Shown here: positions 1 through 64,000 of the stretch, piece by piece
Layout of the letters: each line of letters opens with the position of its first letter
How positions within the stretch are numbered: position 1 is the first letter of the stretch
Assembly (NCBI RefSeq): GCF_002896875.1
Contig: NZ_CP023278.1
Coordinates: 2,852,001 to 2,916,000, forward strand
Direction: 5' to 3'
DNA from: Nostoc sp. CENA543
GTDB lineage: Bacteria > Cyanobacteriota > Cyanobacteriia > Cyanobacteriales > Nostocaceae
DNA: 64,000 bases
The notes under the pieces: model-generated
Databases searched by the model: none
What the model was told of the DNA's origin: nothing
What the model saw: only the letters and a program-made list of their open reading frames with translations
Program-made: the position numbers and the translations under genes

Positions 1-3000
1 GCGATCGCTACTTGTGAGACTAAAGGCTTCACTAATAGCACTACAATGACTTACTAAGGCGGCATGGGTCAACATCACACCTTTGGGTCTGCCGGTCGAA
101 CCAGAAGTGTACAATACACAAGCTAAGTTTTCTGGTACTACTGCACTCACGGGATTTTCTTGATCTTGAGAATTTAGTACATCCCACTCTTGATGTAAGG
201 CAATCACTTTCACCCCTACAACTGGCAAGGAGTTGAGTAAACTTTCCTGTGTAATCAATACTGAAATTTCTGAATCTTCCGAGATGTAAGCTAATCGCTG
301 TTGGGGATAATCAACTTCTAGGGGAACATAACCGCCACCTGCTTTGAGGACGGCTAACAGTGCCACTATCATGGAGAGCGAACGCTCTAAATAAATTCCC
401 ACTAATACCTCTGCTCTCACACCTAAAGACTGTAGGTAATGAGCTAATTGATTAGCTTGGGTGTTTAGCTGTTGGTAAGTCAGTTGTTCATTCTCAAACA
501 CCACAGCCACAGCATCTGGTGTCAGTTCTGCTTGCTGTGCAAATAATTCATGCAGACATTTACCGACAGGATCATCAGCCTGAGTATCATTCCACTCAAG
601 TAGTAACTTTTGTTGCTCAACTGCTGTTAATATGGGCAACTGGTCAATGGGTGCTTGGGGGTTACTCACCACTGCTTCTAACACAGTCACAAAATGACCA
701 ATCATCCTCTCAATAGTGCTGTGGTCAAATAAATCAGTGTTGTATTCCCATACTCCCACTAGTCCGTTAGCAGTGTTCTGCATGAATAAGGTCATATCAA
801 ATGCAGCTGTCACCCCTGGAATTGGCAGTGAACTAACAGTTAACCCATTTAACTCCAACTCCGACACAGGGGCATTTTGCAAGTTAAACATGACTTGGAA
901 TAGTGGTGTATGGGATAAATCCCGTTCTGGTTGCAATGCTTCCACCAACATTTCAAAGGGCAGGTGTTGATGAGCATAAGCACCCAAAGCCATGTCCCGC
1001 ACACGAGTCAGCAATTCACTAAAGCTGGGATTACCTGCCAAATTGCTCCGCATGACCAAAGTATTGACAAAAAAGCCAATTAACCCTTCTACCTCCGCGC
1101 GATCGCGGTTTGCAATGGGTGAACCCACCAAAATATCTGATTGTCCCGTGTAGCGATACAGTAGGGTATCAAATGCTGCCAACAGTGTCATGAACAGGGT
1201 ACAACCTTGCTCCTGGCTGAGTTTCACTAATTGATCAGTTAACTCCACTGACAAGGCAAATTCATGAATCGCGCCAGTCACAGTTTGCACCGCAGGTCTG
1301 GGACGGTCAGTGGGTAGCGATAATACAGTTGGTGCGTCTTTTAATTGCTGTTCCCAGTACGCGAGTTGGTTTTGTAACACCTCCCCTTGTAGCCACTGTC
1401 TTTGCCACAATGCAAAATCTGCGTACTGAATTGCTAGTGGTGCTAGAGGTGAAGGCTGACCTTGAGAATAAGCGTTATATAGTTGTGTTAGTTCTTGAAC
1501 AAACACACCCATTGACCAACCATCAGAAACAATGTGGTGCATACACACTAACAAGATTTGCTCTGTCTGGTTCAGTAGTATTAATGTCGCTCTAATTAAC
1601 GTTTGTCTTACCAGGTCAAATCGTTCAAGTGCTTGCTGTTGCAAGAATTGTTGTACAGATGTTTCTTGTTCAGCAGTGGGTAGATGTTGCCAGTCAACAA
1701 TTGATAGTTGCCAATTAATTTGTGTTTGAATAACTTGAGTTGGTTGTTCGTTAATGGTGATGAAGTTGGTACGTAAAGCTTCGTGGCGATGAATAATTTC
1801 TTGTAAGCTTTGTTCGAGTACCTGAAGATTCAGTTTCCCTACCAGACGCAAAGCAGTGGGGATATTGTATAGGACACTATTCTGGTCGAATTGATCCAAG
1901 AACCACAAACGCTGTTGAGCAAAAGACATTGGTAACTCGGAAATCTCTGCCCTCGGTAAAATCTGCGGTGCAGATAGTTCTAGCTGTTCTGGCTGTAACT
2001 GCCCAATTTTTTGTGCCAATTCAATGACTGTGGGGGCAGTAAACAACTCAGACAAGGGTAGTTCTACTTGAAAAATATTGCGGATGCGTGAAACCAATTG
2101 TGTTGCGAGTAAGGAGTGTCCCCCCAATTCAAAGAAGTTATCATAAATACCCACTTGCCCTACTTTCAGCACCTGCGCCCAAACTTGGGCTAACAGTTCT
2201 TCAATTGGGTTGTGTGGGGCGACGTATTTTTCTAGCAGTGTGCTGTCTAAGTCTGGTTGTGGTAAGGCGCGGCGGTCGATTTTGCCGTTGGGTGTCAGAG
2301 GTAGAGATTCGAGGATGACAAACACACCCGGTATCATGTGTTCTGGTAGTTTGGTTTTCAGGAAGCTACGCAGTTCTTGGGCTACGGGTTGAGAGTCTTG
2401 ATGTGGTACAACATAAGCGACTAAACGTTTGTTACCAGGGCTATCTTCACGGGCGATCGCTACAACTGATTTAATTTTAGGATATTGGCTGAGGACGGTT
2501 TCGATTTCTCCCAATTCGATGCGGAATCCCCGAATTTTTACTTGATTATCAATGCGTTTTATGTACTCAATATTCCCATCTGGTAAATAACGGGCTAAAT
2601 CTCCAGTTTTATACAATTTTGACTTGCCAAAGGGGTTGGCGATAAATTTTTCGTTGGTCAATTCAGGGCGGTTGAGATAGCCTCGTGCTAGTCCGTCACC
2701 GCCAAGGTATAATTCCCCTGGTACACCAACAGGTACTGGTTGTAAATTTTGGTCAAGGATATAAATTTGCGTATTAGTAATTGGGCGACCGATGGGAACA
2801 GTTGTAGCTGTTCCTACTAATTTCTCTACCCAGTACCAAGAAGAAAAAGTAGTATTTTCGGTTGGCCCATAAACATGGAGTAATTTTTGAGGAGTTCCTT
2901 TTTCTAGGACTTCCTGCACCCATCTAGGATCAACTGCTTCCCCGCCAAACAGTAAGTATTTTAATGAGCTAAACGCTTGCGGGAGATGACTGGCTAGTTG

Positions 3001-6000
3001 ATTGAATAACGCTGTAGTTAAAAATAAGACATTGACTTTGTGTGAACTGATATTGACGGCTAATTCTTCGGGAATCAACAACACGGATTTACTGATGATC
3101 ACTAGCACTGCTCCGTGTAATAATGCTCCCCAAATTTCAAAGGTGGCGGCATCAAAAGCAATATTTGCGGCTTGTGCAATACGGTCATTAGCTGTGAGTT
3201 GGATGTAATTTGTGTTGATCACAAGTCGATTTACAGACTGATGAGTGACGGCGACTCCTTTGGGTGTGCCTGTCGAACCTGATGTATAAATTACATGGGC
3301 TAGACTTTCTGCACTGACTGTGATGTTGAGATTATTCTGATTTTCCAGAGATATGCTGTTCCAGTCGCTGTCTAAGCAAACTATACGCCCTTGATATTGA
3401 GGAAGGAACTCTCTTAATTTCTCTTGAGTTAGCAAAACTTTGACCTGAGTGTCTGTCAGCATAAAGCTTAAGCGTTCAGTCGGATACTCTGGGTCAATTG
3501 GTACATAAGCACCACCAACTTTGAGAATCCCCAATAGTCCCACCATCATTTCTAAGGAACGCTCAACACAAATACCCACCAGTGTATCTGGTTTTACACC
3601 CAAGTCCTGCAAATAATGAGCTAATTGATTCGCCCTACAATTCAATTGCTGATAGGTGAGATGTTGATTTTCAAACACCACAGCCACAGCATCCGGTGTT
3701 TTCTCCACCTGTTCCTCGAATAACTGATGGATGCACTGATCAACAGGATATTCTGCTTGAGTATTATTCCAGTCAACTAACAACTGCTGTTTTTCCCAGG
3801 CTGTCAGCAATGGTAATTGAGAAATTCGCTCATTGGGGTTAGCAACAATTGCTGTCAGCAATGTTTGGAAATGTCCTAACAAACGAGCGATCGCCCCATC
3901 ATCAAATCGGCTAGTATCATAGCTAATCCTCACTAGTAATTGCTGACCAGGAATCGCTATGATTGTTAGGGGATAATTAGTTTGCTCAATGGCGTGAAGA
4001 TCGTCTATTGAGAAACCATAATTGTTCTCTGGGGCAGCTTCATTAACTGGATAATTATCAAAAACAACCAGACTCTCAAATAAAGGTGTTCCTCTAGGAA
4101 CATCACTTAGCCCTTGAATATCTACTAATGAGCTATATGAATACTGCTCAGACTCGACAAGTTGAGTCTGCAAATCCTGCAACAAAGCCAAAACTTCAGT
4201 TTCATTTCCCAACTGAACTCGCACTGGCAAAGTATTGATAAATAGTCCTACCATCGACTCAACACCAATCAAAGATGCGGGACGGCCGGACACAGTAGCA
4301 CCAAAAACTATATCTGTTTCTTGACTGTAGCGATACAGCAGTAATGCCCAAGTCCCCTGCACAACGTTATTCATCGTCAATTGATGCTGTCGGGCAAAAG
4401 TCTGTAGGGCGGTTGTCGCTGTCGCGGTTAGTTGAATTTTCTGTTCCCTGTAACTAGCGTCTAACTGTTTACGCTGGGATGAGGGTTTATCGACTGTTAA
4501 AGGAGTAGGTGCGGTAAAACCTTGGAGTTTTTGCCGCCAAAATTCTTGGGCTTTGGTCAAGTCTTGCTGCTGTAACCAAGCAATATAGTTGCGGTAGCTT
4601 AAAACTGGTGGTCTTGTCTGAGTTTCACCCTGGAGAATTGCTCGATAAAAATACAATAAGTCTTGGAAAATTACAGGTACTGACCAACCATCAAGCAATA
4701 AATGATGAAAATTCCACACAAATTGATAGCGATCTGCACTCAATTGTACAAGACTCAAGTGCATTAATGGTGCAGTAGAAAGTTGGAAACCCTGTTGTCG
4801 CTGGGACTGCAATAAAGATTCTAGTTTTTGTTGTTGCTGTTGTGGAGATAGGTGCTGCCAATCATAGGTCTGTAGTTTAACATCTACTTGCCGATACACT
4901 ACTTGCAGTGGCTGTGGCAATTGTTCCCAAATAAAACCAGTCCGCAAAATTGAGTGTCTTGCTACCACTTGCTGCCAAGCTTGTTCAAAGGCTGACAGGT
5001 TTAGCTGACCACTCAAATTGTAAATTGACTGCTCAAAATACGCCGGAGAATTGGGAGCATAAAGACTCTCAAATAGCATCCCCTCTTGCATCGGCGAGAG
5101 TGGATAAATATCTTCAATATTTCGCCAGTGAGTTTTGCCTGATTGATGTTTGCAAACTAAAGCCAAGGTTTGGTCTAGTTCTAGCTGGTTAAACCTCACG
5201 AGTGAGAAATCTGAAGGTGTATAACCTCCATTCTCACCAGATGCACAATGAGCAATTATTTGCTGCAATGTCTGGAAAAACTCTTGTGCCAGATTTTCGA
5301 TTGTCGCGTGCTGGTGCAGATTTTTGCTGTAAGTCCACTCTATTCGTAACTGTTCTCCCGCAATAATGCTGTCTATTTCTAGTAGATAAGGGCGGTTGTT
5401 CTGTAACCCGTGCATTTTTACCGCCGACTCACTAGCTGGCTGCATCCAAGAAGATGTATTGACTTGTTGATCAAATTGACCCAAATAATTAAAACTGATT
5501 TGAGCTTGGGGAAATGCCTGTAGTTGGCTAGCAATTTCTGCATCTTGGCTCAGATAGCGTAATAAACCATAGCCAATACCTTTATTGGGAATAGCCCGCA
5601 GTTGTTCTTTCACGGATTTTAAGACATCTGCTAGCTTGTCTGTGGCTGGAAGTTCTACAAGCACGGGGAAGATAGTCGTAAACCAACCGACAGTGCGTGA
5701 TAAATCTACACCATCAACAATATCTTCTCGCCCGTGACCTTCTAAATTAAACAGGACACTGCGAGAGCCAATCCATTTGCTCACAACCAACACCAAGGCA
5801 GTTAACAGCACGTCGTTGATTTGAGTGTTGTAAGCTTTCGGCACATCGTGGAGTAAAGCACGAGTTTCTGACTCACTTAAAGATAATAATATGGTGTTGG
5901 CGGCTGCAAAATTATTGACTCCTTTTGTCAAGTCTACGGGGATAGAAGGAACTTTGAGGCGAGCTTCGTTGAGCCAATAAGCTACTTCAGATTTGAGGGC

Positions 6001-9000
6001 TGGGGATTGTGCATAAGCTGTTAATTTCTCAGACCAATCCTTAAAAGAAGTGGTTTTAGGAGGCAACTGAAGGGTTTGACCTTGAGCAAGTTGCTGGTAA
6101 GCGGTTTGCAAATCATTTAATAAAATCCGCCACGATACACCATCAATTACCAAGTGGTGGATGACTATGAGTAATTTTACTCTTTTGTCAACCCCCAAAT
6201 GAAAAAAGGCTACTTGCACTAGATTTTCTGACAGATGCAAATTTGCCTGCAAGACAGCTTCTTGATCTGCAATGGCTGCTTGTTGCTCATTCTCTGGGAG
6301 TGCCGATAAATCTATGTAAGAGAAAGCAAGGTGATCATTAGGCGCAGAATAAATTTGTTGCCAGGTTGCATCAGATGGTGTGAAGCGTAGGCGTAGAGCA
6401 TCATGATGTACCAGTAATTGCTGGAATACTTGCTTTAATGTTTCTGGCTGGAGGTCACAAGGAAATGAGAGTAAAAATGCTTGGTTGAAATGGTGTGCTT
6501 CTACTAAATTCTGTTCAAAAAACCAGTGTTGAATGGGAGTTAGAGGGACTAAGCCTGTGACTAATTCCTGTTTGACCTCGATCGCCTCAATTGTACCTGC
6601 TACTGCGGCTAAATCAGCGATCGCTTGATGGGCAAACAATTGTTTAAGTGTCAGTTGCAGCCCTGCAAGCTTGGCTTTAGCCAGAATTTGAATACTGAGA
6701 ATGGAATCGCCACCAAGTTCAAAGAAGTTATCGTAAATACCTACTTGCTTTACCCTCAGCACTTCTGCCCAAATCTGCGCTAGGATTTTTTCGGTTTGAT
6801 TACGTGGAGCGACAAAACTGACTTCAAGTCCCTCACGAGAGTCTGGTGCTGGTAAGGCGCGCCGGTCTATCTTACCGTTAGGAGTCACAGGTAAAGACTC
6901 TAGAATGACAAAAGCATGAGGCAGCATATACTCTGGGAGTTTTTCTTTGAGATATTGGCGCAGTTCACTCATGGTTACTGTATGGTGTGGCACCACGTAG
7001 GCGACTAGTTGCTTCTGCCCAGGGATATCTTCACGCACAATGACACAGGATGTCTGTACTTCAGGATTGCGGTTGAGTGCGGTTTCGACTTCGTCCAACT
7101 CAATGCGGAATCCACGTATTTTTACTTGATTATCAATGCGACCCAAGTATTCGATGTTGCCATCAGCACCCCATCTTGCTAGGTCGCCAGTTTTGTAAAT
7201 GCGCTCAACTTGACCAAATAGATCAATTTCAATAAATTTTTCAGCAGTAATTTCGGGACGATTTAAATAGCCTCTAGCTAAACCAACCCCAGCAATACAC
7301 AATTCCCCTGGTATTCCTGGCGGTAATACTTGATGATGTGCATCTAAAATATAGATGCGGAGATTAGATATTGGTTTACCGATGGGTGGTTTTTTGCCAT
7401 TGGGTTGACAAAGAAATATAGTAGCCGTCACTGTGGATTCTGTTGGCCCGTAGCAATTGTAGAAACGTCTCTCCGTTCCCCACTGATTAACTATTTCAGT
7501 TGTACAAGCCTCACCACCGGCTGTGAGACATTGCAAATCAGGTAAACTCGCTTTCGGTAAGACAGATAAGGCCGAAGGAGATAAAAAGCTATGGGTAATT
7601 TTGTTTGCTGTTAAAAAGTCAACTAAGCTTTGACTAGGCAATAAAGTTTCTTTATTGGCCAAATACAAACAAGCACCTGTGACGAAAGCCGTGGTAATTT
7701 CAGCTACAGATAAATCAAAACTAAAAGAACCAAATTGCAACAAACGGCTGTGGTTTTGAACTTGGAAGGTTTTAGCCCATGTCAAACTTAAATTGACAAT
7801 GGCGCGATGCTCAATCATTACCCCCTTGGGTCTTCCTGTAGAACCGGAGGTATAAATTACGTAGGCTAAATTATCAGGCTGAGTTTGGCGACTGGGATTT
7901 TCAGTTAACGCTAAGTTAAAAGTGTTTTGGTCTAAACAAATGACCTGACAAGGGTTTTCTCGGTTATCTAAGGGTAATTGACTTAATAGTGACTTTTGAG
8001 ACAGCAACAAAGACACTTGAGCATCTTGCAACATCAAGCTTATACGCTCAGGAGGATATTCTGGGTCAATTGGCAGATAAGCCCCACCAGCTTTAAGAAT
8101 CCCCAACAGTCCGATCGCCATTTCTAGCGATCGCTCCACACAAATACTTACTAGTACGTCTGGTTTTACACCCAAAGACCGCAGGTGATGTGCTAATTGA
8201 TTAGCCCGACAATTCAATTGGTGGTAAGTTAATTGCTGATTTTCAAACACCACAGCCACAGCATCCGGTGTTTTCTCTACCTGTTCCTCAAATAACTGAT
8301 GCAGACATTTATCTTGGGGATAATCTGTATGAGTGTGATTCCACTCCACTAACAATTGATGCTGTTCTTTTTCAGTCAGCAAAGGCAATTGTCGCACTTT
8401 TTGTTGGGGATCTTTGACTATTGCTGCTAACAAACTCTGGAAATGACCAATCATCCTGGTAATTGTGTCGGGTGTGAATAGGTCACTGTTATATTCCCAA
8501 AACCCCTTTAATCCCTTTTTAGTCTGCCAAGCTGAGACACTCAAGTCGAACTTGGACGTACCCCGGTCAATGATTTCTGGAGTCAGACTAATACCAGGTA
8601 ACTCTAAAGTTTCCAGGGAGAAATTTTCTAGAACAAATAACGCCTGAAACAAGGGATTATAGCCCAGAGAACGTTCTGGCTGTAATGCTTCTACTATTTG
8701 TTCAAATGGGATGTCTTGGTGTGCGTGGGCATCCCAAACCACAGACCGGACTTTTTCTAGCAACTGTGAGAAACTAGGATTGCCTTCTAACTGGGTACGC
8801 AAAACCAAGGTATTGACAAAAAAGCCAATTAGTGAATCAATTTCTCGGCGATCGCGGTTAGCAAAAGGCGAACCAATGCAAATATCATCCTGACCACTAT
8901 AACGATGCAGTAAAACAGCAAAAGCTGTCAGCAGCGTCATAAACAAGGTGACACCTGACTGTTGGCTCAGGGTAACAAGCTCAGAGGTTAAATCTTCATC

Positions 9001-9894
9001 AATTTGAAATGCAATCGTCGCACCAGCAAAAGTCTGCACTGGGGGACGGGGATAATCTGTTGGTAACTCCAACAAAGGCGGTGCGCCAGCTAACTGTTGT
9101 GTCCAGTATTCTAGTTGCTTTTCTTGAACTTCTTGAGTTAACCATTCACGCTGCCACACAGCGAAATCAGCATATTGTATTGCTAATGCCGGTAAGGGAT
9201 TGGGCTTTCCTTGAATAAAGGCTGAATACAGTGCTTCTAATTCTCGGAAGAATATCCCCATTGACCAACCATCTACAACGATGTGGTGCATGGTGATAAT
9301 CAATAGGTGAGATTCTGGTGTTTGCCGTAGTAAAGTGACTTTTACTAAGGAATCTGTACCTAAATCAAAAGACTGACTTACTTCCTGAGTGATGATTTTT
9401 TGTACAGCAGTTTCTGTGCATTCCTGCACATCTATTACAGGAATGCTGATAGTTAAATTAGGTCTAATAAGCTGAAGGGGAATACCTTCTACCGTCGGAA
9501 AGTTAGTACGTAAAGCTTCATGACGACGAATAATTTCGTTAATGCTCTGTTCTAAAGCTGTGACAGATAGTTTACCAACAATTCTTAACTGGAAACTCTC
9601 ATTATAAAATGTGCTTTCTCCATCTAATTGCGAAAGAAACCACATTCTCTGCTGGGCAAAAGATAAAGGTAAATCTTTATTTCTAGAAACTGGATCTAAA
9701 GATAACGAAGTTAATTGTGTAGCTGTTTGTGCTTCCTGTAAAAAAGCGATAATTTCTGCTTTACGTTCCTTAAGTTGCTCTTTTATCTCTGCTGTCATTG
9801 CTCCTTTAGGAGCGCGATAGCGTAACTGATCATCCTCAATCCAGATTTTAATATCTAAAGTATTTAGTAAAGATAAGAATTCAAATATAGCCAT
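1..9894 (-). CDS. Nonribosomal peptide synthetase, 3' end beyond window (docking-C-A-PCP-E-C-A-PCP-C-A...)
   Basis: Open without a stop from ATG at 9894 to the window edge (3298 codons seen). Residues 1-55 match a TubC-type N-terminal docking domain (LRYRAPKGAMT). Then: C1 (HHIVVDG near 202), A1 (about 535-1010), PCP1 (GGDS, Ser about 1064), E (HHLVIDGVSWRIL near 1246), C2 (LSPMQEGMLF near 1595, HHLLLDG near 1730), A2 (about 2057-2540), PCP2 (GGHS, Ser about 2594), C3 (HHIVSDG near 2786) and A3, cut just after its TSGSTGRPKG motif. A1 and A2 both keep NGKIDRRAL with the catalytic Lys. My eye-aligned specificity residues are D-L-A-F-T-G-C-V-T for A1 (unassigned) and D-A-F-F-L-G-V-T-F for A2, a pattern associated with Ile/branched residues. 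GGDS plus E means module 1 delivers a D-residue, and C2 should be a D-accepting condensation domain. The start lies one base after the loader stop, so translation is probably coupled. Confidence 0.95.
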   Translation of the reverse strand, partial: MAIFEFLSLLNTLDIKIWIEDDQLRYRAPKGAMTAEIKEQLKERKAEIIAFLQEAQTATQLTSLSLDPVSRNKDLPLSFAQQRMWFLSQLDGESTFYNESFQLRIVGKLSVTALEQSINEIIRRHEALRTNFPTVEGIPLQLIRPNLTISIPVIDVQECTETAVQKIITQEVSQSFDLGTDSLVKVTLLRQTPESHLLIITMHHIVVDGWSMGIFFRELEALYSAFIQGKPNPLPALAIQYADFAVWQREWLTQEVQEKQLEYWTQQLAGAPPLLELPTDYPRPPVQTFAGATIAFQIDEDLTSELVTLSQQSGVTLFMTLLTAFAVLLHRYSGQDDICIGSPFANRDRREIDSLIGFFVNTLVLRTQLEGNPSFSQLLEKVRSVVWDAHAHQDIPFEQIVEALQPERSLGYNPLFQALFVLENFSLETLELPGISLTPEIIDRGTSKFDLSVSAWQTKKGLKGFWEYNSDLFTPDTITRMIGHFQSLLAAIVKDPQQKVRQLPLLTEKEQHQLLVEWNHTHTDYPQDKCLHQLFEEQVEKTPDAVAVVFENQQLTYHQLNCRANQLAHHLRSLGVKPDVLVSICVERSLEMAIGLLGILKAGGAYLPIDPEYPPERISLMLQDAQVSLLLSQKSLLSQLPLDNRENPCQVICLDQNTFNLALTENPSRQTQPDNLAYVIYTSGSTGRPKGVMIEHRAIVNLSLTWAKTFQVQNHSRLLQFGSFSFDLSVAEITTAFVTGACLYLANKETLLPSQSLVDFLTANKITHSFLSPSALSVLPKASLPDLQCLTAGGEACTTEIVNQWGTERRFYNCYGPTESTVTATIFLCQPNGKKPPIGKPISNLRIYILDAHHQVLPPGIPGELCIAGVGLARGYLNRPEITAEKFIEIDLFGQVERIYKTGDLARWGADGNIEYLGRIDNQVKIRGFRIELDEVETALNRNPEVQTSCVIVREDIPGQKQLVAYVVPHHTVTMSELRQYLKEKLPEYMLPHAFVILESLPVTPNGKIDRRALPAPDSREGLEVSFVAPRNQTEKILAQIWAEVLRVKQVGIYDNFFELGGDSILSIQILAKAKLAGLQLTLKQLFAHQAIADLAAVAGTIEAIEVKQELVTGLVPLTPIQHWFFEQNLVEAHHFNQAFLLSFPCDLQPETLKQVFQQLLVHHDALRLRFTPSDATWQQIYSAPNDHLAFSYIDLSALPENEQQAAIADQEAVLQANLHLSENLVQVAFFHLGVDKRVKLLIVIHHLVIDGVSWRILLNDLQTAYQQLAQGQTLQLPPKTTSFKDWSEKLTAYAQSPALKSEVAYWLNEARLKVPSIPVDLTKGVNNFAAANTILLSLSESETRALLHDVPKAYNTQINDVLLTALVLVVSKWIGSRSVLFNLEGHGREDIVDGVDLSRTVGWFTTIFPVLVELPATDKLADVLKSVKEQLRAIPNKGIGYGLLRYLSQDAEIASQLQAFPQAQISFNYLGQFDQQVNTSSWMQPASESAVKMHGLQNNRPYLLEIDSIIAGEQLRIEWTYSKNLHQHATIENLAQEFFQTLQQIIAHCASGENGGYTPSDFSLVRFNQLELDQTLALVCKHQSGKTHWRNIEDIYPLSPMQEGMLFESLYAPNSPAYFEQSIYNLSGQLNLSAFEQAWQQVVARHSILRTGFIWEQLPQPLQVVYRQVDVKLQTYDWQHLSPQQQQQKLESLLQSQRQQGFQLSTAPLMHLSLVQLSADRYQFVWNFHHLLLDGWSVPVIFQDLLYFYRAILQGETQTRPPVLSYRNYIAWLQQQDLTKAQEFWRQKLQGFTAPTPLTVDKPSSQRKQLDASYREQKIQLTATATTALQTFARQHQLTMNNVVQGTWALLLYRYSQETDIVFGATVSGRPASLIGVESMVGLFINTLPVRVQLGNETEVLALLQDLQTQLVESEQYSYSSLVDIQGLSDVPRGTPLFESLVVFDNYPVNEAAPENNYGFSIDDLHAIEQTNYPLTIIAIPGQQLLVRISYDTSRFDDGAIARLLGHFQTLLTAIVANPNERISQLPLLTAWEKQQLLVDWNNTQAEYPVDQCIHQLFEEQVEKTPDAVAVVFENQHLTYQQLNCRANQLAHYLQDLGVKPDTLVGICVERSLEMMVGLLGILKVGGAYVPIDPEYPTERLSFMLTDTQVKVLLTQEKLREFLPQYQGRIVCLDSDWNSISLENQNNLNITVSAESLAHVIYTSGSTGTPKGVAVTHQSVNRLVINTNYIQLTANDRIAQAANIAFDAATFEIWGALLHGAVLVIISKSVLLIPEELAVNISSHKVNVLFLTTALFNQLASHLPQAFSSLKYLLFGGEAVDPRWVQEVLEKGTPQKLLHVYGPTENTTFSSWYWVEKLVGTATTVPIGRPITNTQIYILDQNLQPVPVGVPGELYLGGDGLARGYLNRPELTNEKFIANPFGKSKLYKTGDLARYLPDGNIEYIKRIDNQVKIRGFRIELGEIETVLSQYPKIKSVVAIAREDSPGNKRLVAYVVPHQDSQPVAQELRSFLKTKLPEHMIPGVFVILESLPLTPNGKIDRRALPQPDLDSTLLEKYVAPHNPIEELLAQVWAQVLKVGQVGIYDNFFELGGHSLLATQLVSRIRNIFQVELPLSELFTAPTVIELAQKIGQLQPEQLELSAPQILPRAEISELPMSFAQQRLWFLDQFDQNSVLYNIPTALRLVGKLNLQVLEQSLQEIIHRHEALRTNFITINEQPTQVIQTQINWQLSIVDWQHLPTAEQETSVQQFLQQQALERFDLVRQTLIRATLILLNQTEQILLVCMHHIVSDGWSMGVFVQELTQLYNAYSQGQPSPLAPLAIQYADFALWQRQWLQGEVLQNQLAYWEQQLKDAPTVLSLPTDRPRPAVQTVTGAIHEFALSVELTDQLVKLSQEQGCTLFMTLLAAFDTLLYRYTGQSDILVGSPIANRDRAEVEGLIGFFVNTLVMRSNLAGNPSFSELLTRVRDMALGAYAHQHLPFEMLVEALQPERDLSHTPLFQVMFNLQNAPVSELELNGLTVSSLPIPGVTAAFDMTLFMQNTANGLVGVWEYNTDLFDHSTIERMIGHFVTVLEAVVSNPQAPIDQLPILTAVEQQKLLLEWNDTQADDPVGKCLHELFAQQAELTPDAVAVVFENEQLTYQQLNTQANQLAHYLQSLGVRAEVLVGIYLERSLSMIVALLAVLKAGGGYVPLEVDYPQQRLAYISEDSEISVLITQESLLNSLPVVGVKVIALHQEWDVLNSQDQENPVSAVVPENLACVLYTSGSTGRPKGVMLTHAALVSHCSAISEAFSLTSSDR

Positions 9895-9895
9895 T

Positions 9896-12800
9896 TTATA
9901 AATAATCCTCTTCGTAATCTTCTGCGAGTGTTTCAGTCAAGGAATTTTTATTTTGAGTTACTGCTTGAATTGCTAGAATTGTCTGAGATAAATCAGCAAT
10001 GGTAGGTGCTTGAAACAAACGCTGTAAAGATAATTCCACAGCGAAATATTCGCGCAACAGAGCAATCACTTGACCAGCTAATAAGGAATTTCCTCCTAAC
10101 TCGAAAAAGTTGTCGTGAATGCCTAGCAGTTGCACTTTCAGAACTTGCTGCCAACATTGAGCAATTTTAATCTCTATTTCGTTGCGTGGTTCTATTCGCT
10201 CTCTAGTTTCCTGAGACTTAATGTTGTTAATAAGGCTAACACGATCAATTTCACCATTTTCCCGGCAAGGAATGTCTGGAATTTGTACCAAGTTGCAATT
10301 ACAAGCATGACCAAAGCGGTCTTGCACTCGTAAATTTGATAATTTAACTTCGTTAATTCTAGAAGTAAAATAAGCAGTTAACTTTTGTAAGTTAAAGATT
10401 TGAGACTGCCAACATTGAATGTTTTGATTACTCCCATCCAAACCTATCAATATATTTGTTTGTTGATGTTGTAGACTAGCAATCATTGAAGATATGGCTT
10501 GGGAAGCAGACATGATATAGAAACCTTTAGCGCGGATGAGATTCTTCATCTGATATCCTTGGCTCATGCCTCTGTCATCCCACATACTCCAACTAAGACA
10601 ATAGCTGGCTAATTTACTCTGGGCATTTTGGTAATGAGAAAAACTATCCAAAAAACTATTAGCAGCACCATAAGCTCCGACAGCAGTAGCACCAAAAAAA
10701 CCATTTACTGAAGAAAAGTTAATAAAAATACTGTCTTGATTGTGTTTAATTAATTGATGCAGCACCCAAGCTCCCAAAACTTTTGGACGAAGTATAGACT
10801 TTAAGCTTTCTTGAGTTTCATCAATTACAAGTTGCTCATGAAAAGTTCCAGCTAAATGCAGTATGCCATCCAGGTTTTTACCCCATTGGGCTTGAGCTTT
10901 TTCAACTGTGATTTGTAACTGTTTTAAATTACAAATATCCACAGCTTCGTAGATTAACTCTCCCCCAATTTGTTTTAATTCTTGATAGACTTTGAGGCGT
11001 TTTTCTGAAGTTAATGGGGTTCTGCCCACTAACAGTAATTTGGCTTGATAATGCTGCAATAAATACCGCGCGACTTCGACTCCTATACCACCAAGTCCGC
11101 CGGTGATTAAATACATCCCACCTTGTTTGAAGGTAATTGCAGATGGAGATTGGCTGATAAAATCAACTTTTTCTAGCCGGGGAACAAAACGCTGCCCATT
11201 TCTATAAGCCACTTCTCGTTCCTTGGCATAAATTTGGATTTCTTTTAAGATAAATTCTCCATTTTGTTCCGCTTCAGCAAAGGGTAAATCAATGTGGCGA
11301 CAATTCAACCAAGGTAATTCTTGGGGAATGGTTTTTAGTAGCCCTAATACTGCTGATTTCTCATAAGCTATGGAGTCATCTGAGGAAATAGCCTGGATAT
11401 GAGAAGAAATAAATAGTAATTGGACTGAATGATCCGCACCTTGAACTTTGGCTAAAGCTTGAGTCAAAAACAATAAACTATATATGCCGTATTCTTGTGC
11501 TTGTTCTAAAGTATCAATGCTTTTGACTTCGCCAATATATTGGTTATAAGTCCATAGGTGAAGAATTTGCCCAATGATAATATTATCTGCTGCTAGTGAT
11601 TCAAGTAAAAGTTGGTAATCTTTGGCTTGTCCTGCTGTAATGGTGTAGTGTGTGTGATTGATTTTGCGGAAATCTTCTCCAGGTGTAACACTTATGTATG
11701 GCAGGTTATGTTCTGACAATACTTGACATACATAAGAACCCAAACCGTCAGCATCTAAAAATACTAATGTGGCATTAGTAACAGTGAAAACAGAATCAAT
11801 AGTAATGGGATTTTTGAGTTGCCATACTTGACGGTAGAACCAGTTTGGAATGGTATTGGCATTACCGAGTAATATATCAATGCGTTTAGTAATTGATTGA
11901 AACTCACCTTTTTGGAAGCGTTGGCTGAGTTGCGATCGCTGAATTTTTCCTATGGCAGTTTTTGGAATAATTTCTTTATCTACTGGAATTAAATAATCAG
12001 GATTTATTCCTGCTTTGTTGACAACAGCAGTACGAATTTCTCTGAGCAGATTTAACAAACTAACATCATCAGTCACAGAAGTATGGAAAAAGATTGCTAG
12101 TTTATCTGTATTAATTCCAGGTTGTCTGACTGCACAAGCTGCCGTATATGAAACTTCTACTCCTGCTAATTCTTCAACAGCAGCCTCAATTTCGTGACAG
12201 TAGTAGTTCAATCCATTAATAATAATGACATCTTTGATTCTTCCGGTAATAGTTAAACGTCCTTGATCAAGAAAACCTAAATCTCCTGTGTTAAACCAAC
12301 CATCAGCCGTAAAAACTTCTTGATTTGCTTGGGGATTTTGATAATAACCATTAGTAACAGACGCACCTTTTACCTGTAAACGACCAATAGTATTTTCTGC
12401 CACTATTTGTTCATTTTCATCAACAATGCGTAATGAAGCTCCAGCAATTGGTAGTCCTAATTCTACAAATGAAGTGTCATCCGATGAAGATTCAAGGGAA
12501 AAACTATCAGAATAGGTAATACCTGAAGAAGTTTCACACATTCCAAAAGCTGGGTGAATAGCATCAGTCGGTAAACCGTGACGACTTAGTAATTTTAAGA
12601 AATTTCTGGCTGTTTTAGTGACAATCGGCTCCCCAGCGTTGATGATAAACTTCATTGAGGATAAATCCCAATTCTGACGATTGATTTCAGAAGTGCGATC
12701 GCAAATTAAGGAAAAAGCAAAGTTAGGAGACCAACTAATGGTAGCTTGATGTTTATCAATCAAATCTAGCCACAGGAGTGGTTTCTGCACAATTAGGTTA

Positions 12801-14086
12801 GTAGGTACATGAATTTGCTGACAACCTAAACTCACAGCCATAATACTCAGCGAAACTAGCGCACCCACATGATCTAAAGGCATCCAGTTTAAAACGCTTT
12901 CCTGACTGGAAAAATCACCCATTAAAATTAATCCAGTCGTCATACTCAAAATGTTGTGATGATTCAACATCACACACTTGGGTATTCCAGTGCTGCCTGA
13001 AGTCAAAAGCAATATTGCTAAATCCTCTGGCTGACTTTGATGGTAATTTAAATCTGGTTGATATTCACGTAATTTATTAATAGTTGCAATTTGAAAATTT
13101 TCTAAGTTTAACAAGCTGAAAAAATCATCAATATTGTTAGCTAAAGCAGCACTCGTCAAAATCAGAGGTTTCCCCAACATTTGCCAAGTATTTTGCAGTT
13201 TGCTGGCGGTACTATTAGCTAATTCATAGTTTGGGGCAATGGATACTGGTACAGGAACAAAACCCCCCAGAACACAAGCCCAAAAAGCACAGATAAAATC
13301 TTGATTATCTTCTAGTTGAAAAATTACTTTATCTTGGGGTTTGAGTCCTAGTTTTCTCAACCCAGCTAAAATGCGTTGAGCATCTTGCCATAATTCTTTG
13401 TAAGATTGAACTTGCTCACTGCCGTCAGCTTGAATGTAAATAATCCCTTTAGTGGAATTTTCCGAGGTTTTTTTTAATACTGCTGTTAAAGTCTGAGGCG
13501 CATCTTCAGAAGATTTTAGGGGTTCACCGTGACTAATAGCTAACTTTTTTGATGAAGCAGAATTTTCGTTTGCTATTGTCAGACTATGGGTGTTTGGTTG
13601 TATCGCTTGGCTATTTGTATCGAGATTTACTTGAGTCTCACCTAGTAAATCATCTAAATGTAGAGGGGAAATATTTTTAATAACAGGTTCGACAACAACC
13701 GCGACACGCTCAATTTCTGGTAATGACTCTAATTGCTTTTCTAAACTACGCATTAACTCAGAGTCAATTACTTCTAAATTGGCTAGAGTTACTTCATCTA
13801 CTTCCCCTGCGGCTGTTAGGGGTATGGTAGAGATTGGCACAAATATTGTAGGTATCAATTCTTGAGGCAGAATTGTTTGCAGATGAGATGATAATTGTTC
13901 TGATGCAAATAAACCTGATGGCACTACATAAGCAACTAATTCCTGTTTTTGCTTTTGCGTTTGTCTTTCTCGGACTATACAATCACTGACAGTCAAACTC
14001 GACAAAATAGCAACTTCTATTTTTCTATAGAGAAAATTTTTGTCATTGGGGGTTGCTAAAGTTTGACTATGATCATTTAACTGCAT
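9896..14086 (-). CDS. NRPS/PKS loading protein: AMP ligase - ketoreductase - carrier (AerA/SpuA-like)
   Basis: A 1396-residue starter protein that should adenylate an organic acid, reduce its keto group and pass it as a thioester to the downstream NRPS. AMP-ligase domain at about 195-720: P-loop LTSGSTGIPK at 361-370, NWMPLDHVG at 400-408, and Lys714 in TAIGKIQRS. A ketoreductase with its structural half covers about 745-1230: GGLGGIG at 996-1002, with Ser1125/Tyr1139/Asn1143 as the likely catalytic set. A carrier domain carries GGNS, Ser1334. There is no ketosynthase or acyltransferase, which matches aryl-pyruvate loaders of the aeruginosin/spumigin type (family knowledge; substrate inferred). 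Odd: residues 35-100 look like a lone C-terminal adenylation subdomain with Glu in place of the catalytic Lys (GEVDE), and 1256-1288 repeats this (GEIDR). First gene of the operon; 1 base separates it from the NRPS. Confidence 0.9.
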   Translation of the reverse strand: MQLNDHSQTLATPNDKNFLYRKIEVAILSSLTVSDCIVRERQTQKQKQELVAYVVPSGLFASEQLSSHLQTILPQELIPTIFVPISTIPLTAAGEVDEVTLANLEVIDSELMRSLEKQLESLPEIERVAVVVEPVIKNISPLHLDDLLGETQVNLDTNSQAIQPNTHSLTIANENSASSKKLAISHGEPLKSSEDAPQTLTAVLKKTSENSTKGIIYIQADGSEQVQSYKELWQDAQRILAGLRKLGLKPQDKVIFQLEDNQDFICAFWACVLGGFVPVPVSIAPNYELANSTASKLQNTWQMLGKPLILTSAALANNIDDFFSLLNLENFQIATINKLREYQPDLNYHQSQPEDLAILLLTSGSTGIPKCVMLNHHNILSMTTGLILMGDFSSQESVLNWMPLDHVGALVSLSIMAVSLGCQQIHVPTNLIVQKPLLWLDLIDKHQATISWSPNFAFSLICDRTSEINRQNWDLSSMKFIINAGEPIVTKTARNFLKLLSRHGLPTDAIHPAFGMCETSSGITYSDSFSLESSSDDTSFVELGLPIAGASLRIVDENEQIVAENTIGRLQVKGASVTNGYYQNPQANQEVFTADGWFNTGDLGFLDQGRLTITGRIKDVIIINGLNYYCHEIEAAVEELAGVEVSYTAACAVRQPGINTDKLAIFFHTSVTDDVSLLNLLREIRTAVVNKAGINPDYLIPVDKEIIPKTAIGKIQRSQLSQRFQKGEFQSITKRIDILLGNANTIPNWFYRQVWQLKNPITIDSVFTVTNATLVFLDADGLGSYVCQVLSEHNLPYISVTPGEDFRKINHTHYTITAGQAKDYQLLLESLAADNIIIGQILHLWTYNQYIGEVKSIDTLEQAQEYGIYSLLFLTQALAKVQGADHSVQLLFISSHIQAISSDDSIAYEKSAVLGLLKTIPQELPWLNCRHIDLPFAEAEQNGEFILKEIQIYAKEREVAYRNGQRFVPRLEKVDFISQSPSAITFKQGGMYLITGGLGGIGVEVARYLLQHYQAKLLLVGRTPLTSEKRLKVYQELKQIGGELIYEAVDICNLKQLQITVEKAQAQWGKNLDGILHLAGTFHEQLVIDETQESLKSILRPKVLGAWVLHQLIKHNQDSIFINFSSVNGFFGATAVGAYGAANSFLDSFSHYQNAQSKLASYCLSWSMWDDRGMSQGYQMKNLIRAKGFYIMSASQAISSMIASLQHQQTNILIGLDGSNQNIQCWQSQIFNLQKLTAYFTSRINEVKLSNLRVQDRFGHACNCNLVQIPDIPCRENGEIDRVSLINNIKSQETRERIEPRNEIEIKIAQCWQQVLKVQLLGIHDNFFELGGNSLLAGQVIALLREYFAVELSLQRLFQAPTIADLSQTILAIQAVTQNKNSLTETLAEDYEEDYL

Positions 14087-14230
14087 TAGCCTTAATATCC
14101 TTATTAATATTTATTATTGATAAATTTAAAGTATTTTTTAAATTTAAAGTTATTATTTTTATTTATTAATTAATTTTTACGATTATTCAGCAGATAGATA
14201 ATCTCAGTTTTAGCAATAAAATGCAATAGT

Positions 14231-14293
14231 AGTTAAGACATTTAGTCAGACAGTTAAGAAATTTAAGTAGACAGTTAAGACATTTAAGAAGAG
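14231..14293. repeat. Three tandem 21-base direct repeats
   Basis: Three head-to-tail units, 14231-14251, 14252-14272 and 14273-14293. Each begins AGTTAAGA and continues with a variant of CATTTAAGTAGAC. The period of 21 is two turns of DNA, so a protein binding each unit would sit on one face. The array lies 145-207 bases upstream of the loader ATG. A regulatory role is inference only. Confidence 0.75.
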
Positions 14294-14495
14294 TAAAAAT
14301 ATTTAAAAATTAAGAATTAACAGTTTTTTCAGTAAGCAAATATGATTTATCTACCAATGCAAAATTCAAAATACCCTACGATTACTCTTCTCATTCAGAG
14401 AAACTAATGCGAACGAAAACGCTTTGGCGATCGCAGTACCGTTTTGTCTAAGAGCGTGTTTGAAAAGTGCTTGGCTGTGATTTTAGACACTTGTT

Positions 14496-14661
14496 GATCC
14501 CCCCTAACCCCCCTTAAAAAGGGTGGAATAAGAATCAAAGTCCCCCTTTTTAAGGGGAGCCACTGCGTTGGACGGGTTTCCCGGCTTAAAGGAGGCAGTG
14601 CGGTGGACGGGTTCCCCGGCATAAAGCAACTGCCGTCAAGTGGCGTGGATTTAGGGGGATA
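14496..14661. repeat. Composite inverted element with internal 36-base direct repeat
   Basis: The outer ends are inverted: GATCCCCCCTAA at the left, and TTAGGGGGAT near 14651-14660. Inside are two facing C5/G4 blocks around poly-A/T tracts. The core holds two adjacent 36-base direct copies (14559-14594 and 14595-14630), each with a TGGACGGGTT-CCCGGC motif. This is typical of small dispersed repeats in Nostocales genomes; a mobile origin is plausible but no transposase is present. Confidence 0.7.
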
Positions 14662-14735
14662 TAACTAACCATATTCTCCACCTAGCAAAAAGATGTGTCT
14701 ACACTGTAACTTACAAGGAGAGAGCCTTGAAAATT

Positions 14736-14760
14736 CCCCCTTCCCTAGTAGGGAAGGGGG
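14736..14760. repeat. Palindromic dispersed repeat, copy 1
   Basis: Arms CCCCCTTCCCT and its complement AGGGAAGGGGG around a three-base centre, followed by TTAGGGGGTTAGGTTT. Nearly the same palindrome and tail recur at 28413-28453, so this is a dispersed family and not a gene-specific terminator. Confidence 0.8.
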
Positions 14761-14925
14761 TTAGGGGGTTAGGTTTCGCGTTAGCTTTTCTACATAAAGT
14801 AACAATTAAGATAGATAAATCAATGTGACAGATTTAGCTGGAGAAATTCTTAAATACCTGTCAAAAATACAGAATTAAAATTAGAGTGTAATTATACAGA
14901 CTGTAATTCTGAAATTTCTAATACT

Positions 14926-17124
14926 ATGACGGGCATCGAGTCTTTAGCAATATCAGTTGTTAGCGGTGTAGCAGTTCCAATCTTTCAAATCCTTTGGGAA
15001 GGTGGCGGGAGAGGTATAAGATTTTTTAGCAAAAGCCTAGATGAAAAAACTAGGGAAATTATTTTTGCAGCATCAAAACAATATGTTGAAAATTACCAAG
15101 AACGGCACGGTATTCTTAAAGTCTTAGGAATGCGTGAACCTGTACAATTAGAATCTCTCTATACAGCAGTGCAATTTTTAAGTGATGACACTATTCAGAG
15201 TTTTGAATCTATCGAGAATTTAGAAAAATTTTATCGAGAAGCAAAAAGTCGGAGATTTCAATCTAAAGATATTTCTAGACAAGCAGGAACTAAAGTTGCT
15301 AATGAAACGCAATATCTTATGGTACTTGGTAGCCCTGGTGCTGGTAAATCTACTTTTTTGCGGAAGATGGGTTTGGAGGCACTGAAAGGGAAAAGAGGAG
15401 GATTTAAACACAGTTGTATTCCTGTATTTATTGAACTCAAAAGATTTACATCTAGTGATATAGATATTGAAAAAATTATTGCAGAAGAATTTAGTATTTG
15501 TGGATTTCCATCGCCTGATAAATTTACAGCTAAGGCTTTAGAAGAAGGTAGACTGCTGATTTTATTGGATGGGTTGGATGAGATACCAACTCAGAATTTA
15601 ACTGACGCTATTAATCAAATCCAAAACTTTGTTGATAAGTACGATGGTAATCGCTTTATTGCCTCCTGTCGTACTGCTGCTCATCGTAACTGTTTTCGTC
15701 GCTTTAGCGATGTGACTATGGCAGATTTTGATGATGAACAGATTCAGAAATTTATTACTAATTGGTTTCAATCAGAAGCCGATAAACAAGCAAATACAGG
15801 TGCTAAATGCTGGGAATTGCTCCAGAAACCAGAAAACTCTGCTGCTAAAGAGTTAGCACACACACCTTTATTGCTAACTTTTTTGTGTTTAGTATATGAC
15901 CGTTCCCAAAACTTTCCTGATAATCGCAGTGTGCTTTATAAAAAAGCATTGCGGATATTGCTAGAAGAATGGGCATCAGAAAAGCGGATTCTGCGCGATG
16001 AAATATATCAAGGACTGCATACAGAATTAGAAGAAATATTATTATCAGAAATTGCTTATACGGGTTTTGAGTCTGATAGGTTATTCTTTTCTCAGCGTGA
16101 TATTGTGCAGCAAATCAAGACATTTTTAGCCAGTAATTTAAATGCTCCTCAACATTTAGACGGGGAAGCTGTTCTAAAAGCTATAGCTGTGCAGCAAGGA
16201 ATTTTAGTAGAAAGGGCAGAAGATGTATTTTCTTTTTCTCACCTCACACTACAAGAATATTTAACAGCACAATATATCGATGACCATCGCCTAGTTGAAA
16301 AATTAGTTACAGAACATCTGATAGATGAACGTTGGAAGGAAGTGTTTTTACTCGTCGCGGGTTTAATGCGTGGTGGTGCAGATGATTTGCTGTTGTTGAT
16401 GGAAAAGGAAGCGCAGAAGTATCTTAACTCCAACAAAGTTCGAGATTTATTGAATTGGGCAGAACAAGTGACAACTGGCTCACCAGGAAATTATAAATCA
16501 GTTGGTAAACGTGCAGTAGCAATTGCGATCGCTTACGCCATCGCCATCGCCAATGCCAACCCCAACGCCATCGCCAACGCCATCGCCAACGCCATCGCCA
16601 ACGCCATCGCCAATGGCAATGCCAACGTTTACGCCAACGCCAAAGCCATCTCCTACGCCAACGCCATTGCCAACGCTATCGCCTATGCCTACGCCATCGC
16701 CTACGCTATCGTCAACGCCATCGTCTACGCCATCGCCATCGCCAAAGCCAAAGTCAACGCCATCAATGAGTCTATTCGATACACTGGTGAACTTGAAAAA
16801 ATTCAAATTTTGAAGAACGTCAATTTGACGGCACTCATTACTCAATTAAAAGCACTAAAAATGCAACTTCCTGATGATCAACAGCTAAAAAACATCAAAC
16901 TTGCATTTGCTCAAAACCTCCAAACAACTTTACTTGATGCGTTTCACCTTACACCAGAAATGATCGCCTTATCTGATGCAGAATTTAAAGCGTTAGAAAA
17001 TTATCTTTACGCCAACGACCTCATTATTAAATGCAAACAAGCAGCAGTGCGGGTGTCTCCCCAAACCTGGGATGCAATTGAGGCGCGAATGTTATTGCCT
17101 CTCCCAGTAGTTGATCAACAATAG
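14926..17124 (+). CDS. NACHT-domain NTPase with alternating Ala-X repeat (NLR-like)
   Basis: A 732-residue STAND NTPase. Residues 1-130 form a helical N-terminal region without a recognised enzymatic effector. The NACHT core follows: Walker [14 protein letters not shown] near 138-150, Walker [13 protein letters not shown] near 215-226, and the helical NACHT region to about 520. Residues 530-613 are 42 dipeptides in which Ala occupies nearly every other position. The C-terminus (about 620-725, with [14 protein letters not shown]) resembles the NACHT C-terminal helical domain of cyanobacterial proteins. The family oligomerises on sensing a ligand, and some bacterial NACHT proteins protect against phage (established for other members). 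The repeat sits where eukaryotic NLRs carry sensor repeats. No effector partner is adjacent; the next gene is a XisI. Defence is inference from family. Confidence 0.88.
16513..16764 (+). repeat. Hexanucleotide tandem repeat inside the NACHT gene
   Basis: Period-6 repeat of GCCAAC/GCCATC-type units, 252 bases, about 42 units, in frame with the NACHT coding sequence. It encodes Ala alternating with Ile, Asn, Tyr or Lys. Because the period is a multiple of three, other frames are also open and give Pro-rich or Gly-Val-Asp-rich shadow peptides; these are artefacts of the repeat. Confidence 0.92.
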
Positions 17125-17421
17125 AGATATGAAGCCGAATCAAATCTTGTAAATGTTGATATGGCAGCCCTAAATCGTTGAGCAACAAGATCCCCGACTT
17201 CTCAAAGAATTTGGGTATCTGGACACCGCGAATTATCACGAATCAGCTAGGACGGCTATATATCGTTAATTGGCGTTGCTGATTAGTAGGATGTTTTTTG
17301 TTTCACGCAAAGGCGCATTCGCCGTAAGGCGTTCCCGCAGGGTAGACACAAAAAATCGATAGTTAACTTTGCTAAAAAGGCTTAATTCATCCCATCGTTA
17401 ATTTAATGAGGTAATTGTGCA
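17125..17421. repeat. Spacer with dispersed palindrome copy and G/C-rich repeat
   Basis: No gene seen. At 17185-17226 lies a hairpin-forming unit (AAGATCCCCGACTTCTCAAA ... GGACACC) that recurs in inverted form at 34378-34420. In both places GGCTATAT follows about 35 bases downstream. At about 17303-17345 is a block reading CGCATTCGCCGTAAGGCG, a common type of small cyanobacterial repeat. Confidence 0.6.
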
Positions 17422-17757
17422 ATGGATAAATTAGCAAAATATCGAGAATGCGTACAGAGTTTATTAACTCGTTATGCCAATGAAGATATGACTAATAGCG
17501 ATGTAGAAGTACAACTAATTTTTGATGAACAACGCGACCATTATCAGTGGATGAATGTGGGATGGGAAGAATTGAAGCGTGTTTATCGATGTATTATTCA
17601 TTTTGATATCAAAGATGGAAAAATCTGGCTTCAGCAAAATTTAACTGATCAAAATCCAGCAGAAGAGTTGGTATTAATAGGAATACCACGCGAGGATATT
17701 GTTTTGGGTTTGCAACCTGCATATAAACGGCAGTATACAGAATACGGTGTGGCGTAG
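17422..17757 (+). CDS. xisI: XisI family protein (fdxN element excision controlling factor-like)
   Basis: 111 residues, the usual family length. The conserved core is visible: DVEVQLIFDEQRDHYQWMNVGWEELKRVY followed by HFDIKDGKIWLQQN (positions about 27-75) and GIPREDIVLG near 92-101. In Anabaena, XisI and XisH help the recombinase XisF excise the fdxN element during heterocyst differentiation (established). Most XisI homologues lie next to a XisH gene; none is present here, nor any site-specific recombinase, so this is an orphan copy whose role in excision is doubtful. GAGG lies about 10 bases before the ATG. It follows the NACHT gene on the same strand after about 300 bases, probably with its own promoter. 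Confidence 0.93.
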   Translation: MDKLAKYRECVQSLLTRYANEDMTNSDVEVQLIFDEQRDHYQWMNVGWEELKRVYRCIIHFDIKDGKIWLQQNLTDQNPAEELVLIGIPREDIVLGLQPAYKRQYTEYGVA

Positions 17758-17899
17758 GCTGGTAATGGTGGCTGGATTTTACCCTCTTGCGCCTCTACGG
17801 TCTTCACGTCTAAATTAAATGCCTAACAGATATTGTCCCTATTTGCCGTTAGTGTTGTTTTATGATGGTGTCATTTAAACAATCGCTGCTTTATTCCCA

Positions 17900-19981
17900 A
17901 TGGTGAACACTAATCCCATTGCCACATTCTACGTCAACCCAGCTACGGGTAAAGACACTAACTCTGGTTTACGGCAAAGTCCATTTAAAACCCTGACTCG
18001 TGCTTTAAAAGTGAGTTCCCCGGCAATTATTCAATTGGCCACGGGGACTTACAGTAGTGCTAATCAGGAAGTTTTTCCCCTGATTATCCCAGAAGGGGTA
18101 ACGGTAATTGGTAATGAAGCAAATAAGGGTGCAGGTATCGTCATTTCTGGTAGTGGAGAATATCCCAGCCCTAGTTTTGGGGTGCAGAATGTCACTTTAG
18201 TGTTATTAAATCAAACTAGTCTCAGGGGCGTGACTGTTACTAATCCCGTTGCTAAGGGAACAGGGGTTTGGATTGAATCAGCCGCCACCCAGGTAGCTAA
18301 TAATACTTTTACTAACTGCGGTCGAGAAGGGGTATTTACTAGCGGTAGTGCCAAACCCGCTATTCTTGACAATGTATTTTTGCAGAATGCCGCCAGTGGT
18401 TTATTTATGGCGCGCAACAGTAAAGGGGAAGTTTTACGGAATGTTTTACAAAAAAATCCTTTAGGTATAGCTATTAGTGATTTTGCTGCCCCTATCATTA
18501 CCCATAATAAACTTTCAGATAATCGGACAGCGATCGCTCTATCTCGCAATGCCCGGCCGGTGTTGCGTCATAATCTGATTCTCAAAAATACTCAAGGCGG
18601 GTTACTCGTCAATGAAAATGCTGTCCCCGATTTGGGTAATACTCAAGATGTCGCCGGTAATGTGTTCAGTGACAATGGCGGCTTTGATATTCAAAATAAC
18701 TCGACACAGCCTTTGATTTCTGTGGGTAATCAGTTAAATCCTACCCAAGTCAAAGGACAAGTGAATTTTTTGGCGGCTGTGATTGATCAGCCAATTCAGT
18801 CAACTAATACTAATTTAGTTGATATTGCCGGACATTGGGCGGCGGCTTTTGTGGAGGCGTTAGTCAATAAAGGCTTAATTAGTGGCTTTCCTGATGGCAC
18901 TTTTGCCCCTAATGCACCCATCACCCGCGCCCAATATGCGGCGATAATTGCCAAAACTTTTAATTTACCCACGAAAAATCAACCCAGTCCGTTCAAGGAT
19001 GTCAAATCTGACTTCTGGGCAGCCTCAGCCATTACTAAAGCCGCCCAAATGGGGTTTATTAGCGGTTTTCCTGATGGGACGTTTCGCCCTGGGCAAAATC
19101 TCACTAAGGTACAAGCGATAGTCTCTGTGGTTAATGGTTTACAACTTAGTGGTGGTAGTCCGAATGTTTTGAGTGTATATCGCGATCGCGCTCAAATTCC
19201 CAGTTATGCCACCAACCCCATCGCCACCGCCACAGAAAAACAATTGGTGGTGAATTATCCTGCAACAGACCAACTCGAACCCCTGCGAGATATTACCCGT
19301 GGCGAAATCGCTAGCTTAATTTATCAAGCTTTGGTCACAAGCGGCCAAGAAAAGGCGATCGCTTCACCTTATATTGTCAAAGTGGATGTAGCTTTACCCA
19401 CCTTCACCGACCTCAGTGGACATTGGGCAGAAGCATTTATTCACGGTTTAGCGAATATGGGGATGACGCATGGCTTTGCTGATGGCAGTTATCAACCCAA
19501 TAAACCCATGACTCGCGCCCAATATGCGGCTTTAGTGGCGGGTGCATTCAATCCTGCACCCAAAAGACCAGCGACAGAGTTTATTGACGTACCCAAGGAA
19601 TTTTGGGCTTATCAGGCACTACAAATTGCGGCTAGTGGCGGGTTTGTCAGTGGTTTTAGCGATCGCACTTTTCGCCCAGACCAAAATGTCCAAAGGCTAC
19701 AAGTCATTGTTTCTCTAGTGAATGGCCTGGCATTATCAGCAAATAATAGCAGTGATGTCACTTATACTGATAGTAACACCATCCCTGAATATGCCCGTAA
19801 AGCTGTAATTACAGCCACCCAAAACAAAATCGTCGTTAACCACCCAGATCCCAAACTCCTCGCACCCACCAGGGAAGCGACTAGGGCGGAAGTAGCGGCA
19901 ATGGTTTATCAGGCTTTAGTGGCAATTCAACGTGCGCCAAGTATTAATTCACCCTATATAATTTCGACAGTTAGCAGCTAA
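17900..19981 (+). CDS. DUF1565 beta-helix protein with SLH domains
   Basis: 693 residues. Residues about 8-300 form a DUF1565/right-handed parallel beta-helix region (FYVNPATGKDTNSG, then repeated Asn-rich turns such as NNTFTNCG, DNVFLQN, HNKLSDN). Four S-layer-homology segments follow: about 310-375 (DIAGHWAAAFVEALVNKGLI), 376-440, 500-560 (DLSGHWAEAFIHGLANMGMT) and 565-640, with GFPDGTFxPxxxxTRAQYAA signatures. SLH domains normally bind cell-wall polymers outside the cytoplasmic membrane. Odd: there is no signal peptide at this start, and an in-frame TAA only 8 codons upstream rules out an N-terminal extension. Export is therefore unexplained. It follows XisI on the same strand without obvious coupling. 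Confidence 0.85.
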   Translation: MVNTNPIATFYVNPATGKDTNSGLRQSPFKTLTRALKVSSPAIIQLATGTYSSANQEVFPLIIPEGVTVIGNEANKGAGIVISGSGEYPSPSFGVQNVTLVLLNQTSLRGVTVTNPVAKGTGVWIESAATQVANNTFTNCGREGVFTSGSAKPAILDNVFLQNAASGLFMARNSKGEVLRNVLQKNPLGIAISDFAAPIITHNKLSDNRTAIALSRNARPVLRHNLILKNTQGGLLVNENAVPDLGNTQDVAGNVFSDNGGFDIQNNSTQPLISVGNQLNPTQVKGQVNFLAAVIDQPIQSTNTNLVDIAGHWAAAFVEALVNKGLISGFPDGTFAPNAPITRAQYAAIIAKTFNLPTKNQPSPFKDVKSDFWAASAITKAAQMGFISGFPDGTFRPGQNLTKVQAIVSVVNGLQLSGGSPNVLSVYRDRAQIPSYATNPIATATEKQLVVNYPATDQLEPLRDITRGEIASLIYQALVTSGQEKAIASPYIVKVDVALPTFTDLSGHWAEAFIHGLANMGMTHGFADGSYQPNKPMTRAQYAALVAGAFNPAPKRPATEFIDVPKEFWAYQALQIAASGGFVSGFSDRTFRPDQNVQRLQVIVSLVNGLALSANNSSDVTYTDSNTIPEYARKAVITATQNKIVVNHPDPKLLAPTREATRAEVAAMVYQALVAIQRAPSINSPYIISTVSS

Positions 19982-20112
19982 ACCAGTAAAATGAGAGACA
20001 TTGTTTTACCGATGCAATATTATTGGTAACAAATTCTACATTTTATTCCCAGGTTAGCTGCCTATAACAACGGCTAGATGATCTGTATATACCGCCAACG
20101 GCCAAAAGTCCC

Positions 20113-20784
20113 ATGTCACAGTCAATACCTCCTACTTGTGCCAATTTGGCCATCGCCCTATTAACTCACTATAGTTTTGACCTCAGTGGCCACAGTGCAG
20201 GTGAGTTAGTTCATCGTTGGCAAAAACAATACCCGCCAGATTGGTTACATTTAGCAGTGATTGAAGCCCTTTATCAAGGACGCTATAAGGGAATTTCTGT
20301 ACAGCAAATTTTGGCATTTTGGCTGCGTCGGGGTCAGGCTATTTATCACTTCAATATGGAATTTGAACGCCTAATTTGTAGTCAATTTCCCCTTAGTCTG
20401 ACAGCGACGACTACCAACACCTTAAATTTTCAGCAGCCACCAACATCATCTAATCATTTTCTGCCGCCTGCGGTCACTTCAGCCCTACCAGAAGAAAATG
20501 ACAACGGTATTCACTCAATGAATGGCAAAGCCACAGAAACAGTAAAATCAGCAGAGATTCCCACCCCACCCAAACAATTAGCAGCATCTAGTTTAGGTGT
20601 GGTGACAGAGGATATTGAACAGAAGTCAAACCTTGTAGAAATTAACAGTCAACAAAGTAAAAATCTCACTATCGCTTTGAATCATCCCCCCATTGGACAG
20701 TTTACTCCCATTAAAAGCGATCGCTCTGAATCATTTACCTCTAAACTCAAAGCTATCTCCGGCGAACAATTATCTAGTGCTTAG
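20113..20784 (+). CDS. Conserved hypothetical protein, folded N-terminus and disordered tail
   Basis: 223 residues, not recognised. The first ~95 residues look folded and helical, with Trp/Tyr-rich conserved-looking stretches (HRWQKQYPPDWLHLAVIEAL, then LAFWLRRGQAIYHF). The rest is rich in Thr, Ser, Pro, Asn and Gln and is likely disordered. No signal peptide, membrane segment or catalytic motif is seen. Codon use and the internal HIP1 octamer match the neighbours, so recent transfer is unlikely. A cyanobacterial lineage-specific protein is my best guess. Confidence 0.7.
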   Translation: MSQSIPPTCANLAIALLTHYSFDLSGHSAGELVHRWQKQYPPDWLHLAVIEALYQGRYKGISVQQILAFWLRRGQAIYHFNMEFERLICSQFPLSLTATTTNTLNFQQPPTSSNHFLPPAVTSALPEENDNGIHSMNGKATETVKSAEIPTPPKQLAASSLGVVTEDIEQKSNLVEINSQQSKNLTIALNHPPIGQFTPIKSDRSESFTSKLKAISGEQLSSA

Positions 20785-21178
20785 TCAATCAGGGATTTGA
20801 CTTGATGGTAGGGACTGGGGATTGGGGACTGGGAGTAGAGGTTTATTGTTTTCAGAAATCAAATATGATTCCTATATAACGCCTGATGTGAATTAGGAAA
20901 ACCTTCTATATCCCAAAAATAGCCGATGCTGGGAGCTAATGAGACTCGGTAGGGGCGGGTTAATCAAATATCATGAACAATTAACGATGATCTCGGTGAA
21001 CCCGCCCCTACAAATATCTACGGAATTACCCGATTTTAATTCACATTAGACGTAATATATGTAATTTCTATAGTTCCCTCTCCTTGTTCAAGGATATTAA
21101 TTTCTAACGTCGGTGAGATGTTCACTTTAGAAGCCTCAATTAACTTAGTGAACATCGTGAGCAAATTGCAGATCAGAC
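20785..21178. other. Spacer with MITE-like element and dyad
   Basis: No gene seen. The spacer starts with a degenerate GGGGACT-type minisatellite (about 20812-20836). It then holds a MITE-like element (20873-21059) and a 10-base inverted repeat (21117-21126 / 21147-21156) just before the next start codon. Confidence 0.7.
20873..21059. mobile_element. MITE-like element, 187 bases
   Basis: Terminal inverted repeats of about 23 bases (20873-20895 and 21037-21059; CGCCTGATGTGAATTA against TAATTCACATTAGACG) flank a non-coding core. The core carries a second perfect 13-base inverted repeat, GTAGGGGCGGGTT / AACCCGCCCCTAC (20949-20961 and 20999-21011). No coding capacity; mobility would need a transposase elsewhere. 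Target-site duplication is not clear by eye. Confidence 0.7.
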
Positions 21179-21925
21179 ATGAGAGAACAACTGAATATCA
21201 ATGGTGTTAGTGTATTTAATGACTTATTATCTTTGATGAGTCAACTTCAGCAACAGCTAGAAACGCGGTTTATCTTACATCCAGACTCTAGCACCAAAGA
21301 TTTACAAACATACAGCAGTCTAGATGGCAATATCACCGGTTCGCTTCAGGCTTATACTGGTGACGGTATTGATTGGCTGACTCATTCTTGGCTAGGAAAT
21401 GCACAAAAATCATTTGCAGTTATGCGTTTAACTGTGTGGTTGAATGCCTCTAGTCTAGTTCCCCATTTAACTTTTGAGTTTGGCTTAATTCCGCAAGTTT
21501 TTCTTTATATAGATTATATTCCTCGGATGGAATTATTAACAAATTTAGACTACTTACAAAAATATTATCAACCAGTTAATTCCACATTTTTACAATTGCA
21601 AGATGATTCTCGCTTTACTCTGTTTATCAGTAAAAGTGCTTATATGCGTGCATTTCAATCTCCTGGGAGTTTGTGTTACACCAGCGCATCGCCGGAAGTT
21701 TTAGAAGTGATTTGCACAGTGGCTAAAGATAGCTTAAATCGTTGGTTAACTTGGGTAGATACAGCCGAACCAACGCCAGAAAATGGGAGATTAGCCTTAG
21801 CTGAACGGGATTTATTTATTCGTCGTAGTTGTATAGAAAATGACCCCGACAACGAGATTGCGGTGAAGATGTTTGGTAAAGAATTAACAGAGAAACTGGT
21901 GCGATCGCTCTGTGGTAGCAAATAA
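21179..21925 (+). CDS. Red chlorophyll catabolite reductase-like protein
   Basis: 248 residues. The stretch from about 97 to 165 (LTFEFGLIPQVFLYIDYIPR, LDYLQKYYQP, then SPGSLCYT) resembles red chlorophyll catabolite reductase. That family is related to ferredoxin-dependent bilin reductases and reduces an open-chain tetrapyrrole in plant chlorophyll breakdown (established for plants). The assignment rests on a motif-level match by eye. No transit peptide or membrane segment is seen. It is the first gene of a plus-strand run with the nitrilase-fold gene 29 bases downstream, so a shared transcript is likely. That context hints at degradation of a nitrogenous cyclic compound rather than bilin synthesis. 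A 10-base dyad ends 23 bases before the ATG and may act in regulation. Confidence 0.6.
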   Translation: MREQLNINGVSVFNDLLSLMSQLQQQLETRFILHPDSSTKDLQTYSSLDGNITGSLQAYTGDGIDWLTHSWLGNAQKSFAVMRLTVWLNASSLVPHLTFEFGLIPQVFLYIDYIPRMELLTNLDYLQKYYQPVNSTFLQLQDDSRFTLFISKSAYMRAFQSPGSLCYTSASPEVLEVICTVAKDSLNRWLTWVDTAEPTPENGRLALAERDLFIRRSCIENDPDNEIAVKMFGKELTEKLVRSLCGSK

Positions 21926-21954
21926 TAAACTCACAATGGAAAACTCCTACTTTT

Positions 21955-22998
21955 ATGACAGATTATACCCAACCATTAGAAACATTTCGGGCTTTAGCAC
22001 TGCAAATTACTTGTCACGCAGTCAATCAAGCACGCGATCGCCAAGAAGCCGGTATACTAATGCAGCAAGCGATCGCGCGTTTAACTCAACAAATCGCTGC
22101 CAGTGTTGCCTTTATTGGTGGTGATTGTCGGTTAATTGTTTTACCAGAATATTTCCTCACAGGGTTTCCAATGGGGGAATCTATGGAAGTTTGGGCAAAT
22201 AAAGCTTGTTTAGAAATTAACGGTGCTGAGTATGAAGCTCTCAGTAATATTGCCCAAAAATATAGTATATTTTTAGCTGGTAACGCCTACGAACTTGACC
22301 CCAACTTTCCCACGTTGTATTTTCAAACCAGCTTTGTGATTGATCCTAGTGGTACAGTTGTGTTGCGTTATCGGCGGTTAAACTCTATGTTTGCCCCTAC
22401 ACCCCATGATGTGTGGGATAAATACCTCGATTGTTATGGTTTAGATGGGGTTTTCCCCGTAGCGAAAACTGCCATTGGTAACTTAGCGGCTTTAGCTTCA
22501 GAGGAAATTTTATATCCAGAAGTCGCGCGGTGTTTAGCCATGCGGGGCGCAGAAATTTTTCTACACTCCACCTCAGAAATTTATAATAAACATCTCACTC
22601 CCAAAGACGCAGCTAAAATCACCCGTGCTGTAGAAAATATGGCTTACGTCATTTCCGCCAACACAGCCGGATTAGCTAATAGCCCCATTCCCATTGGTTC
22701 AGTAGACGGAGGCTCAAAAATTATCGATCATCGGGGTTTAGTTTTAGCCGAAACAGGCGCAGGCGAAAGCATGGCCGCCTTTGCAGAGATAGATTTAGCA
22801 GCATTAAGACGCGATCGCCGTCGTCCAGGGTTAAATAATTTACTAGCGCGTCAGCGATTTGAACTATACGCCCAAAGTTATAGTCAATCAAACTTTTACC
22901 CAGCCAACACCATGCTAAATCAATCAATAGACCGCAAACATTTTATCCAAACTCAACAACAAACCATCGAACGCCTCAGCGATTTAGGGATAGTTTAG
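21955..22998 (+). CDS. Nitrilase-superfamily protein lacking the catalytic Cys
   Basis: 347 residues with the carbon-nitrogen hydrolase fold. The active-site Glu is present (LIVLPEYFLTG, about 60-70). The canonical YRK Lys position reads YRRLN (about 140-144). The nucleophile Cys position reads LASEEILYPEVAR (about 180-192), with Ser where the family has Cys. PE and GAE landmarks around these sites fix the alignment. Canonical members hydrolyse nitriles, amides or carbamoyl groups with Glu-Lys-Cys; with Arg and Ser instead, ordinary chemistry is doubtful unless this is a diverged subfamily. It lies 29 bases after the reductase-like gene and 131 bases before the aldehyde dehydrogenase, all on one strand. 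The ~40-residue C-terminal tail is rich in Gln. Confidence 0.88.
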   Translation: MTDYTQPLETFRALALQITCHAVNQARDRQEAGILMQQAIARLTQQIAASVAFIGGDCRLIVLPEYFLTGFPMGESMEVWANKACLEINGAEYEALSNIAQKYSIFLAGNAYELDPNFPTLYFQTSFVIDPSGTVVLRYRRLNSMFAPTPHDVWDKYLDCYGLDGVFPVAKTAIGNLAALASEEILYPEVARCLAMRGAEIFLHSTSEIYNKHLTPKDAAKITRAVENMAYVISANTAGLANSPIPIGSVDGGSKIIDHRGLVLAETGAGESMAAFAEIDLAALRRDRRRPGLNNLLARQRFELYAQSYSQSNFYPANTMLNQSIDRKHFIQTQQQTIERLSDLGIV

Positions 22999-23037
22999 GG
23001 GTGAGTGCTGTTAGCGGAAGCGGGGCGTTTAGCCCGT

Positions 23038-23133
23038 GCTGAGTGCTGAGTGATGAGTAATAAGTAATAAGTAATAAGTAATGACTGTTGACTAATGACT
23101 AATGACTAATGACTAATGACTAATGACTAATGA
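23038..23133. repeat. Heptameric tandem repeat (TAATGAC/AATAAGT type)
   Basis: A run of TAATAAG-type heptamers, then about six TAATGAC heptamers, ending inside the first codons of the aldehyde dehydrogenase, whose ATG (23130) is part of the last units. The same heptamer lies before the gene at 32098 and, inverted, before the gene at 60912. Confidence 0.85.
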
Positions 23134-24548
23134 CTAACACCATAGAAGTACGTAACCCCCGCACAGGAAAATTTGACTATGTGATTATTCCACCGCCGCC
23201 TCGGTTGTTAGCACAGCAGTGTAATCGGGCGCGACGGGCGCAAACTCAATGGTATCAGTTGGGTTTAGAAGGAAGAATCGCTGCTTTACGGGAATGGAAG
23301 GAAGCAATATTAGCTACACGCCAATCATTAACAGATGCTTTGGTAAATGATACCGGCAGATTATCTATATCTATATTAGAAATTGATTCCTTTTTAAGCA
23401 GCATTGACCGGTGGTGTGATTTAGCCCCAGATTTACTGCAAGAATCAGCTAAAAATACCAGTATTCCTTTCATCGCTTTGCAACAAACCTCTGTACCTTA
23501 CCCCCTCGTGGGAGTAATTAGTCCGTGGAATTTTCCCTTGTTGCTGTCGATGATTGATGCCATTCCGGCGTTGTTGGCGGGTTGTGCGGTAGTTGTCAAA
23601 CCGAGTGAAATTGCACCGCGTTTTGTCGCGCCTTTATTGACATCTTTAAATAATGTCGCCCATTTACGGGATGTTTTAATTTTTATTGAAGGCGCAGGCG
23701 AAACTGGAGCTGCTTTAATTGATTATGTGGATTTAATTTGTTTTACAGGTAGTGTCAACACAGGACGCAGAGTTGCAGAAGCCGCAGCTAGACGTTTTAT
23801 TCCTGCTTTTTTAGAATTGGGTGGCAAAGATCCGGCGATCGTTTTAGCATCAGCAAATATAGATTTAGCTACCTCTGCGATTTTGTGGGGTGCAGTGGTA
23901 AATACTGGCCAGTCTTGTTTATCTATCGAACGCGTTTATGTAGCTGAATCAATCTTTGAAGAGTTTTATCATCAGCTAATCGCTAAAGCTTATAGCCTGC
24001 AATTAGCCTATCCCGATATTGAAAATGGACAAATTGGCCCGATTATTGCGGAAAAACAAGCTGCAATCATTAGTGATCATTTAGCTGATGCAGTAGAAAA
24101 AGGTGCAATTATTCATTGCGGGGGTAAAGTTGAAGAATTAGGGGGTGGTTGGTGGTGTCGTCCTACGGTATTAACTCAAGTCAATCATGCCATGAAAGTG
24201 ATGACTGAAGAAACTTTCGGCCCCATTATGCCCGTAATGCCGTTTTCTAATGTGGAAGAAGCTGTATTTTTAGCTAACGATTCTATTTATGGATTGAGTG
24301 CAGCTGTGTTTGCTGGTTCAGAAGCGGAAGCTTTAGCCGTGGGGCGGCAAATTAATGCTGGTGCTATTAGTATTAATGATGCGGCTTTAACTGCCATCAT
24401 GCACGAAGGAGAGAAAAACGCTTTTAAATTCTCCGGTTTGGGTGGTTCACGCATGGGTGCAGCAGCGTTAAAGCGATTTATGCGAAAACAGGCGTTTTTA
24501 ATTAAAACTAACTCTGCCCATGACCCTTGGTGGTTTAATCAGGAATAA
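23130..24548 (+). CDS. Aldehyde dehydrogenase family protein
   Basis: 472 residues, the normal length for NAD(P)-dependent aldehyde dehydrogenases. Visible landmarks: ISPWNFPL (about 130-137), VVKPSEIAPRF (155-165), the general-base motif ELGGKDPAIV (about 230-239) and the catalytic Cys in NTGQSCLSIERVYV (about 261-274), then EETFGPIMPV near 365. It oxidises an aldehyde to an acid; the substrate is unknown. It follows the nitrilase-fold gene by 131 bases, the gap filled by heptamer repeats that run into its start codon. A ribosome-binding site is not obvious because the repeat occupies that region. Context suggests a step in the same catabolic route. Confidence 0.94.
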   Translation: MTNTIEVRNPRTGKFDYVIIPPPPRLLAQQCNRARRAQTQWYQLGLEGRIAALREWKEAILATRQSLTDALVNDTGRLSISILEIDSFLSSIDRWCDLAPDLLQESAKNTSIPFIALQQTSVPYPLVGVISPWNFPLLLSMIDAIPALLAGCAVVVKPSEIAPRFVAPLLTSLNNVAHLRDVLIFIEGAGETGAALIDYVDLICFTGSVNTGRRVAEAAARRFIPAFLELGGKDPAIVLASANIDLATSAILWGAVVNTGQSCLSIERVYVAESIFEEFYHQLIAKAYSLQLAYPDIENGQIGPIIAEKQAAIISDHLADAVEKGAIIHCGGKVEELGGGWWCRPTVLTQVNHAMKVMTEETFGPIMPVMPFSNVEEAVFLANDSIYGLSAAVFAGSEAEALAVGRQINAGAISINDAALTAIMHEGEKNAFKFSGLGGSRMGAAALKRFMRKQAFLIKTNSAHDPWWFNQE

Positions 24549-24714
24549 TGGGCTAGTGATGTATTAACAATGCAATGGCGGAATTTTTATTGCAAACTAA
24601 TGTTTTCAAAATCTAGGCGATCGCTCATAAATGCTGCATACTGACCATAAAATAAGCTAAAACGCTAATTTTACATTCCCAATCCCCAATTCCCAATTTA
24701 TCAGGAGTCGCATT

Positions 24715-25161
24715 ATGTCTAACATTAGAGAAGAAATGCCTGTACTAGTCCGTCATGAAGGTGATTGGGTTGGTACTTATACTGTAGTTGATAACTCTGG
24801 AAACATTATTGACCATCATGAATCACATTTAACTTGTCAATTTCCAGATAATAGTCCTCATCCTTATTATCAAATCAATCGTTACACATGGGCTAGCGGA
24901 AAACATGAAGAACATCAATTTCCTGGGGCATATCATGACAAAGCCCTTTGGTTTGATACAGAACGAGTAGAAGGTAAAGCTTGGGAAATAGACGACTCAA
25001 CTATAATTTTGCAATTTTCTTACAAAACTGTTCCAGATATATCTTTATCAGAAATGATTTATATTAGTCCAGATAACAACCACCGCGCCCGCACTTGGCA
25101 TTGGTTTAAAAATCATCAAATATATCAACGTACCCTCATTAAAGAACAAAGACTAAAGTAA
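24715..25161 (+). CDS. Small lipocalin-like (DUF3598-like) barrel protein
   Basis: 148 residues, no signal peptide. The N-terminus (HEGDWVGTYTVVDNSGNIIDHH, in part) and QINRYTW resemble the N-terminal barrel of DUF3598 proteins, calycin-like beta barrels common in cyanobacteria. Those are usually about twice as long, so this is a single-barrel version. Alternating hydrophobic strands and many His and Trp residues (WHWFKNHQ near the end) fit a ligand-binding barrel. AGGAG lies about 8 bases before the ATG, a good start. A strong hairpin follows the stop. Role in the surrounding block is unknown; binding a small product is a guess. Confidence 0.6.
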   Translation: MSNIREEMPVLVRHEGDWVGTYTVVDNSGNIIDHHESHLTCQFPDNSPHPYYQINRYTWASGKHEEHQFPGAYHDKALWFDTERVEGKAWEIDDSTIILQFSYKTVPDISLSEMIYISPDNNHRARTWHWFKNHQIYQRTLIKEQRLK

Positions 25162-25175
25162 AAATATATAATTTT

Positions 25176-25219
25176 AAAAAGTTTGTAGTAAAGACTTTAG
25201 TCTTTACTACAAACTTTTT
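25176..25219. terminator. 21-base-pair hairpin after the barrel gene
   Basis: Perfect inverted repeat of 21 bases per arm with a two-base loop, running AAAAAGTTTGTAGTAAAGAC and its complement, ending in a run of T on the plus strand. It would end transcription before hisS. Its arm sequence recurs at 26754 and 26925, so it also belongs to a repeat family. Confidence 0.75.
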
Positions 25220-25278
25220 TATTACTAAAAATAAAAATTGTTGTATAATTGCAAATTGCGAATTAATAAGGTAAACGC

Positions 25279-26667
25279 ATGGCAAAAGGTGACAAAATAA
25301 ACTTTTCTACTCCTAGTGGCTTTCCTGAGTTTCTGCCCAGCGAAAAACGCTTAGAATTATATTTACTAGATACTATCCGTAAAGTTTACGAAAGCTACGG
25401 ATTTACGCCTATTGAAACTCCTGCTGTAGAAAGATTAGAAGTATTACAAGCTAAAGGTAATCAAGGCGACAATATTATTTACGGTATAGAACCAATATTA
25501 CCACCCAATCGTCAAGCTGAAAAAGATAAATCAGGGGAAACAGGCTCAGAAGCTAGAGCATTAAAATTTGATCAAACTGTACCTTTAGCCGCTTATATTG
25601 CGCGTCACTTAAATGAATTGACTTTTCCCTTTGCACGTTATCAAATGGATGTAGTTTTCCGAGGCGAAAGGGCAAAGGATGGAAGATTTCGTCAATTTCG
25701 TCAGTGTGATATTGATGTAGTCGGGCGGAGTAGTTTGAGTTTATTATATGATGCTCAAATGCCTGCTATTATCACCGAAATATTTGAAGCTATTAATATT
25801 GGTGATTTTGTCATTCGCATTAATAACCGCAAAGTTTTAACAGGTTTTTTTCAATCTTTAGGTATCTCAGAAACCCAAATTAAATCTTGTATCAGCATTA
25901 TTGATAATCTAGAAAAAATTGGCGAAGTTAAAGTTAAACAAGAGTTAGAGAAAGAAGGCGTTAACTCTGAACAAACGCAAAAAATTATTGACTTTATTAA
26001 AATCGACGGTAATAGTGATGAAATTTTAAGTAAACTCAAACATCTCTCAGAAAATTTACCAGAATCAGCACAATTTAATTTAGGTGTCAGCGAATTAGAA
26101 ACAGTAATTGCAGGGGTGCGGAATTTAGGGGTTCCTGACAAGAGATTTTGTATTGATTTGTCTATTGCCCGTGGATTAAATTACTATACCGGCACAGTTT
26201 ACGAAACTACCTTAATTGGACATGAGGCTTTAGGTAGTATTTGTTCTGGCGGTAGATATGAAGAATTAGTGGGAATGTTTTTAGGCGAAAAAATGCCTGG
26301 TGTGGGAATTTCCATTGGCTTGACACGTTTAATTAGTCGTTTACTAAAAGCGGGAATTCTGAACACCTTACCAGCAACGCCAGCGCAAGTAGTGGTAGTT
26401 AATATGCAAGAAGATTTAATGCCAACTTACTTGCAAGTTTCCCAACAGTTACGTCAAGCTGGAATTAATGTAGTGACTAATTTTGATAAACGTCCTTTAG
26501 GTAAACAATTTCAATCCGCAGATAAACAAGGAATTCGCTTTTGTATAATTATTGGTGCTGATGAAGCCGCAGCCCAAAAGTCATCACTTAAAGATTTACA
26601 AACAGGTGAGCAAATAGAAGTTGCTTTAGCTGATTTAGCTACAGAAGTAAAACGCAGACTGCAATAA
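25279..26667 (+). CDS. hisS: Histidyl-tRNA synthetase
   Basis: 462 residues, class II aminoacyl-tRNA synthetase charging tRNA-His in the cytoplasm. Visible: PSGFPEFLPSEKR at the N-terminus, motif 2 MDVVFRGERAKDGRFRQFRQ (about 119-138), the histidine-binding motif SIARGLNYYTG (about 294-304), and motif 3 GVGISIGLTRLI near 345-356. A typical anticodon-binding domain (VVVVNMQEDLM to the end) completes it. All catalytic motifs are intact, so this looks like the housekeeping enzyme and not a pathway-specific paralogue. It is isolated by strong hairpins on both sides, and AAGG precedes the ATG by about 7 bases. Confidence 0.96.
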   Translation: MAKGDKINFSTPSGFPEFLPSEKRLELYLLDTIRKVYESYGFTPIETPAVERLEVLQAKGNQGDNIIYGIEPILPPNRQAEKDKSGETGSEARALKFDQTVPLAAYIARHLNELTFPFARYQMDVVFRGERAKDGRFRQFRQCDIDVVGRSSLSLLYDAQMPAIITEIFEAINIGDFVIRINNRKVLTGFFQSLGISETQIKSCISIIDNLEKIGEVKVKQELEKEGVNSEQTQKIIDFIKIDGNSDEILSKLKHLSENLPESAQFNLGVSELETVIAGVRNLGVPDKRFCIDLSIARGLNYYTGTVYETTLIGHEALGSICSGGRYEELVGMFLGEKMPGVGISIGLTRLISRLLKAGILNTLPATPAQVVVVNMQEDLMPTYLQVSQQLRQAGINVVTNFDKRPLGKQFQSADKQGIRFCIIIGADEAAAQKSSLKDLQTGEQIEVALADLATEVKRRLQ

Positions 26668-27025
26668 TTGCATTAATTTTAGTAACAGGGGATATTTTTC
26701 CCCGACATTTAACAATTACAATCCATTTAAGTAAAACGGTGTAAATAATTAAAGGTTTGTAGTAAGGACTTTAGTCCTCTCATAAGAGCTGATTCGTAAA
26801 GAAAATCTTAAGGAGACTCAACTAATTACTATGTCTAAGTTTCAACGAATAAGTGCTGTATTAACTCAAATTCATGAAATCCTTACAAGGTAAGTATTTT
26901 ACTTTAGTTTACAAATTAGCTCTAAGGACTAAAGTCCTTACTACGAACTAAATGCAATTTTTTACATTACTTTACATAGTTTGATTTTTGCAAGTCGTTC
27001 TACTTAATATAAACTATATAAGTTT
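26668..27025. repeat. Spacer with inverted-repeat-bounded element (26754-26949)
   Basis: No credible gene. Inverted copies of GTTTGTAGTAAGGACT (26754-26777 and 26925-26949) bound about 150 bases. The interior carries a 20-codon frame from 26832 (ATGTCTAAG...) preceded by AAGGAG at too long a distance. The arms match the hairpin at 25176. It looks like a MITE-like or decayed insertion. Confidence 0.55.
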
Positions 27026-27481
27026 ATGAGTAAAAATCGCCAAGTTATTATCCCTCAAGGCATGGAAATTTTATATGAAAAATTTCATTATTGTCCTGGG
27101 GTTAAAGTAGGCAATACACTATATATTTCAGGTCAGGTGGGACGCGATGAAAATTTACAGGTAGTAGAGGAAGTAGAAGCGCAATTTGTCCAAACTTTTG
27201 AAAATGTGAAAAAGGTACTAACAGCCGCAGGTGCAACCTTTGACGATGTGGTAGAAATGATTACCTATCATGTGACAGGGGCAAATCTTAGTAATTCCCA
27301 ATTTACACCTGCTGATGCAGCACAACAGCAGTTTACTATCCCCCATCTGCCGTTATTTATGAAAGTAAAAGACCGCTATTTTACGAATAATTTTCCAACC
27401 TGGACGGGGTTTGGTATTACTGCTTTATCTACGCCAGGACTAATTGTAGAAATTAAATGTACAGCAGTCCTAGATAATTGA
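27026..27481 (+). CDS. Rid (YjgF/YER057c/UK114) family protein
   Basis: 151 residues. The family core is clear: GVKVGNTLYISGQVGRDENL (about 26-45), FENVKKVLTAAGATFDDVV (about 58-76) and the C-terminal VEIKCTAV. Archetypal RidA hydrolyses reactive enamine/imine intermediates using an Arg in a PxR context. Here that stretch reads FPTWTGFGITAL, with Trp where Arg is expected, so it belongs to another Rid subgroup, some of which are pathway-specific. It is convergent with the hydrolase gene (stops 10 bases apart). Its neighbours (BKACE, amidohydrolase) fit an imine-handling or ring-opening pathway, which is inference. Confidence 0.9.
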   Translation: MSKNRQVIIPQGMEILYEKFHYCPGVKVGNTLYISGQVGRDENLQVVEEVEAQFVQTFENVKKVLTAAGATFDDVVEMITYHVTGANLSNSQFTPADAAQQQFTIPHLPLFMKVKDRYFTNNFPTWTGFGITALSTPGLIVEIKCTAVLDN

Positions 27482-27490
27482 AAACTTTAA

Positions 27491-28312
27491 CTATTCTGTA
27501 CTATTTAAAAAATCCGTGACTACCTGAGATACTGCTTCAGGTATTTGGTTCATCATGCAAATTGTGCCTTGTTCAAATTCTACAACTTGGCCATGAGGAA
27601 TTGCTTGAGATAGAAAATAGCGGTCATTAAATTTGGCTAAACTCAGTCTTTCAAATTCTTTCATGTCATCAAGTCCCCAAATGATGAGAGTGGGACATTT
27701 AATAGCACGAAATCTTTCTGGTGCTTCTAGACAGTAATTACCTACAGCCCAAACCGCATATAAAGGATGACCAAAACATTTTAAATCATCTAAAACCCAA
27801 CGATGATTTAATTCTGCCGAGCCTACATATCGGGAACGGGCTAACCATCTTTCCATGAGATGAGAACCATCTTCTTTAATTTTAAAACCATCCTCAAATC
27901 TTTTGAATAATTCTGCTTGTCCTCCCTCCCCAAAACCGGCTACGTTTCCTAATATGAGTTTATCAACGCGATCGCTATATGCTGCGGCTATTTCTCCCGC
28001 CACAAAAGCACCGGTATGATTACCAAAAATACTTGTTTTTTCTATGCCTAATTCATCTAAAAGTGCGATCGCGGTTTTTGCATAGTCACCGATAGTATAC
28101 ATTCTCGGCGGTTTATCAGAATCACCAAACCCCATCAAATCCATTGCAATGACTCGTCTATGTGCCGCCAAAATTGGCATAAGTTCGCGATATTCGTCAC
28201 TACTGCGGGGGTTCATGTGCAGCAACAGCAACGCCTCACCCTCACCGCCAGTGCGGTAGAGAATTTGTCCATCTTCTGTATCTAAAAAAGCGCGTTTAAT
28301 TTTATTGGGCAT
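27491..28312 (-). CDS. Alpha/beta hydrolase-fold protein with non-canonical triad
   Basis: 273 residues. The fold is clear: LLLLHMNPRSSDEY (about 28-41), MDLMGFGDSDKP (57-68), and the nucleophile elbow IFGNHTGAFVAGE (95-107). The elbow has His99 where Ser, Asp or Cys is normal. The usual Asp is present in LIIWGLDDMKEF, but the loop that normally carries the catalytic His reads QGTICMMNQIPE, without His. So the standard Ser-His-Asp machinery is absent. It may be a lyase-like or binding variant of the fold, or an inactive relative. It is encoded on the minus strand downstream of the BKACE gene after a 162-base repeat-filled gap, probably in the same transcription direction as BKACE and the amidohydrolase. 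Confidence 0.88.
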   Translation of the reverse strand: MPNKIKRAFLDTEDGQILYRTGGEGEALLLLHMNPRSSDEYRELMPILAAHRRVIAMDLMGFGDSDKPPRMYTIGDYAKTAIALLDELGIEKTSIFGNHTGAFVAGEIAAAYSDRVDKLILGNVAGFGEGGQAELFKRFEDGFKIKEDGSHLMERWLARSRYVGSAELNHRWVLDDLKCFGHPLYAVWAVGNYCLEAPERFRAIKCPTLIIWGLDDMKEFERLSLAKFNDRYFLSQAIPHGQVVEFEQGTICMMNQIPEAVSQVVTDFLNSTE

Positions 28313-28378
28313 AATGTTTTAGCGATTATATTTGTTTGTGATTCAAGGCAACAAGAAACAGAAAACCTTTCCTAGAAC

Positions 28379-28453
28379 TGTAGAGACGTTGTATGCAACG
28401 TCTCTACATATTCCCCCTTCCCTACAAGGGAAGGGGGTTAGGGGGTTAGGTTT
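28379..28453. repeat. Two palindromic repeats between hydrolase and BKACE genes
   Basis: First, a 13-base-pair hairpin, TGTAGAGACGTTG ... CAACGTCTCTACA (28379-28391 / 28396-28408). Second, the palindrome CCCCCTTCCCT ... AGGGAAGGGGG (28413-28437) with the tail TTAGGGGGTTAGGTTT. The second is a copy of the element at 14736. Confidence 0.8.
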
Positions 28454-28474
28454 CCCCCCATGCACTCCACATTT

Positions 28475-29401
28475 CTAGTTAGCAACCGCCTGTAGTTTTT
28501 CTTTAACAACAGTTCGCGGCTGCATTTTCAAAATTTCCCGTGCTTGCGCTGGTGTGGCGACTTCTCGGCCTAATGTATGCGCCATGTTAGCAACTTTCTC
28601 TACCAAATTGCCATTGTGGGGTTTGCCAAAACGCAAATAAGGATAGTCTCCTAAACCAATACCAACATGACCACCCATTGTAATTGCCCAAGCTGCTAAA
28701 GGCATGACATCCCCATTCCAACACATCACTAACCATTGATCATCTTTGGGGATAGAATCTACTACTGCTTGTAAATTCGGTAATGTGGGCAAAATTCCAC
28801 TAGGGGTAATTTCTCCAGTAAAAACAAACTCCCAAAAAGTATTTTTAGGAAGCAGTCCCATTTCTTGGAAACATCTTGCTGTCCGAATTTGTCCTATATC
28901 CCAACAAATAGTACCGACAAAAATGTTATTTGCTTGCAGTATTTCTAATACTTCTTTGATATATGCGCGAGAACTAGTATGTACTTGATCGTAAGTGTCA
29001 AATTGTTTAGTTTGTGGATTCCAAAAATCTAAATTAAACGAGCCAAACTCTAAAGGAATCATATCAACTCCTAGTGCTGGATCGTTGTTGGCGGCTAAGA
29101 TGTGTTGAATGCGATCGCTCACATTACTTTCTTTAGTCACATAATTCAAAGTAGGATTAACAATTAAATCCGTCTGCTCTCGAATTCCTTGAATAACTTC
29201 TAAATAAACGTCTACATCATTAATCCATCTGCCATCAATTGGATCTCGTCCATGCCAATGAAAAATTGCTGCCCCCGCTTCCCAAGCCCGAACCGCTTCT
29301 TGAATAATTTCCTTGGGAGTATACGGACAATGAGGATTTTGTTGACGGTAATCGGAATCGTTACTACGACATTCAATAATTAATGGTACTTGAGTATTCA
29401 T
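28475..29401 (-). CDS. BKACE family beta-keto acid cleavage enzyme (DUF849)
   Basis: 308 residues, the normal length. The metal-binding signature HWHGRD (about 48-53) follows EAGAAIFHW. Other family landmarks are NPTLNY near 83, LEFGSFN near 117, and GGHVGIGLGDYPYLRFG (about 244-260), including residues that bind the beta-keto acid. BKACE enzymes cleave a beta-keto acid plus acetyl-CoA into acetoacetate and a CoA ester; the founding member, Kce, acts in lysine fermentation (established). The substrate here is not predictable by eye. It lies between the amidohydrolase (upstream, 96 bases) and the alpha/beta hydrolase on the same strand, consistent with a catabolic operon. Confidence 0.92.
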   Translation of the reverse strand: MNTQVPLIIECRSNDSDYRQQNPHCPYTPKEIIQEAVRAWEAGAAIFHWHGRDPIDGRWINDVDVYLEVIQGIREQTDLIVNPTLNYVTKESNVSDRIQHILAANNDPALGVDMIPLEFGSFNLDFWNPQTKQFDTYDQVHTSSRAYIKEVLEILQANNIFVGTICWDIGQIRTARCFQEMGLLPKNTFWEFVFTGEITPSGILPTLPNLQAVVDSIPKDDQWLVMCWNGDVMPLAAWAITMGGHVGIGLGDYPYLRFGKPHNGNLVEKVANMAHTLGREVATPAQAREILKMQPRTVVKEKLQAVAN

Positions 29402-29497
29402 AGTTGTTCTGTAATTTTGGTAGATGTGTGTAGTGTTATGTTTAGTCTAAAATAAAATTTTTTTCTACTCCTTTTGAGATATTTTCCTCAATCTCAC

Positions 29498-30967
29498 CTA
29501 ACCTCTTTTTAAATAACGTCCACTAGGTAAACCTAAAACCTGCCCATTGTGATAAATTAAATCACCTCGTAAAAATGTACTTTTTACTTTTCCGGTTAAC
29601 TCCATGCCCGCAAAAGGTGTGTAACCTTGTTGTGATTCTGAATCAGCCGCATTCACTACAAAACTTTCATTGGGGTCTAACAAAACTAAATCAGCATCAA
29701 AACCAACAGCAATATCACCTTTTTGAGATAAACCAAACCTGCGTGATGGATTCCACGAGAGCAATTTAGCCATGTGATTGTAAGACATTCCCCGCTTACT
29801 ACCTTCACTAAATACACCAGATAGTAAATATTCTGTACCACCAAAACCAGATTTAGCTAACCAAACATTATGGGGGTCTTTGGCATTTACTTTTTGTTCC
29901 GCCGCACAACAAGCATGATCACTAACTATCCAATCTACTTGATTGTTGATAACAGCTTGCCATAGATATTCCACATCAGCACGGGGACGAATGGGGGGGT
30001 TAACTTTTGCTAAAGTTCCGTTTGGCGTATCGACATCTAATAATAAATGTCCAACAGTAACTTCTCGTCGGAAATTAATATGAGGAAAAGCAGTTTGCAT
30101 AGTTAAAGCTGCTTCCATTGCTTTACGAGAACTCAAATGCAATAAATTGATATTTGCACAGTTAGTTTCATGTGCCAAATAAGATGCAATACAAATTGCT
30201 AACCCTTCTGAATGGGGAGGACGCGCCGCACTGTAGGCGTGCAGTCCACTTAAAGTTAAATCATTTTCAACTATTTTGGTATAAGCATTGAGAATTTCTG
30301 CCACTTCGCAATGCAAACTTAAACTAATTGTTGCTTGTGCTTCTGGGTGACTTGCGCTTAACTTTGCCAACTCCCGCATGATAAATTCAAAGTGAGCAAA
30401 ATCGTATCTTTCTGTTTTATTAATCATCAAAAATAAATTTTGTTGGTCAGAAAGACCGTGTAAACCATAGCCACCATAAAACATAAAAATTTTAAAGGAA
30501 CTAATGCCATATTCCTCAAACAGCATTGGTATCTCATCAATATGCTGATTACTAAGAGGGGCGATATGGTAGCTATAATCAACAAAGAAATTTCCTTGAG
30601 ATAATGCTAAAACTTCAGGAAAAAAATCTTGGTAGGAACCACCTTTATTTAGATAATACTTCCCTGTACGGATGTAATTGAGGCTAGTTGTTACACCTCC
30701 CATTGCGGCGGCTTTACTTTCTGTGACTGCATCTTGGTCAAGGGGTTGGTAAATACCGATGTGCATATGAGCATCTACAACCCCAGGAAAACCCAGGAGA
30801 TTTTTGCCGTCAAATACCTCTTTGCCCTGGTCTGCGCTAATATGAGGAGCAATCTGGGCAAATTTTCCATCCTTGATCCCTATATCTAAGAGTGCGATCG
30901 CATTTTCTTGGGGACGCACAACCCGCACATTCTTGACAATTTTGTCTAATATAGGAGGTTCAGACAT
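29498..30967 (-). CDS. Dihydropyrimidinase/hydantoinase/allantoinase-like cyclic amidohydrolase
   Basis: 489 residues from the ATG at 30967; GAGG six bases upstream favours it over the GTG at 30979. Metal ligands of the cyclic amidohydrolase family are all visible: HMH in GFPGVVDAHMHIG (near 60), the carbamylated-Lys candidate in SFKIFMFYGG (about 160), His in LHCEVAEI and LLHLSSRKAMEA, and Asp in VSDHACC. It should open a cyclic amide (hydantoin, dihydropyrimidine or allantoin-type ring). It heads the minus-strand run leading to BKACE and the hydrolase, and is divergent from the AspH-type gene across a 226-base spacer carrying a dyad, probably a shared control region. Confidence 0.9.
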   Translation of the reverse strand: MSEPPILDKIVKNVRVVRPQENAIALLDIGIKDGKFAQIAPHISADQGKEVFDGKNLLGFPGVVDAHMHIGIYQPLDQDAVTESKAAAMGGVTTSLNYIRTGKYYLNKGGSYQDFFPEVLALSQGNFFVDYSYHIAPLSNQHIDEIPMLFEEYGISSFKIFMFYGGYGLHGLSDQQNLFLMINKTERYDFAHFEFIMRELAKLSASHPEAQATISLSLHCEVAEILNAYTKIVENDLTLSGLHAYSAARPPHSEGLAICIASYLAHETNCANINLLHLSSRKAMEAALTMQTAFPHINFRREVTVGHLLLDVDTPNGTLAKVNPPIRPRADVEYLWQAVINNQVDWIVSDHACCAAEQKVNAKDPHNVWLAKSGFGGTEYLLSGVFSEGSKRGMSYNHMAKLLSWNPSRRFGLSQKGDIAVGFDADLVLLDPNESFVVNAADSESQQGYTPFAGMELTGKVKSTFLRGDLIYHNGQVLGLPSGRYLKRG

Positions 30968-31040
30968 AGTAGACCTCACATTAACATGATGACAGCAAGC
31001 AAGTCGCTTTCACATCCTACAGGAACAATCGCTAAAATAG

Positions 31041-31059
31041 ACAACTATGTAACAGTTGT
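31041..31059. promoter_or_regulatory. Dyad in the divergent promoter region
   Basis: ACAACT and AGTTGT separated by seven bases, between the divergent amidohydrolase and AspH-type genes. Spacing and symmetry suit a dimeric transcription factor able to control both directions. This is inference; no regulator gene lies next to it. Confidence 0.4.
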
Positions 31060-31193
31060 TTATTGAACCGTCTTGATGACCCGGAAATAAAACATACAAA
31101 CTCTTATATGTAGAAGTGCTAAGACTCCCCATTAAACTTATTCCTGGTAATTTAAATTGGGAATTTTTAATTGAAATTTAGGAGCAGAAAAAG

Positions 31194-31988
31194 GTGTCCA
31201 ATTTTAACGAGTATCATCTCAATCCTGAAACTTTCCCCTTTCTCCAAAATTTGCAAGAAAATTGGCAAGTGATTCGAGAGGAATTTACTAATTTTATCAA
31301 GCAGGCATCGCCAGAAGAGTTAAAATTTACTTACGATGTTCTAGGCCCAAAAAGTAAAACTATTAAAACTAAAGGCAACTCTAAATATAGTGCCTTTGGA
31401 ATTTTATTCCAAGGTTTATTAATTGAAGAATATATTCAATTTCATCAAATCCAATATCCCGAATATGAGACAGATGTAGCAGCAAAGAAGGCATTAGAAC
31501 TCAGAGAAAAATATTTTCCAAATCTGGCTCAAATGATCACAGTGATAAACTTAGAAAATGATGATGTAGTTAGAAATGCCTATTTCGGCACATTTCACCC
31601 TGGTTTAGACATTAAGCTTCATGTTAACTATAACCCCCACATGAATCGGGGTTATTTAGGCTTAATTGTACCGCAGGGAGATGTGGCGATGAAAATATGT
31701 CATGAGCAACTTTATTGGCATGAAGGGGAATTTATGGTGTTAGATCATAGCTATCCCCATTGTCCACATAATTATACTGAATACGATAGAACTGTATTGG
31801 TTGTTGACTTTTTTAAAACAGATCAGCCAAGAGAAGAAGTAATGAGATTTGAGCAAGAACAAGTTACCGAAAGAATGCAAGATAATCCTTATAGTTTGGG
31901 TGTATTTGGTAAAAGCGATAAAGCCAACACCGAAGATTTTATCAAGTATGGTTTAGCGCATCAATTGGAGTGGGATAAGGCTTTATAG
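31194..31988 (+). CDS. Aspartyl/asparaginyl beta-hydroxylase-type 2-oxoglutarate dioxygenase
   Basis: 264 residues from a GTG supported by AGGAG nine bases upstream. The catalytic core covers about 125-212: NAYFGTFHPGLDIKLHVNYN, then NRGYLGLIVPQGD (the 2-oxoglutarate-binding Arg region) and VLDHSYPHCPHNYTEYDRTVLVVDFF with the second iron His. This matches the AspH/Asp_Arg_Hydrox fold, an Fe(II)/2-oxoglutarate oxygenase with a two-His iron site in the mammalian enzyme. Bacterial members hydroxylate free or carrier-bound amino acids and lipids. The first ~110 residues are a family-specific N-terminal region. It faces the amidohydrolase across a shared spacer and is followed by the MDR reductase after 109 bases of repeats. 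Confidence 0.88.
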   Translation: MSNFNEYHLNPETFPFLQNLQENWQVIREEFTNFIKQASPEELKFTYDVLGPKSKTIKTKGNSKYSAFGILFQGLLIEEYIQFHQIQYPEYETDVAAKKALELREKYFPNLAQMITVINLENDDVVRNAYFGTFHPGLDIKLHVNYNPHMNRGYLGLIVPQGDVAMKICHEQLYWHEGEFMVLDHSYPHCPHNYTEYDRTVLVVDFFKTDQPREEVMRFEQEQVTERMQDNPYSLGVFGKSDKANTEDFIKYGLAHQLEWDKAL

Positions 31989-32103
31989 GGCATTGGGCAT
32001 TGGGAATGGGGCATTGGGCATTGGAGACAAGGCAGACAAGGTAGACAAGGTAGCAAAAACTAATAACTAATGACTAATGACTAATGACTATTAACTAATG
32101 ACT
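31989..32103. repeat. Minisatellite and heptamer repeats before the MDR gene
   Basis: GGGCATT-type heptamers (31989-32020), a GACAAGGTA run (about 32023-32055) and TAATGAC heptamers (about 32060-32100). The ATG at 32098 lies in the last heptamer, as at 23130. Confidence 0.8.
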
Positions 32104-33099
32104 AACTACAAAAAATTAATAGCTAAACAACTCCATCAAGATTTTAAATCTGCTGTAGAAATTGTAGAAGTACCTCTGACTGCACCGGCAAATCATGAAA
32201 TTTTAATTCGGAATAAATTTGCGGGAATTAATGCAGGGTTTGATACTTTACTTTGTCGGGGTGAAGTGAGTTATATAAAATTAACTCCACCTTTTGATTT
32301 GGGTGTGGAAGCGGTGGGGGAAGTGGTAGCTGTAGGTGCAGATGTTTCTGGTTTTCGGGTGAGTGATGCTGTTATCACGACTGTGCGCGGTGGTGGTTAT
32401 CGAGAATATCAGGTGATAGATGCTAGTTTGGCTGTGAAAGTGCGGGAAGCAACGCCGGAAGTTCTCAACCTTGTACCGACGGGTGTATCAGCTTTGGTAG
32501 CTTTGGAACAGGTGGGGGAAATGCAAAGTGATGAGGTGGTTTTAGTAACGGCTGCGGCTGGTGGTACTGGCCATATTGCGGTACAGTTGGCGAAGTTGGC
32601 GGGAAATCATGTCATTGGGACTTGTAGTTCTGAGGCGAAGGAAAAATTATTACAGGAGTTAGGCTGCGATCGCATCATTAACTATCATAGAGAAAATCTC
32701 CAGCAAGTCCTCAAGCAAGAGTACCCCAAAGGGATTAACTTAATTTTTGAGTGTGTGGGTAAACAGGTGTTTGATACCTGCGTTGATAACTTAGCTATTC
32801 GGGGACGTTTGGTGAGTATTGGCTATATTTCGGAATATGGGAGAAGTATTGAACAGGTAACGCAAGCGCGTATTTATCACCAACTTTTTTGGAAAGCGGC
32901 TTCGGTGCGGGGTTTTCTGATGCCCCATTATCAAGAATATATCCCAGAAGCGCGCGATCGCCTTTTAAATTTGTTCTATACAGGTAAACTGCAAGTATCT
33001 GTTGACTCTACCCCGTTTCTTGGTTTAGAGTCCATTCCCACGGCGGTAGCATACCTGCTCAGTGGTCAAAATTGTGGCAAAGTAGTTGTCAGGTTTTAG
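32098..33099 (+). CDS. MDR-superfamily zinc-independent oxidoreductase (quinone/enoyl reductase-like)
   Basis: 333 residues. The GroES-like N-terminal half contains GFDTLLCRGE and LGVEAVGEVVAVGADVSGF. The Rossmann half contains AAAGGTGHIAVQLAKLAGNHVIGTC (in part, about 158-181). No catalytic zinc ligand Cys/His set is apparent, as in quinone oxidoreductases and prostaglandin-reductase-3-type enoyl reductases. It should reduce an alpha,beta-unsaturated carbonyl with NADPH; the substrate is unknown. The stop is 14 bases before the next gene, so the two are co-transcribed. Its ATG lies inside a heptamer repeat. Confidence 0.92.
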   Translation: MTNYKKLIAKQLHQDFKSAVEIVEVPLTAPANHEILIRNKFAGINAGFDTLLCRGEVSYIKLTPPFDLGVEAVGEVVAVGADVSGFRVSDAVITTVRGGGYREYQVIDASLAVKVREATPEVLNLVPTGVSALVALEQVGEMQSDEVVLVTAAAGGTGHIAVQLAKLAGNHVIGTCSSEAKEKLLQELGCDRIINYHRENLQQVLKQEYPKGINLIFECVGKQVFDTCVDNLAIRGRLVSIGYISEYGRSIEQVTQARIYHQLFWKAASVRGFLMPHYQEYIPEARDRLLNLFYTGKLQVSVDSTPFLGLESIPTAVAYLLSGQNCGKVVVRF

Positions 33100-33113
33100 A
33101 GTCTAGGAAAAAC

Positions 33114-33527
33114 ATGGTGCAGAATACAGAAAATACTTTAAAAGTTGCTCACCAAGCATTTGAACATTTTACCCAGGGTTTAGCGACGGGTGAATGGCAA
33201 GCATTTCTAGAAATGCTAACAGAGGATTTTACCTTTTGGTTTCCCATCGGTAAATTTCAAGGTTTAAATCAAGGAAAAGCAAAAGCCAAGGAATTTCTTG
33301 ATTATGTTTCAACCTCCTTTCCGTCTGGCATCAAATTAGTGTCTTTAGATTGCATTACTAGCAATGAGACAACGGTAGTCTTTGAATTTCGCGATGAAGG
33401 AACTTTATTTGGACAGCCTTACAAAAATCGGGTAGCAGTATCCTTTGATGTGCGAGGAGACAAAATTTGCAGTTACCGAGAACACTTTGGTAGTGATGGC
33501 AAATCTTCATTAGTAAATACCAAATAA
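33114..33527 (+). CDS. NTF2-like / SnoaL-like protein
   Basis: 137 residues from ATG 33114, preferred because AGGA lies 6 bases upstream and because an earlier in-frame start would overlap the reductase gene. A helix-rich N-terminus (TLKVAHQAFEHFTQGLATGE) is followed by FLEMLTEDFTFWFPIGKFQG and curved sheet strands to the end. This is the NTF2/SnoaL cone fold, used by small isomerases, cyclases, dehydratases or binding proteins. An Asp (EDFTF) sits at a position often catalytic in the family. Operon partner of the MDR gene; it may act on the same substrate. Confidence 0.85.
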   Translation: MVQNTENTLKVAHQAFEHFTQGLATGEWQAFLEMLTEDFTFWFPIGKFQGLNQGKAKAKEFLDYVSTSFPSGIKLVSLDCITSNETTVVFEFRDEGTLFGQPYKNRVAVSFDVRGDKICSYREHFGSDGKSSLVNTK

Positions 33528-33551
33528 AGAACCAATGTTTTCTGCACTAAC

Positions 33552-34016
33552 TTAATTATTTTGAGCTTTTAATCCCTGAATTTCTTTACATTTAGCTTCC
33601 GCCGCCTGATAAGCAGCTAAATATTCTTTACCTCCCAACATCACATCACCATAATATTCATATGGTGCATCACCATAAATAGGTAATGGGTCATCTTCTG
33701 GATAATCTTCTTTTGATTCTTCTATAATTTCCTTGAGTTGCTTCACACTGAGAGTATGAGCAGCAAAATACCACATTTCTTGTACATGATTATGCAAATG
33801 CGGTAAGTTAGGGTCAACAATTGTCTCCTCTATTTCAATCCAACCATGTTCTAGAGGTTTAGTTGGCTTCCCTTGACAAACTAAAAATCCTTGAACATAT
33901 TTAGCACCCTGTGTAGCCAACGCAGCTTTATACGCATTATCAAAGGGTTTTCTAGCCTTACTTTTGATGCTTTCAGCAGTTTTTTTTGATAATTCTACAT
34001 CCAATATTTTGTTCAT
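33552..34016 (-). CDS. Conserved hypothetical protein
   Basis: 154 residues, not recognised. Composition is acidic, with many Lys/Glu and Tyr (EDYPEDDPLPIYGDAPYEYY near 105-124). An N-terminal helical segment is followed by strands including YVQGFLVCQGKP and EHGWIEIEETIVDPNLPH. The latter resembles a short cysteine-protease-like or ligand-binding motif, but I cannot place it. No signal peptide or membrane segment. It is convergent with the NTF2-like gene (24 bases between stops), and upstream is a 1-kb gene-free region. Confidence 0.65.
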   Translation of the reverse strand: MNKILDVELSKKTAESIKSKARKPFDNAYKAALATQGAKYVQGFLVCQGKPTKPLEHGWIEIEETIVDPNLPHLHNHVQEMWYFAAHTLSVKQLKEIIEESKEDYPEDDPLPIYGDAPYEYYGDVMLGGKEYLAAYQAAEAKCKEIQGLKAQNN

Positions 34017-35048
34017 TTATAGATGGGATGGAAATCAGTTACCCCCATATAATATCACTTTTACATGAGTTGAGATTAAATGTAGCCGACTCTAAATCTC
34101 TCTTTCATTTACCAAGCAATTACCCATCAATAATTGCCAGTTTAATACAAATTACTAATTACCTATCTAGATTTACTCTTTAATTTCTACACTAAACGCC
34201 TAGAAATGTTAAATCATGATACAACATTTCTGCCAAGATTCATGTTGGGTAAAGCGTAGCGCAAATCAACCTATATACTGGAAGATTCTGGCTTTGATAC
34301 ACCGCTACATCACAGGTAAAAAACTAAGTCAAGCTCTATATAGCATTCCCATTCCTATCTGATTTGTTATAACTTGCGGTGTCCAGAAACCCTACTTCTC
34401 AAAGAAGTCGGGGATCTTGTGTCTCATGAATGATTTAGGATGGCTATATTTGTTATTTATTTTGATAAATAGAGCCAAAAATCTGATATTTAAATATTAG
34501 TAAGTTTTTTTTGCCCGCTATTGGGAAATCAGAGCAAGTACCAATTTTTTTCAAGCATTAAAGAGAAGATTCCGATCAAAGCTGATTGTCAAAACGAGTT
34601 AAAAATTGTGTAATTGAGCATTAATGACTGTGGTTTGTCAAGTCACTTAAGTAATAATTTAAAATCCCACTATTGGAGTATTTAATTTCTGCCTAATGAC
34701 AGATTTTTTCAATCAAAATCTCTTTATAATGTCACAGTATTTTTCCAGATGAATAACCTTAATAATACTTAATATATGTGTATTTTTTTTCATCTTAAAG
34801 GTAAAACTCTTTCTTAGTTATGACTAGAAAAAATAAAAAAATCTCTTAAAGTTATTCAGTAATAGCACTGAATCACCCAGCAAATTCTTTTAAATACGAG
34901 ACTTTCAAAATAAACAGTCTTGTATATTAGTATACTAACTACACACAAAAGTCGATTTTATAAAATTACTAAAAATTACTGTTATTTTTTAATTTAAAAA
35001 ACACAACAATGTGAACAAGTCACATAAATTGAATCACAGAGTAAGACG
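34017..35048. other. Gene-free AT-rich spacer of about 1 kb
   Basis: No credible coding region. Near 34201-34230 is a hairpin AGAAATGTT / AACATTTCT. At 34378-34460 is the dispersed palindrome (CTACTTCTCAAAGAAGTCGG and flanks) also seen, inverted, at 17185. From about 34480 to 35040 the sequence is strongly AT-rich and probably holds the promoter and a long leader of the gene at 35049. Confidence 0.65.
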
Positions 35049-35762
35049 ATGAAAGCAGTTCTCGCATTAATCGAACAGAAGAAACAAGAATTCTCAAAGT
35101 TACCAATATGTGAATTCTTAAAAGACAAAAGTATTCCCCCAAGACAAAGATTAGCTTTTGCACCTTGTATTACTCCTTTTGTAATGAATATTTGGGAAGT
35201 AAATAAATATTTCTTCCGAGAGGAACCAACAGATGATCCTATTCAAAAATTAATTAATGTTCATTCCTATGAAGATGACCATCATTTTCTTTGGTACTAC
35301 GAAGATATGGAAAAATTGGGTTTTAATCAACCAATGACATATCTAGAAGTTTTGAAGTTTATCTGGGGGCCAGAAAATGACAAAGCTAGACGAGTCTGCT
35401 ATAAACTCTCAGCCTATGCTTATCAAGTAGACCCTGTTTTAAAATTAGCAATCATCGAATGTAATGAAGCTACAGGAAATGTTGTCTTGTCGTTGACAGC
35501 AGAGGTTGCGCGGGAATTACAACAAATAACAGGAGAAAATTACCGCTATTTTGGTGAATATCATTTAGCAGTAGAAACCGGTCATGCTATGGGTACACCT
35601 GATGTAGAAAATCTCATTGAAAATATAGAAATATCGCCAGAAATGGAAGCAAAAGCCTGTCATTTAGTAGAACAAGTATTTGCAGACTTTACAGAAATGC
35701 TAAATGAATGGATGGTTTATATTAAAGCTCACAAGTTAGATCAAGTACCCGTGGGAGTGTAA
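35049..35762 (+). CDS. Heme-oxygenase-fold (TenA/PqqC/HDO-like) protein
   Basis: 237 residues, all helical in appearance. Likely metal- or substrate-binding clusters: HSYEDDHHFLWYYEDMEKLG (about 77-96), IIECNEATGNVV (about 138-149) and FGEYHLAVETGHAMG (about 177-191). Glu and His spaced along helices like this fit the heme-oxygenase-like diiron oxidase/oxygenase superfamily. That superfamily also includes TenA thiaminases and PqqC, so the reaction cannot be fixed. Three cysteines are scattered. It stands alone, with a ~1-kb leader and a strong terminator after the stop. Probably cytosolic. Confidence 0.7.
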   Translation: MKAVLALIEQKKQEFSKLPICEFLKDKSIPPRQRLAFAPCITPFVMNIWEVNKYFFREEPTDDPIQKLINVHSYEDDHHFLWYYEDMEKLGFNQPMTYLEVLKFIWGPENDKARRVCYKLSAYAYQVDPVLKLAIIECNEATGNVVLSLTAEVARELQQITGENYRYFGEYHLAVETGHAMGTPDVENLIENIEISPEMEAKACHLVEQVFADFTEMLNEWMVYIKAHKLDQVPVGV

Positions 35763-35829
35763 GTAAAAATAATTCTCTAAGAAATCAGTCATGAAGAAAG
35801 AACATTTGACTTGTTTCTGATATATCCTG

Positions 35830-35878
35830 TTTTAATAAAATACCCGACTTCTTTATGAAGTCGGGTATTTTATTAAAA
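35830..35878. terminator. Bidirectional terminator between convergent genes
   Basis: Perfect inverted repeat with 22 bases per arm (35830-35851, 35857-35878) and a TTTAT loop. The GC core is TACCCGACTTC, flanked by A/T tracts on both sides, so it gives a U-tract in either direction. It separates the heme-oxygenase-fold gene from the hybrid kinase gene. Confidence 0.85.
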
Positions 35879-35885
35879 CTATAGA

Positions 35886-38800
35886 TTAAAATTGTTGAAG
35901 AGGTATATCTATAATAAATTCCGTTCCCTCTCCAGGAGTAGAATTACAGATTAGTTTACCCTTATGTTTTTCTACAACTATTTGATAACTCACAGATAGA
36001 CCTAAACCTGTACCGCTACCGATTGGTTTAGTGGTAAAAAAGGGATCAAATATTTTTGCTTGTATTGTTTCTGGGATTCCACAACCATTATCACTAATGC
36101 TAATTCTGACTATCTGAGATTTTGTCAACTCAGTTCTAATGCAAATTTGAGGCTTAGTTAATAATTCTGCATTTTGGGATTTTGAGTTTTCTATAGCGTC
36201 AACGGCGTTAGTCAAGATGTTTAAGAATACTTGATTGATTTGACTAGCATAACAAGTAACCAGAGGTAATTTTCCATACTCTTTAATAATTAAAATTTTT
36301 GGTTCTATTTGTTCACTATTTTGTTGATTTTCACTGCTATTTTTATAGATCCTATGTTGTAAAATCAATAATGTATTATCAATACCTTCATGAATATCAA
36401 CTGGTTTCATGTCTGCTTCATCTAAGCGAGAGAAATTCCGTAAACTTAACACAATATCTCGGATTCGCAGACTTCCCACCTTCATCGAATTGAGGATTCT
36501 TGGTAAATCTTCACCTATAAAATCTAAATCAATTTCTTCGCACTTTTCTAAAATGTTAGGTGAGTCTTCAGGATACTCTTGTTTATATATGTTAATTAAG
36601 TCTAGTAAGTTTTCAATGTACTCAGTTGTATGTATAAGGTTAGCATGAATGAAATTGATAGGATTATTAATTTCGTGAGCAATTCCAGCTACCATTTGCC
36701 CTAATGAGGACATTTTTTCACTTTGAATTAATTGAGATTGGGTCAACTTTAACTGTTGCAGAGCTGCTTGTAAACTCTGATTTTTATTGTGTAGTTCTGT
36801 AGTTCTAGCTGCAACTTTTGCTTCTAAATTGTGATTATATTCCTCTAAACTTTCTTTAGCTTCTGCTAGGTTTTTATATAGCATCGCATTCTCTAAGGAA
36901 ATTCCTGCTTGAGTAATCAGCAGTTTAATTACTTCCAGGCGATCGCGTGTAAATGCAGATGTAATGAGATTATTTTCTAAATATACAATTCCCAGCAATT
37001 TACTTTGATTCACCATCGGAATACAGAGAATGCTCTTAGGTTTTTTATTAGTAATATAAATATCTGTAGTCAAGGAAGTGTGATGAGAAGTATCATCAAT
37101 TACTAATATTTCTTGAGTCCGTTTGACATAATTAATGATAGTAATAGGTATATCTTCGCTAGATTCTAAGGGTGTAGATAGAAATTCCGTGTGAGTAGCT
37201 GCAAACGTCGAATTAAGACTAATAGCCGTCACATTTAAGGATGAGTTTTTCTCGTCATGTAAAATCAAGACACACTTGGATGCTCCTGCATTTTCCATGA
37301 CTAACTCAATTAGTTTAGAAAGCAGTTCTTGTAGTTCAATTTCTCCAGAGATAGTCTGATAAGCTTTAATAACTGCCGCTAAATCCAGCATATCAGAAAT
37401 GCTAGTGCTGTGGGAGCTAATGACAGTGTCATTGCTTGTCAAAGTTGAAGTTTCAGCAGAATTATCTAAATTGATGTCTGAATAAAAGTGGCTTTTTGGG
37501 ATTAATGTATCTTGTTGGATAAAACTAGCTAAAATTTCGGGGTATTGTGCTTGTAAATGCCGCAGTTTTGTTGCTGCACCCCAACGCAAATAACCATAGT
37601 AAGCATCAATAAGATAAGATTGGGCAAACTTTTGCTTACCCCATTGTAAATAAAATTTAGCCGCTAGTTCATTAGCTAATGCTGACTCATGAATATATTC
37701 ATGTTCCTGTGCTAAAGCTATGGCACGATCATAGAGTTCTATCGCATCTAAATGCTGTCTATTAATTCGCTTTAACTCTGCTTCCACTAAATAATATTTA
37801 TGTAAAAAATTCATAGGAGCATTGTCTGCCCATTGTTGCATTTTTTGTTGATTTGCTGCTACTAGTTTTAAAATTTCCTCTTGTTCTTCTGGATTTTTAT
37901 CGGGATATATTGCTAAAGCCGATAAAGAGCTATAGAAATAGAAAATAGTGACTACAAATTTAGCAGGGACAGTATCTAAATATTGTTCTGCATAGGTGGC
38001 ATTTGCCCAAGCCTGTGTATAATCTGCAAATAAGTAACATAAAAATAATTTTTCTACATGGAAATATAAAATAGCCAGTTGATTACCAGCCTGTTTGATC
38101 ACAGGTAACATACTTTCTTCATCATAAGCTTCATCTTTGAGACTACAGGGATCTTCCGAACACAATAGATTTAATACTGTCTGCCAATTAGTTGCGTGTA
38201 ATTGTAGGGGAATTTCTTGATTTAATTGTGTAATTTTTAAATGATAGCTCCGCATTTGTTTTTCTAGTTCTACAAGATGTTTACCTAGAAATAAAGAATG
38301 CTCAGAGTGCATATATAAAGCGTAGGCAGCTTGCTCTAAATCTCCTGTTTCTAAACCTACTGAATAGGCATTAATAAAGGGATTTAATGTTTGTTGGAGA
38401 TGCTCTTGCCAATGTATTGTGAAGTTATTGACAACAAAAATTCCCATAGACATTAATTCTCTAGGGTTAAATTTAGCCAGTAAATTTAGTCCTAGCTGAC
38501 CTAGTTGATAACAGGAATGAAAATCACCTAATAAATTCCAGCGAATAACTGCATAAACTACATAAGCTACCGATGATATACCACAATTGCCGTAGCTGAA
38601 AGATAAATTAACTTGTTTGAGAGCTATCAGAGAAAAGAGTAAGGGATTGCTAGCATAGGCAATTGGTAAAAGCCTCCCGAAAATTCTCATAATTGCTAAT
38701 TTATCTGTATCTACTAGTTCGGGTAATGCAACAAAATCCTCAATTTTTTTATCTCCGAAAGCTAACTGCAATTTTTGTAACTCTATGGCAATATCTTGCT

Positions 38801-41570
38801 GTTGTGGCTGTTCTGGGAAAGGGATGCCTAATAGATTTAAGACTTTAAGTCCTGTGTTAATAGCATCAAAACTACGGCCTTGTGCTTTGTAGGATTCTAT
38901 TGTAATTTCATACACTTTGAGTTGATCTACTAGAGTTTTAGCTTTCACTAAAACTGTTTCTATGAGCTTTTCCATTTGCTCAAAATTGCCACTCAAATAT
39001 TTAGCTTCTGCGGTGGTTTCATGTAAGGCTAAAGCCAGTTCATATTGAGTATCCCAGCAGTCAGGCTGTAAAAGTTGCAGACCAGTGGTGAGATATTTCA
39101 GTGCGGCTGAGTAAGCTGTTGATGCTAAAGCTTTACGTCCAGCCGTTAAATTCATAGTGGCTAATTTATGACGATGTTCTGAATGGGTAATTAAATCTAC
39201 TGCAATATTAAATTGGTTAACTAATGCAAAGATGTTTTCTTCTGTTGCTGACATTGAACTATTCCTGAGTAGGATTAGACCAATTTCTAAATGTAGATTT
39301 TTGCGTTCAGCTTCAGAAATGAGAGAGTAAGTAGCTTGCTGTATGCGGTCGTGGACGAATTTATATTGAGTTGGCTGATAGTTATTATTTTCTTGGTCGC
39401 TGGTTGTAATATCATCAATATCTATATTAGTAAAGTTTTCACTCAGCAGGAAATTATAGCAACTACCTTGAGCTAAGATCAACCCTTCCATTAATGCTAT
39501 CCACAAATCGGATACTGTTTTTGATGTAGATTTATTGTAGGCGATCGCTAAAGTTTGTATATCAAATTCATTGCCAATACAAGCAGCAATTTTTAAGACT
39601 TCTTGAGTTGTTTCGGGTAATTTTTGAATTTGCTCTGCCATGAACTCTACCACATCATCAGTAAGAGTCAATTCTTGAATTTTGCTAATTTCATATTCCC
39701 AGCAACCTGCACTAGTATTTAAAATAATTAAACCTTGGTCATAAAGAGATTTCAAAAATTTATTAATGAAAAATGGATTACCTTTAGTCTTAGTAAATAG
39801 GACTTGAGTTAAAGGCGTAGCTGCTTCTTTACTGCAATGCAGCGTTTCTAAAACTAATTGATTTAAATCATCTTGTGTTAAAGGCAGCAAATTTACATTA
39901 TTGATATTGACATGAGCTTCATTAATTTTTTGAATAGTCAAATATAAAGGATGAGTTGCTGATATTTCGTTTTCTCTATATGCCCCAATTAGTAATAAAC
40001 CATGCTCAGGCTGATTATCTTGCGCCGTCATGACTTTTAAATCATCAGCAGTTTGCTGACTCATCAAGACTTGAATAAAGTTTAATGATGCTGCATCTGC
40101 CCATTGCAAGTCATCAAGAAAAATTACTAGGGGATGTTCTTTATTACTAAAAACATGAATAAATTTTTGTAATAATATGTTAAAGCGTTTTTGATCAGCA
40201 GTCCCCGGAAGTTTAGCCACAGGAGGTTGTTTGCCAATGATTTTCTCTAATTCAGGAATCACCTCAGTGATGACGTAAGCTTGGGTGTTTAATGTGCTGA
40301 GTATTTTAGTTTTCCATGATTGAATTTGTTCATCATTTTCTGAAAGTATTTGATTAATTAAATGTCTAAATGCCTGCACTAATGCTGATAAAGGTGTATC
40401 ACGTTGAAATTGTTCAAATTTACCCTTGATAAAATAACTACGTCTCTCTACTATTGGCTTATGTACTTCATTTACTAGGGCTGTTTTACCAATACCAGAA
40501 AAACCGGATATTAAAAGTATTTCATGTTTACCACTTGTTACTTTTTCAAAAGTATTCAGTAAAATTTCTATTTCTTTTTGGCGACCATACAGTTTTTCAG
40601 GAATAATAAATTGTGTAGAAATATCTCGGCTGCCTAGTGTAAATGGAGTGATGTCTTGATGAGTTTGCCATTGGCTTTGGCAGATTTCTAAATCATGCTT
40701 TAATCCTTGGGAACTTTGGTAACGGTCTTCAGGATTTTTCGCCATTAGCTTATTGACAATATCAGATAAAATCACAGGTATGCTGGAGTTAATCTGGCTA
40801 ACTCTTGGTGCTTCTTTTGCAATATGACAATAAACTAATTCCATTGGTTCGTTACTGTTGAAAGGTAACAACCCTGTCAATAATTCAAAGAAAGTTATTC
40901 CTAAAGAGTAAAAATCAGAACGATAATCAATACCTCGATTCATTCGTCCTGTTTGTTCTGGGGAAATATAAGCTAAAGTACCTTCTAAAACATTAGGATT
41001 GCTCAGACCTTGAATTTCTCTTGGTAAAATGCTAGCTAAACTAAAATCGATCAGTTTAACTTCATTGGTTGTGGGATTGATGAGGATGTTGGCTGGTTTA
41101 ATATCTTTGTGAATAATGCGCTCAGAATGCAGTCCATCGAGAATAGTTGCAATGGCAATAGCAATATGAAAAAATTCATCTAGAGAAATTGGATTTTTTG
41201 GCGACTTTTGTTGTTTTTTTTGCCATTCTTTCAAGGATATACCCTGAAAGTCTTCCATCACTAAGACATAGCTATTATGATAATTTTCTAGGGATAGAGG
41301 TTTGACAATCCCAGTCAGCTGAAGATTTTTGGTTAAGGTATATTGATTCCGAAACTGAGCAATTTCATTAAAGGTAGGATATTCAGAGCGCATCAACTTC
41401 AGGATGACTGATTTTTGGTCTTGTTCTCTAATGGCGCGATAAACTAGACTTTTACTGCTGACGTAAATTTGCTCAGTGATGCGATAGCCAGCGATGGGAT
41501 ATTCTGTACCAGTTAATATAGACATTAGAGTTAATTTTATAAATTGATTGCTAATATCTATATTTCCCAA
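35886..41570 (-). CDS. Hybrid Ser/Thr kinase - AAA ATPase - GAF - histidine kinase
   Basis: 1894 residues of the HstK-like family known from heterocystous cyanobacteria. A Ser/Thr kinase domain covers about 28-300 ([12 protein letters not shown] near 152, IDFSLA in place of DFG, then [17 protein letters not shown]). An AAA/STAND ATPase follows ([10 protein letters not shown] near 359, FLDDLQWAD), then a long helical region (about 800-1330), GAF (about 1395-1557), coiled coil, HisKA ([12 protein letters not shown], His about 1629) and HATPase ([23 protein letters not shown]). A second Met at codon 16 (41525) aligns better with the family start. No receiver domain or partner regulator is adjacent. 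It should sense a small ligand via GAF and phosphorylate both Ser/Thr and a response regulator; targets are unknown. Confidence 0.93.
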
Positions 41571-41694
41571 TTGATCCGCCCCATTATCATGGCAAGAAGA
41601 TTTACTCCCTGAGGGTGTTAGAAAAGTATTCGATTTTGATATTTAGTACACTTGAATTTCGCTTTTGATCTGGTTCTCAAATTTCTCCAGTACC

Positions 41695-41737
41695 CTATCC
41701 CATTCCCCATTCCCCATTCCCTATTCCCTATTCCCTA
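41695..41737. repeat. CCCATTC-type heptamer minisatellite
   Basis: Degenerate CCCATTC/CCCTATT heptamers immediately downstream of the symporter gene and overlapping its last codons. It is the same class as the repeats near 20812, 31989, 56146, 61900 and 63151. Confidence 0.75.
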
Positions 41738-43407
41738 ACTACAGTTTCTAATTCTGTTTCTAGAGATGGAGAACGTAAATCTTCTACCATTGCTTGAATA
41801 TCGGCTGGTGGTGGTGGGGTGAGACGAGAAACTACTAGCGTCACCACTAAGTTAATTAGCATTCCCAGAGTACCGATACCTTCAGGAGATACGCCAAAAA
41901 ACCAAGGTTGCACACCTGCAAACTTCACACTGACAATGTAGATGATGGTGAAGATTAACCCGGTTAACATTCCGGCGATCGCACCTTGAGAATTGGTACG
42001 CTTATCGAAAATCCCTAAAACTATCACTGGGAAGAAGCTAGCAGCTGCTAAACCAAAGGCAAAAGCTACCACTTCACTGACAAATCCCGGCGGGTTGACA
42101 CCAAAGTAACCAGCCAACACCAAGGATAAACCCACCATGATCCGCCCAACAAACACCCGTTTTTGTTCCGAGGCGGAAGAATCTATGATGCGATAGTAGA
42201 TATCATGGGCAACGGAACTAGATATGACTAGCAATAAACCCGATGCTGTAGACAACGCCGCCGCTAACCCGCCAGCCGCTACTAAAGCAATTACCCAAGG
42301 TGCAAGTTTGGCTACCTCTGGGGTAGATAGAACGATAATATCTCGGTCAATGGTAATTTCGTTAGTATCTTTGCTGGGAGTTAACTGATAACGTCCATCT
42401 TGATTTTTGTCGTCAAATTTTAACAGTCCAGTTTTTTCCCACTTTTGCGCCCAGTCTAACTGCTGCACTTCCGTAACAGTTTGATTATGCAGAGAAGTAA
42501 TTAAGTTATAACGGGCAAACATGGAAAGGGCTGGTGCTGTAGTATACAAAATGGCAATGAATAATAATGCCCAACCAGCAGAAAATCTGGCTGCCCGTAC
42601 ACTGGGAACTGTGTAAAATCTGACAATAATATGGGGTAAACCGGCAGTACCTACCATCAACGCAATTGTCGTGAACAGTACATCTAACATGGACTTGTTC
42701 ACAAACGGCTGAGTATATTCTTTAAACCCTAAATCAAGCTGTACTTGATTGAGTTTAGTGGCGACATCACTAAAGGTAAACGCTAGCTGGGGGATAGGAT
42801 TACCTGTGAGTATCCAAGCGATCGCGATCGCGGGAATTAAATATGCAACAATCAACACACCATACTGGGCGACTTGTGTCCAAGTAATCCCTTTCATTCC
42901 ACCCAACACCGCAAAAAAGCCGACAATTACCATCCCGATAATTACGCCAGTGTTGATGTCGACTTGCAAGAAACGGCTAAACACAATTCCCACGCCGCGC
43001 ATTTGTCCAGCCACGTAGGTGAGAGAAACGAAAATCGCCGCCACTACTGCCACTAAACGCGCAATATTGGAATAATAGCGATCGCCTACAAAATCCGGCA
43101 CTGTATACTTACCAAATTTCCGCAGATACGGGGCGAGTAATAAAGCCAATAAGACATAACCACCAGTCCAACCCATTAAATAGATTGAACCGTCATAGCC
43201 CAAAAACGAAATTAACCCCGCCATCGAAATAAACGAAGCCGCAGACATCCAATCGGCGGCGGTAGCTGCACCATTGGCAATAGAAGGAATATCTTGACCT
43301 GCTACGTAAAAGTCTTTGCTATTTTTTACTCGTGATTGCCAACCGATGTAAATATATGCAACAAAAGACAGGCCAACTACTAAAATTGTCCAAAGCTCTA
43401 CAGACAC
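41728..43407 (-). CDS. Sodium:solute symporter (ActP/VC_2705-like)
   Basis: 559 residues with about 13 membrane helices. SSS-family motifs are visible: SKDFYVAGQDIPSIANGAATAADWMSAASF (in part, about 30-59) for Na+ and substrate binding, GLPHIIVRFYTVPS (about 256-269) and LAAALSTASGLLLVISS (about 375-391). It most resembles the two-subunit sodium/organic-acid (acetate-type) symporters that pair with a DUF4212 small subunit, which is encoded 9 bases upstream. A hydrophilic loop (about 318-355) carries an EF-hand-like stretch, DDKNQDGRYQL. Cytoplasmic membrane; the substrate is probably a short carboxylate. Confidence 0.92.
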   Translation of the reverse strand: MSVELWTILVVGLSFVAYIYIGWQSRVKNSKDFYVAGQDIPSIANGAATAADWMSAASFISMAGLISFLGYDGSIYLMGWTGGYVLLALLLAPYLRKFGKYTVPDFVGDRYYSNIARLVAVVAAIFVSLTYVAGQMRGVGIVFSRFLQVDINTGVIIGMVIVGFFAVLGGMKGITWTQVAQYGVLIVAYLIPAIAIAWILTGNPIPQLAFTFSDVATKLNQVQLDLGFKEYTQPFVNKSMLDVLFTTIALMVGTAGLPHIIVRFYTVPSVRAARFSAGWALLFIAILYTTAPALSMFARYNLITSLHNQTVTEVQQLDWAQKWEKTGLLKFDDKNQDGRYQLTPSKDTNEITIDRDIIVLSTPEVAKLAPWVIALVAAGGLAAALSTASGLLLVISSSVAHDIYYRIIDSSASEQKRVFVGRIMVGLSLVLAGYFGVNPPGFVSEVVAFAFGLAAASFFPVIVLGIFDKRTNSQGAIAGMLTGLIFTIIYIVSVKFAGVQPWFFGVSPEGIGTLGMLINLVVTLVVSRLTPPPPADIQAMVEDLRSPSLETELETVVRE

Positions 43408-43416
43408 TGTTTTTCC

Positions 43417-43671
43417 TTACTTTTTGATATTATACTTGCGGTCTAATTTGTCCATTTGCCAGGCATATATAAAAATCAACCCAACAAACACGAGGATTGA
43501 TCCTTGCTGTGCCATCCAAAACCCGAAGGGTACGCCAAAAAAACGCAACCCGTTCAAGGGTTGAACTAACAAGATGCTAAAAACTAGGGATACCAATCCC
43601 CAAATTATTAAAAGATTGCGAATTAAAGCAGTATTAGCACGCCAGTAGGATTGACGCTGATGTTCATTCAT
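43417..43671 (-). CDS. DUF4212 small symporter subunit
   Basis: 84 residues with two membrane helices (about 22-40 and 52-71) linked by PLNGLRFFGVPFGFWMAQQG, the DUF4212 signature. It ends with a charged tail, MDKLDRKYNIKK. The family is always encoded next to a sodium:solute symporter, as here (9 bases), and is thought to form its small subunit. The first gene of the pair; the 532-base AT-rich spacer upstream should hold the promoter. Confidence 0.93.
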   Translation of the reverse strand: MNEHQRQSYWRANTALIRNLLIIWGLVSLVFSILLVQPLNGLRFFGVPFGFWMAQQGSILVFVGLIFIYAWQMDKLDRKYNIKK

Positions 43672-44203
43672 ATTGGTCTAGCGTAAGTGCATCCAGAATA
43701 TTACCAGTAAGCCGTGATTCTACTTGACAAGTTTGTATATTTATTTATATTTATTTATTTTTATCGATAAATTGCCTTATGTACTGCCCAAAGGAGGTCT
43801 GTATATTTTTGATTTTGATTTCTTTATGTATATTATTTAATAATAATCAGCATGTGTATTGCGTAGTTATACACAAAAAAACTACAAAATGATCTTCTTG
43901 ATAAATCTATTTTTCAGAGAAAAAAGATCAAAATATACCAAAAAATACTCTGTTAACTTCAGTGTTATTTTTCTTAAGATTTGTATAATATTTACAGCTT
44001 TGCATATGTGGGTCATCACCAAACATATAGTAATTATGTATGAGACAGCAGTGAAAGCATAAGCCATTCTGCGATCGCTTACTTGTAGATTTGGAAATTA
44101 CTTAATATCGACTGTTTACTTAATTGTAGCTGAATTACCCCTCGTATCCTCTAGGGGTTACTGATGATGCACCCATTCCAGAAAATCAAACTACAGGACA
44201 ATC
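43672..44203. other. AT-rich spacer between DUF4212 and protease genes
   Basis: No gene I can support. Two overlapping short frames on opposite strands (43859-44062 and 43882-44067) have low-complexity hydrophobic/basic products and no convincing ribosome-binding site. The region presumably holds divergent promoters for the symporter pair and the protease-like gene. Confidence 0.6.
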
Positions 44204-44812
44204 ATGTTTATTCAAACACTGATCACAGACCCAGTTCTTTTTTTCCGCATAGTTGTCATTGTCATATTCTCTATTACCCTACATGAATTAGCCCACGGCT
44301 GGGCTGCCATCAGTCAGGGAGATAATACACCACAGCAAAAAGGACACCTCACTCTTAACCCTGTAGTTCATATGGGAGTAGAATCCCTCATCTTTCTTTG
44401 TTTTACAGGGATAGCTTGGGGACAAATGCCGGTTAATCCCGCTAAATTTCGCTTTCCTAGAGTGAGCAATATTATTGTATCTGCGGCTGGCCCTTTGTCC
44501 AATTTAGCTTTAGGTATTTTCTTTATTATTTTAATCAAACTGTTTGCCAACCCTGATAGTCCAGGAATTTTCAGCTTTGAGTTTCTTTACTTAGCGTGTC
44601 GGATTAATTTGACATTATTTTTATTTAACCTATTACCTGTTCCCCCCCTAGATGGCTTTCATGTTTTCAGTGAAATTTTTCCTCAATTAAAACCATTACA
44701 AAATACAAATTTTGGTATCTTCGCTATGATGCTTTTATTTACAGTCCCTGGAGTCGGTAGGGGATTAAGCATGATTGCCGAGTTAATGATTTCTGCAACC
44801 ATTGGAGTTTAA
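44204..44812 (+). CDS. Site-2 protease (M50) family membrane protein
   Basis: 202 residues, about five membrane helices. The zinc motif HELAH (27-31) lies in the first helix, and the second metal motif NLLPVPPLDG near 143-152 supplies the Asp. AAGPLSNLALG lies between them. It is a compact member of the M50 rhomboid-sized group without PDZ or CBS domains, in the cytoplasmic membrane. Such proteases cleave membrane-bound factors, but no anti-sigma factor or other likely substrate is adjacent. AGGA lies 6 bases before the ATG. A strong terminator follows. Confidence 0.93.
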   Translation: MFIQTLITDPVLFFRIVVIVIFSITLHELAHGWAAISQGDNTPQQKGHLTLNPVVHMGVESLIFLCFTGIAWGQMPVNPAKFRFPRVSNIIVSAAGPLSNLALGIFFIILIKLFANPDSPGIFSFEFLYLACRINLTLFLFNLLPVPPLDGFHVFSEIFPQLKPLQNTNFGIFAMMLLFTVPGVGRGLSMIAELMISATIGV

Positions 44813-44828
44813 TTATTTATATTCTGAC

Positions 44829-44868
44829 AAGGGTGCGTTACCGAATATGTAACGCACCCTTTTGTTTT
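44829..44868. terminator. Rho-independent terminator after the site-2 protease
   Basis: Perfect 13-base-pair stem AAGGGTGCGTTAC / GTAACGCACCCTT (44829-44841, 44849-44861), then TTGTTTTATTT. It can serve the convergent unknown gene as well. Confidence 0.88.
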
Positions 44869-44906
44869 ATTTATTGAATAACAATGATGCCAATTTTTTC
44901 AAAGAT

Positions 44907-46307
44907 TTACTTCTCAACAACAACTTGCTCACTGACATCAGTTTGTCTAGAATAATAGGCGGGTTGGACATAGATGCTAATCACACTATCACCCACTACA
45001 AAAAATTGACCAGTCTTTTCATATTTAGAAAACTGTAAATGGGGATATTTTCTAGCCAATTCCGTAGCTGTCATCGCAGGGGCAGACATTTCTTCAGGGA
45101 GCATACCAGTAACACCAATATAAAAAACTAGAGGAGAAATTTTCTCTTGATACATCTTCTCTGCATATTGTTCTAGTTTGGTTTTCGCTTCCGTTAGGGC
45201 TGTCACCATCATTTCTTTGCTCACAATCTGACCAGAATATTTATCTTGTAACAACTCTCCTAAACTATTAGCACCAACTTTTGCTAGCATCGCCGCAACT
45301 ATGCCATAATTTTCGATTCCCAAAAAATCATCAAAAATTACTTTCATGAATTCATCCACTTTAGTAATTTTGACGCGGGATGACAAAAATTTATATCTCA
45401 CAGCAATATTGTCTTGCCAAGCCATTGACCAGTTGGGTTTAAGGAAAATTTCACCAGTCTCCTTGTCATAAAGCCGATACATTTTATCGAGGAATTTGTT
45501 GGCGGAATAAAATTTACTGAGATTTAAAATATCTTGACTGCCGATGTCAATGTGATAGATATCCTGCACAGCAATACTGCCATCAGACAACCCTTGTTGA
45601 TGATTTTGACATTCGTTAGACTTAGGAAAATTGAGGTAGACGTTAGGAGAAATATAGTGAGTTTTTAATTCATCTATTTGTGATTCTACAAATGTATCTG
45701 ATTCACCTTTGAGATTAGCATTGATGATACTAGTAATCACCTTGATTTTTGCTAATTCATCAAACAAGCCATCAATGTTGGGATATTTAACATCGTTGGT
45801 GACTAAAGGCAATACCTCAAGTTGTAAAGTATATTCTCGGTGACAATCAAATTCCTGTGAATCTAAGACTTCCTTGATTAAATCAAAAGTCTTTTTGCTA
45901 CTAATTTTAATTTTTAAGTATGGTACGTTAATCTTACCATTGCTCACAATTGTGTAATTGTTGAATGTATGCAAGTCATTAACTAACAAGCCTGCTACTT
46001 CTAAAATCGGGGTTTGATCATCAGACTTTACTAGCTTAACTTGACGTTTTACTAGCAGATTAATTGTGGCAGTATTGCGGTTAAACACAAACTTACCCAT
46101 ACGAACATATGGGGAATTGTCGATATATTCCGTTCGCAACCAAGGTTGTATGAGATTGCCGTTGATATCTCGGACACCATAAATTTTTTTAACCCCAGTT
46201 CTTTGATAGTTTTCTTGCAAATGTTTGAGATTGATAATGATATGCTTGCTGTTAGCTGTGAGAATTTCAATAATTTTGAGCAGAGAAATCTGAACATTAT
46301 TTTTCAT
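44907..46307 (-). CDS. Large hypothetical protein
   Basis: 466 residues, not recognised. No signal peptide or membrane segment. It begins with an amphipathic helical region, then a mixed strand/helix region rich in Lys, Asn and Ile (VRDINGNLIQPWLRTEYID about 46-64; FVFNRNTATINLLVKRQVKL about 74-93). The last third is helical with ALTEAKTKLEQYAEKMYQEK and ends in a strand-rich segment, FVVGDSVISIYVQPAYYS. Start ATG at 46307; the gene is isolated and convergent with the protease-like gene. It could be a phage- or defence-related structural protein, but nothing in it fixes a function. Confidence 0.75.
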   Translation of the reverse strand: MKNNVQISLLKIIEILTANSKHIIINLKHLQENYQRTGVKKIYGVRDINGNLIQPWLRTEYIDNSPYVRMGKFVFNRNTATINLLVKRQVKLVKSDDQTPILEVAGLLVNDLHTFNNYTIVSNGKINVPYLKIKISSKKTFDLIKEVLDSQEFDCHREYTLQLEVLPLVTNDVKYPNIDGLFDELAKIKVITSIINANLKGESDTFVESQIDELKTHYISPNVYLNFPKSNECQNHQQGLSDGSIAVQDIYHIDIGSQDILNLSKFYSANKFLDKMYRLYDKETGEIFLKPNWSMAWQDNIAVRYKFLSSRVKITKVDEFMKVIFDDFLGIENYGIVAAMLAKVGANSLGELLQDKYSGQIVSKEMMVTALTEAKTKLEQYAEKMYQEKISPLVFYIGVTGMLPEEMSAPAMTATELARKYPHLQFSKYEKTGQFFVVGDSVISIYVQPAYYSRQTDVSEQVVVEK

Positions 46308-46714
46308 ACTGCTTCCTCTTGAATGAATTCAAAATTCTGGCGTTAAAGACAGCCACTCAGTCATAAGTGGGATTTCCACCTACCTTCTCTACGAGAGGCT
46401 GCGCGAAGGGAAAACTGGGATTTTTGGACGAAGTCGGGTTTTGAAGCTAGCTTTTTCCTATGGATTTTTCTGGAAGCTTATTGCTTTATAGTACAATTGT
46501 ATCATAAATATCTCAATTGATCCACAGTCCTCTCTTTTCAATTACCTAACCAGAGACTATGTTTTTGAGACAGGCGATCGCATCAAATCTATCCAAGGTA
46601 AAATGCCTGAATCTCAATCTTGCGGTTTCTCTCTCAGGTATCGTCACAAAACCTTATAATGTTAGCCTCAAACAAGTGTTTGCAGAATTGTAAAAATTAA
46701 TATAATGCTCAACT
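46308..46714. other. Spacer upstream of the ABC exporter
   Basis: No gene seen. It contains a CTCTACGAGAGGCTGCGCGA-type small cyanobacterial repeat (about 46386-46408), a fragment of the GACGAAGTCGGG repeat (about 46427-46439) and a HIP1-like octamer. Promoters for the divergent genes are presumably here. Confidence 0.55.
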
Positions 46715-48595
46715 ATGAGCATCTACCAACCATCCCCCAAACCCTACAGACAAAATCGTTGGCGTAATAATGACTGGCGATTATTTCTCCGTCTAGTACC
46801 TTACGCGCGCCGTACCAGTAAACTGCTATTCGTGGCAATTTTGCTACTATTGCCCCTAGCTTTAGCTAATGCCGTACAGCCTTTATTAATTGGACAGGCT
46901 GTGTCTCTGATTCGTAATGAACCCAGCACCTACGAGTTTTTGAGGAATCGTCCTTTACTTCAAGGATTACAGATTCTTGAAGGTTTACTACTGGCGATGA
47001 TTGTGCTGCGGTTAATTCTCACTGGTGTTCAAGGCTACATACTTCAGAAGATTGGGCAGAATATCACCGCAGGTATTCGTCAAGATTTATTCCATCACGT
47101 TACATCCTTAGCAGTGCGGTTTTTTGACCGTACACCCGTAGGTAAGTTAGTTACTCGACTCACCAGTGATGTAGAAGTCTTGGGTGATGTATTTTCCACT
47201 GGGGCAATAGGTATTGTTGCCGATGTGTTTTCTATGTTAGTCATTGTGGGTTTAATGTTTTCTATCCAGTGGCAATTGGCTTTTTTGTTACTGGTGATGT
47301 TAATCCCCATTACTTGGTTAACGATTTCCTTCCAGCGACGATATCGCAAAGCCAATTATAAAAGCAGGGAAGAACTGTCAATGTTGAATTCCCAGTTACA
47401 GGAAAACGTACTGGGGATTAATGTGGTGCAGTTGTTTAGGCGAGAGAGATACAATGCCAATTTATTCCGTGCCACTAACCAACGATATAACCAACTAGTA
47501 GATGAGACTATTTTTTACGATTCCGCCGTTTCTGCAACTTTAGAATGGATTGGGCTAATTGCGATCGCCGGAGTTTTGGGGTTGGGTGGTTGGTTACTGT
47601 TAGGAAATAACTTGACTTTCGGGACATTATCTGCATTTATTTTATATGCCCAGCGATTGTTTGATCCTCTGCGGGATTTTGCCGAGAAATTCACCGTAAT
47701 TCAGTCTGGATTTACGGCAATGGAGCGTGTGAGTGATATTTTAGATGAACCGATAGAAATTAGCGATCGCATTAATCCTCGTATATCTGTTTTAGATGCT
47801 CAATTTGGTTACATCGATGAAATCATCGCTAATTTAGAATCTCAAGACACCGACACTCAACCCAGCTTGGGAGAAATTCGGTTTGAACACGTTTGGTTCG
47901 CCTACAAAGATGATGATTATGTCATTAGAGATTTAAACTTTGTCATTCGTCCTGGTGAAAAAATTGCCTTAGTCGGCCCCACAGGTGCAGGTAAAAGTTC
48001 AATCATTCGGCTGTTGTGTCGCCTGTACGAACCCACCCAAGGACGCATTCTCGTAGATGGTGTAGACATTCGAGAGTTACCCCAAGCCGAACTGCGGCGT
48101 TATATGGCGGTAATTTTACAAGAGGGTTTTCTGTTTGCGGGTGATGTCAAAAGTAATATTACTTTGGGTGATTACTATACCTTTGAAGAAATTCAAGCGG
48201 CGGCTGAAAAAACAAATATTGCCGAATTTATTGAACAATTACCAGCCAGTTACAACACCCAACTACGAGAACGAGGGACAAATCTTTCTAGCGGACAAAA
48301 GCAACTATTAGCTTTCGCCCGTGCTGCCATTCGTAACCCCCAAATCTTAGTTTTAGATGAAGCGACAGCTAGTTTAGATGTTGGGACAGAGGCGTTAGTG
48401 CAACAAGCATTAAATGAGTTGTTAAAAAGACGCACAGCAATTATTATTGCTCACCGTTTATCGACAATTCGCAATGTAGACAGAATTTTTGTGTTGAAGC
48501 GTGGCGAACTAATTGAACAAGGTAGCCATGAGGAACTATTAAAATCAGGCGGACTTTATTCTACTTTGCACAACTTGCAAATGTTGGGAACTTAA
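46715..48595 (+). CDS. ABC exporter, fused permease and ATPase (MsbA/lipid-exporter type)
   Basis: 626 residues, one half-transporter that should dimerise in the cytoplasmic membrane. Six membrane helices lie in about 30-335. The nucleotide-binding domain covers about 385-620: Walker A LVGPTGAGKSS (about 415-425), Q-loop VILQEGFLFAGD, signature LSSGQKQLLAFARA (about 523-536), Walker B ILVLDEAT (about 543-550) and switch His in IIAHRLST. The substrate is unknown; such exporters move lipids, peptides or drugs. No secretion partner or peptide precursor lies beside it, and it is on the opposite strand from the NRPS operon 33 kb away, so a link to that product is speculative. Confidence 0.94.
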   Translation: MSIYQPSPKPYRQNRWRNNDWRLFLRLVPYARRTSKLLFVAILLLLPLALANAVQPLLIGQAVSLIRNEPSTYEFLRNRPLLQGLQILEGLLLAMIVLRLILTGVQGYILQKIGQNITAGIRQDLFHHVTSLAVRFFDRTPVGKLVTRLTSDVEVLGDVFSTGAIGIVADVFSMLVIVGLMFSIQWQLAFLLLVMLIPITWLTISFQRRYRKANYKSREELSMLNSQLQENVLGINVVQLFRRERYNANLFRATNQRYNQLVDETIFYDSAVSATLEWIGLIAIAGVLGLGGWLLLGNNLTFGTLSAFILYAQRLFDPLRDFAEKFTVIQSGFTAMERVSDILDEPIEISDRINPRISVLDAQFGYIDEIIANLESQDTDTQPSLGEIRFEHVWFAYKDDDYVIRDLNFVIRPGEKIALVGPTGAGKSSIIRLLCRLYEPTQGRILVDGVDIRELPQAELRRYMAVILQEGFLFAGDVKSNITLGDYYTFEEIQAAAEKTNIAEFIEQLPASYNTQLRERGTNLSSGQKQLLAFARAAIRNPQILVLDEATASLDVGTEALVQQALNELLKRRTAIIIAHRLSTIRNVDRIFVLKRGELIEQGSHEELLKSGGLYSTLHNLQMLGT

Positions 48596-48979
48596 GAAAT
48601 TTGCGAAAATTAGTCCCAAGTTTGTGATTGAACTGCGTTCTGAAACTGATAATTGAAGAACTTTACAAGACAAGATGCAAGAATATAAGTAGTCAGGCAT
48701 GATTAAACATTAAGATATCATTGCGGTCGCGGTTAATTGATAGAAAACAACACCAAGTTTTTATTTATTTTTCGTCCTAATATTCCAGTTGAGATATTAG
48801 ATAACCCTCAGACGCTTTTTGGTTAATCTCTATTACCTGGTTTTGTTTTGGATTTAAATCAAATTTGGTAACGAATAAATCTCAAAGTATTAGAAATTGA
48901 TTCATACTTTATGGGCAAACTAACTTAGTGGTCAAATTTAGTACCACTAGGGAAAATACCTAAATAGGAGAATTCCATA
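48596..48979. other. Spacer upstream of the helicase-HNH gene
   Basis: No gene seen in 384 bases. The only recognisable structure is the upstream element (48910-48958) shared with the next two genes, followed by TAGGAG as the ribosome-binding site of the helicase gene. Confidence 0.65.
48910..48958 (+). promoter_or_regulatory. Shared upstream element, copy A
   Basis: Core dyad ACTAACTTAGT at 48919-48929 in the context TATGGGCAAACTAAC, followed by GTCAAATTTA. A second inverted pair, TAGTGGT / ACCACTA (48926-48932, 48943-48949), overlaps it. It lies 51 bases before the helicase-HNH ATG. About 49 bases are clearly homologous to copy C at 52389. Confidence 0.65.
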
Positions 48980-51520
48980 ATGTACGCATCTATCAATCTG
49001 GATCAAGTAAGAGATGGTAATTTTTCTTCCAAAACACCTTTCCAGCACCAAATTGAGGCGTTTAATGCCCTTAGTAAAACTTTTAAATTTGGCAGTGAAA
49101 AACCAGGTAGTGGAATTTTAGTTCTACCCACAGGCGCAGGTAAGACATTTACGGCTGTTAGATGGTTGTCTGAGCATGTAATTCCGAAAAATATTAAGAT
49201 ACTTTGGTTAGCTCCATCATTTTACTTATTAGATCAAGCATTCGAGACCTTCAAAAAAAGTGCTAGTGAGATTCCAGAATCTAAAAAAACATTAAATATT
49301 CGATGCGTTTCTAGTAATCCATCTCATGCTAAGGCCGCATCGATAAAATTAACTGATGATATTGTCATCATGACAATACAAACAGCTATCAAGAATTTAC
49401 ATACTGAAGCAGAAGACAAAACTGGTAAAAAGTTCGAGACAGCTTTTAGAAAATTTATAGATTTTTGTAGAAAATCAGGACTTTTTGTGGTGGTTGATGA
49501 AGCTCACCATGCACCAGCTTATGGTTGCAGAAACTTATTAATTGGTGAAAAAGATTCTGCTTTAGGGCTACGATTATTATGCCCAAACTTAAATCTTCTT
49601 GGTTTAACAGCTACGCCAACTCATAATGATAATGCCATAAAGGGTTGGCTGTGGAAAATTTTTGAAAATAAAATTATTTACGAAGGCAATAAAGAAAGTT
49701 TAATATCACAAGGAATTTTAGCTCAACCTCATTATATTGAAGTATCAACTGGTAAAGAATGGGAAGTAGATGATAGTTTATATAACCGATTAGTTAAGCA
49801 GCATAAAGACCTGCCAGAATACATTATTGAACAACTTGCATCTGATCGAGATAGAAACAATTTTATAGTAGATACTTATATAAAAAATAAGAAAAATTAT
49901 GGCAAAACTATTATTTTTGCTGACCGTTGGTTTCAATGCGTTTACATAAAAGATAAGATGATTGAACAAGGTATTCGAGCCGATGCAATTTATTCACATA
50001 TAGATGCTGATCCTGGTTCAGCCGAAGCACGAAATAAACGTAATCAGGATGATAATAAAAGAATTTTAACTGCATTTAAAGATGGAAAAATAGACGTTTT
50101 AATCAATGTGAGAATGTTAACAGAAGGTGCTGATGTTCCTAATGTTCAGACTGTATTTATCACTCGTCAAACAACAAGCTCTATACTCATGACTCAAATG
50201 ATTGGCAGAGCATTGCGAGGCAAAAAAGTAGGAGGCAGTAGTGAAGCGAATGTTGTGTTATTTTTCGATGATTGGAAACGTTTAATTGATTGGGTTGATC
50301 CAAAAAATGGCGAAATGAAGGTCATTGAAGAAGCTGAAGTTAGAGAAAATTACCCCCTAGAATACATATCAATTTGTTTAGTAGAAGAATTATCGAAATC
50401 AATTGAAAGTGGTGGAGAATATTTAATAGAATACAATAAAATCTGTCCAATTGGATGGTATAAAACTGAAATTGAATATGCCGACTCTGAAAATCAGTCT
50501 GACTCAATGGAATCATTTACTGAGTTTGTCATGGTATATGAACACACCAAAGACAAACTTGGTACTTTTATGACATTTATTCGTTCAACAGATTTGCTTG
50601 GTGAATGGTCTAAAGAATATCTTGATGAACAATGGATGCAGCCTCAAGTTGAACAATGGCTTGATAAATACTTTGACCGTAAATCTGACGATATTGGACA
50701 AAAGCTTCAGTCTGATTTAATGAAGATTGTACGCCATATCGCTCAAAATGAATCTTTACCCCCATATCATTCATTTGAAGAAAGAGAAAATTATGACTTA
50801 GATAAAATGGCAGAAAAAGTTATGAATTTTTTACCTTATCAAAAACATGAATATTTAAAGGGAGAATTTTCGAAACCTGGCACACTATGGAAGACTTTCT
50901 ACAAAAACTTGCGTCGATTTGAAACAGCCGTTGATGCAGCAATTATAAACATCATTTATTCTCACCGAAGTGTGGTAGATAAAATTAGTCCAGTTGAGAT
51001 TAATCCTGATCAAGAAAAGAACGAGGATAGAGAATTAACTGAAGCAGAAAAAGCAGAAGTTAAGAAAAGAGACGGCTATGTTTGCCTATGTTGTGGAACA
51101 AACAAATGGGATAAATTACAAATCGACCATATTAAACCGTTTTCTATGGGGGGCAAAACAACTATAGAAAACTCACAGACATTGTGTAATATTTGCAATA
51201 GAGTTAAGGGCAATCATGAAATTAGTTTTTTGTGTAAACAAACCAAATTAAGCAGTCCCAAAAAACTTGATTTATCACGACCATATACAGGTCAGAGTGC
51301 TACAAGAATTATTACAAGATTAGTTAATATTTTCTACCATTGCAAAGCAGTTTATAAAGTAAGTTGGCATGTACTTACTTACACTTACAGTATAGAATTA
51401 TATCCAGGCAATAATCCTGAATGGTTGCGTAAACATCGAGCCGAACTCCTCAATTTCATTCAAAAGAAACTTGGCGGTAGTGCTTTCAACATTAGTGTTA
51501 ATACAACTTATAAAACGTAA
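48980..51520 (+). CDS. SF2 DEAD/DEAH helicase with C-terminal HNH nuclease
   Basis: 846 residues. The helicase core: Walker A PTGAGKT (50-56), DEAH in VVVDEAHHAP (about 170-179), LTATPT (about 209-214) and motif VI QMIGRALRGKK (about 406-416). A middle region of ~250 residues is unrecognised. The HNH nuclease lies at about 694-745: KKRDGYVCLCCG, QIDHIKPFSMGG and LCNICNRVKGN, with two Cys pairs for zinc. The fusion resembles helicase-nuclease proteins of restriction-like and other phage-defence systems; defence is inference. Excellent start (TAGGAG, 8 bases). The next two genes also encode nuclease-fold proteins and share an upstream element. Confidence 0.92.
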   Translation: MYASINLDQVRDGNFSSKTPFQHQIEAFNALSKTFKFGSEKPGSGILVLPTGAGKTFTAVRWLSEHVIPKNIKILWLAPSFYLLDQAFETFKKSASEIPESKKTLNIRCVSSNPSHAKAASIKLTDDIVIMTIQTAIKNLHTEAEDKTGKKFETAFRKFIDFCRKSGLFVVVDEAHHAPAYGCRNLLIGEKDSALGLRLLCPNLNLLGLTATPTHNDNAIKGWLWKIFENKIIYEGNKESLISQGILAQPHYIEVSTGKEWEVDDSLYNRLVKQHKDLPEYIIEQLASDRDRNNFIVDTYIKNKKNYGKTIIFADRWFQCVYIKDKMIEQGIRADAIYSHIDADPGSAEARNKRNQDDNKRILTAFKDGKIDVLINVRMLTEGADVPNVQTVFITRQTTSSILMTQMIGRALRGKKVGGSSEANVVLFFDDWKRLIDWVDPKNGEMKVIEEAEVRENYPLEYISICLVEELSKSIESGGEYLIEYNKICPIGWYKTEIEYADSENQSDSMESFTEFVMVYEHTKDKLGTFMTFIRSTDLLGEWSKEYLDEQWMQPQVEQWLDKYFDRKSDDIGQKLQSDLMKIVRHIAQNESLPPYHSFEERENYDLDKMAEKVMNFLPYQKHEYLKGEFSKPGTLWKTFYKNLRRFETAVDAAIINIIYSHRSVVDKISPVEINPDQEKNEDRELTEAEKAEVKKRDGYVCLCCGTNKWDKLQIDHIKPFSMGGKTTIENSQTLCNICNRVKGNHEISFLCKQTKLSSPKKLDLSRPYTGQSATRIITRLVNIFYHCKAVYKVSWHVLTYTYSIELYPGNNPEWLRKHRAELLNFIQKKLGGSAFNISVNTTYKT

Positions 51521-51573
51521 ACTTATTTCTACTCCTGAAGAAACTTAAAAGTATGTAAATCTGAACCTTATAT

Positions 51574-51604
51574 TCTGGACAAACTAACCTAGTGGGTAAA
51601 TAGT
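51574..51604 (+). promoter_or_regulatory. Shared upstream element, copy B
   Basis: CTGGACAAACTAACCTAGTG with dyad core ACTAACCTAGT at 51583-51593, 89 bases before the Uma2 ATG. It matches copies A and C over the core and left flank but diverges to the right. Confidence 0.55.
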
Positions 51605-51681
51605 CTCACCTCTCTGGAGAAGCTGTCCCCAGCCACCTAAATTAGAGATAATATGTTCAAAGCAGTCACTCTCCATCAGCT

Positions 51682-52329
51682 ATGACTCAAGCCATACACA
51701 AGCCAGTAACATTTGAGGAATTTGTCAATTGGCTACCCGAAAATACTGCGGTACGCTACGAATTACATAATGGAAGCATTGTTGAGATGGCACAACCAAT
51801 AGGGGAACATGAGGAAGTCAAGGGTTTTATAGCTAGAAAAGTCACGGTTGAATTTGACCGCTTAAACCTCCCCTATATGATCCCCAACCAAGCTATAGTT
51901 AGACCTCTGGAAAAAGATTCTGGTTATTTTCCTGATGTGTTGGTGCTAAATCAGGCAAATTTGGTCAATGAAACATTATGGAAAAAAGAATCCATCGTGA
52001 GTTTAGGTACAACAATACCTTTGATAATTGAAGTTGTCTCAACTAACTGGCGGGACGATTACTACTTAAAATATGCTGACTATGAGGAAATGGGTATCTC
52101 TGAATATTGGATTGTAGACTATGCTGCCTTGGGTGGACGCAATTTTATTGGCAACCCCAAACAAGCAACCATCTCTATCTGTAATTTAGTGGATGGAGAA
52201 TACCAAATCAGTAAGTTTCAAGATAGCGATGTCTGGCGACAAGCCGCAGAGCGTCTACGCATTATCTCCCAAACCTTTCCTGAATTGAACCTCACCCCAA
52301 CCCAAATTTTTCAAGCTGGCTTGGTGTAA
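51682..52329 (+). CDS. Uma2 family (DUF820) restriction-endonuclease-like protein
   Basis: 215 residues. The Uma2 fold is clear: FEEFVNWLPENTAVRYELHN (in part, about 12-30), the Asp in DSGYFPDVLVLNQAN (about 87-101) and IPLIIEVVSTNWRDDY (about 114-129), with Glu and the positively charged follow-up typical of PD-(D/E)XK nucleases. DYEEMGISEYWIVD then continues the core. Uma2 proteins are very numerous in cyanobacteria and mostly uncharacterised. It follows the helicase-HNH gene by 161 bases on the same strand and shares its upstream element. Confidence 0.93.
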   Translation: MTQAIHKPVTFEEFVNWLPENTAVRYELHNGSIVEMAQPIGEHEEVKGFIARKVTVEFDRLNLPYMIPNQAIVRPLEKDSGYFPDVLVLNQANLVNETLWKKESIVSLGTTIPLIIEVVSTNWRDDYYLKYADYEEMGISEYWIVDYAALGGRNFIGNPKQATISICNLVDGEYQISKFQDSDVWRQAAERLRIISQTFPELNLTPTQIFQAGLV

Positions 52330-52345
52330 ATAATGTTTTAAATTC

Positions 52346-52384
52346 GTCGAACTCTCGTTTTTTTAGTGCTGTCGAACTCACGTT
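52346..52384 (+). repeat. 14-base direct repeat before the GIY-YIG gene
   Basis: GTCGAACTCTCGTT (52346-52359) and GTCGAACTCACGTT (52371-52384), 25 bases start to start, directly abutting shared element copy C. Together they form a dense putative control region. Confidence 0.55.
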
Positions 52385-52388
52385 AAAT

Positions 52389-52436
52389 TATGGGCAGACT
52401 AACCTAGTAGTCAAATTTAATTGCTAGGTAAAAATA
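52389..52436 (+). promoter_or_regulatory. Shared upstream element, copy C
   Basis: TATGGGCAGACTAACCTAGT with dyad core at 52398-52408, then AGTCAAATTTAATTGCTAGG. Near-identical to copy A over about 48 bases apart from a small deletion, and 35 bases before the GIY-YIG ATG. Confidence 0.65.
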
Positions 52437-52442
52437 GAGATT

Positions 52443-53270
52443 ATGAAGTTGAATCTCAATTATAAGACAATGCCAGTTTTACCCTATATTCAACGTAAAG
52501 AACTACCAGCAAAACCAGGCATTTACTATATAGGTAATAGCTTATCTCCAGTTATGTACGTCGGTCTTTCACGTAATTTGAAAAGTCGTCATATAAACCA
52601 TCACCGCCAAGGACAGTTTGAGGTAATGGAAAATGCTGTGATACGCTATCGTGTTTTAACAGAGGATTTTTTAGCTACAATTTCAGACTTAACTAAGACT
52701 CTCATGAAGTTAGAGAAGCAAGCTATTGATCACTACAAACCGCCTATCAACAACACACCTGTAGCAAATCAAGCAAAATTTACAACAGTACATGGCCCAA
52801 CTTATATTCAAATTCATAAAGCTAGAGAAGCAGGCTACTGTACACATTTTGAGGCACGAGATGGAGATGAACTGACAATTAACTCTAGTAGATTACCTCT
52901 AATTAGCAGAGCTATTGAAGAACAGCGTCCTATTTTCTTAATAGCATCTGGGGCTTACAAAGATTATGAAATAGCAGGTTATCCTCACCTTTCTGAACTA
53001 TTACCATACAAAAAGGACAGGATTTATCTTCTGATCAGTCGCTTTATTCCTTATGGATATGAGGAGTCCGATTGCTTTGGTTACGACTATGTTGTGTATG
53101 GAGGAAATTCCAAAATATTTTTCAACCCTTATATGATTCTGAACAGTAGACCAGGATTTAATGAATTTAAAAGCAGCTATTTAAAGTTAGGATTTACCAA
53201 TTGTGAACGTTCTCCCTTTGTCAGTGAGTTGTTACGTCTAGGTGACTTCCAACTACTTACACCTGCCTAA
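52443..53270 (+). CDS. GIY-YIG nuclease family protein
   Basis: 275 residues. The GIY-YIG domain lies in about 22-105: GIYYIG at 26-31, MYVGLSRNLKSRH at 38-50 (catalytic Arg candidates) and EKQAIDHYKPPINN near 92-105 (the metal-binding Glu and closing Asn). The remaining ~165 residues are an unrecognised C-terminal region with YLLISRFIPYGYEESD-type strands, perhaps a DNA-binding or sensing part. GIY-YIG nucleases serve in repair, homing and restriction. Third gene of the possible defence cassette, with its own copy of the shared element. Confidence 0.88.
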   Translation: MKLNLNYKTMPVLPYIQRKELPAKPGIYYIGNSLSPVMYVGLSRNLKSRHINHHRQGQFEVMENAVIRYRVLTEDFLATISDLTKTLMKLEKQAIDHYKPPINNTPVANQAKFTTVHGPTYIQIHKAREAGYCTHFEARDGDELTINSSRLPLISRAIEEQRPIFLIASGAYKDYEIAGYPHLSELLPYKKDRIYLLISRFIPYGYEESDCFGYDYVVYGGNSKIFFNPYMILNSRPGFNEFKSSYLKLGFTNCERSPFVSELLRLGDFQLLTPA

Positions 53271-53289
53271 AAATTGCCTGTGTAGACAT

Positions 53290-53327
53290 AAAAAAAGCGG
53301 GCTAACCGCTATAACTTGGTTAACCCG
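53290..53327 (-). terminator. Rho-independent terminator of ycf35
   Basis: On the minus strand a 10-base-pair stem CGGGTTAACC / GGTTAGCCCG (53318-53327, 53298-53307) is followed by C and seven T. It ends the ycf46-ycf35 direction; on the plus strand it lacks a good T-run. Confidence 0.8.
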
Positions 53328-53356
53328 TGCAGCTTTGGGAACGCGCAGAGAAATTG

Positions 53357-53707
53357 TTATTGCAATACTAATTTCACATTTGCGTTTTGCAAACCGCGCT
53401 GTTTTACTTCTGCTAAGGTTTTGTTAACAGCGTATTTTTGGTTGATGGAGTTGATTAACTCGGTTTGGTTGTGCTTCTTAGCAACACCCCACAGGTCAGC
53501 GATGAGGTCAAAAGAACCATCGCTATTGCGAGACCAACCTAAGTCATATTCGCCTTCCAATACTGCAACGATGTCGGAACGAACGCGCTGACCGTTATAA
53601 CCGCGTACATCAGCTTCTGTTTTTACGCTGATACCCAGGTCGCGCAAGGAAGCTTTGAGGATTTCGGCATCGGTGATCTTGGTGCGAAGAGTGCTAAAGT
53701 GAGACAT
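53357..53707 (-). CDS. ycf35: Ycf35 (DUF1257) protein
   Basis: 116 residues from ATG 53707, chosen because GGAGG lies 8 bases upstream; an upstream in-frame TTG overlaps that ribosome-binding site. The sequence MSHFSTLRTKITDAEILKAS and EYDLGWSRNSDGSFDLIADLWG match Ycf35, conserved in cyanobacteria and algal plastids. Function is unsettled; it is small, soluble and probably cytosolic. It lies downstream of ycf46 on the same strand, separated by 140 bases with three hairpins, which may uncouple its expression from the AAA gene. Confidence 0.92.
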   Translation of the reverse strand: MSHFSTLRTKITDAEILKASLRDLGISVKTEADVRGYNGQRVRSDIVAVLEGEYDLGWSRNSDGSFDLIADLWGVAKKHNQTELINSINQKYAVNKTLAEVKQRGLQNANVKLVLQ

Positions 53708-53762
53708 TTGGGTTTCCTCCAATGAGAAGATTGAGAAATTAGGACAACGGTTTTTTTCGGGA

Positions 53763-53844
53763 AGCCGCGATGATTAGGGTGCGGCTGTTTTCGTAACTGC
53801 TAGCGGGTTTGGCTAGCCTTTCCCCCTGGGTTAGCAAGGGAAAG
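53763..53844 (-). other. Three consecutive hairpins between ycf46 and ycf35
   Basis: Inverted pairs AGCCGC/GCGGCT (53763-53768, 53781-53786), GCTAGC/GCTAGC (53799-53804, 53812-53817) and CTTTCCC/GGGAAAG (53818-53824, 53838-53844). They lie head to tail in the ycf46-ycf35 spacer, without a long U-run. They may form an RNA processing or leader structure for ycf35. Confidence 0.6.
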
Positions 53845-53847
53845 CTT

Positions 53848-55359
53848 TTAAAACTCCATTCGCTGATATTCAGCAACGGAGGATGCGGCTGGTCTAGCGC
53901 GCTGTCTTGCCCAGTCTCTTAAGGCTGTGACCTGTTCTTGCATCGTGCGAGACAGTGGCAAGGTGGCTTTAAGTGCCGCAATAATATCTAATTGGGTGAA
54001 CTCGCGGTCTTGGGCAAAGGCTTCATACATTGCCGCAATTAGTGCTTGTTCAATTTCTGCCCCGGAGAAGCCATCAGACATCTTGGCTAGTTGTTCTAAA
54101 TCGAAGCGGGTGATGTCTTCACGGCGTTTATTGAGGTGGATCTTGAAGATATCACATCTTTCTTCGGGTGTGGGCAGATCCACAAAGAAAATTTCATCAA
54201 AACGACCTTTCCTCAAGAATTCCCCAGGTAGGCGTTCTACGCGGTTGGCTGTCGCCATGACGAATACTGGAGATTTCTTCTCTTGCATCCAGGTGAGGAA
54301 AGACCCAAATATCCTACTTGATGTACCCCCATCGGAATCACCAGAACCAGCACTTCCCGCAAAGGATTTATCTAACTCATCGATAAACAAAATTGCTGGG
54401 GAAATCGATTCTGCTGTTTTGAGGGCGTTACGCAGATTAGCTTCACTTCGTCCCACCATCGAGCCGTCGTAAACTCGACCCATATCTAAACGCAATAGTG
54501 GTAAACCCCACAGCCGGGACGTTGTTTTTGCTATCAGTGACTTACCACAACCAGGAACACCTAGAATTAACATCCCTTTGGGTTGGGGCAGTCCATACTC
54601 TCTGGCTCTTTCTGTAAAGGCGTTAGAGCGTTGTTTGAGCCATTTTTTCAGTTCTTCTAAGCCACCTACTGCATCAATGGTTTCATCTTCTTCGATGTAT
54701 TCGAGGATGCCATTGCGCCGGATAAGTTGCTTTTTCTCCGATAGAACTATATCTACTTCTTCTTCAGTCAACCGCCCTGTGGTGACTTGCGCTTTACGAT
54801 ACACTTTCTCAGATTCGTCTTTGGTTAAACCTAGAGCGGCTCTGAGGAGTTTTTCCCGCGCTTCTGTGGTCAACCGCCGCCCCCGATACTGATCGAGATG
54901 TTGAGTTAATACTTTATTTAACTCAGACATATCGGGGAGTTGGAAGTCTAAAACAACTACTTCCTTTTCCAGTTCAATGGGTACTTGCTGCATGGGAGAC
55001 ATCAAAATGATGTTCTTTTGCATACCCTTAAAGCTAGCGATCGCATCACGTAATGACCTTGTGGTCGCGGGAGCATCAATAAATGGATGTAAATCTTTAA
55101 GAATAAATATACCAGGTTCTTTTTGCCGGATGATCCAGTCGATCGCCGCCTCTGGAGAAACGGTGTTGTGTTGACTTACACTCCGGGGTTGACCATACTC
55201 CACGATGCCATGAGTTACTGTCCACACAAACACACGGCGTTGGGGTCTTAACACTTGGGCGATTGTGGAAATTGCTTGCTCTGCCCTCTCTTCCTCGGAG
55301 GTCACAAGGTAGATTAGTGGGTATTGAGCTTGAATGAGAATATTGAGCTCTTCTTTCAT
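53848..55359 (-). CDS. ycf46: Ycf46 AAA+ ATPase
   Basis: 503 residues. The N-terminal ~220 residues are Ycf46-specific (LNILIQAQYPLIYLVTSEEE). The AAA module follows: Walker A LGVPGCGKSL (about 267-276), Walker B AILFIDELDK (about 321-330), and arginine-finger region FLRKGRFDEIFFVDLP (about 381-396). The GFSGAEIEQALI lid motif follows. Conserved in cyanobacteria and some plastids; in cyanobacteria it has been linked to inorganic-carbon-related regulation of photosynthesis (from memory, moderate certainty). Its neighbour ycf35 is co-directional downstream, and a small RHH gene lies 91 bases upstream. Confidence 0.95.
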   Translation of the reverse strand: MKEELNILIQAQYPLIYLVTSEEERAEQAISTIAQVLRPQRRVFVWTVTHGIVEYGQPRSVSQHNTVSPEAAIDWIIRQKEPGIFILKDLHPFIDAPATTRSLRDAIASFKGMQKNIILMSPMQQVPIELEKEVVVLDFQLPDMSELNKVLTQHLDQYRGRRLTTEAREKLLRAALGLTKDESEKVYRKAQVTTGRLTEEEVDIVLSEKKQLIRRNGILEYIEEDETIDAVGGLEELKKWLKQRSNAFTERAREYGLPQPKGMLILGVPGCGKSLIAKTTSRLWGLPLLRLDMGRVYDGSMVGRSEANLRNALKTAESISPAILFIDELDKSFAGSAGSGDSDGGTSSRIFGSFLTWMQEKKSPVFVMATANRVERLPGEFLRKGRFDEIFFVDLPTPEERCDIFKIHLNKRREDITRFDLEQLAKMSDGFSGAEIEQALIAAMYEAFAQDREFTQLDIIAALKATLPLSRTMQEQVTALRDWARQRARPAASSVAEYQRMEF

Positions 55360-55450
55360 AAATCGACCTACTTGAGACCCTAGTACAGTAAAGACATCGT
55401 TTTGTTGGTTACAACAACCGAAAAATAAGAATTACCTATTTAATTCCTAC

Positions 55451-55798
55451 CTAGCAGGGGACTAATTCTTCCTCACCCTTGGGATGGGTTTCTGCTTCAA
55501 CCATTTCATCTAGGGAAGGATGATCTTGGCCTATTACGCCTGGTTGATTACCTAAGTTAACTAATTCCCCGTCTCTTAGCACCAATGAACTTTCACACGT
55601 AGGACATGAGTAAACTTTATGAGTCCTACCATAAGCTGATGCTTCAACTTCTTCTACTATTTCTGAATTCGTCAGGTAGAAAAAAATTGCACGTTCAGCA
55701 AGGTCTGACATATGCTCAGAATCGATGGCTGATCGAATCTTCAGCTTTTTGTGCAGTTCTGGCGACAAATACAACGTAACCTTTTGCTTAGTTTGCAT
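55451..55798 (-). CDS. Ribbon-helix-helix protein with CxxC tail
   Basis: 115 residues. The N-terminal half (KVTLYLSPELHKKLKIRSAI, then MSDLAERAIFFYL) is a CopG/Arc-type ribbon-helix-helix DNA-binding fold. The middle has YSCPTCESSLVLRDGEL, a single CPTC knuckle that may bind zinc with another pair in a dimer. The acidic C-terminus is probably disordered. Such proteins act as transcription factors or antitoxins; no toxin partner is adjacent, and the next co-directional gene is ycf46 (91 bases). A cyanobacterial regulator of ycf46 is plausible but not shown. Confidence 0.8.
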   Translation of the reverse strand: MQTKQKVTLYLSPELHKKLKIRSAIDSEHMSDLAERAIFFYLTNSEIVEEVEASAYGRTHKVYSCPTCESSLVLRDGELVNLGNQPGVIGQDHPSLDEMVEAETHPKGEEELVPC

Positions 55799-56235
55799 AT
55801 CACTCTTTAGTGGCCTTACCCGGGTATGTATATAACGTTATCGACTAGCTTCTTTGTTGTCAAGCCAGTAAACCATTTTGACAGCAGTTTTGTTACTTTT
55901 GTTTACAATTGCAGTTTGTTTGTTACCAAGATTGTTACGCAATGAAGTTATATAAACTACTAACCGATAAATTAACCCACAGCAGCAAAAAATGACAAAC
56001 TTATCTCTAAAATACTTTTAAATAGAAGCTTACAGTTTCTACAATAGACAAAATAATCTCTAATTTCCACGTAAAAACCCTATGCTGGTTTCAAATTTTT
56101 TATACTTATAAATGTGAAGGCTATAAGGACACAGGCGTGTAATACCAATTCCCCATGCCCAATTCCCTATGCCCCATACCCCACATCCCATATTCTGCTG
56201 TATTTTAAAAAAGGCTATTCCATGCAAACTAAATT
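55799..56235. other. Spacer with CCCATTC-type minisatellite
   Basis: No gene seen. It holds the promoter region of the divergent RHH and methyltransferase genes and a degenerate CCCAATT/CCCTATG heptamer array (about 56146-56190) close to the methyltransferase start. Confidence 0.65.
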
Positions 56236-57159
56236 ATGACTGCTGCTGTAAACACTGCTCCTGGCCTAGCTTCTCGCTTGGTGAATGGCATACTAGCAAT
56301 TAAGCCTTTAGCTAGTCTTGCTAAACATCAAGCACGCCAAATGATGATTAAACGGGCTGAAAAAATTGGCGTACCTTGGACAAATGAAGTTAAAACTCTC
56401 CAGGCGCGTGATTGGACACAGGATTTAGCTCAAGTGCAAAATCCCCAGGTTGCTTATCCAGACTATTATCTGAATTCATTTCACGCTTACGAAACAGGTA
56501 ATTTGAGTTGGCAAGCGGCTTTTGAAGTAGAACCAGCAGCTTACGCGGTTCACGCTAAAATTTGGCAGGGTACTGAGGTGCAAGGCGATGCCAAATTACG
56601 CCAAAGTTACCATGATATTCTCAAACCTCAAATTCCTCACGCTCCACAAACTATTCTGGACATGGGATGTAGTGTGGGTTTAAGTTCATTTGCTCTACAA
56701 GCACTTTATCCCCAAGCCAAAGTCACAGGCTTAGATTTGTCCCCCTATTTCTTAGCGGTTGCTAACTATCGCGCTCAACAGCGTCAAGCTAAGATTAACT
56801 GGGTTCATGCTCCAGCTGAATCTACGGGCTTACCAGATGCTAGTTTTGATTTAGTCTCAATTTGTCTTGTCTGTCATGAATTACCCCAGTCAGCAACTCG
56901 GCAAATTTTAGCTGAGGCGCGGCGTGTATTGCGTCCTGGAGGTTACATTGGGATTATGGATATGAATCCACAATCGGAAATCTATAAAAAAATGCCGCCT
57001 TATATTTTAACGTTGCTCAAAAGTACAGAGCCGTATTTGGACGAATATTTTAGGTTAGATATTGAGCAAGCTTTAGTAACAGCAGGTTTCCAAAAACCCA
57101 CTATTACTAGTAATACTCCTCTTCATCGCACCATTATTGCTCAAGTGAGTGGCTGCTAG
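56236..57159 (+). CDS. Class I SAM-dependent methyltransferase
   Basis: 307 residues. The SAM fold covers about 135-245: motif I TILDMGCSVGLSSFA (about 137-151), acidic loop VTGLDLSPYF (about 163-172), PDASFDLVSICLVCHELP (about 199-216) and post-III RVLRPGGYIGIMDMNP (about 233-248). The N-terminal ~130 residues are a helical domain specific to this subgroup, with LAKHQARQMMIKRAEKIGVPW. Similar two-part proteins occur in many cyanobacteria; the substrate is unknown. Its last codons overlap the GTG start of the PrsW-like gene by 11 bases, so the two are translationally coupled. Confidence 0.9.
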   Translation: MTAAVNTAPGLASRLVNGILAIKPLASLAKHQARQMMIKRAEKIGVPWTNEVKTLQARDWTQDLAQVQNPQVAYPDYYLNSFHAYETGNLSWQAAFEVEPAAYAVHAKIWQGTEVQGDAKLRQSYHDILKPQIPHAPQTILDMGCSVGLSSFALQALYPQAKVTGLDLSPYFLAVANYRAQQRQAKINWVHAPAESTGLPDASFDLVSICLVCHELPQSATRQILAEARRVLRPGGYIGIMDMNPQSEIYKKMPPYILTLLKSTEPYLDEYFRLDIEQALVTAGFQKPTITSNTPLHRTIIAQVSGC

Positions 57160-58114
57160 TGATTTTGTTTTACTGCTGTGGGCAGTTATACCACCACTGC
57201 TATTTTTAGGTTATTACTATTACCGCGTTAGCATTGCCCCACCCGTGCAACTTGTGTTGTTGTTATTTGTGGTTGGGGCAGTATCGGGTTTTTTAGCTTT
57301 GGGTTTACAATTAGGTTTTGAAACTGTTGCTCACAAATGGTTGCATTGGCGACAAATTCAGCGTGGAATTTTTGGTGCTACCGTCAGACAGTTGATTGCG
57401 ATCGCTCCCATTGAGGAAGGGTGTAAATTAATTGCAGTTATCATCCCCACATTATATTTACAGCGTCGGTATCAACTGCGATCGCTTAGTATTTTCTTCT
57501 TTACCATTGCGGTTGCTTTAGGATTTACCGCCGAAGAAAATTGGATTTATTTATATCATGGTACAGCCACGATTTTTGAGCGCAGCATCGGTACACCAGT
57601 CCATGCAATGTTCTCTGCGCCTTGGGGATATGCTTTAGGAAGATATTTGTCAGCAACTGTGCAGATAAACCGTTATAAACATTTATTTGTTTTGGCTTGG
57701 ATTAATTCTCTATTTTTTCATGCTTTAGTCAATATTTTTTCTATTGCTGGACGTTATGCTTCTGCTTTACAGTTGCTTAGTTATGGTTTATTTCCGTTGC
57801 TGTTGTGGATGTTTTGGCGTATGGAACAGCTACTACGCCAAGTTCAAAATCAACCACCCATCATATTAATATCTGGGCGTACATGCCAACATCGTTACTG
57901 GCAAAGAGGATTATTGTTTTTGGCGATGATGTTGGGTGGAAATGCCATTTTGGGGCTATTTTTGTTAGTAAGAGTTCTCAGTCCTTTAAGTCCAGCACAA
58001 CTTTTATATTCTGATATTTTGTGGTTTATATTCAGTAGATTTTTACTGAATTCATTTTTTGGGATTTTAGCTTGGTTAATTTATTGGTATTTACGACATG
58101 GAAATCGAATGTGA
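57149..58114 (+). CDS. PrsW-like intramembrane glutamic protease
   Basis: 321 residues from a GTG overlapping the methyltransferase stop. About eight membrane helices. PrsW-family landmarks: IAPIEEGCKLIAV (EExxK, about 84-96), FTAEENWIYL (Glu pair near 127-136), GTPVHAMFSAPWG (His near 150-156) and SLFFHALVN near 189-197. PrsW of Bacillus cleaves an anti-sigma factor (established); the target here is unknown. The last ~60 residues add two helices. Coupling to a methyltransferase is unusual and may mean a shared pathway. Confidence 0.88.
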   Translation: MAASDFVLLLWAVIPPLLFLGYYYYRVSIAPPVQLVLLLFVVGAVSGFLALGLQLGFETVAHKWLHWRQIQRGIFGATVRQLIAIAPIEEGCKLIAVIIPTLYLQRRYQLRSLSIFFFTIAVALGFTAEENWIYLYHGTATIFERSIGTPVHAMFSAPWGYALGRYLSATVQINRYKHLFVLAWINSLFFHALVNIFSIAGRYASALQLLSYGLFPLLLWMFWRMEQLLRQVQNQPPIILISGRTCQHRYWQRGLLFLAMMLGGNAILGLFLLVRVLSPLSPAQLLYSDILWFIFSRFLLNSFFGILAWLIYWYLRHGNRM

Positions 58115-58253
58115 TACTGAATTGGATAGGTAGTATTGTTTCAATATTTGGGAATAGGCTAAGAATATAGGTTTTCAATCCAAAATCCGTCTTGAAAAGT
58201 TTCCTACGGCGGGAAACCCGCCTACAGAACTTTCCGCAAAATCCAAAATACTA

Positions 58254-58290
58254 TAAGAACCCCACATTCTAAAAGAAAGTGAGGTTCTTA
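58254..58290. terminator. Hairpin between PrsW-like gene and rpsU
   Basis: Inverted pair TAAGAACCCCAC / GTGAGGTTCTTA (58254-58265, 58279-58290, one mismatch) between convergent genes. Probably a bidirectional terminator, though without a long U-tract. Confidence 0.6.
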
Positions 58291-58357
58291 ATGTAAGGTT
58301 ACTTGAAGCTGATGCGACTATTTTGCTAATAGATGCTTGTCTATAAAGATATGCAGC

Positions 58358-58552
58358 TTACCTGTAGCGAGAACGGTTTCGATGATTTTGCTTATGTCTA
58401 GCAACTGCTTTCCGCTTTTCTTTTTCTAACGGTGTCTCGAAGTGACGTTTCTTTCTCATGTCTTGGAAAATTCCCGCTTTGGAAACTTCCCGTTTAAATC
58501 TCCGTAATGCTGAATCAATGCCTTCGTTCTCCCCTAAAACTACTTGTGTCAT
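58358..58552 (-). CDS. rpsU: 30S ribosomal protein S21
   Basis: 64 residues from ATG 58552, chosen over an ATG two codons upstream because GGAGG then lies 7 bases before it instead of 1. The sequence [20 protein letters not shown] and [19 protein letters not shown] are typical bS21, a small basic protein of the 30S platform. It lies downstream of the RRM gene on the same strand, an order known from Anabaena (rbpA1-rpsU, cold-regulated), with an attenuator-like hairpin in between. Confidence 0.95.
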
Positions 58553-58596
58553 TCTCATTCCTCCTTTATGTGGATGAATAGTTGAAGACTGGAGAC

Positions 58597-58642
58597 AAAA
58601 AAAATATTCCAGCAGGTCGAGCCTTTGGCTTTATCTGCTGGA
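58597..58642 (-). terminator. Attenuator-like hairpin between the RRM gene and rpsU
   Basis: Stem TCCAGCAG / CTGCTGGA (58608-58615, 58635-58642), followed on the minus strand by AATA and eight T. A complete intrinsic terminator 45-90 bases before rpsU; partial read-through would set the RRM:rpsU ratio. Confidence 0.75.
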
Positions 58643-58672
58643 GACTCTAAAGTTAATTTTGTGAAAAAATCT

Positions 58673-58981
58673 TTAGTAGCGGCGACCACCGCGATTGTTA
58701 TTACCCCAACCGCCGCCGCCACCGCGAGGGCTTCTTTCTTCACGGGGTTTAGCTTTGTTAACTTTCAGATCGCGCCCCATCCATTCAGCACCATCAAGGG
58801 CTTCAATGGCAGCACTTTCTTCAGCCTCTGTTGCCATTTCGACAAAGGCAAACCCGCGAGGACGACCTGTTTCACGATCAGTTGGTAGCTGAACGCGATT
58901 AACCTTGCCATATTCTGCAAAGGCAAGCTTCAAGTCTTCCTCTGTAACTTGATAGGACAAGTTACCGATATAAATTGACAT
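58673..58981 (-). CDS. RRM RNA-binding protein with glycine-rich tail
   Basis: 102 residues. RNP2 IYIGNL (3-8) and RNP1 RGFAFVEM (42-49) define a single RNA-recognition motif. The tail is RGGGGGWGNNNRGGRRY-like (about 85-102). This is the Rbp type of cyanobacteria, which bind mRNA; the glycine-rich type is cold-induced in Anabaena (established there). It may help localise or stabilise transcripts. The gene precedes rpsU and is separated from it by an attenuator-like hairpin. A ~190-base leader lies upstream, where cold regulation of rbpA1 has been mapped in Anabaena. Confidence 0.93.
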   Translation of the reverse strand: MSIYIGNLSYQVTEEDLKLAFAEYGKVNRVQLPTDRETGRPRGFAFVEMATEAEESAAIEALDGAEWMGRDLKVNKAKPREERSPRGGGGGWGNNNRGGRRY

Positions 58982-59170
58982 ACAATGTCTCCGAATTGAA
59001 CAAGTGTAGAGAGTTAAATTCGGAGAGACGCTTTTTATAAATCAAAAGGAGTTACTCAACCGAAGATAATTCTGATATTCACAAGCATAACACAGCGATA
59101 GAGGATTCGCTGTAACAACTGGGTAATATAAATGAAAATTTAAGGGCAGTGCATCACCAGGAAAGTTTTC

Positions 59171-60043
59171 CTAATGGGAGGTGTTTGCTAGCTGCTCTAA
59201 TATTTCTGCTGCTGCTTGACACAGGGTATTGTGATACTGGGTATTACTTGCGAGCAATCCACCCCATTGATTGACATCGCCAGTATTGTATTGTAGCAGA
59301 TTTCCATTGAAATGAGTAAACTGTCCACCGGCTTCTGTCAAAATCAGTTCTGGTGCGGCTATGTCCCAATCTTTGGGGGCTGATTTCCCAGACAGAGAAA
59401 TGTAAATGTCTGCTTGTTGTTCTAGAATGGTGGCGATTTTACAGCCGACACTACCCACAGCTTTTTGATGGTGTAGGGGTAGGTTATGCAATAAATATTC
59501 TAAGGTGGGGTGGCGATGAGAACGACTCACAACGAGGGTTAAATCTTCAATAGGCTTGGTGTTGGGACTAGCTAGCAGGTTAATGGGAAGAATACCATCG
59601 CGGGTTTCGACGAATGTACCGCCGCCTTTAGTGGCATAGTATAGTTTCCCTTTTTCTGGTAAAACTACCACAGATACAACTGGTCTGTGTGCTTGCACTA
59701 GGGCGATGTGAACTGCATAATCTCCGGTTTTGTCGATAAAGTCACGGGTACCATCTAGAGGATCAATAATCCATACCCAATCATGTGTATGGTGTTGATT
59801 AAGTGGAGATTTATAGGTTTCTTCACTAACGTAAGCAAAATCTGCGTTACCTAAAGCAGCTTGTAGCTTTTGCAGAATATATTGACTGACAGTGACATCT
59901 GCAACGGTGACAGGTTCGTTTTGTTGATATTGGATATTGAGGTTAGAGTCTGTGGCAGTGCCGTGATAGTAGGATTGTAATATTTCTGCTGCACCCCAAC
60001 CAACGGCACGAGCGATCGCTAGTATTTCTTGTAAGTCCTTCAT
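59171..60043 (-). CDS. cysQ: CysQ-like 3'(2'),5'-bisphosphate nucleotidase / inositol monophosphatase family
   Basis: 290 residues, a metal-dependent phosphatase. Ligand motifs: EPVTVADVTVS (about 43-53), EET in VSEETYKS (about 77-84), and WIIDPLDGTRDFI (about 92-104). The second Asp lies in GKSAPKDWDIAAPELIL (about 224-240). The pattern fits CysQ, which removes PAP from sulfate assimilation; inositol or other sugar phosphatase activity is the alternative. It overlaps the stop of the PfkB gene as ATGA, so the kinase and phosphatase are translationally coupled, perhaps hinting at a sugar or nucleoside substrate. Confidence 0.85.
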   Translation of the reverse strand: MKDLQEILAIARAVGWGAAEILQSYYHGTATDSNLNIQYQQNEPVTVADVTVSQYILQKLQAALGNADFAYVSEETYKSPLNQHHTHDWVWIIDPLDGTRDFIDKTGDYAVHIALVQAHRPVVSVVVLPEKGKLYYATKGGGTFVETRDGILPINLLASPNTKPIEDLTLVVSRSHRHPTLEYLLHNLPLHHQKAVGSVGCKIATILEQQADIYISLSGKSAPKDWDIAAPELILTEAGGQFTHFNGNLLQYNTGDVNQWGGLLASNTQYHNTLCQAAAEILEQLANTSH

Positions 60044-60912
60044 GTATTCTCACTCCTTAACTCCATCCAGCGACGCGTACCAAAATGTTGACAAGCTGCG
60101 GCTGCAATGTTTGCTGCTTGGTTGAGAGCCTGAGTAAAATCAGCTTGTAAAATATAGTGGCAAAAAGCACCGTGAAAAATATCTCCAGCCCCTAGTGTAT
60201 CAATTGGCTGGATGGCAGGTACAGTGATCTGCCCAAATTGATGATGACTGGTGTAGGTAATTGGTTGTTCTCCGTGGGTAATGGCGATGTAGGGAATTCC
60301 CAAAGCTTGGAGATAGGCGAAAACCTCTGCTTCGGAGTGACAATTGGGGGGATGAAAGTTAGCCGAGCAAATGGCGTAATCTGTTAATGGTAAGACTTGC
60401 TCAAAGCCGGCTTTCCAACTACCACCGTCTATAACTACGGGGATATTGAGAGATTCAGCCATTTTAGCGATCGCATATCCCACTTGCATTTGATGTCCAT
60501 CGATGAGGACAATATCTATATTATTTAGGATATGTGGTGGTATTGAGGCAACATCAGCCGGAGTTTTCACGGCGTTGATAGAAATTACTGCTCGTTCGCC
60601 TGTAGATTGGGTGACAATAATTGAGGATACAGGTGGTGCTGTATTAATGCTAGGTGCAAGATCAGCGATCGCTACATGATATTTGCTGAAATCTCCCCGA
60701 ATTAATTGTGTCATCGGGTGCGAACCCAAGACACCTAAAAATGTAGCTTGATTACCTAAATAACTAAAAGTTACAGCCGCGTTGGTAGCTGGGCCACCTG
60801 CTGCTACAGTGTAGTCAGATGCCACTAACTTTTGATTATTTTGAGGAGCAGATTCGGCTAAGTAAATTAAGTCTAAGGTGATTAAACCTACAAATAAGGC
60901 GTTAGTAGTCAT
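60040..60912 (-). CDS. PfkB-family sugar kinase (ribokinase-like)
   Basis: 290 residues. The N-terminal signature VAAGGPATNAAVTFSYLGNQ (about 36-55) and the C-terminal DTLGAGDIFHGAF (about 238-250), with the catalytic Asp, define the family. The substrate (ribose, fructose, adenosine or other) is not determined. First gene of the overlapping pair with the CysQ-like phosphatase. The start lies in an inverted copy of the TAATGAC heptamer repeat. rsmI is divergent, 117 bases away. Confidence 0.9.
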   Translation of the reverse strand: MTTNALFVGLITLDLIYLAESAPQNNQKLVASDYTVAAGGPATNAAVTFSYLGNQATFLGVLGSHPMTQLIRGDFSKYHVAIADLAPSINTAPPVSSIIVTQSTGERAVISINAVKTPADVASIPPHILNNIDIVLIDGHQMQVGYAIAKMAESLNIPVVIDGGSWKAGFEQVLPLTDYAICSANFHPPNCHSEAEVFAYLQALGIPYIAITHGEQPITYTSHHQFGQITVPAIQPIDTLGAGDIFHGAFCHYILQADFTQALNQAANIAAAACQHFGTRRWMELRSENT

Positions 60913-60993
60913 TAGTCAATAGTCATGAGGGAACAGGGAAAAGCGATCAAGTGGCTGATAACTGATAACCCCAGTTCCAGGCTTTCTTTCTTT

Positions 60994-61027
60994 AATTTTG
61001 AATTTTGAATTTTGAATTTTGAATTGT
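60994..61027. repeat. TTGAATT heptamer tandem repeat
   Basis: About four and a half TTTTGAA heptamers running up to the rsmI start codon. They supply out-of-place TTG start candidates upstream of the true ATG. Confidence 0.85.
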
Positions 61028-61029
61028 CA

Positions 61030-61893
61030 ATGCAGACAGATCCCAAACCAGGAACACTATATATAGTTGGTACACCCATCGGTAACTTAGAAGATATTAC
61101 CTTGCGGGCGGTGCGGATTTTGCAGAATGTGGATTTGATTGCGGCTGAGGATACGCGCCACACGGGGAAACTCTTACAACATTTACAGGTGAAAACACCC
61201 CAGACAAGTTACCACGAACATAATCGCAGTAGTCGCATCCCAGAATTATTAGAGCATTTACAAAATGGTAAAGCGATCGCTTTAGTCAGTGATGCGGGTA
61301 TGCCAGGAATTTCTGATCCTGGGTATGAGTTGGTGAAGGCTTGCGTTGCAGCGAAAATCCCCGTAGTGCCTATTCCTGGAGCGAGTGCAGCGATTACAGC
61401 GTTGAGTGCGGCGGGATTACCTACAGATAAGTTTGTGTTTGAGGGGTTTTTACCTGCGAAAAGTCAGCAACGGCGGGAACATTTGGAGACTTTGCAAACA
61501 GAATCTCGCACTATAATTTTCTACGAATCGCCGCACCGATTGCGAGATACTTTACAAGACTTAGCAGAGATTTGGGGAAGCGATCGCCAAATTGTACTGG
61601 CGAGGGAGTTAACTAAGTTGTATGAAGAATTTTGGCGAGGAAGTCTTGAGGAAGCGATCGCCCATTATCAACAAAAAGAACCCCAAGGGGAATACACTCT
61701 AGTAGTAGCAGGAAATCCCCCTAGTCAAACCCTACTGACAGAAACACAACTCAAAGCGGAACTAGAACAATTAATTCGTCAAGGCATATCGCGATCGCAA
61801 GCTAGCCGACAATTGACTAAATATACTTCCCTGAATCGCAGTCAAGTTTATCAAATTGCGCTAGGGATTAATATTAAGGGGAATGAGGGATAG
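61030..61893 (+). CDS. rsmI: 16S rRNA (cytidine-1402-2'-O)-methyltransferase
   Basis: 287 residues from ATG 61030; the upstream TTG at 61012 lies in a repeat and adds residues not expected in the family. RsmI landmarks: GTLYIVGTPIGNLEDIT (about 8-24), AAEDTRHTGKLL (about 40-51), ALVSDAGMPGISDPGYELV (about 81-99) and PGASAAITALSAAGL (about 113-127). It 2'-O-methylates C1402 in the decoding centre together with RsmH. C-terminal residues 240-280 (QGISRSQASRQLTKYT) are the usual tail. Confidence 0.95.
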   Translation: MQTDPKPGTLYIVGTPIGNLEDITLRAVRILQNVDLIAAEDTRHTGKLLQHLQVKTPQTSYHEHNRSSRIPELLEHLQNGKAIALVSDAGMPGISDPGYELVKACVAAKIPVVPIPGASAAITALSAAGLPTDKFVFEGFLPAKSQQRREHLETLQTESRTIIFYESPHRLRDTLQDLAEIWGSDRQIVLARELTKLYEEFWRGSLEEAIAHYQQKEPQGEYTLVVAGNPPSQTLLTETQLKAELEQLIRQGISRSQASRQLTKYTSLNRSQVYQIALGINIKGNEG

Positions 61894-61899
61894 GGAGTG

Positions 61900-62005
61900 G
61901 GGAATGGGGATTGGGGACTGGGGACAAGGTAGACAAGGTAGACAGTATTTCTCATACCCTCTGCCTAATGCCCAATGCCCAATGCCCAATGCCCTATTCC
62001 CTATA
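61900..62005. repeat. Heptamer minisatellites after rsmI
   Basis: GGGGATT/GGGGACT heptamers (61902-61925), a GACAAGGTA run (to about 61945), then TGCCCAA heptamers (about 61965-62000). They fill the rsmI-Uma2 spacer. Confidence 0.8.
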
Positions 62006-62051
62006 TATATTTTTGTTAGGCTAAACTTATAGGACTGAGAGATTTGCTGCC

Positions 62052-62909
62052 ATGTCTGTAGCTGAAGATTTAACAAACCCAGAATATGTTATCTTTCCTC
62101 CAGGGGATTTATACAGTGATGAGCCGCCTTTGGAAAGTTATTTACATTTACAGCAATTAATCCTGTTATTAAACACCTTAGAATGGTTGTGGCAAGACCG
62201 CAATGATTTTTTTGCGGCTGGTAATCTCACTATTTTTTACAGTCCAAGACAGTTAAAATCAGAACATTTTCGCGGCCCTGATTTCTTCGTGGTACTGGGA
62301 ACAGAACGCAAACCCCGTAAAAGTTGGGTTGTTTGGGAAGAAGACGGGAAGTATCCCAATGTGATTATAGAACTACTATCAGATTCTACTTCGTCTACTG
62401 ATAGAGGCTTGAAAAAACAAATCTACCAAGACATATTCCGCACGCCGGAATACTTTTGGTTTGATCCCAATAATTTAGAATTCGTTGGGTTTGTTTTACT
62501 GGCTGGTAAATATGAGCCAATAACACCCAACCCCCAAGGTAGGTTATGGAGTCAGCAGTTAGAGTTATATTTGGGGGTTGAACAGCAGAGTTTACGGTTC
62601 TACACAGCTGACGGTGAACTCGTGCTGACACCAGCTGAAGTCGCACACCTGGAAATGCAGCGTTTTGAGCAAGAAAAACAACGTGCTGAACAGGAAAAAC
62701 AACGCGCTGAACAAGAAATGCAACGTGCTGAACAAGAAAAACAGCGTGCTGAACAAGAAAAACAGCGTGCTGAACAAGAAATGCAACGTGCTGAACAAGA
62801 AAAACAGCGTGCTGAACAAGAAATGCAACGTGCTGAACAAGAAAAACAACGCAGCGATCGCTTGGAGGCGAAGCTGCGAGAATTAGGTATAGATCCAAAT
62901 ACTATTTAA
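62052..62909 (+). CDS. Uma2 family protein with C-terminal coiled coil
   Basis: 285 residues. The Uma2/PD-(D/E)XK-like core covers about 1-195 (GPDFFVVLGTERKPRKSWVVW about 76-96; PNVIIELLSDSTSSTDRGLK in part, about 102-121, then YQDIFRTPEYFWFDP). Residues about 203-265 are nine heptads of RAEQEKQ/RAEQEMQ type, forming a long charged coiled coil probably for dimerisation. The family is abundant in cyanobacteria; the coiled-coil tail is a variable add-on. Repeat number probably varies between strains because the DNA is a 21-base tandem repeat. Confidence 0.92.
   Translation: MSVAEDLTNPEYVIFPPGDLYSDEPPLESYLHLQQLILLLNTLEWLWQDRNDFFAAGNLTIFYSPRQLKSEHFRGPDFFVVLGTERKPRKSWVVWEEDGKYPNVIIELLSDSTSSTDRGLKKQIYQDIFRTPEYFWFDPNNLEFVGFVLLAGKYEPITPNPQGRLWSQQLELYLGVEQQSLRFYTADGELVLTPAEVAHLEMQRFEQEKQRAEQEKQRAEQEMQRAEQEKQRAEQEKQRAEQEMQRAEQEKQRAEQEMQRAEQEKQRSDRLEAKLRELGIDPNTI
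62658..62846 (+). repeat. 21-base tandem repeat encoding coiled-coil heptads
   Basis: Nine near-identical in-frame 21-base units (CAACGTGCTGAACAAGAAAA plus one), 62658-62846, each encoding one heptad. Silent and Lys/Met variants alternate, suggesting unit-wise duplication of larger blocks. Confidence 0.95.
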
Positions 62910-62923
62910 TTTTCCAGGGTTAT

Positions 62924-63130
62924 CTACTGTTCGTCAGGAAAAACCCATTTCGGTGGTTCTGTCATTTTCCGCTTGAGACGTTCTTCCGCAATTTGTAGCA
63001 TTCTATCCAAAGAAGTCTCAGCGATAAATTTTGATGCGGCTTCTCTATACTCAATGTTTGGGCATTTATCCCCTAAAACACAACCGTTAATGCAGGCTTG
63101 CGCGCAGTTAATTTTCTGCTCCACTGTCAA
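62924..63130 (-). CDS. Small cysteine-containing hypothetical protein
   Basis: 68 residues, not recognised. Cysteines at about 9, 13, 17 and 23 (NCAQACINGCVLGDKC) suggest a small metal or Fe-S binding site, or a redox pair. The rest is helical (SLDRMLQIAEERLKRK) and ends PPKWVFPDEQ, a conserved-looking tail. No signal peptide. It lies convergent with the Uma2 gene (14 bases) and divergent from mnmE. Conserved small proteins of this type occur in cyanobacteria, but I cannot name it. Confidence 0.7.
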   Translation of the reverse strand: MTVEQKINCAQACINGCVLGDKCPNIEYREAASKFIAETSLDRMLQIAEERLKRKMTEPPKWVFPDEQ

Positions 63131-63363
63131 TTCCTCTCTGACTCTAAAATAGGGACTGGTGATTGGGGACTGGGGACTGGGGACTAGGAAAAGTAGATTT
63201 TGGTTCTTTTGTTGTGATTTTCTACTTTACAGATAGATTTTACCTTGCTGTATGATCTCAAATTAGTCTAAATACTTACCATTTGAGAATAAAGGCTAGT
63301 CAATAGTTTTTCCTTGACTTCTCCTACACCCTTATACGCCCACACCCTTACACCCTTCCCCCT
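63131..63363. other. Promoter spacer of mnmE with minisatellite
   Basis: A GGGGACT-type heptamer array (about 63151-63186) and an AT-rich stretch precede mnmE. No gene of its own is supported; a minus-strand frame over 63268-63564 overlaps mnmE and is a shadow. Confidence 0.65.
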
Positions 63364-64000
63364 ATGTCTCAACAATTCGCCACGACTGGAACTATTGCTG
63401 CGATCGCTACGGCTGTTGTCCCCCAACAGGGTAGTGTGGGTATTGTGCGGGTGTCTGGTGTTGAAGCCATGACTATTGCTCACACTGTGTTTTATGCGCC
63501 AGGGCGACAAGTTTGGGAAAGTCACCGGATTCTCTACGGCTACATTCGCCATCCCCAAACACAACAGCTTGTCGATGAGGCTTTGTTACTCATCATGAAA
63601 GCACCCCGTTCTTACACCCGTGAGGATGTGGTGGAATTCCATTGTCATGGCGGAATTATGGCTGTGCAGCAAGTGTTGCAACTTTGTTTAGAAAATGGTG
63701 CAAGATTGGCACAGCCTGGAGAATTTACCCTGCGCGCCTTTTTGAATGGCAGATTAGATTTAACCCAAGCAGAAAGTATTGCTGATTTAGTCGGTGCGAA
63801 ATCACTTCAGGCGGCTCAAACTGCTCTAGCTGGTTTACAGGGAAAATTAGCTCATCCCATCCGACAATTACGCGCTAACTGTCTGGATATTTTGGCAGAA
63901 ATTGAGGCTCGTATCGATTTTGAGGAAGACTTGCCTCCGTTGGATGATAAACAGATAATAGCAGATATTGAGCGCATTGCCGCAGAAATTACCAAATTAT
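63364..64000 (+). CDS. mnmE: tRNA modification GTPase MnmE, 5' part
   Basis: The first 212 codons, cut by the window end. The N-terminal sequence ([20 protein letters not shown], then VRVSG) and [20 protein letters not shown] match the MnmE/TrmE N-terminal folate-binding domain and the start of the helical domain. With MnmG, MnmE modifies U34 of certain tRNAs using 5,10-methylene-tetrahydrofolate. The GTPase domain lies beyond the window. The start ATG is fixed by the conserved N-terminus. Confidence 0.96.

Follow-up and report, generated by a model that had tools for sequence, protein, structure and literature searches.

A candidate promoter and 5'-hairpin leader shared by exchangeable nuclease genes in Nostoc-type cyanobacteria

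Three consecutive genes of Nostoc sp. CENA543, encoding a helicase with an HNH domain, a Uma2 family protein, and a GIY-YIG protein, are each preceded by a copy of one short, dyad-containing element. The question raised by this arrangement is whether the element controls the genes that follow it or serves to move them. On balance, we consider it probable that the element is a promoter plus 5'-hairpin leader, a compact expression module for two exchangeable nuclease genes, the helicase-HNH and the GIY-YIG gene. The window, that is, the whole stretch of 64,000 nucleotides analysed (NZ_CP023278.1, positions 2,852,001 to 2,916,000), contains the following features at the locus:

48732..48871, plus strand: remnant of a Uma2-type C-terminus (LLPGFVLDLNQIW*), left of E1
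48893..48956, plus strand: element copy E1, before the helicase-HNH gene (model R1, E 3.5e-19); TAnnnT box 48905-48910, core 48913-48937, pairing arms 48924-48932 and 48943-48951
48980..51520, plus strand: helicase (ResIII/DEAD and Helicase_C) with C-terminal HNH, 846 aa
51557..51621, plus strand: element copy E2, before the Uma2 gene (R1 E 2.1e-9)
51646..51654, plus strand: promoter-like box of Uma2, AGATAATAT, 28-36 nt 5' of the Uma2 ATG
51682..52329, plus strand: Uma2 family protein, 215 aa (PADLOC candidate family PDC-S03, 4.3e-96)
52372..52433, plus strand: element copy E3, before the GIY-YIG gene (R1 E 5.5e-15); TAAATT box 52384-52389, core 52392-52416, pairing arms 52402-52411 and 52420-52429
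52443..53270, plus strand: GIY-YIG protein, 275 aa
53271..53356, no strand assigned: right end of the variable locus, with a terminator-like repeat, GCGGGCTAACCGC...GGTTAACCCG
53357..53722, minus strand: DUF1257 protein, fixed neighbour of the variable locus
53848..55359, minus strand: AAA ATPase (Pfam: AAA), presumably Ycf46-like

Occurrence of the element

The three copies lie in register (48909-48940, 51573-51604, and 52388-52419) and are far above chance; over 32 nt, the second is 75% identical to the first and the third 91%. The first-pass annotation had noticed the dyad ACTAACYTAGT before these three genes only; a search of the window gave exact matches at 48919, 51583, and 52398 alone. 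With one mismatch, there are 10 matches in the window against a shuffled mean of 2.25. The distances given there between element and gene (51, 89, and 35) agree with the dyad ends when taken as coordinate differences, and the gene identities, ResIII/helicase with HNH, Uma2, and GIY-YIG, are as claimed. Searches of PADLOC returned partial matches for the helicase-HNH protein, the best being PbeA (4.7e-23, residues 17-416), and nothing better than 0.045 for the GIY-YIG protein, while NCBIfam held no above-cut-off match for any of the three. The predicted structure of the GIY-YIG protein (mean pLDDT 76.5, pTM 0.54) matched nothing in the PDB at E 0.001 or better; its weak matches, the GIY-YIG enzyme R.Eco29KI among them, gave no clue to function. 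No published account of the element was found in the literature searched, nor were there matches for PDC-S03, for GIY-YIG with Uma2 in cyanobacteria, or for Nostoc intergenic GIY-YIG homing endonucleases.

Throughout the 7.2-Mb genome, an 18-mer of the element with at most one mismatch is confined to these three sites. Two mismatches add a single site inside an open reading frame (C1:3519251), and up to three give 39 sites versus 23 for a reversed control. The covariance model R1 likewise finds its next match after the three copies at E 0.061, inside a long ORF. A genome-wide regulon is rejected, as the genome holds three copies. Searched in 192 genomes of the window's family, R1 recovered 19 strong copies in 16 genomes (E 2.3e-7 or better), preceding helicase-HNH in 8 cases (including the G240 remnant and G399, where an IS-like insert separates element and gene), GIY-YIG in 9, and Uma2 in 2. 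No strong copy in the 192 genomes lacked one of these three genes, which weakens any reading of the element as an attachment site. Most other genomes have just one element-bearing gene; tandem element-bearing units were seen in the window and in Desmonostoc. An Rfam covariance search of window positions 48600-53800 gave no match up to E 5.

Several fainter candidates were set aside. Four further family matches (E 0.0018-0.0066, about two expected) are attributed to chance, the core being intact in none; two run into the reading frames of other proteins, and two are without a following 60-aa ORF. Outside the family but within the class, R1 gave one match (G746, E 4.8e-4). A 21-mer match with one mismatch in G058 was dismissed, since the rest of the element is missing and the site is absent from the R1 matches, as were exact 17-mer matches in two viral contigs, where the rest of the element is lost and the next ORFs are not these genes.

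The genes behind the element are often damaged. Four of the nine GIY-YIG copies are N-terminal pieces of 98-124 aa, and two of the eight helicase copies are remnant or interrupted. Orthologues without the element also exist, four for the helicase and seven for GIY-YIG, one of them with an internal stop. In the helicase protein tree, the element-bearing proteins group at 93/96 (not starred; G399 row left out), and for the GIY-YIG tree a single-clade test neither established nor rejected such a clade (AU p 0.15).

The Uma2 copy stands apart from the other two. E2 carries three mismatches in the 25-nt core (GGACA, GTGGGTAAAT), and the Uma2 segment becomes homologous to G077 only from about 51642 onward. 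Between E2 and Uma2 sits the promoter-like box, which is also found before Uma2 genes without the element; its form GATAATAT is common to the Uma2 genes of G111, G077, G404, and G424 and is altered in G035. Only two of the seven Uma2 genes examined, those of the window and of G035, have the element. E2 retains a -10-like box. This copy is probably a relic leader. The proposal that a shared operator or promoter joins three transcripts into one regulon holds in part: the element is conserved before helicase-HNH and GIY-YIG genes in other genomes, even where one gene alone is present, and is for that reason taken as part of their expression region, whereas the membership of Uma2 is doubtful given its armless copy, mutated core, and nearer promoter-like box, although G035 keeps the copy where that box has changed.

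Coding regions exchanged at a variable locus

In 11 of the 16 element-bearing genomes, the element is found at a single variable locus, next to the convergent DUF1257/AAA pair. There, helicase-HNH and GIY-YIG coding regions substitute for each other behind a common leader. When GIY-YIG and helicase loci are compared, their leaders are homologous across the element as far as +45/+47 (with the ATG at +54), homology returns some 25-45 nt past each stop, and the terminator-like repeat at the right end of the locus is present in 22/22 sequences compared. The leader tree is not split by gene type: a single clade of GIY-YIG leaders is rejected (AU p 9.9e-5), and G420 (GIY-YIG) and G409 (helicase) have sister leaders at 100/99. 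The locus can also carry fragments of the helicase (G111, G442), or whole or partial Uma2 genes (G111, G404, G434), with no element. The stretch of G077 that is homologous to the Uma2 remnant left of E1 is overlapped by an intact Uma2 gene (L104:5914-6519). Taken together, these comparisons suggest that in Nostoc-type cyanobacteria one gene is traded for another while the sequence controlling it remains in place.

Such exchange could mean that the core is itself a site of genetic exchange, cut or recombined by the nucleases or by a recombinase, so that element-gene units insert by intronless homing or cassette integration. In keeping with this, the proteins bear GIY-YIG and HNH domains, the units are in tandem in the window and Desmonostoc, the G364 unit and the NMS2 locus share homology from -20 to +874, which covers element plus coding region, and in four copies (window E3, Desmonostoc copy 2, G364, and G297) homology to the other copies starts only at -4 to -29. 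We nonetheless consider this explanation unlikely. None of the 60 other DUF1257 loci fetched has the element, the family genomes hold no strong gene-less copy, and single genes have one element copy each, with no second copy downstream. Among the minority of neighbouring ORFs searched, no recombinase was recognised in the units, and the GIY-YIG protein matches nothing in phage records and has two weak plasmid matches. The recombination tag suggested by the first-pass annotation is half borne out in its effect, since coding regions are exchanged behind the element; with no empty or flanking copy and no recognised recombinase, homologous recombination is the simpler cause.

Core and hairpin of the leader

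The conserved block exceeds the dyad, extending from about -17 to +25 relative to GGGCA. Across 20 leaders (10 helicase and 10 GIY-YIG, with the Uma2 copies and the IS-interrupted G399 copy counted apart), mean pairwise identity is 0.905 in the core (0..+24), 0.565 at -100..-18, and 0.594 at +26..+50. A TAnnnT box occupies -8..-3 in 17/20 leaders, the exceptions being NMS2, G424, and Desmonostoc copy 2. A plus-strand -35 (TTGACA 16-18 nt upstream) is not conserved in the leaders and is unrecognisable at E1 and E3; in a simple promoter scan of this strand, E2 was the sole element match (TTAAAA-18-TATATT, 9/12). Given the late start of homology in the four copies named above, the promoter is most simply placed within the element. 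The conservation of the core exceeds what a -10 box and a hairpin would need.

Copies 1 and 3 are followed by an outer inverted repeat, CCTAGTnnT...CTAGG, that is absent after copy 2. The 3' arm of this repeat, CTAG[G/A], is able to pair with the core in 20/20 helicase and GIY-YIG leaders, with loops of 12-19 nt, and is missing in both Uma2 copies and in the IS-interrupted G399 copy. The arms pair in the minimum-energy fold of 19/20 leaders (exception G297), and 93.3% of cells pair in register versus 21-56% when slid. Stem pair 7 is seen as G-C, A-U, and C-G, which 75/10000 shuffles equal. Covariation is weak: 19/500 shuffles match the paired-cell share, 41/500 the covariation score, and 428/500 the count of pairs with double changes. 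From the predicted transcript start, the hairpin would lie within the 5' UTR near the start codon. A Shine-Dalgarno-like match overlaps the arm in 16/20 leaders, comprising all 10 of GIY-YIG and 6/10 of helicase; it is outside the hairpin in the remaining four helicase leaders, that of the window among them. Desmonostoc copy 2 and G374 have an equally long match outside the hairpin as well, and several matches are merely AGG, 14-15 nt from the start.

Alternatively, the block may act solely as a DNA operator, with a repressor dimer bound to the dyad ACTAACYTAGT and to the outer repeat, in which case the RNA hairpin would be incidental. The core is nearly invariant from -3 to +15, more than the hairpin uses, and overlaps the predicted start; moreover, in excerpts of PMC12255303, the restriction-system repressor RptR is described as binding palindromes over a -10 box. 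On the other hand, no linked regulator gene was seen among the few neighbours identified, and a fixed operator is ill-suited to arms whose distance varies by leader, so that we regard this option too as improbable. A leftward promoter, in which the block is mainly a minus-strand TTGAC-n16-CATAAT and the nuclease genes are expressed otherwise, seems very unlikely. E3 has a 10/12 sigma-70 match on that strand (TTGACT-16-CATAAT), and TTGAC is exact in 15/23 copies and CATAAT in 16/23, but the scan as a whole gave 21 promoter-like sites versus 17.7 in shuffles, conservation is higher in the 16-nt spacer than in the boxes, and, since several copies do not share the sequence beyond about -29 on the left, transcripts running leftward would lack a common product. 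Least credible, and by our estimate extremely improbable, is a mini-ORF leader peptide (NTG GGC AAA CTA ACY TAG, MGKLT*) on which ribosome stalling regulates the downstream gene: variation in the 20 leaders falls on the first base of the start codon (A16 G3 T1), the wobble base of the Thr codon, one K/R exchange, and, in G077, the second base of the start codon, yet G077 has AGG and window E2 has CTG, other wobble positions are invariant, and the -10 box would place the transcript start within the mini-ORF.

A possible expression module and its relation to known systems

For the promoter and 5'-hairpin leader that we favour, we propose the following sequence of events. The -10 box TAnnnT would be followed by the near-invariant start region GGGCAAACTAACYTAGT, with transcription predicted to start at about +4..+6 of the core (AAACTAAC) and the hairpin forming just past this point in the 5' UTR. 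The module would drive either a helicase-HNH or a GIY-YIG gene, two nuclease genes unrelated to each other, and the hairpin may keep translation of the nuclease low, as proposed because its 3' arm overlaps the Shine-Dalgarno in most leaders. The invariant core is probably read by a trans-acting factor; a regulator gene for it was not found. Coding regions may be swapped by homologous recombination through the shared leader at left and the DUF1257 flank at right, and the window would have gathered both genes. A bolder version, which we rate as distinctly unlikely, is that the resident leader is an expression dock, the core being both control sequence and target for mutual displacement of nuclease genes, so that an incoming coding region would fall immediately under the same hairpin-limited control.

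The proposed module resembles several known systems, compared here with excerpts of the cited accounts. Phage homing endonuclease genes, including T4 I-TevI, segB, and Aeromonas phage Aeh1 mobE, have hairpins that sequester the ribosome-binding site, and here too a nuclease gene lies behind a 5' hairpin able to cover the Shine-Dalgarno (PMC3014915, in excerpt). Unlike those hairpins, one conserved leader serves two unrelated nuclease families that alternate at a chromosomal locus, and sequestration is predicted and misfits 4/20 leaders. EGeRS1 of the pLS20-family plasmids is likewise a conserved inverted-repeat leader before different variable genes, in several copies per replicon; as the excerpted account describes it (PMC8708921), it is carried by conjugative plasmids, spans 400-600 bp, and precedes establishment (anti-defence) genes, whereas the present element is chromosomal, measures about 42 bp plus a hairpin arm, and precedes nuclease genes. 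In the RptR-regulated restriction-modification island, short palindromes also lie over a defence-gene promoter, but there the regulator is encoded by the first gene of the island and binds TAGCTA repeats (excerpts of PMC12255303), while here no regulator was recognised and the core is without TAGCTA. The P4/P2 hotspots of exchanged antiviral content similarly place differing genes at one site between conserved neighbours (PMC9122126, in excerpt); in contrast to these, the leader of the exchanged gene is here conserved too, the boundary of exchange falls inside it, and a defence role is putative.

If this reading is true, what is shared at a variable nuclease locus would here be the control sequence and not the gene. 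The element would also offer a sequence handle for finding more such genes, much as regulatory motifs have, by the excerpted account of PMC11065993, already been used to find anti-defence genes. Finally, the locus would provide a clean test of how bacteria restrain potentially self-endangering nucleases just after acquisition.

Copies of the element and their carriers

The element is a short conserved leader, consisting of a putative promoter and a likely 5' hairpin, and the three copies that the first-pass annotation claimed in the window, before the helicase-HNH (E1), Uma2 (E2), and GIY-YIG (E3) genes, are real. When the 7.2-Mb genome (G000) was scanned with an 18-mer at up to 3 mismatches, these copies were recovered at 0 to 1 mismatch and the sole 2-mismatch site sat inside an ORF; the total was 39 sites versus 23 with the reversed control. 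R1, a covariance model built from 20 leaders (two of them from the window), matched E1 at 3.5e-19, E3 at 5.5e-15, and E2 at 2.1e-9, and over the window it gave no other match below 0.06.

An exact 19-base pattern run over the species-genome collection returned six stretches, with the element about 55 to 65 nt before a helicase-HNH homologue in three and a GIY-YIG homologue in three, one of the latter also containing a second copy with 3 mismatches. The named records are Nostoc and Desmonostoc. Across 192 family genomes, a 25-mer at up to 3 mismatches found 18 copies in 15 genomes and its reversed control one match, in a different genome, while R1 found 19 copies in 16 genomes, G374 being the addition.

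R1 copies in the family, by the gene behind the element
Helicase-HNH: G000, G240, G317, G399, G409, G424, G429, G446
GIY-YIG: G000, G077, G297, G364, G374, G379 (twice), G407, G420
Uma2: G000, G035

Four further family matches to R1 (E 0.0018-0.0066) were read as chance. In 378 class genomes, the single match outside the family at E <=0.001 was G746 (4.8e-4). Protein searches of the 192 genomes placed orthologues of both helicase-HNH and GIY-YIG among the matches listed. Among these, the element accompanies 9 of 10 GIY-YIG matches of at least 65% identity (the exception is G368, at 67%) and is missing from six more at 59-63%. Of the helicase orthologues listed, those of at least 71% identity have the element in front of them, and so have the remnant in G240 and the interrupted gene of G399; four at 62-67% (G428, G319, G450, and G377) are without it.

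Anatomy and possible control

Anatomy was counted in 20 helicase and GIY leaders, excluding two Uma2 copies and the G399 copy, which is interrupted, with positions given relative to the GGGCA of the core (0 to +24). The conserved block runs from about -17 to +25 and is nearly invariant from -3 to +15; pairwise identity averages 0.905 across the core and 0.565-0.594 in the flanks. TAnnnT occupies -8 to -3 in 17 of 20 leaders, and from its position transcription would start near the core AAAC. The promoter of the nuclease genes would most simply lie inside the element, because four copies share homology with the others only from a point between -4 and -29 onward; alternatively, the genes may be read through from upstream.

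Downstream, CCTAGTnnT is complementary to a 3' arm ending CTAG[G/A] in all 20 leaders, with a loop of 12-19 nt, and the pairing is present in the minimum-energy fold of 19. In the true register 93.3% of cells pair, versus 21-56% with slid partners. The real share of paired cells was equaled by 19 of 500 shuffles, the covariation score was reached by 41, and the count of pairs with double changes by 428. Because these controls are mixed, the modeled hairpin is regarded as likely but not proved. A Shine-Dalgarno-like match overlaps the 3' arm in 16 of 20 leaders, two of which have an equally good match outside it; the AGGAG of the window helicase lies outside the hairpin. Phage homing endonuclease genes (PMC3014915) are a precedent for nuclease translation limited by a hairpin, and the pLS20 EGeRS leaders (PMC8708921) for one leader ahead of differing genes; membership is claimed in neither case.

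Because the core is invariant, it suggests reading by a putative trans-acting factor, none of which was found in this analysis. Alternatives to the promoter-and-hairpin reading are that the core is an exchange site, a DNA operator, a mini-ORF, or a leftward promoter; on the minus strand of E3 (52414-52387), TTGACT-n16-CATAAT matches sigma-70 at 10/12 and is directed away from the nuclease gene, with a matching place noted in other copies; at E1 the promoter scan gave TTGACC-n18-TAAAGT (9/12).

Exchange and damage behind the leader

Different coding regions stand behind closely related leaders. Between about -715 and +45, NMS2 (GIY) and N. foliaceum (helicase) are 88.9% identical; beyond that they diverge. 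NMS2 and G429 (helicase) have the leader in common, and their identity resumes about 25-45 nt past each stop (+901 and +2636). A tree was built from 14 leaders (-110 to +25), leaving out nine of 23 that had no common left flank or were Uma2 or interrupted copies. It paired G420 (GIY) with G409 (helicase) at 100/99 support, required four label changes, and rejected a single GIY clade (AU p 9.9e-5). The tail of a Uma2-type gene was seen in the left flank of 5 of 8 leaders checked, and in G077 an intact Uma2 gene overlaps a stretch homologous to this flank. Just left of E3, at 52346-52384, is a 14-nt direct repeat, GTCGAACTCTCGTT / GTCGAACTCACGTT, at the place where the window and G077 cease to match.

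Several genes behind the element are damaged. Of nine GIY copies, four amount to an N-terminal piece (98-124 aa), and the G240 helicase-HNH (L103:6699-7590) is a remnant in which the element and first codons are fused to the C-terminal part, the middle being absent. The G399 helicase-HNH gene is interrupted. Two ORFs in G399, named transposase-like by eye (L135:6747-8054, 8658-10157), lie one between element and gene and the other within the gene.

The hairpin 3' arm is absent from both E2 and the G035 copy. About 30 nt before the Uma2 ATG, GATAATAT is common to the window, G111, G077, G404, and G424, and in this group Uma2 follows the element in the window alone. In G035 the element is present and the box is altered (AAATAAGAT). 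Window Uma2 homology to G077 starts at about 51642, right of E2. E2 is read as a left-over leader, and as it retains a -10-like box with a 9/12 promoter match it may still drive Uma2. A G424 Uma2 gene (L115:13182-13799), 84% identical to that of the window, lies about 2.4 kb downstream of an off-locus element-helicase unit.

The locus beside DUF1257

The unit (element plus gene) directly adjoins a convergent DUF1257-AAA ATPase pair in 11 of 16 genomes, and two more named records, FACHB-973 and NMS9, also have the DUF1257 neighbor.

Location of units
At DUF1257-AAA: G000, G035, G077, G240, G317, G374, G407, G409, G420, G429, G446
Elsewhere (4/16): G297, G364, G399, G424
Assigned to neither group: G379 (the unit's contig is free of DUF1257 for 14 kb downstream; the contig with DUF1257 ends 0.7 kb from that gene)

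Between GIY-YIG and DUF1257, FACHB-973 encodes a HicA toxin (Pfam PF07927, 1.6e-17) next to an ORF that weakly resembles HicB, and Desmonostoc has ORFs matching this pair in size between two element-GIY units (L037:6032-6467 and L106:14560-14995). At the G077 locus, a 333-aa ORF without a Pfam match (L104:6722-7723) is flanked by two Uma2 genes.

DUF1257 was matched in 192/192 family genomes. The element is absent from a selection of 60 further DUF1257 loci, two of which have <750 nt beside the gene. Helicase fragments occur in two of these (G111 and G442), and Uma2 or a piece of it in three (G111, G404, and G434). To the left of a common terminator-like repeat, the sequence differs in the seven of these loci that were compared. 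The site beside DUF1257 is thus a locus of variable content, for which the element is no constant marker where nuclease genes are absent.
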